A stretch of DNA of 53,650 nt from positions 1 through 53,650 of the forward strand of contig WIXG01000459.1 of assembly GCA_009869945.1 (NCBI GenBank). The letters are read 5' to 3'. The DNA is from Mesaphorura yosii. Lineage: Eukaryota; Arthropoda; Collembola; Poduromorpha; Tullbergiidae. This document shows, in pieces, positions 1-53,650 of this stretch (positions are counted from its first letter, which is position 1; every line of letters starts with the position of its first letter). The translations under genes and the position numbers were made by a program. A model generated the notes under the pieces. The model did not search any database. It worked only from the letters and a program-made list of their open reading frames with translations, and was not told the origin of the DNA.

Positions 1-2
1 AG

Positions 3-365
3 TACTTCTTCGACACATACATAGGGAACGATTGGGACCCTCCACTTTTTCCTCCTCGCGTCTGGAATGTTTGCTGTAGAGTAAACAACAACATACCACG
101 CACGTCCAACTTGATCGAGGGCTGGCATAATCGATTCCAACATAAACTCGGGTGTCATCGTCCAGCAATGTGGCGATTCTTAATGGAATTGCTTAAAGAA
201 CAAAACAGGACCGAAAACACATACGCCCGCATTCAGGTTAATCGCTTCCCATCCAGCAAGAGGAAGAAATATGCTATTTTGGATAAGCGATTGAAGAATA
301 CGTATTCAAAGTTTCGTAAGATGGAACCTATTCAATACTTGAAAAACATCTCACGGCATGTTTAA
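3..365 (+). mobile_element. MULE-type transposase, C-terminal fragment
   Basis: An open frame enters at the window edge and stops at 365, giving about 120 residues. It carries signatures of the C-terminal part of MULE transposases found in many invertebrate genomes: a YFFDTYIG start, a PPLFPPRVWNV block, then the conserved NLIEGWHNRFQ stretch (the usual form is N-N-x-V-E-G-W-H-x-x-F), followed by WRFLMELLKEQ and a basic tail. The protein would catalyse DNA cut-and-paste movement. The start lies upstream of the window, so I cannot tell whether the element is intact. No in-frame stop is seen before 365. Repeated short motifs follow directly (418-512) and probably belong to the element end. Confidence 0.8.
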
Positions 366-417
366 TATATTTCTCTAATGTTTTTATACGTTCGTGACTT
401 TTCTGAAAATAAATCCG

Positions 418-512
418 ATTTCGACAATTTGTATTTCATGTAAACATCAAATTCGACAATTTGCATTAATTTTCCCGATCCCGAATTCGACAATGTGCGT
501 TTCGACAAATCG
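418..512 (+). repeat. Repeated TTCGACAATTTG-type motif behind the MULE fragment
   Basis: Four near copies of TTCGACAATTTG or TTCGACAA occur in under 100 bases, at about 418-430, 451-463, 486-498 and 500-512. They begin about 50 bases after the transposase stop. Repeated short motifs like this are common in the subterminal regions of DNA transposons, where transposase binds, so this is probably the 3' end of the element. The matching left end is outside the window. Confidence 0.6.
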
Positions 513-2199
513 CGTGTATACCGTAGAAATTATGAATCATTTACTGGAATTTCATGATGCAACGAGTTACTGAATACAGGCGACCGACACAGGAAAACAT
601 GAAATGTTATCTGTACTTCTGTGTTTCGCCTTCCCAGAAGACAGTCAGCACAGTGCGTATCCATGCCCAATGTCCCTAAATTCTGGGAAGCTGGTTCTCC
701 TGTCACTGTCGTACGGTTTCTTGAAGCGTAACATAGGGCCATTGCTGGCATGTGACGCTTGCTTGCCATCACTTTTCAATCGCCGAGTTTGCATTTTATG
801 TTGACTTTCTTGACACCCGATTGTCAGAATGCGCAGCCTTCGCCTTGAGTGCACATCCAAATTTTTTACTTCATGTCATTTGTCTGAGCGAAAACTTGCC
901 ATATTTTCCATGAACATAAAATTGAATAGTCTTTTAAATCATATTTTCTACACTTCACATGTTCGTTCGCACGTCGAGCACGGCGCAGTGCTTACATCAT
1001 ACCAAGGCTCAAGTTTGAGTGAGAAGTGAGAAAACATGAGGAGATATGACACTTTGAAGTAGTCTGATTTTATTGTTGTGTAAATTTGAAACTCAAACTT
1101 TGCAGCAGCGTTCTCAACTCGGCTAACGACCACCGGTAGCAGCTGCTTGCGTGCTTGCTGGGCGCAGACGTACGAAAATTTTCCCGGATGAAAAACTTTT
1201 GTAATCGAGTTAGGCACTTTCACCACATACGCTTAAGTAGGCTTATACTGCTGCTGCCAGGCGGGCAAATATGCATCGCCAACGCACACAAGGCAAGACA
1301 AAGCAGCGCCGAGGATTAGACTCTGATTCGAAATTCGTCACTGTCTATTTGGATTAATAATTCATATGAATACATGAAATACACGGATCTGTGCAGCGAG
1401 ACAATGTTACGAAGCGTGTCTTTGTCTGCTATTGTTTGTAGAGGAGAGCCTTCCGATATTGCCTGTGGACGGTTTGCATTGCGGCTCGTTGAAAATTAAT
1501 TAATTTCTTGAGCAAATCATCCATGAAATATGCTGGACGACCAGTAACCTTAGTCGTGAACGTGGTGACTTAACCATCCTCGCGCCTAGGACGTCAAGTG
1601 TTTCTCTCATAAATTCTTCTTCTTAACACGTTAATTTGACAATAGGACAGCTTGGGATTATTGCTTTACACAGGCAAGAAGTTAAGAATGCTGTGCACCT
1701 GAGTGGTGTAAACGGGGAAAACAAGTCTTATAAAACAAGAATCGACGCTTGAGTAAGTAAAAGAGTGTGAGCGAGTAGAGAGGAACATTGTAGACAAACA
1801 GGCTTTTGTTTGTAGATTCGGCTCGTGTGGGCGACTTCCATAAAGCCGCTAGCTCTAAAGTAAGAATAGAAACAAGTTTCCTGGAACCCACACCATCCAA
1901 CGTTCTTTCCAACGAAGACTCTGCACATGGTGAAAGTAACTTGCCGGTTCAACAAAAGAAAGCGCTCCTTGCACTCCGCCGCAAGTGGAAGCAGCAGGCC
2001 ACAGTAACCTGTTTCGGTGCCTAATACTCTTTTCATGAATTTTGGTCTTCAAGAGTGCCCATATTGATATTAAGCTAACTGTAAGGTATTTTTACCCTAT
2101 TTGGATAGAGTGAAGATTGGATAAATGTCGTTTATCACCTTAAAATTATTGTTAACTCGCTTGCTGAGAATGAATTGTAAAATTAAAGTTAAAACTTAC
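513..2199. other. No gene recognised; probably intron of the minus-strand gene at 2200-3175
   Basis: Short frames here lack recognisable domains or convincing splice-bounded coding runs. Because the exon at 2200-3175 ends in a good donor reading toward lower coordinates, this stretch is most simply its first intron, with the MULE element inserted in it or just beyond. Confidence 0.4.
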
Positions 2200-3175
2200 C
2201 AGAATCCTTCATGTGATTACTGCTCTGATTAAGTAATTCAGAGTTCTCGTTCTTATTTGTTGAAGGCAAATTAGATTCATGTTGTATTGATGTGGAGCTT
2301 TTGGAAATTGAACTTTCTTCAGCTCGAATTATTGTAGAATTCACCAAAACAGCGGACGACGAGGGTATTAATGTTGATGTGGTTTGTGAGTTCACAGGTG
2401 AAACAATGATGAAGCAGCAGCAAATGAGTATCGTCAAGCGTAATCTGTACGTGTGGCTGAGCAATAATGACCTACTCTGAGTCCCAGACTTTGCAGGGCT
2501 AATTTTAGCGGCGATAGCAGCAACCGTGGCGGCGATACTGGTAAGTGAGCAAACGGAGTAGAGCAGTAGTAATTTTGATAATACGGCAATGAGTTGTACA
2601 AAAGAGTTGAAGCCGTGACCGCGGTCATTTCTGCGCTTAATGGATGTTTCCATCTTTTTAGTGTTATTGGGCAATAATGGAGACGCCCGACACAATGGTG
2701 AATTGTGAAACCATCCATTAACAGCAGTGGAACGATGATCCAACAATAATAATGGAGCTGGAAGTGGATCCACTCTACATTCGTGCTCAGTTCGGTTCTT
2801 TATTGACGCACGTGTAGCCGTCCTCGTAATAACACTGTCCTCATCTTCTCGTCCAATGCTGTCGTTGTTATTAGCTCCAATCTTCGTTGTTCCATGACTG
2901 CGACAATGACGGGACAAACTTTTGCTCATGCTTGCGCAGCATGGCGATGGTGGCAGTTGGAGAGTAGTAATAGAAAAAAGTAATTGAGACGAAGGAGACG
3001 ATGATGAGGCGCGTGTTTGGATTCCTACCCTTCGAGATGACGATAATCTTGATGATGGCGATAATAGCAGTGATAATGAGCCTGTTTCACTTGACTTTAT
3101 GGAAGATTCCGATGCAACGAGCGCGGCAACAGCAGCAGCAGGCGCAAGAGTTCCAGGCTGCGGTTGTCTGTTCAT
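2200..3175 (-). CDS. First coding exon of an unidentified secreted or membrane protein (partial)
   Basis: A 325-codon open frame runs from an ATG at 3175 (context AAAGATGA) to a consensus donor, GATTCTG|GTAAGT, at 2200/2199. The protein is Ser-rich and low in complexity. It has two hydrophobic stretches: one near residues 190-225 (VQLIAVLSKLLLLYSV and following) and one near 245-262 (LTILICCCFIIVSPVNS). The second looks like a signal peptide with cleavage after VNS, followed by a Ser/Thr-rich segment with NST and NQS sites. A shorter N-terminus using an internal Met is therefore possible. No downstream exon is found between 1 and 2199, so the next intron is long or carries the exons out of the window. 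I do not recognise the family. Confidence 0.55.
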
Positions 3176-6100
3176 CTTTCCATACCACTGTAATGATAAT
3201 AAAATATTTGGAAATTGAAAAGTATGAAAATTAATAAATTTTTAGCGCGTGTCGTTGCTGGCGACGGGTTTGACGCTGAATTAAGTGCAAGGTGGAGGCA
3301 CATGTTGATCGATTATCCAAACTCTCCTCGCCTCTAAAATGTATTTAGACGCTCGAGCGAGGCACTCTGCAGAATGCGATGAATGGAAACGAGGAAAATG
3401 AGAGTTTGAGTGGAGCATTAAGGCCGCCGCACTCAAGCAGTATGCTAATGCGAGCATGCTCGCATGTTTACCAACGAGCGATAAGGATGTATGTGTTTGG
3501 GGTATTGAATAATGAACAAGAACATGCTTTTTATCAAATTCCTTCCCGAGGAGGCGAAGGAGAGGCTGTGAAAGCTGCTTCGTCATTAAGATTGATTTAT
3601 AAAACCTGCAGCGTTCGATGCATCATAACTGCTCTTCAATTTCCTCCCTTTCTCCTTGAGGCTCAGGCAGAAAGCCTTAAAAGAATCATAAGGCTTGATT
3701 TACTAAAGAGTGAAATGAAATCTTTGGACTTTTCGCACTAAAAATAAAGCCAACCCTGAAATGTGCTGACAACGCGACTGCCGACTGGGGATAAGGATAA
3801 AGTAAGTCTCGCATCTGTGCAGCTTGCTTGCTATGTGCGTCATAAATTTCTTCTCTATTGTTCTTTTATGCGCAGAGCTCTGGCGTTGATGATTTTAAAT
3901 GCTCACTTTGCAAATCTCAGAAATACGTTCCACTGCAGACCCAATCTTCATTGAGTTAGTCGTTCTGCTGTTGACGGAATAAATGCAATGCACAGTTGCG
4001 TAAACACAAAATGAAATGATGAAAAGAATTCGTCCCAAACCATGCTGCCAACGATAATGGAAATTATGAAGGTATTTGAAGTATGTCATTTGGTACTGCT
4101 GCCATTTGTGGAAATTTGAGCTTAGCTGCTTGAAATTTAATACGCACGACGACGGGGACGACGACAACTGCTCACACAAGCGACTTCAAGTAATATTTTG
4201 ATAAAAATCCTGAAGCAGGCTCCGTTGGTCGCGTTCGTTCGTCTTTCTGAAATGAGAAGATTCATTTGTTCGCTGCTGCGTTGCGCTGAGAAAAAGTTTT
4301 GCCGGAAAAGATTAGTGGCACTCCTGAGAGTAGAAGCACGCGGACGGGAGCGAGATTTCATAAGAATCATAATAATATCATAAATTCTCACACCATTTAC
4401 TTGAAACATGTAATAAAAGCTAACCAGACACAATTTGTAGCAAGTACTAATGTAATTTGTGCGAGTGTTCGCTCGAAAGTTGGCTGGGTGCTTTCTCGAG
4501 CTTGTACGTTATCTTCGTGTGGTGGTGGCTGAAAACTTTATTTTTAAAGTATTTCGCTTTTGAAGTGTCTCATGCATCGTGCCTCTCGCCGCGTATTGAA
4601 GCCATGATAATAACATGATTATAATCTGGAAAAGTTATAATTACAACAACGCCAGCGAGATGAATGACGAAGAATGCTGAATGTTGTGTGTTTACGATGT
4701 GGGAGCCTTCCGCTAATATTGTAAACGATTAATTAATGCTATCAAAATATGTTGTACTTAATTATAAAACAAACTTTTCACACAGCCGCTATTGATAAAA
4801 GTTTACACTCTACCGCATACGAAAGTTGCGAACTTTAAGTAACTATGAGTTCGTAGTTCCGAGAATGAACTGATGGGAGTTGATTCATTATTCAGAATAT
4901 TGGAGGGTGTTGCGGGCGTGGGGCATCGGGTGCAGGCACGGTAAAAGTCAAATTAAGTAAGTAGGCGCTTGATTTATTATTGAGCAGCTAAGTTTATGCG
5001 CCATGATTGTTTGATGAATGTACAAAGTTTCGGCATAAATTAACTCAACTCGTCAGCGGACAGCATGGCGGCAAGCGATTGACTTGCCGTCTTGCTAAAA
5101 GAGCAACATGATTTTACGCACGCGCTCAAATGCGATTGAACAGTGAAAACTTTAACATCAGAGTGATCGGCTCAGCAGTCAACGTGAATTTCCTGGACAC
5201 GCTTCGTATGTTTTAGCGGGACTCTTTCTCAATTTGGTGGAAATGGCCTCCAGAACCTCGCCACTGTAAGTTGTAAATGGTAAATTTATTGTTTTCCTAT
5301 TTTGGTATTCTGCACGATATCTCAATTTCATTCTATTGCTGCTTTGATACAGCTCTCTCTTTGTGTTAAACATTGTGCACGGTCGAAGTATCACGGCAAT
5401 ACTTACGTTAGCTGCCCGTGAGGAATCATTAGATGATCTTCAGCCAACTGAGCGAGCTGTAGCTGAGCATCACGCCTCATGACTGCACAGGCTTTATGCT
5501 TTAAGTTACGGGCCGCTACGGTAAGCTGATTCCTGATTCGGCTGAGGAATCTTTTGCCCTTTGCAGGAAGAAGGACGCGAGAAATTGAGCTTATCGGATG
5601 ATGCCATGCAAATACAAGACTGGGAGAAAGCAAAACGCTGTAGCTGTACGTCAAGCCAAGCAGCTTCTGCACGTGCACGTGCAGATTGCACACAGGGTGT
5701 TACACTTCTAAAATTCTAATGAAGCAAAATTGTAGAAAGCTTTATAATGTTTTGATGGAAACTTTTATCCGATTTTTTATTATTACACCAGACGCTTCCT
5801 CTTTTAGTCTTCTCTTCTTGTGCTCTTCCACTTCCACTTTGTGCCCCACCACTCTACAGAGACTCGTGAGCGTATTATATTTACTTCAGCGAAGTGCTCG
5901 AACCAGCATTGCCATTGCAAACTCATACACGACTGTCTGAATTTGAATGAGATGCAATTTTTATGGTTTCAGTCGTGGTCTCGGATGGTAAAGGTGTGAT
6001 TCTGGTGCGGGCATGGCCGGCATGGGCATGATGTACGTTCGCCTTCACATTCGGCTCGAAGATCATAAACAGAGAAAGAGAGCAGAAGAAAGTATTCGAA

Positions 6101-9100
6101 CTCGCATTAGCTGCATCTCGCATCAGGAGAATATGTGATAAATGTTGTATTGAATTCTTCTTTGCTTACAGGAGCCTCACTTTAAAAAAAGCACCAGCCA
6201 CCAGCGTCAGCGAAGATGAAAGATGAATACTTACTGTGCACGCTGTGTTTGATGGGGCTTTGCAAAAATATAAAGACAGAAACCCAATACGGCGGTGGTT
6301 GAGAGAGTCTGGGCGGGAGAAATACGGTGATACTCTGAACTTTTACGCTTGGATAATGTTCACATCCACTTTCATTTGAGTACACAACAACAAAGACTTG
6401 ATCAGCTTCTAAATAGTATATTGGCTGCTTCGTAATATGGCCTACAAGACTGCCAGCAGATATCCAGACAGATTACAGCGGAATACTGCAAGCGAGGCGC
6501 ACATATTTTAAAAGTAATTAAATTTGGTACGGACACTGATTTCGGATTCCTCAGAGGAACAGAACAGATGTGACAGTATCCTAGAATCGTTTACAGCAAG
6601 ATCGAGATTGTCACAGCATTCCAACTTTCGCGTTCTCTTATATGAACGTTGAACCTGCTACACTTTAGTAAACACAATGTTAGTGTTGTCTAAAGACCGA
6701 TAAGACCTGCTTTCCGTGGACTGAACTGATTGAAAGTGAACCTTAAAGTGCAGGCTACACAATTTTCGTCTGCAGGACACCGTTGTACTGTCTCACTCTG
6801 ATTGTTTTTGCAAAAGCCCTGGAATGACTCGGCCTAATTGCGTTATTGCAGGAAGCAAACCACAACTTTGGAGGTTTTTGTACCACGGGTCTAATGGTAC
6901 TCCCAAAATCCAAGCAATCGCAGCTGTCAGCGCTCATAAGAGAAGCCGTCATTGACAGAATAAAGCTTTCGCATTTCATCGTTGCCAATTGTATCTCGTC
7001 TCGTCTCGTCTGCGTCTTCCGATGCTTTCTTGACAACAAATTTGGCCCAATCGTGGATTATTTATTTACCATCAAGAAATTGGTTAAAATCTTCCATTTC
7101 TCTTCCTATCATTTGCGAGCTACTTCGTGCTCGGCTCGGCCTGGCTTGCATCCAAAGTATTTTGACCATGAATTTTTCTCGTTGGTTAAAGTCACTTCAA
7201 TTATTACATACATTATTATACGACGTAAGATGCGTGGCAGGATCATTTTGTCTGATGGGATGCAATGCAACACGAAACACCGACATCATTTAGGGCTATG
7301 AAAGGAAGTTGTAAAAGAAAAGGAACTCCCCATTGAGCTGGAAAGTTTGCCAAATGAACCATGCATCCAAGCCAAGCAACGTAACGGCGGCGACTATCAC
7401 GTTGAGAAAGAGTGTACAACACTTTTAGTACTTTATGTGCGCAAATACGAAACACCAGCAGCCAGCCATGCTGCTCGGCGCTTGAGTTCTTGGAAGCAAA
7501 ATGTTGTTCACGTCAAAATTGGACAGACATGAAACGCATTATAGACTGCTTGTACAATTATATCGGTCTTTGTAGTACAAATATTTCACTGCGTGCTTCA
7601 ATCTACTGATGCAAGAGATAAAATGATTTATTACGTACGGCTGATTTTGTGCGGAACATCTTTGCTAATGTGCCATGCCATGCTGGAGAGTGGCGCTAGC
7701 AGTGCACAGTTTCGCACAGAAGGAGCGAAGGGGTCAAATATGCTTCTGGTCAAACTCCAGCGTCTGCAAATTCTCCCTCGCCATTGTTCGTCCATTTCTT
7801 TTATTGATCACCATTAAACGCCTCTTTAATTGACGATAAGAATCCACATCCAATGAAACAATTCCAAGCCAACATAAGTCCGAGCGCACTGTTTGGCAGT
7901 CATTATAAGAACAAACTTTGTCTAATAAAAACAAATGGTTTCTCTCGGTTCTATGAAAAAAAAATTGTGCCAGCGCCGCTTGCCGCATAACGCAATCAAT
8001 GACGCGGGTCGTGCACTTTCTCCGAACGCGAGCCTGTAACTCTGACCGCGTGAAGGAGAAAAGGCCAAACGGAAGCCCAGCCAAACAAGCAAGCGAACCA
8101 ACATTTTTACAGATACGAGGAAGCAAAGATACAATTTGCAGTTTATTTTTAATGATATGACGGTCGTGGCTTGGACTGCAACGGCTTCCGTAATCTGCTG
8201 CTGGAAGACGGAAGAGTCACTGGCTGGCTCATTTTAGTAGAGCAAGATATTCCCACGCCATAACAGATAAAAGACCACCTTTCTTTCACGTTTCGCCTCA
8301 TCTCTTCTTTGACTGGAGTGCGATGTCAATATTTTATGAGAATGAAAAGCTGCAGATCAGCAATGCGTGAAATGATGTGAAGCGAGTATGTTGAGAAGGG
8401 TGGCGAAAACACACCAAATGTTCGGATGGCGAAGTCAACACATTTTTTGTTTTCGCAGAATTCTGAATTCAAATTCAAATCAATTCCGTCTGAGAATCAG
8501 CACAAGAAATCAAAAGAATAGAGAATGACAGTCAAACATTCATAATTCATATTTTTGCGACGGAACAGCGAACAAGTTGGGTTGGGCTGAGCTTGAGCAA
8601 TTCGTGGAGTTCTATCCCGACATTAGTCAACGAGCAGAGAGAGGTGATTAATGAACCAGCGTAGCCAACCTGACTTTTCTCTTCTAAGAACTTTCAGAAT
8701 TTGTGACTGTGACTTCTTACAAAGCACAGAAGAGGATGGTTCGACTTCGATGGTTGGATCGAAGGAATAAATGATATTCAGATGATAAATGTGTTTTTCA
8801 TTGCACTCTTGCAGAAATGTGATGCGAGCCTAAACTGAAAATGCCTCGGTCTCTTGAGTCTAAAGTCTAGCGCATCTGACTGCGGATACGCGGATGAACA
8901 CGTAATCTGATTGAAGAATCCGCACACAGGACAGAAAGAATTCCTTTTACGAACCTCGAGAAATTGACTTCCTATTTCCAGACATGTGGTACCATCATCG
9001 CAATAATTTAATCATCCGAATTGGTTCTCCAAAGCATTGAGTCTAGAAAAGACGCTTCATTAATCTTGTCCTACGAGTTACAAGACGATACCGTTAAATG

Positions 9101-12100
9101 AACTTCATATTTTCGGATTACGCAAGTAGTTGTATGCAAGGAAAAACACATTTTTCGACAGGATTTTGATATGCCACCAAGTTGGTAATATTGTTGAAGT
9201 ACAACAAACTCGCAAGGTTTATTGCTAAACTGAACAGTAAACTCTTCTGCGCGAATCGTGAGAATTAGCAGAGGCTTACTCACGGAACGTCATTAATCAG
9301 AATTGAAGTTTGTTAAACAATCAGCATGCAATTCTAAGATTAGTTTTGCTACTCATAGAATAAAATCTCATGAATAACTTACGTCAAAGAATCACACTTG
9401 GTTGTTCAGTCGGTTGAATTTCCTTTTTCACACGTCCCAATCCATCATTTTGAGTTGTCACTGATGCACACCTGTTCTATCACGACCTCAACCGTCGAGA
9501 TGAATGAAATGAATGAACCAAACTTGCAATTTATTCTGGCAGTAGTGAATCATGGCAAAGTGTTCGTTTTCGTCACACACGAGTCCGTGACATTGTCACT
9601 TTGGCTCGATACTGGTGCCTAGACACTAGACGGTATTACCGCAATGGTTAATGTGCTGGTCCACTGTTAAAGTTACATTGATTGAATATCGACACCAACA
9701 CTGATGAATCCGACTTGCTTATATTTAAGTGTGAACACTACGTAAAGTTCACTGATTTTTTAATTCCTGTCAACACTTTTTTCAAAACTTGACCTAATTA
9801 AGCTAGCCTTCAATACTGAAAGTGTTACCGTAGACGTTTAAAGCTAAATTGAGCAAATGATGGCTACCGATGCTAACTTCACTAACTGAACTCCATGTCT
9901 TTACACTTGGGTCAACGTGGCCACCCTTTTTACAAGTACAAACGTCAACTTAAATTAAAAGTTGGGACTTTCTACAAGCAATGCAATGATCCAGTACCAG
10001 TTCACTACTATTGCAGTTTGCAGGACACTGCCATGCCACGGAAGGAAGAGCGAGTTGAAAAGGAGAGCACGGCACTAAGGATAGAGAAAGTAAACTGAAC
10101 GGAGCCGACTCAGGAGGAGCCAGGCAGTAGACAAGATGCGAGGCTAGAGCTCTTTGTAGAATGCAGTGCAGATATCGCTATCGCAAGGAATCAAGTCTGT
10201 GAGCCGTGCCATGCCATGCTTCAGCTTTCACAAGCAGGCGAAACACGAAAGTACCAGCAGCCGAGAAGATGCACAAGAGGAGCAGCAACACCAGAGCCAA
10301 GAACCAGAGGATTCGTACGTTGTTCTTTGCTACTTTCACTCTATCATCGGCATTTCTCCGACCGACGAGTAAGGATAATATTATAAATACCATCATCATG
10401 CTCTTTCTGTGCACTCTTACTGTGCGTGTGGATTCGAAAGAGACTACAGCACATAAACGAATCGCGCACATGCTTTGCCTTGCTTTGCTTTAGGTGCAAG
10501 GCGAAAAAGAAATAAAATTGCTGTACGTTGTTACTGCTACAGTGAACGCGAGCGGAAGAGACGGACGAGGATCTTGAGTGGGACTGTGCGTGGACCATAA
10601 GCAATGCAGTACAATGTTTTTCTCACTTTCTTTTTATTGTGACATGAATTCAAAGCAACACAAAGCAATAGACCATAGGGCAATAGTCGCTGTCCTCTCT
10701 CGTTGTCGCTGCCACAGTTCAATGCAGCTCAGGCCATGCCCGCGCCTATTGTTGGCCTGAATGTACCAGCAGCATCGGCAGCACGACCAGGCAAATACCA
10801 ATGCAAATGCAAATTCTCATCCTGAAATTTACGCATGGCTTTGTGGACTCGCTATTTGCCAGATCTGAATTTGAATCGTAATTTGAAAGACAAAGAAAGA
10901 AGTGTTTGCTTCTCTCCTTTATAATTTAAACCCTAAATCCATTTCCTGGAGATTTACGCTGTGCAAATACAAATAGTGCAGGCTGTAGACGGAAGCAGCA
11001 GAGAAAGTTCATTCCAGGAAATGAACTAAAGCCGAGTAGAGACAATCGTCGTAGAATCTCGCCCTCGCACGACTCACGTCGCAAGGCGAAGTTTAAACTG
11101 AAAAATTAGATTGAAAATTGGAAATCCAAGCGCGACCGGTTTCAATACAAAGAATAAAATGGGGAAAAGTTTTGGGGCTTCTGTGTTGGCGAACGGAACA
11201 AGGAAACTCGAAAAGTTTCAGCACGCATTGATTTTCGCGTGCAGCATGCCATGCCAGCCATGCTTTGGCACTTGGCAGACAGGCAGCATGATTACGAGTC
11301 TTTTAGAACTTTCTCCAGAGGATTGTACTCTGCCTTCGACTGCCTGCTGCCTGTTTAAAAAGCGAACAGGCAACAATAACAGGTTGATTATATTTGTATT
11401 CGCTTTGTACTCGTGAATTGTGGTTGGGATGCTACGTCGTACGCGGTGGTGATGAATGTTCGCTTCTTTTACAATACGCCTGCATCATGAGCCACATCAA
11501 AGAGAAAACAATTCGAGTTTTTATCCAAACGAATTCGCTGCTCTGTTTTTTTTTATACGCTTCCGCGTTATGTACTGTGTATTGTACGTACTCGACTGGA
11601 AAACAGGAAGCCATATTCCAGTCTCGGCTTTTAATATGTCGCTTCCGTTTCATGCTTACTTCCTCGCCGAGCTGAGTCGGTCGTTGCACTTGTGATCTTG
11701 ATCTCTACGTTTTGACCAACGACAAGTAATTAATCATGAAAACATGGGCAGTACCTTCACAACAACCAAACCAAACCTCGGCTTCAGCCGGAAAAGAACT
11801 TGAACATGATTTGTGCACGTTGTCACATGCATGTAGTGCCAGAAGCACCGAAGGTACGGATGCTGATTTTGCATTTCTTACGGCCATGCACGCATGCCAC
11901 AAGCAGAAAAGAAGAGGCATGCAGAGGAAGCTTCAAAGACGACTCCTGTGACGGTGAAAGATGAAAGAAGGAAACACAAAAGAGGAAGTAACAACTTTTT
12001 TCTCGACTGCCATAAATTCATACTCTTGTGATGGTTAAACACCCACAAGCCACAATTTTCTTTCTTATTATTGCACACTAAATCTAATTTCCATTCCATT

Positions 12101-13784
12101 GTGTATTCACTGCATGTAAAAATGAAGTCTATTTATCCTGTCCCCGTACGCGCCGAGTCGTATCCCGTGCCTGAGCATGTACGCAGCCCCGAGCCGAGTC
12201 CAATGGCAGTACGCATCAGAGAAAGTTTGGAAATAGTTACGCAAAAAAGAAACGGAAGGAAAAAATCTTCTTTTGAGGATACTACGCACGGCGTGGCACA
12301 TGAAGCATATTTTTATAACCTTATTGAAGGAACCAATTCTCATCTACTTTCTCATTCTTGTTGAATGCCGCATGCCAGAAGACCACGACGGTATGACTTC
12401 ATAGCTTCCAGCTTCATTTCTCGCTCTCCATTTTGATACCGACCCCGCCGATACTCGTGCCGCACCGGCGAAAGTGAAAGTATTAGTATTGAAAAATTCA
12501 TCGTATTGTAGCGAAATAATGGTGAAGCAGTGAATCTAAACTTCCTTCATTTCGGCCCGTGCTTTGCCAAGACCTTGTTGGATTTCATTTCGCCAAAACC
12601 CATTTATTTTCTTAACAATTCCTCAGCGCTGTCGTCTGGGCCTTTATTTGTTGTATTTACACCCTTTATTGCACTACGCAGGCATAAGGCACGATATCCT
12701 ATCCAGTATCAGCTTCCTTACTTTTGACTGAACCCTTTACCTTCGCTACAATAGAATTGGAGTTTCGACCCCGCAGTGAATAGAAGTTGGTCTTTCGCTT
12801 TCTTTCACTCTTTTTGGCCTGGCCAACTCTTTCTCCGAATCCTGCATGGTTTCTGGTTACGTGTTCCTTCTCTGACAGTCTGGAGATAATAATTTTACTA
12901 CGGTGCAATGAAGTACTACTTCGCTGTCATGTTCTTTCGGTGCTAAAGTGCCACTAGCACATTAAACACGGCGCAGCGCAGCAATTTCAGTTAACATGCA
13001 TAATGCACATAAATAGTACCAAACACCAACGGCTGCTGAGACGGGAAACAGAATCATGTACCATGTACCAATTTATAATGTGTCTGCAAAAAGACAAAAG
13101 ACATGAGAATGCTTTCTCCTTGTTGACTTTGCACATACGGCTGAATAATTTAGTATTTGTAATTGTAAGCGCTGCTTCATGCATGTGATGGAGTTTTTGA
13201 CAATAAATGCCGCTTGCAGTTTGCAGCTTTGTAAGACACTGACAGCATTCAGGCATCAGTCTCTCCATGCCAGGCTAATAAGATCCGCTCTAGCCTAGCT
13301 GTCAGAATATGAATGCTGAGCCCAAGTGCCTACGATTTCGATTAACTCCAACATTAGTGCGGATGGTCCACCAAAATATTTTACGTTTGACGACCCAACC
13401 CCACACATGCTAAAGCTCCATCCGTCATCTGTGAGATGGTAATTTCCAGGCTCACCTCTTTGAAAAGTGGTACTTTATGAAAAGTTACGAAAATAGCAGA
13501 CGACTTCAGTTCCAATGTATCCCTCGTGTGTAGAAGTCATAGAAACTTTCCGAAAATTGGATTGATAAGATGGCACTCAACAGGCATTTAAATCCACGTC
13601 AAAATGCAATAGATGAATACATGATCCGAACTTATAACACTCGGGCTCCATCAAAAATTCTATAGTCCTCTACTCCAACCCTTTTTAGGTTAGTCAAATT
13701 ATGATTCTGGTCACGTTCCGCCAACTACACACAAAATTTTGCTTTACACATTTGGGCTCTGTCGTGTCCTGACCTTCAGCAGGG
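3176..13784. other. Gene-poor intergenic region of 10.6 kb
   Basis: No frame on either strand shows a known domain or a chain of exons with matching phases. Frames of 60-150 codons are scattered at chance-like frequency. The region is rich in CATGCC/GCATGC motifs (clusters near 7672, 10204, 11243 and 11885). It may hold regulatory DNA or 5' untranslated exons of the flanking genes (2200-3175 and 13785), but nothing decides this. Confidence 0.5.
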
Positions 13785-15929
13785 ATGGCAACCTACTACA
13801 TGAATGGAGAGCAGTACCCTTACCCAACCGGGGCATCGAGCGGTGGTTCGGGTGAAGGCTATTCATACGGGTAAGGGCATTTCTGTTTTTTAATCTAACA
13901 ATGACCATACTATGAGCGTATCTTCTGTTAGGTATTGTCCGGAGAGTGATTATTATTATCATCCTGGGCTGAAAACTGAAAAGCCAAAGGCTCCCGTTTC
14001 TCCTCACATCATCAACTGCAATGGCTATGCTATTCAAATAACTCTTGGACAGCACAAGTATGGTGGGCCGCCTGCTGATTGGACAGATCCGTTTCCAGGA
14101 GAAGAATGCGAGGTGACTCTAGCATAGAGCAACAAGAACAACTGATTCATTGAGTCAATAATATGTAACAGTGATCTACGATTTACACAGGTTTATTGCG
14201 GTCGACTCCCACGCACCATGTTGGAAGATGAACTTCTCCCTCTGTTTGAAAAGTATGGCCGTATTTGGGAGATGCGACTCATGATGAACGACTATTCTCA
14301 GAAAAACCGTGGATTTGCGTTTGTGAGATACACTACGGAAGAATCGGCAATGGCTGCCATTTCGCATGTATGTTAATTGTTTTGTCAATGCATAGTATTG
14401 ATTATTCTTGCTTTTATTGCATTTGCTTTAATTTTCTTGCGTACTCCCTGCACAGTTAAATGACAAGCCGATTGAACGTCGACCTCATCACAGATTTAGA
14501 GTTGAAGCTTGTGCAAAGAAAGTTCGTCTGTACATAGCCAATATACCGAAAGCTAAACCAAAAGAAGAGTTGCATGAAGAATTTGCTAGAAAGACCAGTA
14601 CTAACCTAATCTCTGCTTTAAATTTTCTAACCTTAAGAATAATGTTATCGAAAATTCACCGGTGCTATCATTGCAGCGGGTTTGAAAGAGGTCATCATTT
14701 ATGCACCAGCTGATGACAAGGATCAAGTGAAGAAAAATCGTGGCTTCTGCTTCCTGGATTATGATAGCCATTCGAATGCTTTCGCTGCGAAGAAACACTT
14801 GTCCAAAAATGTCAAAAAACTTTGGGGCTGTGAATTGGTTGTCGACTGGGCTGATCCAATCAAGGAACCCGAAGATGAAGTTATGGCGAAAGTAAAAGTT
14901 CTGTATGTACGAAATCTAACGTCACGTGTTACAGAAGACAGGCTTCAAGCCCTGTTCTCAACGTATGGTGTGATTGAGAGGGTCAAGCGTCTGAAGGTAA
15001 GAAGCACTGGCTAAACCTTTGGTGGAATTATCCACATTTTAACACCCTTATTGCAGGATTTCGCGTTCGTCCATTTTGCGAATCGTGCTGATGCTGAGAA
15101 GGCTCTGAAGGAACAGCAAGGAGAAGAATTTTGCGGAACCCATCTTCAGATTGAATGGGGAAAGCCACCGGAGGACAAGCGACAATTGGAAGGAATGCTC
15201 CGAGCCCGAGAACGTCGAATGATGGAAAGATTCTATTTCCCACCGAGCTCCTACTACCCGAAGGCGTACTCGGAAGGTTTCTCTTAAATGTCTTATACTA
15301 AGCTTTTCTTAATTGGTGAAATGCGAATATTTTCTGTGTTTACAGCGTCGGATGCCTGCTACTACGACCCTTCTTTATATTACAATTATTATCAAGACTA
15401 CGATTACACCAACGGAGCACCTTACTACACTTATCTTTATCCTCCCAGTCTGGAGTCATCATATCGTTCGGCAAGTCCGGTCAGTCCGATGTATCATTCA
15501 CACTCGTCTCCACCGTCATCTCCAGAAGTCTATAGACGTGGACCCCGTGCAGAACCCTACCGAAGTGCTGAATTGCGCACACCTGAGATTCAGAATTCAC
15601 CGCGTCGGCCATCGTCCGATTATTCAGATAGAAGTCGCCGCTTTGTGAGGCACCATCATCGAAGTGACCGCGATCGATGTGTAAAGAAATAAAAACGCTA
15701 ATTACAAAACTGTGAAGACAGCTTTGGTTGCTAATCATGTCTATTCTTTTCGTTGTTCCAGTCCCACAAGAGTGGCAAACGACCGAGTGCCAGCGAGGAT
15801 AACTGGAGAAGACATTGCAGTTCATCGCGTCGTCGGGATTACTCGCATGGTGAACCCCAGTCTCCGCCCTACACACCACCACACAGTGCGTCAAATCCTA
15901 ATTCGCCAGTCCATTGGCGCAGACGTTAA
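13785..15929 (+). CDS. SYNCRIP/hnRNP Q-R family RNA-binding protein with three RRMs, lacking the NURR domain
   Basis: Eight exons join in frame to 542 residues: 13785-13870, 13932-14112, 14191-14367, 14456-14597, 14677-14996, 15057-15276, 15346-15680, 15762-15929. RRM1 (residues about 90-165) starts VYCGRLP and has RNP1 NRGFAFVRY. RRM2 (about 170-255) has LYIANIP and NRGFCFLDY. RRM3 (about 270-350) has LYVRNL and DFAFVHF. The linker LGQHKYGGPPADW before RRM1 and WADP before RRM3 are SYNCRIP-family hallmarks. The tail is Tyr-rich, then Ser/Pro/Arg-rich, ending HWRRR. The N-terminal acidic NURR domain of SYNCRIP is missing; only about 30 residues precede the linker. Known members bind mRNA and act in splicing, transport and translation. 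If intron 6 is retained, translation stops at 15287. A minus-strand relative lies tail to tail at 17710-22225. A poly(A) signal AATAAA is at 16049. Confidence 0.9.
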
Positions 15930-17709
15930 GTGCAGCTGAATTCTAGTCACAAAATTGCTACTACTGCTGTCTATTTTAAGAACTAATCGATACAATTGTG
16001 TGCACTGTGTGTTTAATGATTGTTGAAACGAATCGAGACACGAAAGCAAATAAATCGAGAAAATTTAAGCTAAACTTCTGTCCTTCCTTCATGTTGTCTT
16101 TATTTTGTCAAGGTGGTTTAGACAAAACGTGCATGAATTTTTAGTTCTTCATCACTGAACACAAAAACTCACTTTTTGTTAACTTTCACATTGTCTTCTC
16201 CCATTAACGTCCCGAAACTTCCTCACAGCGCATAAATTAAATGTCAAAGTTGTGGATCGACATTCAACTAACTTGATCTTAACATACCAGATTTTTAACA
16301 GTAATTAGAACATGATTATAATGGGTTCATTTAGTTTGCACCTTCTTTTACAATTAGTTAACAAAATGTTGATGGCTGATCCTTTAGATTCCTTCTATTG
16401 TCTTATCTCAATTTTAGAATTCTAAATAGCTGAAACCAAATACAACGGACAATGTAGACTAACCTTTACAATTGTACCGATACAAGAATTACGTAATGAG
16501 TACTCAACTCTAAATGCAACAGAGTCACCAGAATTTGCATAATTATGATACCCCAGAAATGCCATTAACAGATTAGGTAAACTGTCGTGTGTTGTCGCAA
16601 AGACAGACAGGTAGCAGTCGCCCGTAACGTGTGTAGTCAAGTATCCGTGTAGGTCTAATAACAAAATAGCTAACCTTTCCTTAAATAATTTTCCAAAGCC
16701 AGAATTTTAACATGAATTAATTTAACTTACGTGTCCCTCTAAATTCTTGAAATCAAGTTAACCTACATCGTACAGGAGTGAATATTTTGACAATTGCCAT
16801 TCAGTTTCCAATTACAGACTTGTCGACGTCGACTTGACTGGTCGCTTAGTATTATTGTCCTGATGTCCGTGCTAAGGTCAAAATATTTAGAAATAACTAA
16901 ATGACAATCATTAACAGGTAGGTTCCATCTCCAATACTTAAATTTTAACCAATATTTAACATATGTATAATAGTGCAGGTAGATTCGCGTCAAATATTGC
17001 TTCTAAGTAACTCCTTTTGTCTTGGACAAGGGCAAGGTTTCAGATTTTAGATAAAATTATTATACATAAACTTCTTATTGTACGGATCTGATTTCTTTTC
17101 ATCGTACGTGTTGGTGGAATTAACATGATTATCAATAAATCATATTGCCAATAATAACAGTGGACAATGGTTTCTTTCCTGTGTTACAATTTTTTAGTGC
17201 TTTAAGAATGAATATAGCTAACAGGGTGAAGTGAATTTTCTTTTTTTTGCTTTTGTTGAATTTTAGAATTACACAGCTTTAACAATTCATTCATTAACTA
17301 CTCCTTCAAGATCACGACTCTTGCTTTCCCCGCACACCTGAATTAACACCCGCGTCTTCGTAACAGTCCGAGCAAGTTTCTTTTCAACACTAGAAACTTG
17401 TATGTAGATATTGTACAGTATTTCATTTCACTTTGTATTGATTCAGCTTGATTAAATACAATACTATACAATATCACATTATGGGTTTGAGATAAGAAAA
17501 AATATAACTATGCATCTTTATACTCTGAAATTCAGACTCTGAATATCGAAGATATAGTTTCTTAATAACAGATATATAGATAGTGTAAGACTTCTCGATA
17601 ATAATACCTTACTCTAAGGTGACCTCACCTAACAGTTTAGGGATAACAGTAAATATAATTTCTGCTTCAAAAATCTGAATTTATGTGGAGTTACTTGATG
17701 TTCGTGTTG
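15930..17709. other. 3' flanks between two convergent SYNCRIP-family genes
   Basis: AT-rich sequence with no credible coding exon on either strand. It should contain the two 3' untranslated regions. The stretch after about 16060 is not explained by the plus-strand gene if the signal at 16049 is used. Confidence 0.5.
16049..16054 (+). terminator. Polyadenylation signal AATAAA
   Basis: AATAAA lies 120 bases after the stop codon of the plus-strand SYNCRIP-family gene. This is a normal spacing for a short 3' untranslated region. Confidence 0.5.
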
Positions 17710-20700
17710 TTATTTGACGGCATAATTGTTGGATTCATTTGGCTTGTGGGGGCCTTTGTTTCGGGGGACGTTGGTCCGCTGTGTTGGGCCTCCAACCATT
17801 GCCATAGCCGACAAAGGGCGTCCTGCCAGCCGCATTCCAACTCCAGGGTAGTGGCCCACTTGGACCGGCGGCCCCGCGGTACGCGGAGGTCCAGCCGGCC
17901 GCATTGGTCCCATTCCACGAATCCCCCGGATCAGCCCAGCGACCTGGACCGACTCCATTGCCAGCCCGGGCCCAGGATGAATCAGCCCATGGCCACGGCC
18001 AGCCTGAAATCAGCAACGTTCAATTCAATTTCGGCAGAAAAGAAATCTCGCACAACATAAAGTGGATAAAATATGAAGTTGCTCTAAGGAACTCAAAGTG
18101 GATCCAAAAGATCCAAACAAATGCTGCAATCTACTTGTTAGTTGGTTAAGAGCAGATATTTAATCAGCATGCTCAGGTTATGCAGACGAAACAAATGGAT
18201 TAAGCACAAAAGCAAGTCACAAGAAGCAAAATAGGATCAAGCTCCGCCGATAAGTCTTCAATTTCGGGATAAATAATTGAAATAAACTCATTAGAACTGG
18301 AACTCTGACTGTAATTACGAAATGCGAACGAACCGTTTGTCGTGGCTGTGCTTTCGCCTGCGCTAACCCATCACTTATAGAAGGCGAGGAAGCAGTATTG
18401 TGCATAGACGGACAAGAAAATATGGCAGGCGAAGGTGACCCGAAATTATAGTACAAATCGTCAAGACAGTATACGTCAGAATCATAGTAATGGCGTGGGT
18501 CCACAGAATAAGCTCCGCAGTTATAAGAGTCATCGCAGTCTGGACGTGTTGAGTTGAATTTTGAAGGGCCATTTTGAAATGAGTACCAGAGCAGCACGCC
18601 GCAATAAAGAGGTACAATTAAATAAATTATGTAGACAGTAGACAAGAAATGCGATCAAATCGAAGTCAAAATCCCATAATCGACATATTTACCCCAAAAT
18701 TAATTCAAATTACGAACAGAGTAGCACAGCTTTGACTTTGAATGATATATGTTAGTCTACAATACACTACGGTAGAGCCTACTTTCGACGGCGATGATGA
18801 AAAATTCATGGTTAATCAGTTGAGTTAGTGGATGTATCTAAGCATTGTACTTCGTCAACTACTGGTTGGTCGGACTCGTATCAATTTTCAACAAATCTTA
18901 CCGTATTCAGCTCGTCCCACTGGCCCCCGCATGCCACCACGGCCTCCTCCTCTCATTGGCATCGAAGGTATCATCATCCTAACGAATTAACGAAATAGAT
19001 ATACGAGTTAGACATTAGACAGCATTCTTGGCTCTTCCTCTTGCTACGAAAGAGTCGTTGTATCTTACGGTGGACGTTGTGTTATCATCTGCATCATGCG
19101 CCGCTCTCTGGCTCGAAGCATCTCCTCCTTCTTTTTCTTGTCTGAAGGTGGTTTCGCCAAAGAAATTTCGATGCAAGATCCTCCTACATCTGTGCCATTC
19201 AGTGCGTTCATGGCCGCAACAGCAGATTCTCGTTCTTCGAAGTGGACAAATGCGTAGTCCTGTGAAGATAGCACGAAATCGGTTAGAAAGTCAGTTCTAA
19301 AGGCCCACGAATTTAGCGTTAAAGTTTTTGAGTTTGTACCTTAATCTTTTTGACGCGGTCCACACGTCCATGAGCTTCAAATGTTTCCTTTAGTTTTTCT
19401 TCTGCGACGTCTTGAGTTAAATTTCTTACGTAAAGTACTTTAACTTTGGACATTGTATCATCGTCTGGTTCTTCCAGAGGATCGGCCCAATCAACAATTA
19501 TGTCGCAGTTCCAAACTACACAGAGTATACAGATAGTAAATCAAGCAGAAATTTATTAAAGAGTTGTAAATTAAACCGATACGTAATATGACGATGAGGC
19601 TTTAAGAATTAAGCTACACTTCCCATTGCTAAAATTCAAGATTAGAGCAATCTAAACTAACCTTTGACTCTTGACGTACCCAGCCGTCTTTTCGCTAATG
19701 AAGCCGCTTTGTGAGACTCATACTCCAAAAAGCAAAACCCCCGATTCTTTCTTCTGTCATCGGGCGAATTATAGATGATTACTTCGGTTAATCCAGCTGA
19801 AAATTGTGAAATAACGTTAACCACTGACGATTCCTACTTGGAATAGGCAAGAAATTTTGAAAACTTGCTACTATACAAATATGAAAATTCAGGTGGTTCA
19901 AAGCAATTAAAATCACACACTTACGAGCATGCTTTGAAAATTCTTCTAAAAGTTCATCATGATCCTTATTCTTTGGAAACAAAAAAATATATTATTCCTT
20001 GTTTAATAACGGCAGCGAGATTATGGGATGAATTAATGAATCGAAACCTTTGAATGTACTTGTTTCAACAATGTTTGGAATGTTGGACAAGGTAATTAAA
20101 AATTAATTCGGATCTTACCTTTGGAATGTTTCCAACAAACAATCGGTGATTGTTGTAAGAAATCGTCACCTAATAAGACAGAACATAATTATCAAACGAC
20201 GCTGTAGTGAGTTTATCCTTGAATATTATACTAAGTGTCAATAAGTGTTCGCAATTTCTGAGCTTAGAAAATGTACGAACAAGTTTGGGGTAATTGGGGG
20301 GAAATTCATATATTCACAGAATATAGAATTCTGTGAATATATATTCAAAATCATAAAACAAGACGATGTACACTGACGACGAGGACCAGAACTATTAACT
20401 GAACAATAATTAACTAAGTAATATAGGTAATTAATAATTATAGGAATAGATGTGGCAATGTTTTTGATTTCTTTCTGCTTCAATCAACTTACCCCAATTT
20501 TTTTTCCTTTTCTGATCTCGAAATCATTGAACTAAAAACAAAACAAGAGCAATTTTGAGAATCATATTGAACGCCAATGCAAAACCTTTTTTGGTCCGAG
20601 TAAATGTCGTAAAGTGAACAAGATGGGTTCCTCAGGAGGGATGCTAGAACACATGATGAACTTTGGCGTAGCCTTTAACGTGGGTAAAAAAGTTTGCTAA

Positions 20701-22225
20701 CTATTATCTGTAAGAATAGCTTTAGTGAAGGAAGCATTAGCATTAGATCTTTACATGAAACTCTTCGAAACTCTTGGCGTATATCTTCAACAGTTATCCA
20801 CTTTGGAATCCGTCCAATGTAAAGTGTCATTTTAGGCTTGGAAGTGGTTACACCAAGATGAACAGTTTCGGGTCGAGTAGGAAATTGAACACAATCCTTT
20901 AACTGCATTAACAATGCTTTGTTATGTGATGAAACCAATTATAAGTTATCGTTAGCGAGAAAGAATCTACTCCTGCGGGAGACTTGGGTGATAACAGGAC
21001 AAGTGAGACGAGATCCTTGTGAATGCTAGAATGCTGAATGCATTTCTGATTTCTGCGATGATTGCACTTTACCTGTCTAACTGCTTCAATAGCACCGTCT
21101 CGATTAGTAAATGTTACAAACGCGTAGCCTCGATTGAGACCCGTCATTGGATCCATCATGAGTCGCAAATCCCAAATTGGACCACATTTCTCAAATAAAG
21201 GAATCAATTCATCTTCGTACATGTCCTTTGGAATTTTTCCACAAAACACCTATGGTTAAATAAAATATTATAAAATATCAGTGCACAAGAAAGAACCACA
21301 CCACTGTCCGATGTACTTACTTCGCACCCGTTTCCAGGTGGTGGAGCTTCCCAGTTTGGCGGTGGTCCACCGTACTTGCGCTGGCCTGTTGTAACATCTA
21401 ACGAATAGCCAGTTCTGTCAAGAATCGCCTTGATTTTTGCTTCATCGGGTCCCTTTGCCGTGCTGCAGGGAAAACAAGCCATATGGGCCATATTTAGTGA
21501 TCGCGATTCACAACTTGCTGACACGAGATGCGGAAAGTGTGTCTTGGGTACCTCTGAACTGCAGGAGTATTTCCTTGACCTGATCTTGTTTTCTGTCTGT
21601 ACGTTTTCATTACACCGCAAAGATAGGCCGACTTATTGGAAACGTGTTCCAAATTTGAGTCGAGGAATTGTTTCAGCACCGTTAGAGCTCCCTCAACGGG
21701 GAACTCTTTGAGAGCATCTAATGCCCTCTCGTCTAGATCACTATGGGCTAATTTTCCTGCAAACATATGCAAGTAAGGGTTGAAACAACGATGTGCCAAT
21801 GTGTCAGACGTCTCGATATATTTCTCGTTGTAAATTGTGGTCTTACCTGTACTATAGATATCGTCCAATTTGGCAGCGACTTTTTCATCGAGACCGTACT
21901 GAACCAATTGCTTGAAATCAGCTGACCTCTGGCTCGGTGAAATTGGTAGTGGTTGAATTGAAGCATCTGCCTGTTTGTCCTCCGCGTCGACCGCATCTGA
22001 CTCGCCGTTCTTTTTGTCAGATTTGTTCGCCGACGCCGCTGCTCCAGACTCAACTTCCGCAGTGGCCTTTGAAAGATTTTTCTTTTTTGCACCATCAATG
22101 TTGTTGGCATTAACTGAATTTACAGCGGAAGTCCCTGTGTTGTTGTTAAGATTAGCCGATGTGGAGTTCTTCAGTTCATCTCCTCCCCCGAGATGAACTT
22201 CTCCATTGTTTTCAGTACTGGCCAT
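17710..22225 (-). CDS. Syncrip: SYNCRIP/hnRNP Q-R orthologue with NURR domain, three RRMs and a Gly/Arg/Pro-rich tail
   Basis: Thirteen exons give 710 residues: 21847-22225, 21552-21756, 21321-21462, 21073-21249, 20493-20531, 20119-20169, 19925-19970, 19662-19796, 19340-19515, 19069-19259, 18902-18978, 18319-18539, 17710-18003. A variable acidic N-terminus leads into the NURR domain (about 100-190), with [18 protein letters not shown] and [14 protein letters not shown] close to human SYNCRIP. Then come [10 protein letters not shown] and [15 protein letters not shown]1 (243-, [16 protein letters not shown]), RRM2 (about 320-, [16 protein letters not shown]), RRM3 (about 416-, LYVRNL, DYAFVHF) and a tail with [10 protein letters not shown], a Tyr/Asp-rich exon and a Gly/Pro/Arg end. 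Known role: cytoplasmic and nuclear mRNA binding, mRNA transport, splicing. An alternative exon at 20755-20902 can replace exons 5-7. The two C-terminal exons have weaker splice sites (donor GTAATT at 18318). Confidence 0.92.
20308..20342. repeat. Perfect 15-bp inverted repeat with 5-nt loop inside a Syncrip intron
   Basis: ATATATTCACAGAAT at 20308-20322 is exactly complementary to 20328-20342, with loop ATAGA. It sits in the intron between exons 20493-20531 and 20119-20169, the cassette that competes with the alternative exon at 20755-20902. It would fold as a stable hairpin in the pre-mRNA. Confidence 0.8.
20755..20902 (-). CDS. Syncrip: Alternative RRM2 N-half exon of the Syncrip gene
   Basis: A 148-nt exon with acceptor ATGCAG|TTAAAGG and donor TTTCAT|GTAAAG. 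It encodes a second version of the end of RRM1 and the first half of RRM2 ([20 protein letters not shown]). It parallels the normal version spread over 20493-20531, 20119-20169 and 19925-19970 ([10 protein letters not shown] plus [11 protein letters not shown]). Both versions enter in phase 0 and leave in phase 1 (148 and 136 nt, each 1 mod 3), so either fits between exons 4 and 8. Including both shifts the frame. The single-exon layout matches exon 4 (142 nt) of the plus-strand paralog. Expression is inferred from intact frame and splice sites only. Confidence 0.75.
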
Positions 22226-24845
22226 ACTTCTAATCTGTCAAAAAATCCAACAACGGATATAGGACAAGCCAGCCATTGGTAACTTAGTGGCTAGTCGGTT
22301 AGCATTTAACTAGTGCCGTACATATGCACCAATTCTGATTTTGCCTTTATGATCAAGCCGATCTCTCATGTAAACTCGTGCCGCAAACTCTGTAATATTT
22401 AATATTGACGAATTGATGCTGCTCTCGTCAATTGAAGGCAAGTTAAAGCACACAGAATAAATCATTTCCGTAATTCTTTTGCAAGCGGACAAATCTTTCT
22501 TCAATTCTAGATGGACCCACTCAGTCAGCACTTGGCTGCGCCGAGATTTTTCAACATTTGTGACATAACATAAACATCCAAAAATTACGTAACCTATTTG
22601 AATACTGCATATCTAATGCAAATGCATAACCATACTACACTACTTCTTATACAGTCTAAACTTTAACACATGTAAACCTAAAATTCTGCTTCCTCATGAA
22701 AAGGGCAGGCAGTATAAAAAGGTATATGGCTCCTTGCCAAAGCTCCTTAAACTACAGAAATCTAGCTCTACCGGGCTTGGGACTTCTTAACATTACATAG
22801 TCCACATGTAGTAGTGATGAGTAATGACTAACGAGGCTCGAATGCTGAGTAAGCAATAAAATGGAACAATAAGTCATAAAAATGTGCATGGTCGGCATGC
22901 GACTTACTTAGTTGAATTCAGAAGAATTTTAGTCCTGATTGTGCGTTCAAATAGTGATTCCGGTATGCCGCAGTGTTGATTAGTCTCCGCTGCTGTTGCT
23001 GCTTCTCTCTGCTGTACTTTCGGTCTAATCTAATAGTAGAGACGGTACGTAATTAATGGTACAGAATTTAGAATTTAGACGACCCAATAGAACGGAAACT
23101 GAAAACGGAAATCCAATTCAAAGAAAGGAAATGGAAAAAACCGAAAGCAGATTTGACTATTGTAGAATTTTAGATTTGATGAGATGATATGCACGGGGAG
23201 AAACTAAAAATCTGTACCAGCAGCAGGAGAATTTTGAAACAGAAGTTATAAAATCTAATAATATACACGAGCATACAGAACCTGCATGCTTATACGAAGA
23301 ATTTAAAAGTGTGAACCAAAATTGACTTGGTCTGCGTGGTAGAACAGATAGACGTACATACGGTGCGGTGGTGGGTTGGTTTAGCACATGAGAAAGATGA
23401 GAGAACCGGCTAGAAAATATGGAGACTTGCATGATGATGATAAAGGATTGAATTCACATGTTCCTCTTCAGTGCTGCTCCTGCTCCCGAGCTGCGTTAAA
23501 GACTACACAAAAAATCAACACATTTCCATTTTTTCAGTATACCAATTTATACACGGAAAACGAGTTTTAGTTTTGGGGTAATGCTGAAAGCCCATCCATG
23601 CCGTGCAATACAATGATAATGCGGCCAATCTGTTCACCGTGTGTCCGTGCCCATCATCATCACCATCGTCATCGCATTGTGAGGCTCAGGCTCACCGTTG
23701 CTAAATTGAAGTTTATCGTTAGCTGGCTTGGCGAGATCATTCAGATGGCAAATTGAGCCGAAAATCTTTCATGCAATGCGTGCATGCAGCAGGCTGTCTG
23801 CCCTGTTGCTAAATTGCCGTATTAATGCAATGAGCATTTTTGCACAGCTCTTAGCTTAGCGTACATCACATTGCAGCTCACAGGTTTATGTAATCTCTGG
23901 TAGACGTCGGCATTTAAAAACTCGCAATATGTTGTGGTTTTCGTTGGCTACATAGTTACAAACACATCACATCACATCACCGTATGGTCCGCTGCGCGAT
24001 TTGAGCCACTCGAGTACGTGTTGCTATGCGGTATGGTTCCACATTGACAAGAGGTGCTGTTCCAAGAGGATTCACGAAATTACTTGGCATATGGACGGAT
24101 TGATGGGACGGCAGTTTGAGCCGAATCAAGAGTCAGTCGATACTTGGATCTATTGTGATGCAATAAACGTGTACAAATGAATACGGGCAAGGCGGATTCA
24201 TGTTTTCATGTACAGGTGAAATCGGACAGAAATGCACATTTCTTCTACGATTAAAGAAATGATGCAGGCCTCTGGTGAAAGCGACTGGAAATCCTTTCCA
24301 CTTTCACTGAGTAATTAACATGCATGAGAACAAACCAGCAAAATGTTCTGTTCTATTATGGGAAGCTTGATGACAAATGGATATCCTTGTGTAAATATTT
24401 TCTTCATCAAATGGCACTAATCCGAACCAGTGCGCAAATCTTGGGATCATTTGTTGCACAATTGTCCTATGCCAATCTTAAACTTCCACGCAAGAGGAAT
24501 CTGGAGGAAAAGCACGCAAATGCGATTATGATTAATTCGGCAGGTGATTTCTGATTAGTAAAACAGCTTCATTTGACAGACAATTATTATATGAACGAAG
24601 TCTTTGTTCGGAAATGTTTGATGCAACACGATGCGAAATCCTCGAATGTAAAAATCGCGCGGCTTTTCAATGTTGCGTACTACTACGTTGGAATAAATGT
24701 GAATTCTCCAAATATCATATCGTGCGATGCGAGCTACGACTCAAGATCAAGTTCAATTAATAGAGGTTAAAATAAACAGTTCTTCAACAATCTCTGGTCA
24801 ACTGGATCACTTGGTTATTTAAAATTGCAAGAAATCCGAGGTCAA
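22226..24845. other. Intergenic region between divergent Syncrip (-) and SNIP1 (+)
   Basis: It holds both promoters. A minus-strand frame of about 110 codons ending at 22310 lies just upstream of the Syncrip start, but has no recognisable domain and is not convincing. A TATA-like AGTATAAAAAGG on the plus strand near 22712 has no evident gene behind it. Short CATCA repeats occur near 23650 and 23960. Confidence 0.45.
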
Positions 24846-26286
24846 ATGAGTTCACCACATCATAGAAGTCGGAGCCACAGCAGAATCAAAGTGAAAGAGG
24901 AGCCCCGAAGTCGTAGCAGGTAGCAATCTAGCGAATTGACTGTTCTGTTGGAAAGGCAATAAAAATTAAGACAACGTGATTAAACGATCAACTGGTGTGG
25001 TTTACAGGAGCCGGGAACCGGATAATTTTGCTGATTTTGAGGGACCACGGAAGAACCGGAGAAAAGATGAAGATTATGATGGACCAAGGCAGAAAAGGCA
25101 CCAAGATGACGACTACGAAGGGCCACGACACCGAAAGAACGACGACGGTGATTACGATGGGCCCCGACGAAGACACAACGACCGAGATACCGACTATGCT
25201 GGTCCCAGACGCCGTGATGCTCAGGATGGTGGCTACAGTGGTTCACGAATAAAACGAGAGCCAGACGACCATGATAAACCTCCCAGAGATTCTGACCGCC
25301 ATAAGTCCAGAGAATCTGAACATTCACGAGGTGAATCCAGAAGAGATCGATATCCTACTTCGCGAGAACTCCATAATGAAAAATCTGATTCTCATAGAAC
25401 GTCTCACAGTAAAAGTGATAAGAATAATGAAAGAGACTCTAGTGATAGAAATAGAGACTATAATGGAAGACGACGAGATCCCGTCCGAGAAAAAGAATGG
25501 GATAACTTTTTTAAGAACGTTGAAATCAAGAAAGAAATACCAGAAAGTGAAAAATATGGACTAAAAGTGGAAAAAGATGAATCAGCACCAAAAGTTGAAA
25601 AAGAGAAGCCAAACTTCGGCCTATCTGGGAAACTGACTGAAGAAACGAACACGTTTCGAGGCGTCGTAATAAAATACAGTGAGCCTCCAGAAGCTCGGAA
25701 ACCCCAAAAGATCAGGTGGAGACTTTACCCATTTAAGGAAAATGAAGAACTCCCCGTCATGTTCATACACAGACAGAGCGCATACTTACTAGGTAAGTTC
25801 CCACATTTTTGGCAGTTAATTCGAATTGCACTTCAGTGATTGAGAGGGTGTTGTCTTTATTACTTGCAGGTCGTGACCGAAAAATTGCTGATATTCCAAT
25901 TGATCATCCTTCTTGCTCAAAGCAACACGCAGTTATTCAATACAGGCTGCAGCCATATACGAGAGCAGTAAGTGCTATAGTTTTCTTACAAAATTAGCCG
26001 TTGCGGTTCGCTAATTTCTTTTTGTTTCGCCTAGGACGGGACGAAAGGTCGGCGTGTTAAACCTTACATTATTGACCTGGAGAGCGCTAATGGAACTTTA
26101 GTCAACGATGTAAAAATTGAACCGAAGCGATACGTTGAGTTATTTGAGAAGGATGTGTTGAAGTTCGGGTTCAGTTCACGGGAGTACGTGTTATTGCATG
26201 AACATAGTAAAGATGAACCCGACGACGATGAAATCAGCGCTCCAACGAGTCCCTTACCGGAAAATAAGAAAGTCAAGGAAATTTAA
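24846..26286 (+). CDS. Snip1: Smad nuclear-interacting protein 1 (FHA-domain splicing protein)
   Basis: Four exons (24846-24919, 25008-25792, 25870-25967, 26035-26286) join in frame to 402 residues. The N-terminus is RS-like (SPHHRSRSHSR), then about five repeats of the type DYxGPR in a charged stretch, then a Lys/Glu/Arg/Ser region. The block DPVREKEWDNFF matches SNIP1. The FHA domain begins near residue 275 with YLLGRDR, has PSCSKQHAVIQY with the phospho-binding Ser303 and His306, and ESANGTLVND with Asn338. The C-terminus is acidic with SAPTSPLPENKK. In other animals SNIP1 is part of the RES complex of activated spliceosomes and affects small-RNA processing and transcription. The start was chosen as the first ATG that splices in phase to exon 2. 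A poly(A) signal is at 26440. Confidence 0.92.
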
Positions 26287-26981
26287 AAAAAGGAAGATTG
26301 AGTGATTTCAGATCGAAGTTAATTTATGTAATGTCATCATAGAACTAATTTCATTTTTCGACCGATGGAGCCAAATCCATTCGTCTAATTGTTTTTATAA
26401 TTTCACTATCCTCGTAGACTGTATATGTATGACTCTTATAATAAAACCTGAGTTGATTATGCGCAGCGTGTCTTATTATAAAGTTATTTCAAAGGCCACA
26501 GCCTCGATGTCGCACTCAATACAGAAATAATTTCGGGACAGCTCGGTGATATGGTTTATTCCGAGCATTGCCATTATCTAACACCTAAATAAATGCAAAT
26601 AAAGTTACTTGGACACATTCTCGTATGCATTTCAGTCGTGAAAGAGACACAACGCAGAGTTATGCAATTCGTTGTTCGACATTCGATGCAAGTTTGGACT
26701 TTGGACGGATCGTCCAATTCAATGTCGCGTCGACCGGGAATTAAATAATTAGCTTGTAGTACAAATGAAGGGTTTTCCTCTGTCTACACTCAAGTCGAGT
26801 ACTTGCGTATTGCCATAAGCGTCCTTGAATTGATACCATTATGAAAGTCACGATATTACAAGTTATGATTCTCACATGACACCAGTGTGTTGCGTTATAA
26901 ATTTCTCATCGTACGAAGTTGAGTCCAGTTTAGTCAATTCCGTTGTAAAGTGCAGATTCACTGCGAGTTTAGCTGTCCAAA
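26287..26981. other. Spacer between SNIP1 and the epoxide hydrolase gene
   Basis: SNIP1 3' untranslated region to about 26460, then promoter and 5' untranslated sequence of the next gene. No other gene seen. Confidence 0.5.
26440..26445 (+). terminator. Polyadenylation signal of SNIP1
   Basis: AATAAA 154 bases after the SNIP1 stop, followed within 40 bases by T/GT-rich sequence. This fits a 3' end. Confidence 0.5.
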
Positions 26982-28638
26982 ATGTCGGCAGTAAAGTTAA
27001 TTGCCCTGTACGGAGCGGTGCTTTGTGTATCAATGTTTTGGGCATGGATCAGCGTCTTCAAAATGCTGTTTGGCTGGCTCCGGTTGGGAAATAAATACTG
27101 GGAAGTCAAAGAGAGAACTTTGCCACCGAAGTGCTTGCAAGATGCGTCCTACGGAAGACATTCGCAAATTAAACTAAAGGTAACTCAACTCATCGGTGCA
27201 AGCATCAGCAACAATTAAATTACATCGAACAACACCGTAATTAGTTGGAAATTTGAATGATTCAAAGGGCATCAAGCTGCACTACGTTGAGAATGGCGAC
27301 CCAGAAAAGCCTCTGCTGCTTCTCGTGCACGGGTTTCCTGAATTTTGGTTCTCTTGGCGGTATCAACTGAAGCATTTCGCGAAAACTCATTGGTAAGCCT
27401 AAGTGACTTGGTTAAGTTAGCTTATTTCATTTTTTGCTACTGCGTCGACGTGATGAATCCGAGCTCTTATAATGCTCTTGAAGTTATTCTTGCTTGTGAC
27501 ACTGCTCCTCCGAAAATACTTAATTTTTAAAAAACGGTTTTCACAAGCATGTCCGCCATGGTCAGGCGGTGTTATCACGCTATATTGGGTGGTGCCCCGA
27601 CCCAATGTTGACAATTCATTCTCGCCAGTCACTCAGTGACCAGCTTGTGCTTGTGACAATATAAACATGAATGCATTGTGAAACTTCTTGTGTGATCATT
27701 TTCAGGGTCGTTGCGTTGGACATGCGAGGTTATGGTGACTCTGAGAAGCCTCCTCGTGTTTCAGATTACAATTACGATGTCCTACAGAAAGACATTGTGG
27801 ATCTAGTTAAAGGACTTGGAAAGAGCTCCTGTACCTTAGTCGCGCATGGTACAAGGACACAAAGATTGATGATTCCGTTGCTGTAATATTTTAATATAAT
27901 CATTGAATTTAGACTGGGGCGGTGCTGTGGCATGGGCAGTTGCTGCCAACTACCCAGAAGTTGTCACAAAGTTGATTATTATGAATGCCCCTCATCCAAC
28001 TGCGTTCCAAAAGTTGCTGCGATCATCCATAGTGCAGTTTTTGAAATCATGGTGAGCAACAGTTGTAATGAGTTAAGCAACAGGGCAATACTGAAACCTG
28101 AATTGTATTGAGGTGATTTTTGATATGATGCTGCTCCACAGGTACATCTTCATGTTTCAACTTCCGTACCTACCTGAGCTGGGTATCTTCGTTGAGGACT
28201 TGGCTATATTCCCACGCTTGTTCGACAAGTCAACCACAGGCGAAGACTTGGAAGCGTACAAGTACACCTTTGGACAGAGAGGTACCTGGTTTTCAAATAT
28301 TTAGCATCTAGGACTGCAATGGCAGGATAAAAATTACAGCGGCCCAATTTTTCATTATCTTTGCAGATTCGTGGACACCACCAATCAACTACTATCGAAG
28401 CAACATGCGACAGAATCTGCACCATCTCGCTTACAGAACAGCGAAACCATTACCAAAAATTAAAATGCCAACAATGATCATTTGGGGTGAAGACGACTTG
28501 GCCTTGGATAAATCAATTCCGGAGCTTTCCAAACCATATATCGAGAACGTGAGGATTGAGTTCGTGAAAGGCGGAAATCATTTCATCCAAACAGATAAAC
28601 CTGATGTTGTCAACAAACTTATGGAGTCTTTCTTGTAA
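26982..28638 (+). CDS. Membrane-anchored epoxide hydrolase, EPHX4 (ABHD7)-like
   Basis: Six exons (26982-27179, 27268-27392, 27706-27848, 27913-28051, 28142-28281, 28367-28638) give 338 residues, close to the usual EPHX3/EPHX4 length. One N-terminal membrane segment (about 5-30, [17 protein letters not shown]) is followed by an alpha/beta hydrolase fold. The oxyanion motif HGFPEF is at 87-92, nucleophile Asp156 in HDWGG, acid Asp292 in WGEDDLAL, and base His320 in [12 protein letters not shown] lid tyrosine lies in INYYRSN near 257. All catalytic residues are present, so an active enzyme opening lipid-type epoxides at the endoplasmic reticulum is expected; the substrate cannot be read. Insect juvenile-hormone epoxide hydrolases are a different subfamily and do not fit as well. 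A poly(A) signal is at 28763. Confidence 0.92.
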
Positions 28639-29250
28639 GCTTGTAAGGAGTCTCTGTGGGCTACATTTCCTAATCCGTATTGCAACACGTTCTGTGATCA
28701 CAAATGCTGGTTGTGCTTTACTGATATGTGATTAATTGACTAAAGGTTGATATTAAGATGAGAATAAATATTTTTGATTAATTCAAGTCAGATAAGCTGC
28801 TCAGGCTAAGGTTGATTCAATTTTCATTCGCTTCAGTCTTTGCTTCATCTTTAGGTAGTGCACACAACGATGGTAGACAATTCAACCACTACTGCATCCA
28901 GAATCAATACGAGGTTTGTAAATCAGACGAGATCAAGATCGGAAATGATGGCCTGGAGAAAGGCGGCAATTACTTCGACCCTGGATCTCATTTGTTGCGT
29001 AATACCGCATTTGCCGCACGCCATTCATCTCAAAGATTCCTGACGCAATGCATTGGTACGAAACTTCTTCACTGCGACCATAAAGATTCATTATCCAGTA
29101 TCGTTTCTGGGGAGATCTTTTGCCGTATTCAGAAACTGCCTAAACCTCTACCCGAAATCCCCATATCTATTAGTATCCCATGTTGAACAAAAGAAACTTG
29201 AGAAATTCCAATCAGAAGGATAAAAAAGTGCAAAGCCGAAGCTTGGGAAA
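28639..29250. other. Spacer between the epoxide hydrolase and LRRC23-like genes
   Basis: 3' untranslated region of the upstream gene to about 28790, then about 450 bases that must hold the promoter of the next gene. A 124-codon frame on the plus strand (28812-29186) has no domain and no coding character. Confidence 0.45.
28763..28768 (+). terminator. Polyadenylation signal of the epoxide hydrolase gene
   Basis: AATAAA 125 bases after the stop codon. Confidence 0.5.
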
Positions 29251-30866
29251 ATGGCAACTGACGAGCCGAGCCTAAACGTTGAGATTGACGACTCGTCCAC
29301 CGGCCTAGACTACCCTCAGAGCCCTCCCGCACCACCGTCATCGGAGTTTGAATTTCCAGGCGAAGGCGAAATTAAAGACATAGCGAACATTCTGGCAACA
29401 GAATACGCGACTACAACGACCACATCAACCCTTGGCGAAGAGAGCGAAGTGATCCAAACTGGATACCAAACCTACAGCAAAAAATTCGGCATTTCTCTAA
29501 AAATCCCGCTAGATATTCTGACACCAGAACTGGTTCAGTTTGGCATTTCGTTTGTTGGTCCTGCGCTTGGAACTTCGCAGGTCGCGTACCTCAAATTGGA
29601 AGTGAGAAATAAGTAAGCCCAAAATGCCCTGTATTTTCAATGCGTCTCAAACGCGATTTATGAAATCGTAGAAATCTTCGAGATATCAGCATTCTTACAA
29701 GCTATCCTCATCTGAGACTGATCGATTTAACTGACAACGCTATCACGAACTTGGAATCACTGACAAATATGAAGTACTTGCAAGTCTTGAATGTGGCAGG
29801 CAATCAAATTGAGTCAATCCAAAGCATCCCGACCCTTCGTTGGCTTCAGGTTCTTCGACTGCTCACTTCACACAACATATTTTCTTTGAGTGGTATTTCG
29901 AAAGTATTTTATTATGATTACAGGCACTGAACTTGAGTAGAAACAAAATCAGCTCAATGAACGAATTTCAACCAAATCTCATTCAATACTTGAATTTGTC
30001 AAGTAAGATTTAGTTAAGCAACATCAGTTAAGCATTAACAACGGTTCATAGTTCTTGGTTACCTGGTTCTGTTGCAGATAACAATTTACCAACGATTGAT
30101 GGCCTGAACGCTACCAACTTTCCCAACCTTATGCTCTTGGAACTACGAGGAAATTTCATTGCGAGCATTGCGGACATTGAGCTTCCGAAACTTCGACATT
30201 TGTACATTGTGAGCCGGTACAAAATTAACCAAATGCCAGGCTCAAATTCTAAGCCTGCTAAGAAGTTTGAATTGATCTTCTGATTACTGTCAATAATTTT
30301 AGGCAAAGAACGCCTTGACCAGTTTGGACGGGCTTCAAAGTTGTCCTGAGCTTGAACGCGTTCATGTTCGAGACAACAAGATTTCCAGCTTGCTTAGTTT
30401 TCCACATTTAGAGAAGCTGACGTACATCAATTTGAGGTGAGACGAGACACAATTACTCAAGGGAATAGGAAGAGCTTTTGAGATAGGCTTGGGAATTTAT
30501 TGCATACAGGAATAACAATGTGGCCAAATTCACTGAGACCGTGCATCTTGCAACCTCGGTCAACCTGGAGACTGTAATTTTGACTGGGAACAGAATCGCA
30601 AGCAGCGAACGATACCAGTAAACTCTTCTCTCGGTCGAGACTGACGCCATCATTCTCACGCGAGTGCCTTATATTGTTACAGGGAAGAACTCTGTGCCGC
30701 GTTGCCGAAACTTAAACGACTTGACAAAACCCCGGTCAGTGAAGAGGACTTGGTGCTAGGTCTATTCATTCGAAAAGGCAGAATGCAAAATCTGTTGGAA
30801 CCATTGCGGGACGATGATGAATTGGGCGAAGAGTTTCCGGGAGAAGATTATCATTATGGAGAATGA
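29251..30866 (+). CDS. Leucine-rich repeat protein, LRRC23-like (ciliary radial-spoke type)
   Basis: Seven exons (29251-29612, 29672-29849, 29924-30002, 30078-30208, 30303-30436, 30510-30617, 30683-30866) give 391 residues. The acidic, Pro-rich N-terminus is followed from about residue 95 by eight or so LRRs of the SDS22-like type (LRLIDLTDNAITNLESL, LQVLNVAGNQIESI, IQYLNLSNNNLPTIDGL, LERVHVRDNKISSL). The LRR cap ends in PKLKRLDKTPVSEEDL, the pattern seen at the end of LRRC23, and the last residues are acidic. LRRC23 in vertebrates is a radial spoke 3 component of motile cilia and sperm flagella. If this assignment holds, expression should be testis-biased. Other SDS22-like ciliary proteins (for example LRRC48/DRC3) are possible alternatives. 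Confidence 0.8.
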
Positions 30867-33800
30867 GTTGTACTAGTACGCACAATTTCAGGATTAAAAA
30901 TTGCTTAGTACAAGCAAATGTATTTTAGAATTTTTAATATGAAAAAGAATTGATTCCAGTTGCAAAGCTAGCATGATCCAGCTGTGTACACTTACATTTT
31001 ACCTACTAGCCATGTTGCCATGTTCAGTGCTGTCAGTTAGTTGTAATAGGGCTCAGTGCAGGAGTGAAAATGACATACCGGCACAAATGTATTGATGGTG
31101 TAAAGTTTGTGCTGTGACAGGCAGAAAAAAGCCGCCGCTATTATTACCTGTTTAAATTGATGGGTTGGCGCAGACAAATTCGTGTTCTGTATCAACAGAT
31201 GTTTATCAAACACAAATTGAGGAGAAACAGCAGCAGCGCAACGTGTTGCACTGAAACAGAGCCGTTTCCCTTCCCGTTCCTCCTACATTTACTCTGCGTA
31301 CAATTCTTGTTTAAAATTGATTTCTGTTTAAAATATCGTAAATCTCAAATCACTCACAAAGCTTGCAGCGCATCGTCACGAGATTTGTCATTGGACCAGC
31401 GAGCGGAGGAGTCACACCGTCGACCAAGACGTGGGAATTTAAATTTCAGCAATATTTTCAGGATTTCATCTTCCTCTCTCGTCAATCTTCTATTGTTCCA
31501 TTTTTCTCAGACCATCATCCTCAATGATTCAGAAGAGGTGTTACATGTCACGGTATATTTTTAACATCACACAAGCAAAGCACTAAAAGATCATCATTAT
31601 TGTCTTGCGACTCACATTGCATTGCATTACTCAAATATTTCGACATCAGCGTTTAAAGAGAAATGATGAACCTGCGCTATGCCGCTACGCTACGGCGCAG
31701 AAATTGTGAGATACTTCCTATTTTTCATCAAAAATTTTTTCTGGGAACCAAAAATAATTCATACCCCATTCATTCTTAAACGTGTGATACTCGCGATAAG
31801 TGTGTATAATTTCCATACACACACAAGGCAAGAGGCTCATTCATTATTTCGAGTTTTCTACCGTGTAATGCACTACTTAGAATTTAAGTAGGAAAGGAAA
31901 CGACCTTCTGTCTGCAAAAAGCATATGGTGACTTGGGAAATCGTTACAATGCAAGAAATCAAATATTAAAAAGTGTTTATTTGTACGAAGTCATTTCATT
32001 GGAATCCAGTTTCAATTCTGTACAATTTTCCTCGATACATCCAAGCTAATACCCAATGTCCAGTCTAAACTGTTAACCGCCCTCCGCCGGTAAAGCCATG
32101 CTCAGTGTTCATGACAGACAAATTAAAACATGCACTGAGATTTATCTTGACATTTCACACGTTGCACGTATAAATGACGACTTGTTCTCAGATTTTCACG
32201 CTTATCAAAAAGTACGGGCCAAGAAATGTAAAGCGGAAATTGCTCATGTGAAATGTGATTAGAGGGAAGAAGACCCACATGTAAAAAGTCCAAATTAGAT
32301 AAATGAGTTCGTTTCGTGCTCAAGCTCGTATACGTTCAGAATTAATGTACAGTTTTCCTTGCTGATTTATCTAGCACAGTTACGTTACGTATTAGCTCAG
32401 GCTAAAGCAGGCAAGCACAGAGCACCATCGCCATTCGGGTTCGGACAACTGTGTACATATTATTATAGCATTTGTAGACAGGATGTTCACTCTCTGATAA
32501 AACTCATTAAGACGCTTTGTCACACCAACTACGTGCACATGTTTTTATGTCAGTCGCTGATTAGAAAGTCTTTCTCGGTGTGTTTGCATTCTTCTTTATA
32601 ATTAGCTTCTCGAATAAAGTCCAGTAGCGATTACGTCCAGCTATTTTTAATTCTGATGCTACGCTTGCTTGCACTGCACGTGTGGGCTCCCTTTGCAGTT
32701 GGCATGTTGTACATGTTTTTCAAAACGTTGATTAAGGTTGGGTGCTCAATGCACAGTTGGCCAACCATCGAATTTTCCAGACTTCAAAGTCTTCGTTAAC
32801 TTTTTCATGATGTCTGGACACGGGAATAAGCGCACTTGATAGCACCTCTATCTCTAAAATCTGTATTTTCTATTGCAAGATTCTGTACAATTCCCGAGGC
32901 AAACGAATCCATGACCAAGAAGCACCGGTTCCATGCGCATTGAAAATCTTCACCATGTATGAAATTACTGGCTTTGGTTTCAAATATTTGTCTTACGGTG
33001 GCTGGAGTTGGTTAAGCGGTGGTGGCTGGCTGCCGCCACGGCCGCACCACCGCCACCGCATTAATAATGTAATTGTGTACGTATTGGAAAGAAAATCAAA
33101 AGTAAAACCGAGACCAAGCACTTTATTTATATCATCGTGAAATTATCAGCTACATCTTCCGTAAGATATAAGGAGACAAGCCATGAAAAGATGTGGCACA
33201 TTTTCAAAACCCCAACCATAATGTAAATAGGGTGGTTTTTGGGTTTTCATGGTTTGTCTTTGTTTAGCATCGTTGAGGCTGGCGGTGGTGGTGGAACCTG
33301 TTACCATTGCCATTGCTGTCTGTGGTAAACCGCTCAGTTTGACCTAGGTTGACCTGCTATTCACCAGCAGCAGAGGAGGGTCAGCCGCAAAGATTTAGTA
33401 ATCACCTACCACCGCAGTGCTGCAAATCAGTGTGCAGCGCAACAGTAGCAGACTCACCTTGCAAACCCTCGTAACCATAAAATGCAATTACGAATTATGG
33501 TTTTGGAAAAAATTGCGTTTCTGGTTAAATCGTGTATGCACATCGTGGTAAAAGTGGTCAAAGTGATGATGTTGGTGTAAAGATGTGAATGACAGCATGG
33601 AAAGAAGACTCTGCGCTTTTTCCGTTTCGTGCACGTTGGAGTTTTCATATTATGAATGAAACTTGGGGTTTTTGGTTGGAAATTCGGTTTACCATAATTT
33701 TGGTACTGAATATTGTGTGCTGCTGCTAACCAGCTAACCAAACCACTGGCCATAATTGGTATAATGCGATTGGTCGTGTAATCTTCAGGCCTTATTCATC

Positions 33801-34571
33801 GTTACGGCGGGGCTAGTACGGGCGCGTAATTTTCTGGTTAGCCAGTAGCAGAAAACCCACCGAAGAACCGCAATTTAAGGCTTGACTCCGAACTAGCCTA
33901 CGGCTTTTCTTCCATTATTGTTGTCGCTTTCTTGAATAAGATCTCACAGATGGATTAATTAGCCCAAGGTTATATTACCCGACTCATTCTGACTCGGTTC
34001 AAAGCAAAATGTCGAGTAAAATCGTTGCAAATTTAGCAAAAATGGGTTACGCGAATTATCAGGCAAGTATAGCTCTGAAAGTGTGAAAAGGTAACGAGTG
34101 GAGGAGTTTCATCTGAAGCATAAATACTTTATTCTTGCTGTACAGTCTGACAAGGTCCTAAATGTAGCTAAAATCAAAATTCGCGATTGGTTCTAACATT
34201 TAAGTTAGTTAAAGTAGTTTACTGCAATAAAAGACAAAATAAACAGATTACAACTAAGACTAAACCTACTTACTATTTGTATTTGCATTTGCACATGTCC
34301 CGGAAGATACTGTTGTTTCCTTTTTCATGACTACAATGACAGTGAGACAGGATCATAGCCCAGAACGAGAATGAGATGACGAGAGTTGCAATCTTGTTAA
34401 ATCCTACTCTTAACTTTAACCAGAGTGTACATTTATGAATAGACAATAAAAATAATAGTAACCGGGATAACAAATTCAGTAATTCATTCCTGTCACTTCT
34501 ACTACTAAAGTACGTAACTTACATAGAATTCTTAGGAACTGTGATATTTCACCGTGAACGATAGTGGGCTT
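30867..34571. other. Gene-poor region of 3.7 kb between LRRC23-like (+) and Runx (-)
   Basis: Both neighbours end here, so it contains two 3' untranslated regions; an ATTAAA lies at about 30893. No coding exon is supported. A GC-rich hairpin at 33016-33053 stands out. Confidence 0.45.
33016..33053. repeat. GC-rich inverted repeat (9-bp stem)
   Basis: GCGGTGGTG at 33016-33024 pairs exactly with CACCACCGC at 33045-33053 around a 20-nt GC-rich loop. It is set in AT-rich flanks, which makes it conspicuous. No gene is seen near it. Confidence 0.6.
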
Positions 34572-44030
<9,459 letters not shown>

Positions 44031-44815
44031 ATGTCTAAAGCAAACGCCGGTGAAAAACCCAAGAAAAATTCCACCGCTTACACTTTCTTTCTCCAGGCGT
44101 ACCGCGACGAGATGAAGAAGAAGGGTGGGGCGAAGATTCCCTTCGCAGAAATGTCAAAACAATGTGGTGAGCAATGGAGTGTAAGTTTAAGTTCCTTAAT
44201 CAGGAATGAGGACTCTATTGTATGTAAAGCCTAATCAGTGTTATTTCCCTGGAACAGGCGATGGATGCGAAGACTAAGCAAAAGTTCAATGCAATGGCAG
44301 AGCGTGACAAGGCAAGATATCAAAAGGAAATGAAATCATATGTCCCTCCGCCTGCCGAAGCAGAAGAAGCCGAAGAGAAAGGAAAGAAACGCAAGCGCAC
44401 GAAAGGAGAGAGGGATCCAAATGCCCCGAAACGCCCGATGTCTGCTTACTTTCTTTATCTTCAAGCTAATAGGACAGACCTTAAGAAAGAAAACCCAGAC
44501 CTAAAAGCAACCGAAGTGGCAAAAGAAGCGGCTGCTCGATGGCACAAAGAATCCGCTGCTGTCAGGAAGAAGTTTGATGATCTGGCTAAACGTGCAAAGG
44601 AAAATTATGAAAAGGTAAGGTTGAATACTTAAAAGTTGCACATTAGTTCATTTGGAAGAAGGTGAAAAGAAATAGCAGTTTTCCTAAACTTATCAAAAAT
44701 CTTGACTTCATAGGAAATGGCCAAGTACAACAAACGTGCTAAAATTGAAGAGAAAGGTGGGAAACGTGGGAAAGGAAAAGTCGAGTCGTCAGAAGATGAA
44801 GGCAGCGATGAATAA
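44031..44815 (+). CDS. High mobility group box protein with two HMG boxes (HMGB type)
   Basis: Three coding exons (44031-44180, 44258-44614, 44714-44815) give 202 residues, near the 200-215 usual for HMGB1-3. Box A (about 10-75) is divergent at its start (STAYTFFLQAYRDEMKKK) but has EQWSAMDAKTKQKF. A Glu/Lys linker with KGKKRKR leads to box B (about 95-170): DPNAPKRPMSAYFLYLQ, VAKEAAARWHKES and KRAKENYEKEMAKY. The acidic tail is short (ESSEDEGSDE) compared with about 30 residues in vertebrate HMGB1. The protein bends DNA and acts as a chromatin and transcription cofactor. The ATG follows a 5' untranslated intron acceptor by 14 bases. A poly(A) signal is at 45031. Confidence 0.93.
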
Positions 44816-45030
44816 GTTCACACATACGATAAGTCAAATACAAATGGTTAATTCAGGTTTAATTGAAGTCCTAAATTCGTTATGTTCATGCTAATGCGTT
44901 TCCGTTCAATTCTTAATTTTCTTGTTTGGGTATACACATTTGGTACTTGCATTAAGCGTTTCGATTGATTCTTAAAAGTTAAGACGTTAAACCCTTAAAC
45001 TTTAAAACCTTGTACCTCGTTCATCGTTGT

Positions 45031-45036
45031 AATAAA
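45031..45036 (+). terminator. Polyadenylation signal of the HMGB gene
   Basis: AATAAA 216 bases after the stop codon, before a T-rich stretch. Confidence 0.5.
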
Positions 45037-45281
45037 CACACTTGCATTTTGAACTATGCTCCGATGCTGTCACTTAGTGAGATTTTTTCTGGTACTTGAA
45101 TTCTAATTTCTGATTATGCATCTTACGGTTATGATTTTCTCATTTTCTAGTTGCGAACAACTTGCGCATTGGTTGTACTTTTAGTTTATTGGCCGAACTC
45201 TAGATCGGTGCAATTATTTTTGTCTGATTAACTCTTTCCAACATGTGACATACTTGTCCATTCTTCGAACGATCAGCAGCT

Positions 45282-46296
45282 TCACTGATTATGTCTGGCA
45301 CGGGTGAGTCGCCTGACCAGATTAAATTGAGCCGGGCGCATCAACCCAGCAGCGATCATTTGATAAAACCCAAGCCAGTGATTGCGAGGATCCAAGCGAA
45401 GTTTCCGATTTCTCTGCATCACACGCTGACGTCGCGCGGCTTCGCGGACATTGCCAATGGCCACCGGGCTTGAAAACAGAAATGGCGTTCCATCCCAAAG
45501 TTCCATAAATTGCAGATTGTTTGGCTCCAAATCCAAGACCCCTGAAGACGACACTTCGAATTATGCAATGCACAAACGCAAAATGAAGTCAGATTTCGTT
45601 TACCTATTAGAGCTCCGACATTTACACACTTTGCAAGTTCTCTTAATCCGTCCCGATCTCTTCGCAGGCACAACTCAATGACCTGCTGAATCTGGCTGGC
45701 TCTGGCGACTTGAACAAATTCGTCCCTTTGATTTGGGTGCAGTTCGCTTCTGGGAATCGCGTGTTCGCTCAGCGTCGAAGGATTTGGATGGTTCATGCGA
45801 TAGCTGACCTCGGGTTGGGGCAGCTGCTGCAGTTGTCTGTGTAGCCTCAGCCAGGTTTGCAATTCGTTTGTTGCGTGTTCGTGCAATGGGTGGTGGATCC
45901 GCGTTGCAGGGAGCAGAGGCAAATCTGTTAGTGGTACAATTGCAATTGACATGAAATTCGTGAAAACTGGACAGGTTGACTCCTACCTCCGTTATCAATG
46001 AGCGGCAATGATTGCGTATCTTTCACTTTGGCTTTGGACATCTCATTCGGAACCAGCTTCTCGTAATCGGCAGTTCGAACGCTCTGGAAGGAAACTTCTA
46101 GGTGCGCCTGACTATGATTAACTTCTGCTTGGGAATGGTTAAAGAATCTTATAACACGAAGATCGCCGCTTCGGACATAAACGTCAGTCAAATCCTGAAA
46201 ACATTTGTATAAAATGCATGTAGGACCTGGAGTTTTTGTGAGGCTGGTGAAGCAGACCGAAAATCTGACGTTACGTACTTTGTATGGTATTTCCAT
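45282..46296 (-). CDS. Unrecognised four-exon gene, 268 residues
   Basis: Exons 46279-46296, 45987-46194, 45604-45924 and 45282-45541 join with matching phases and good splice sites (AAA|GTACGT, TTTCAG|GATT, GGAG|GTAGGA, AACAG|ATTTG, ATAG|GTAAAC, TTCAG|GGGTC). The first coding exon is only 18 nt (MEIPYK), with a good start context (ACAACAATGG). The protein has a beta-rich looking first third (VYVRSGDLRVIRFF), a Pro/His/Gln-rich middle, and a helical, basic last third (EAARRQRVMQRNRKLRL, NLVRRLTRARHNQ at the end). There is no signal peptide or membrane segment. I recognise no domain. It is convergent with HMGB and lies 470 bases downstream of the zDHHC gene on the same strand. An additional upstream exon cannot be excluded. 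Confidence 0.7.
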
Positions 46297-46347
46297 TGTT
46301 GTTGCTGTCAAGTGCAGAGTTGTTGGTCTGGTCAAATGCTACTGTAG

Positions 46348-46614
46348 ATGGAGAGACGAGAAACAATTCTGTCCAAGAATGCGCAAAGAACCGGCGGGAG
46401 TAATTCTATTCGCGCTGATTGGTCCTACATGGCCGAAAAATTCAAGCTGGATCAGTGGCACAGGTTCAGGGAAGCGAGTTTCATAATTGAATGTGCCGGA
46501 CATACAGAATATGCTTTTGGCCCTTGGACTTGGGAGAAAGACGTGCCACCAGGAGCTGCAACATTTTCTCGTCCGATTGAGGCGATTATCGTATCCTCTA
46601 AGGAACTGGTGTAA
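46348..46614 (+). CDS. Possible small divergent gene, 88 residues (weak)
   Basis: An ATG at 46348 opens 88 codons to a stop at 46614, starting 50 bases from the divergent ATG at 46296. The product is rich in aromatic and charged residues (KLDQWHRFREASFIIEC, EYAFGPWTWEKDVPPGAA) and has no low-complexity bias, but no domain is recognised. A minus-strand frame over the same bases is open too (46339-46760), so coding status is undecided. Confidence 0.25.
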   Translation: MERRETILSKNAQRTGGSNSIRADWSYMAEKFKLDQWHRFREASFIIECAGHTEYAFGPWTWEKDVPPGAATFSRPIEAIIVSSKELV

Positions 46615-46765
46615 TTGGCAATTATAATTGGAACATTCAGAATTTATCATTGTAGAGTGTTTGGAATTAGAATTTGGAGTACCCTGAATTCCTCCCGTAA
46701 AGTTTTGTCCTGTGAAAGGAGGACGAATCTGTACAGGACGATACAGATTCTGGTTTGTGGCGAGA

Positions 46766-47707
46766 TCAACAAAACGCCAGTGACAAGATGGCGTTAAAGA
46801 AGTCGAATGTGCTGTCCAGGTATGGCGGACTGTTATCTAATACTGTAATAAAGCACAATGTGAATGGAGCGTTCCACATATTTTGTAATTACTTTCCTGA
46901 GGCAGGCAGGAATCTACAGCAATTAGGTAACAAGATAGCAGGACCACACAAAGATTGAAGAGGAAATATTGGGGAAAGTTGCGCTGACCAACGCAGGTGC
47001 CACCAAGCATCAGATGTTGATCTTGTCTCCCTGTGTCGGAGTAGAACCGAAATATGCTCAGGCATAGAAACTTTGGTCTCATAGCCACAACTCTAGAGTT
47101 AATTTGACTTACGTACACAGACCCCGCACGTGGAGCAGTGGTACAAACGTGGAGGTCTGGACAACTGGCATTTGTTGCAGAAATATCGCCCAAACCCAAT
47201 TTCATCAGACGATCTCGGACATATTGTAAAGTAGTCTCGTAACGTCATGTCTGAAAGAGGTATGTATTGCAGGGTTGTGAGGGGTGGACGGAAAGAGTCT
47301 GCAATGGTAATGCAGTACAATGCTGACCGTTCGGAATTGCTCCTGGATCTGTCACGCACGTCCAAGTAAAGAATATTATGGTGAGGCCATACAACGTGAG
47401 TCCAACATGCCCAGTGATAGCACCCAAATGCTCGTTAATGAGTAGAAGCCTGTTGAAAAATGAAATCTAGTGAATATGTCTTAAAACCTCAACTTAACAT
47501 CGAAGAACTAACTGGAAGACGAAAAGCACAGCCATCCCGACTAGAAATCCCATGCACACCACGAAGGCACAGGGGCTTGGCCCAAGCACGAGGAAGCCAC
47601 CACATATCTGTGTGAAGTTTCCTCGGGCTGCAGAAAAAGTATGCATTCGCAGAATCCAGGAGTTTTGAGTTTGGTCCCGTGCAAATTACCTGGAGGAACT
47701 GGCCCAT
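46766..47707 (-). CDS. Short ZDHHC24-like protein with degenerate DHHC motif (DQHL)
   Basis: Six exons (47690-47707, 47513-47607, 47328-47449, 47113-47250, 46893-47030, 46766-46842) close in frame to 195 residues. Two membrane segments (about 18-40 and 52-70, LTLYGLTIIFFTWTCV) precede the TDPG motif, then the zinc-binding cysteine-rich domain: FCNKC at 102-106, RPPRLYHCSTCGVC at 110-123, and CVGQRN at 137-142. The catalytic tetrapeptide at 128-131 reads DQHL, so the palmitoylated cysteine and one histidine are lost although spacing is kept. The next residues, YFLFNLCVVLLSCYLIAV, are the third membrane segment. A normal family member continues for about 100 more residues; here a TGA stops it. 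Either a non-catalytic relative of palmitoyltransferases or a decaying gene. The 5' exon and the C-terminal end are the least certain parts. Confidence 0.75.
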
Positions 47708-48360
47708 TTTGGCGATAATTACGCACGTCTGCTGGAACCACGAGGATTCACAAATTGAACCTGAAACATTCCAACATTGTCCATGTTTTAAATGCTTGTG
47801 TTGCTTCTCCGGGCTGACGTTTTTTCGAAGTTCGAACCGTGTATTAAGCAGAAAATTGTGAGAGAATCGTAGCTTTAATAATTTGCCGCACTGACTGCTA
47901 TGCTTCTGTGTCTAGTCATAATCCATCTGGAGTCGGGCTCATCCCATATTAACTTTCGCAACACGCACGTGTCGATTGAATCATTTGATCTGAAAATGAT
48001 TCAATAATCGTGTCGGCGGCTGAATATTTCGCATTTGGAAAATATCAAAAGAGACATTCACCTGTCGACGACGTCGACAATATTTGCGTACCTACAAATG
48101 TGATGGAAATTCATTACCACAGCGCTAGAACTCCGTTTCATTTTCTTCGATAGGGTTAAATTCACCCTTCACCATATCAGATACATGTTCTTCGATGAGA
48201 ATAGGTTCAATTTTTTTTTTACAGTGATTGAATATCAATTACAATAGTAATTATTCGCTATTAATGGATGATTAATGTGATAATGAATGCCTAGCCAGAA
48301 GTTTACTCTATCCAATGAAACGCTTCTCTCTTATTTGAGCTGTACGTTGCATTGCTAGCA
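47708..48360. other. Spacer between the zDHHC-like gene and the gustatory receptor gene
   Basis: Receptor 3' flank and zDHHC promoter, both genes being on the minus strand. No further coding exon seen. Confidence 0.45.
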
Positions 48361-50067
48361 TTAAGTTTCTTTGCTTTGTCTGCCTTGACGAAATTGAATT
48401 AGAATCACCAGATAAGCTGTTAGTGCGGATACGATCTGAAAAGGAATCATACAGAGAATTTTTCACTCACAGTAATTTATTTGTCAGATTACTTTACATT
48501 CCGAGTAGTAATGAGCTTACCGATGTGATGAGATTTCTGTTGATCGTAAAATATCGGCCAGGACTGGCTTGTGGAGGACACGAACTGACTTTGGTAACGA
48601 GAATCTGAATCTGCAACCCAAAATTAATTTATTGCTAAGTAGTGTTTCACCATTTTTAAAGAATATAGTTCTTAGGCTCACCATATGCCGCATTTCGGTA
48701 CTGAGGGCCTGCAACGAAATTAGTTGAAGTCTGGACAGCACATTATTGACCTCCGTGTCCATCATCGAAGCAGCCGTTGAATAGTCGTACAAGATGAGGG
48801 CGTGCAGAACCAACGTCACTGTTCCCTGCATTCCCACCAGCACAGGGATGGGACGTTCTATGATGACAGCGTAGAAATAGAACGAGCTAGACGTTACTAC
48901 TGCAATGCAGTATAGGAATTCAATGACCAAAATTGTGCTAAAGAAGGAGTTAAAATTATCTACGCAAGCTTCGATTTTGTAGTAGAATAGGATGCAATTC
49001 TTCAGCATTGGCTCAAATCTTTCCGCAATCGGGTTCAAGGTGGGCGTTTCCGTTTCTGGTTGTTTATCACTCCTTTGAGTGACAATGTCTGAGTCTGGCC
49101 ACGCACTGGTCAACTTGATCTCAGGTGAAATCGGTGCAAGAGCTATCGCCATCGGTTGTACCGAGTTCAAACTTCGACGTTTGGGACTATTGTTGCCAGC
49201 ATCGTCGATTTTACCGAAATGTTGCTGTGTTTGACATTCCGGCTCGCCTCGCTCTTCTCCTTCCAACCTGGTCATTGAATACGCGCATGCTTCGAATATT
49301 GCTAGTTCTAGATTGAGAATTCGAAGGCAAGAAAAGTAAAGCTTGAGATAGCTTGTGATCCAGATTGAGAGTCCGAAATGGCCGTAACAAACCAAATTCC
49401 ACAAAAGTGATACAGCCGCGTTCAGCAGCAGTCCAGAGTCATCATTATTAAAATATCTGACCACGATGCCATGGACGAAATTAATTGCAAACAGATACCC
49501 CAAGATAACTGTCAAATAGAGGGCAATAATATTCAGTGTTTGCCTCCTTGATTCCTCAAGTATCCTTCGGCAATCCTCAGAATAGACGTGTAACGTAGAA
49601 ATTCCACTTGTCACCTCTGAAATTGTGGATTTCATGAAGGCAGCCGCACTCCGCCTGTAAATCAAGCCGTATAATTTCAAGAATGTTGTCCAGGTCGACA
49701 CGGCAAATCCAGCAATGACAATGACTAGACTTTCAAAGGAATTGTATGGTGTGATCTTCTTTTCGAAGTACTTCGCGCCCCACAACGAGTAGTAGGTGAG
49801 GCACCCCAAGGCGACCAAGACGCAGAATAGCGGGTACGCTACTTGGGACTTGGGAAATTTAGTGGAAAGGCAGCCTGACTCGTAGTAGCTGATTTCATCC
49901 GACTGATACAGATGACCATGCTCAAAACTTACGTAGCCAACACCTCTCACGATCTTGAACGGCCACTTGAAGTGTTCGTAAATACTTCGCTTCAGAAACC
50001 TTGTCCTTTGACCGACTGCCCCGCTGGAGCTCGAATTTGGTTCGCACGTTTTGCTATTGGACGTCAT
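48361..50067 (-). CDS. Gustatory receptor family chemoreceptor, seven membrane segments
   Basis: Three exons (48682-50067, 48521-48610, 48361-48435) give 516 residues. Seven hydrophobic segments lie near 75-100, 110-135, 170-200, 210-240, 370-400, 405-435 and 482-507. The family signature is in TM7: SPGRYFTINRNLITS across the last intron, then TAYLVILIQF, the arthropod motif T-Y-hydrophobics-Q-F with an extra Ala between T and Y. Both C-terminal introns are phase 0, as in many arthropod gustatory receptors. Reading through the first donor would give a different, wrong C-terminus. The loop between TM4 and TM5 is unusually long (about 245-365) and rich in Ser, Pro and Glu. These receptors are ligand-gated cation channels with an intracellular N-terminus; the ligand cannot be inferred. 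ATG at 50067 is the first of the frame. Confidence 0.88.
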
Positions 50068-50944
50068 TTTAAACTATCAACTTCCAAGACGATTCACCAA
50101 AGCACTGGTAAAATTGAGGGGATTCGTGCCTTTCGGTCATGATAAAATTTGCATGGGTGTTCTTGCATACACGGACTGGGTGAGGCCAGAAAGCTTTAAC
50201 CTTTATCGATTTTTTCGGAACCCAATTTCTATTCCTTTGAATTGATAATTCATGCAAGTGGCACACTAATCATCTAAGTGAAGAACGTAATTGCTGCACT
50301 GAGAAAGCAAAAAAAAGCAATACAGAAACGAGTACGTTGTTTGCACTCCTGGCCGTCATTGGAGTCAATAAATTATGTTACGGAATGGATTGGGTGGAAG
50401 CGACATGTTAAATCGCTCATGAGACGATGAATAAATATACTGCCTTCTGTGTTCCATTACATACTCGGGTTTCAAAATTCAGATTAGTCAAGCTTACAAC
50501 TTGCAATGAGCGAAAACACACTGCAGTTCGCGACTTTCTATCGCCCAGGTGCAATTCGGCGACCGGAGCACGCTATTCGTACTCGGCAGGCCGATAAAGC
50601 GTAACACGACTCTGTCGGCCCGACACTGGCGGCCCTAAATTCTCGACTCTGCGTACTGAGCAATAGAGTTAGTCTGCTATTACCAATTTGAATTGGTGAT
50701 AGCAGTGCAGGTCCACTAACGGGCAAGTCTCTATTCCGGACCCGGGGTAGGGAAGGAGTTCGGGATGGAAAATATGTACACGGTAATGCTCCCAACACCC
50801 ACTATCAGTGCAAAAAACTTCCTCAGTCTTATGCACTGAAAATGTGGACTACAATACACTTGCACAGCAGCAGATAAATGGTATAAAAGAAAAGATAAAG
50901 ATAAAAATGGAAAGTAAAAGATAAAAAAAGATAACAAGGCAGTA
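50068..50944. other. Region between the gustatory receptor gene and the MULE remnant
   Basis: Receptor promoter side, then sequence probably belonging to the transposon end. It contains one copy of the 14-bp motif GGCCCGACACTGGC at 50617-50630 (plus strand), followed by a partial second copy. No gene seen. Confidence 0.4.
50617..50635 (+). repeat. One and a third copies of the 14-bp motif GGCCCGACACTGGC
   Basis: GGCCCGACACTGGC followed directly by GGCCC. The same unit recurs inverted as a tandem array at 51483-51526 on the other side of the transposase fragment. Confidence 0.85.
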
Positions 50945-51556
50945 TTAAACATTGTACTCGATGTTGTGGGCTACTCCACGCAGGTAATGAAGCTCCTTTA
51001 TCTTCTTCTCATTATCTACATTGCGCTGGGCTTCTGGATCATCTTCAGTGTATTCATCAACAACCTTCTTCAGACGAGCAGCACTTTGCTTGTATATTTC
51101 TCGGCCAGACGGGACATTATTGCCAGCAATAATTTTCTCAATCTTCGCCCTGGAGAGTTCGAGTTCCTTCTTGAAGCAGTCGATTAATTTGAAAATTGTC
51201 GGGTGGGCTGCGCTCAGCATCGAGTTGATGGCTCGGTTGAAGCCTTCGCACGAGTTGTTGGTTTTTCCAAGTCCATCAACGACGGACTGCCGACAATTCC
51301 AAAGTTCAATATCAAAAGGTGGAGGGCGTCTGCGTTTTCGGCTATCCATAGACCCAATCCAGGTGGTCTCAAAGTAATTGAGGAAGGGTCGAAGGATACC
51401 CTCATTCTGCTCAAAAAAGTCATTGGCCTCGAGAATATCGTACGCGTCCGCAACTTCTGATGGTGGAAGGAATGCAAGCGCTGCCAGTGTCGCGGGCCGC
51501 CAGTGTCGGGCCGCCAGTGTCGGGCCGTCAGGGTCGTGGATTCCCGATAATTCCAT
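50945..51556 (-). mobile_element. MULE-type transposase, C-terminal remnant
   Basis: An open frame ending at 50945 encodes about 185 transposase-like residues: LAFLPPSEVADAYDILE, then NYFETTWIGSM, RPPPFDIELWNCR, TNNSCEGFNRAINSML and HPTIFKLIDCFKKE. This is the C-terminal pattern of MULE transposases, as at 3-365, but the two differ strongly and are separate families. Transposase similarity begins near 51490; upstream of it the frame runs through a tandem GC-rich repeat (51483-51526) and a segment I do not recognise (LRCRLPNDQIQREKWMELSG). The catalytic core is absent, so it is a truncated copy. Confidence 0.75.
51483..51526 (-). repeat. Tandem array of a 14-bp unit, inverted relative to 50617
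   Basis: Reading the minus strand, GGCCCGACACTGGC occurs twice in tandem (51513-51526, 51499-51512), followed by a 16-bp variant with two extra bases (51483-51498). Within the open frame it encodes a repeated ARHWRP-like peptide. Confidence 0.85.
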
Positions 51557-52751
51557 CCATTTTTCACGTTGAATCTGGTCGTTCGGGAGTCTACATCGTA
51601 GCTTGTAAGTTATTCCTCAAGACAGGTCACAGTAGTTGGAACTCACCTGTAAAATTTTAAGCTGGAGCCAATCACACACACACTTCTTGACCATTTCCAC
51701 GCCAATTTTGACCTAGAAAGTGTGATAATCAGCGAATACAACTGACGTCTGGCCACAAGTTAAACTAACGATTCAGTTTTCACTGACTCACATTTGAGTG
51801 CATGAACACGAGTTATGTGCTGATGTTTTAAGAAAAATGTTGACAAGTCACTGATTGGGGGGGCCCGTTAATCATAAAGAAGTTCTCTCACACAAAATCG
51901 ACCGCAACAAGATTTGGAGCTTTTGGCCAGTGTAGATAATTTAGTTGACAACTCACTGTTCGTACCCGGATGTACTCCCCAAATGCAAGCTGTATCATGA
52001 ACTCGGCATTGAGCATTCCCGCTCAAGTTCAAATACAAGTTTTCCTAGCATAATCACGAAAATGAGTCTTGACCCCGAGCTTTTGAAGCAGAACTTGCAC
52101 CCAGTTTCAGAAATGAAGGTTTCCACATGGCAGAGGTTTTGGCTTTCCACAAGAAAAAGTGGGGGTGTATTTCAGGTCCAAGGAAAACAGAGCATTTATA
52201 ACGACTGCGTTGACTAAATGTTTCTTGGACCGCAACAAGAAAGGAAGTCAGGGAACAAACCTTCCAGCAATAAGAATCAGGCGACACAGAAAGAGGTTCC
52301 AACCGGTGGTGTAATAAAAATTAAAACAGAGGACACAAAAGAGCTCAGCTGTTTAAAAATGCAAACCAGTCATCGTTCCGTGGACCACGGGAGAAAGGTT
52401 TCGCCCACTCAAGGCTCAATGGGCACGGCCACGACTACCAAGAGCGGACTTTAGGAAAATTCCAAATCCAAGGTAAAAAGCGTCGGAGACCGTAGAAGTG
52501 AACAATCGCCAGTGTAAATTACCTACTCTCACATGATTGTCTGCTTGTTGTCTTATTGTAATGAGGTATGTTTGTGAAATTAATTGCAGTTGATATGTTT
52601 TGTTAGATCTGACAATTTTTCAGACATTTTGATTGGGTTTTAATACATTCAATTCCCGACGAAGTGATGCATGGTTCTAGCATAGCTTGGACAGGGTACT
52701 GCCCTGAAAGACTGACCGTCAACTAAGTGTTTAATGACAATGGCAAACTAT
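51557..52751. other. Gene-poor stretch with a possible decayed coding segment
   Basis: Between the transposase remnant and the glucosylceramidase 3' end. Apart from the frames at 52063-52492, described separately, nothing coding is supported. Confidence 0.4.
52063..52492 (+). pseudogene. Possible decayed gene fragment split over several frames
   Basis: Three overlapping plus-strand frames have coding-like composition: one starting MSLDPELLKQNLHPVSEM at 52063, one from 52218 with GNKPSSNKNQATQKEV, and one ending at 52492 with SSFRGPREKGFAHSRL and a basic end GKKRRRP. They would need frameshifts or very short introns to join, and no good splice sites connect them. I do not recognise the protein. 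Chance frames remain possible. Confidence 0.2.
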
Positions 52752-53549
52752 TTATTGTAATAAAGCAGCAGCAACATTAGGAACACAAAAATAAACCGAA
52801 AGCAAAGAAACCAATAAGAATAGCAAGTTTATACTCAACACTGAGCCATCACTACTGCCTGCTGAAGTTAGATCCGAATACACAATCGTGTTAATCGATC
52901 TCGGCTCAATCTCAATTCGTACGTTTCCACCTTGAACTCCGTCATGAAGGTAGACTGGTATCAAAATGTCTTGCCTGAGAACCACAAAACATAATTCAGT
53001 GTAGTAAAAATGTGTCAAACATTGCATTTGCAACTTTGCTGTTCATCCTCACTTGTTGTAAATCACAAGTACGACTTTGTCGTCTGGTCTGAGCACGGAC
53101 AATATTTCCAAACCGTTTAAGTTCATTCCACCAGAGTTGTAAATACGGACGGAGCCCTCATTAATGTACTTTGAGAAGTGTCCCAGAGCGTAATACATCG
53201 GTTGCTTGTAGGCCTCGCCAGAGGTCCTTCAAATTGAGAAACCAGCCATCAGGGACTCTCACATGAAGTAGGCAGAGGTTCTCGGGTAAACCCGACAGTA
53301 GTAACTCACTTGTTAAATATAACTGGAGCATCAACCTTATTACCAGCCCAATTCACTCCGCCATCCAGGTCCAGAACTAGATTCCATTCAATCCAGCCTT
53401 GAAGCCAATGATTCAAGTCTTCAATGATGTTATGAGCGTAATATTGGGCTCGTTCCCATGATCCAAGGATAACTCTGTCCTGTCCGGTAAGGAAATACAG
53501 GTACCCTGTGCAGGCTTCCGTATTTAACATGAAGTAGTCAGGAAATTCA
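52752..53549 (-). CDS. Glucosylceramidase (GH30), last three exons, with hydrophobic C-terminal tail
   Basis: Exons 53310-53549, 53053-53226 and 52752-52974 join in phase and encode the last 211 or so residues; upstream exons lie beyond the window. The first begins just before the catalytic nucleophile, Glu in MLNTEACTG (Glu340 region of human GBA1). It continues with GSWERAQYYAHNIIEDLNHW and WNLVLDLDGGVNW, and the second exon has YKQPMYYALGHFSKYI, all matching glucosylceramidases, lysosomal enzymes that cleave glucosylceramide. After the normal domain end (IEPRSINTIVYSDL) there are about 35 extra residues: a small-residue stretch SAGSSDGS, then about 20 hydrophobic residues to the end. That resembles a GPI-anchor signal or a tail anchor and is absent from human GBA1. 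Confidence 0.9.
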
Positions 53550-53650
53550 CTAAATTGATCATGATTGATCAGTTTTAGATACAGTTTGTTAGATAAACAC
53601 GATTTTGATTGGTCCTTTGTCCTTTAATTTATAACTAACTTGTGAGCGAT
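53550..53650 (-). other. Intron of the glucosylceramidase gene, running off the window
   Basis: Acceptor AATTTAG sits next to the exon at 53549. The remaining 100 bases are AT-rich with no coding match. Confidence 0.6.

Follow-up and report, generated by a model that had tools for sequence, protein, structure and literature searches.

A diverged candidate alternative exon opposite a split T2 segment in the Syncrip gene of the springtail Mesaphorura yosii

The window analyzed here, the whole stretch of 53,650 nucleotides from the springtail Mesaphorura yosii, raises the question of whether one Syncrip gene can supply the same protein segment in two versions. An earlier note had pointed to an exon (A) and to a set of three exons (B1, B2, and B3, together block B), each version encoding the end of RRM1 with the RNP2 strand and first helix of RRM2, and had proposed that the two are mutually exclusive. 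Are A and B homologous alternatives, does A still work, and is the arrangement peculiar to this gene?

The gene lies on the minus strand. Spliced models run from the ATG at 22225 to the stop codon at 17737-17735 and encode 632 amino acids with A and 628 amino acids with B1+B2+B3 (Table 1). The coding introns in these models have GT-AG boundaries, and the exon coordinates of the earlier note were all correct. Its identification of the gene as Syncrip (hnRNP Q/R) is supported as well: the acidic domain PF18360 matches residues 111 to 180 with 103.4 bits, three RRM_1 stretches follow, and the best named relatives among the matches listed are annotated arthropod hnRNP Q/R proteins.

Table 1. Coding exons of the Syncrip gene models and the equivalent exon of the neighboring paralogue (positions in the window)
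Feature	Position	Strand	Basis
Coding exon E1, holds ATG at 22225	21847..22225	-	Spliced model
Constant exon E2; E1 and E2 encode the acidic domain	21552..21756	-	PF18360 match
Constant exon E3	21321..21462	-	Spliced model
Constant exon E4, 177 nt, most of RRM1, phase 0 at its end	21073..21249	-	
Candidate alternative exon A, 148 nt, end of RRM1 and first strand/helix of RRM2, diverged, T1 position	20755..20902	-	
Candidate alternative exon B1, 39 nt, opening part of the T2 version	20493..20531	-	
Candidate alternative exon B2, 51 nt, RNP2 strand LFVGNIPK	20119..20169	-	
Candidate alternative exon B3, 46 nt, first helix of RRM2, sets the phase of block B	19925..19970	-	
Constant exon E6, RNP1 of RRM2	19662..19796	-	
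Constant exon E7	19340..19515	-	
Constant exon E8	19069..19259	-	
Constant exon E9	18902..18978	-	
Last coding exon E10, stop codon 17737-17735	17735..18003	-	
Equivalent exon of the neighboring paralogue, 142 nt, phase 0 in and phase 1 out, unsplit	14456..14597	+	Donor GTACTA guessed from the frame

The two versions are unlike in build, with 148 nt in one exon for A and 39 + 51 + 46 = 136 nt in three exons for B. Each follows E4 in phase 0 and leads into E6 in phase 1, and the models thus confirm the common entry and exit phases described before. These phases, together with the HMM scores given below, bear out the view that A and B are two versions of the RRM1 end and RRM2 start. That RNP2 of RRM2 differs between the two versions, as proposed, is seen as well: the strand reads LFVGNI in B and LYIGRI in A, the aromatic second residue being retained.

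It had further been stated that using both versions breaks the frame. This holds for A with all of B, for A+B1, and for A+B3, but not for A+B2, which stays open. A, B1, B2, and B3 can be included in 16 combinations; the frame stays open in six of them (A; B3; A+B2; B1+B3; B2+B3; B1+B2+B3), and a premature stop cuts off the other ten. The stop falls at codon 304 when neither A nor B is included and at codon 353 in each of A+B1, A+B1+B2, A+B1+B3, and A+B1+B2+B3. The phase is set by B3, not by block B as such. Mutual exclusion of A and B in the mRNA, if it follows the pattern suggested by these models, would not need a steric block, since the intron between A and B1 is 223 nt long and the shortest introns of the gene measure 71 to 90 nt.

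RNA pairing of the docking-site/selector kind, with competing long-range pairings, was considered as an exclusion device. A perfect inverted repeat of 13 nt connects the A-B1 intron (20652-20664) with exon B3 (19949-19961); the duplex was computed at -17.0 kcal/mol, with a pair probability of up to 0.37, and could in principle mask B3. Among 300 dinucleotide shuffles, 6 reached a pairing of 13 nt. A pairing of at least 13 nt also occurs in 4 of 83 window tiles, the tiles over this pair being counted among the 83. The pairing is marginally beyond chance, and we treat it as a weak lead and not as the device. A transposon origin of the intron hairpin at 20308-20342 was rejected too, as a 131-base query found no second copy in the genome.

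Relatives were gathered by three protein searches, the best 120 matches being taken from each: with residues 300 to 380 of the A isoform (515 matches), residues 296 to 360 of the B isoform (247 matches), and the constant N-terminal residues 60 to 303 (2,432 matches). The matches listed comprise 279 distinct proteins, a set with many isoforms and near relatives in it. They were typed as T1 or T2 by identity to two typed consensus segments, and the consensus (45 residues) was later refined. Among these 279 relatives listed, 127 have T1, 138 have T2, and 14 have both in one predicted protein. T1 precedes T2 in all 14 listed proteins with two versions. Their sources are one decapod (Homarus) and members of seven insect orders (Iphiclides, Atta, Periplaneta, Dendroctonus, Pieris, Popillia, three Timema species, Ephemera, and Lucilia cuprina, the last with three models). 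Two alternative exons have probably been fused in these 14 gene models, and their sequences reveal the genomic order, T1 followed by T2. T1 and T2 were also found in separate proteins of one gene, in Ampulex (KM043_002981; P0059 and P0187), and separately in isoforms X2 and X5 of one named gene of Mycetomoellerius zeteki (P0105 and P0223). Beyond crustaceans and insects, T1 is present in Caerostris, Centruroides, Nymphon, and Strigamia (P0002, P0019, P0036, and P0050), while the named T2 proteins among the matches listed, which are ranked by closeness to the window, are from crustaceans, springtails, or insects.

The earlier note knew of no such exon choice in Syncrip, and this claim to novelty falls: the T1/T2 pair is spread over arthropods and annotated as products of one gene in Ampulex and M. 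zeteki. As far as seen, it is a widespread, annotated, and apparently little discussed feature. What appears to be new in the window is how far A has diverged and how B is split, the relatives being known here from their proteins.

HMMs were built from 61 distinct T1 and 39 distinct T2 segments, after one hybrid T2 from a fused gene model had been dropped. Exon A scored 29.1 bits against the T1 HMM and 15.8 bits against the T2 HMM. Not one of 2,000 shuffles of A reached 29.1 bits with T1 (1,536 scored at all, the best at 8.4), so that the homology of A, as judged from its sequence, is beyond chance; with T2, likewise, 15.8 bits was reached by 0 of 2,000 (1,517 scored at all). The mean pairwise score of A was 49.6 to T1 and 39.0 to T2, and it shares 15 of 45 residues with the T1 consensus and 13 of 45 with that of T2. 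From the HMM and pairwise scores and the upstream position we infer that A is probably a copy of T1. By its sequence it is the odd copy, a point that the earlier note had not made, and it has changed more than in any relative examined: each of the 61 distinct T1 segments agrees with the T1 consensus at 26 or more of 45 residues, and A is longer than T1 by four residues (four whole codons). A second copy of exon A was found neither with a protein query nor with a DNA query (20532-21072). Scored with Pfam RRM_1, the RRM2 half joined to the constant half gave 33.5 bits for A and 43.2 bits for B, against 22.1 bits for the constant half alone and 21.1 bits with a hand-scrambled first half.

An unrooted tree was made from 22 of the 61 T1 segments, 16 of the 39 T2 segments, a human composite, A, B, and the exon of the neighboring paralogue. 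A stands there on an end branch of 5.0 changes per column, the tree did not settle its place, and its grouping with T2 was not rejected (p-AU of 0.55). B falls inside the T2 clade (support 99/98) and is 93% identical to the nearest T2 row; in sequence, it is an ordinary T2. A and the paralogue's equivalent exon are both unsplit, so the two introns within B most likely arose later than the separation of the copies.

In the search with the N-terminal part (best 120 of 2,432 matches), the eight proteins closest to the window have 73.8 to 87.4% identity over aligned lengths of 421 to 627 residues. The named ones among them are from the springtails Folsomia (P0126), Orchesella (P0129), and Allacma (P0133), which suits a springtail or near kin as the source of the window; a mitochondrial COX1 query gave no match in the assembly. 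All eight carry T2 among the matches listed. The extra exon had been proposed to be sought in related species; in the proteins of relatives, T1 was found in many arthropods, but none of the eight closest proteins listed has an A-like segment, where the clustering of the database at 90% identity may hide isoforms, as a T2 representative can mask A-like ones.

Several properties bear on whether A still works. Its frame is open, its splice sites are GT-AG, and its phases are correct. The open frame of 49 codons is weak evidence alone, as about 10% of the positions taken as noncoding have one equally long. The acceptor of A has 7 pyrimidines in 16 positions, the fewest of 12 acceptors, and that of B1 has 14 of 16, the most, a contrast that suits B as the default. 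The donor of A is ordinary (6 of 9 consensus matches; 5 to 7 in the other coding introns). Codon usage was tried as proof of coding and gave no support: 40% of the open stretches taken as noncoding score as high as A, in a null region that may itself contain unrecognized coding sequence.

Neutral decay was simulated in 4,000 runs in which the T1 consensus decayed to 15 identities or fewer. At the divergence of A, 478 runs were free of stops. The T1 HMM score of A was matched by 0 of these 478 (best 28.9 versus 29.1), its BLOSUM score was reached by 8 over the core 24 residues and by 35 over all 45 residues, and its core identity count was matched in 97. A is clearly set apart from neutral decay by one score only. 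With its open frame, intact splice sites, and retained RRM pattern, A may be a translated exon.

The explanation that we regard as probable is that the gene has a springtail form of the arthropod exon choice, with the diverged A as a minor regulated isoform and B as the default. It is the strong divergence of A, with frame, splice phases, and RRM pattern retained, that points to a minor and regulated isoform. We count against this explanation the codon usage of A, which resembles that of open noncoding stretches, the T2-only finding in the eight closest proteins listed, with no A-like segment, the poor separation of A by most simulation measures, the higher score of the paralogue's exon frame on the T1 model (see below), and the failure of the tree to place A. 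Much of the same evidence would suit A as an unused, decaying relic of a T1 exon that leaves B as the sole working version in this species. Its identity to the T1 consensus is far below that of the 61 T1 segments, its codon usage is noncoding-like, its acceptor tract is the poorest, T2 stands alone in the eight nearest proteins among the matches listed, and neutral decay is excluded by one simulation measure only, and narrowly. A relic is nonetheless at odds with an open exon that has GT-AG sites and correct phases, a length shift of four whole codons relative to T1, a retained RRM pattern, and a divergence at which only 478 of 4,000 neutral runs stay free of stops. We consider it unlikely, while giving it real weight. 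Still less likely, in our judgment, is that A now acts mainly as a poison exon, its inclusion with B lowering the Syncrip level through the stop at codon 353. Every pattern with both A and B1 ends at that codon, the A-B1 intron is of spliceable length, and self-regulation by poison exons is known in other RNA-binding proteins; a pure poison exon, on the other hand, would not need the full open frame and the RRM-like protein that A alone provides.

A different origin for A is offered by the neighboring gene, a plus-strand paralogue at 13785-15276 and onward, a few kilobases from the Syncrip gene, which we take to belong to the A1CF/RBM46/RBM47-like family. Its RRM1 exon has 177 nt, as does E4, and its equivalent exon, if read with GTACTA as donor, has the same phases as A, so that A might have come from this paralogue, or from another RRM gene, by exon transfer and not from T1. 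When open frames were scored with the T1 HMM, the paralogue's exon reached 32.6 bits and A 28.1 bits. In the core of 24 residues, the paralogue has 10 identities with A, compared with a mean of 9.6 and a best of 13 for T1 segments, and a grouping of A with the neighbor's exon was not rejected in the same tree of 22 T1 and 16 T2 segments (p-AU of 0.446). Over the whole segment, however, A scores lower to the paralogue (43) than to the T1 consensus (48), and it occupies the T1 position. We hold such a transfer to be very improbable.

Under the preferred reading of A as a minor isoform beside B, the two proteins made from one Syncrip pre-mRNA would be unlike at the end of RRM1 (its last strand), in the linker, and at the start of RRM2 (RNP2 strand and first helix). 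B, the T2 version, is the copy that has stayed conserved, and it is probably the default. A, which lies upstream in the place of T1, has diverged far past its relatives and yet kept its frame, splice phases, and RRM pattern, and most likely yields a minor, regulated isoform with altered RNA contacts of RRM2. The fold of RRM2 is probably kept in that isoform and the RNA contacts altered, since RNP1 is constant in E6 and the alternatives change RNP2, the helix, the linker, and the RRM1 strand. Exclusion would be achieved at least partly by frame: transcripts with A and all of B, or with neither, would run into an early stop and be expected to decay, and frame and decay together would clear most double or empty products.

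Its wide occurrence makes the T1/T2 pair look like a conserved switch, one that changes two of the three RRMs of Syncrip and that can be tested in Drosophila. The window would then add a natural experiment, one version in the switch having outpaced the other by a wide margin. More speculatively, selection in this springtail lineage may have remade the RRM2 half at the T1 position into a novel RNA-binding half-domain for a restricted stage or tissue, while the T2 version became the standard protein and was cut into three small exons. We doubt this bolder idea more than we credit it and think it unlikely; if true, an old splice switch became a source of new RNA specificity.

Among the papers listed, no title or opening of an abstract describes T1/T2 exons of Syncrip, although the exon lists of Hatje and Kollmar 2013 may contain this gene. 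The Kassiopeia paper (PMC3923563) has no mention of CG17838, Syncrip, hnRNP, or Syp in its main text. In flies, Syncrip has roles in the timing of neurons, the growth of synapses, and translation in spermatocytes; passages on its isoforms sort them by promoter and C terminus, with an alternative RRM named once: Halstead 2014 mentions 17 Syp isoforms and gives an "alternative RRM1" for the Drosophila isoform Syp-PC (PMC4163661), which may be the present exon choice. In the portions seen of two further papers, Brooks 2015 reports Syp splicing altered by depletion of 11 RNA-binding proteins (PMC4617972), and a 2023 paper describes four Syp promoters, shared exons, and four C-terminal options, where the term RRM is absent (PMC10730016). 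For human Syncrip, the excerpt of one study gives only one high-confidence RNA-bound peptide in RRM2 (PMC5827114), so that altering RRM2 may have less effect than altering RRM1 or RRM3.

Compared with known systems, the window is closest to Syncrip/hnRNP R-Q of other arthropods (Drosophila species, ants, moths, and Homarus), which belong to the same family and have T1 or T2 at the same place in the protein, with the same order of the two in the 14 listed proteins that have both. It differs from them in its exon at the T1 position, which is four residues longer and has 15 of 45 identities to the consensus, and in its T2, which is spread over three exons, where Syncrip of the other arthropods is known here from proteins alone. 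Drosophila Syncrip isoform K (PDB 6es4) has T1 at the end of RRM1, LDNHEIKPGKCLKINISVP, and this T1 is conserved, unlike A of the window. Human hnRNP Q/R (PDB 6kor and 9ejy) has a homologous segment, seen here in one version; a composite of the two entries agrees with the T1 consensus at 32 of 45 residues and with that of T2 at 25 of 45, yet stands beside T2 in the unrooted tree. Like mutually exclusive exons of the Dscam type, A and B are homologous alternatives at one site that are frame-incompatible when both are used in full. Unlike those, the window sets one exon against a block of three, with an exclusivity suggested by the gene models and a control by RNA structure that is weakly hinted at.

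Within the Syncrip gene, the intron between B1 and B2, the first two exons of the three-exon block alternative to exon A, contains a perfect hairpin of 15 bp with a 5-nt loop, and no second copy was found when a 131-base query spanning it was searched against the genome. The intron between A and B1 is perfectly complementary to part of exon B3 over 13 nt, a match that is marginal when compared with shuffles. Elsewhere in the window, one open frame matches the Runt domain PF00853 with 148.4 bits and probably represents an exon from a gene for a transcription factor of the runt family.

Positions of the features in the window
Feature	Position	Strand
Hairpin	20308-20342	
Complementary segments (intron A-B1/exon B3)	20652-20664/19949-19961	
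Runt-domain open frame	41214-41795	-
Syncrip paralogue	13785-15276 and on	+

Tail-to-tail with the Syncrip gene lies a paralogue, which we take to be A1CF/RBM46/RBM47-like. The two genes share their exon layout around RRM1 and RRM2, and the RRM1 exon of the paralogue is 177 nt long, as in Syncrip.
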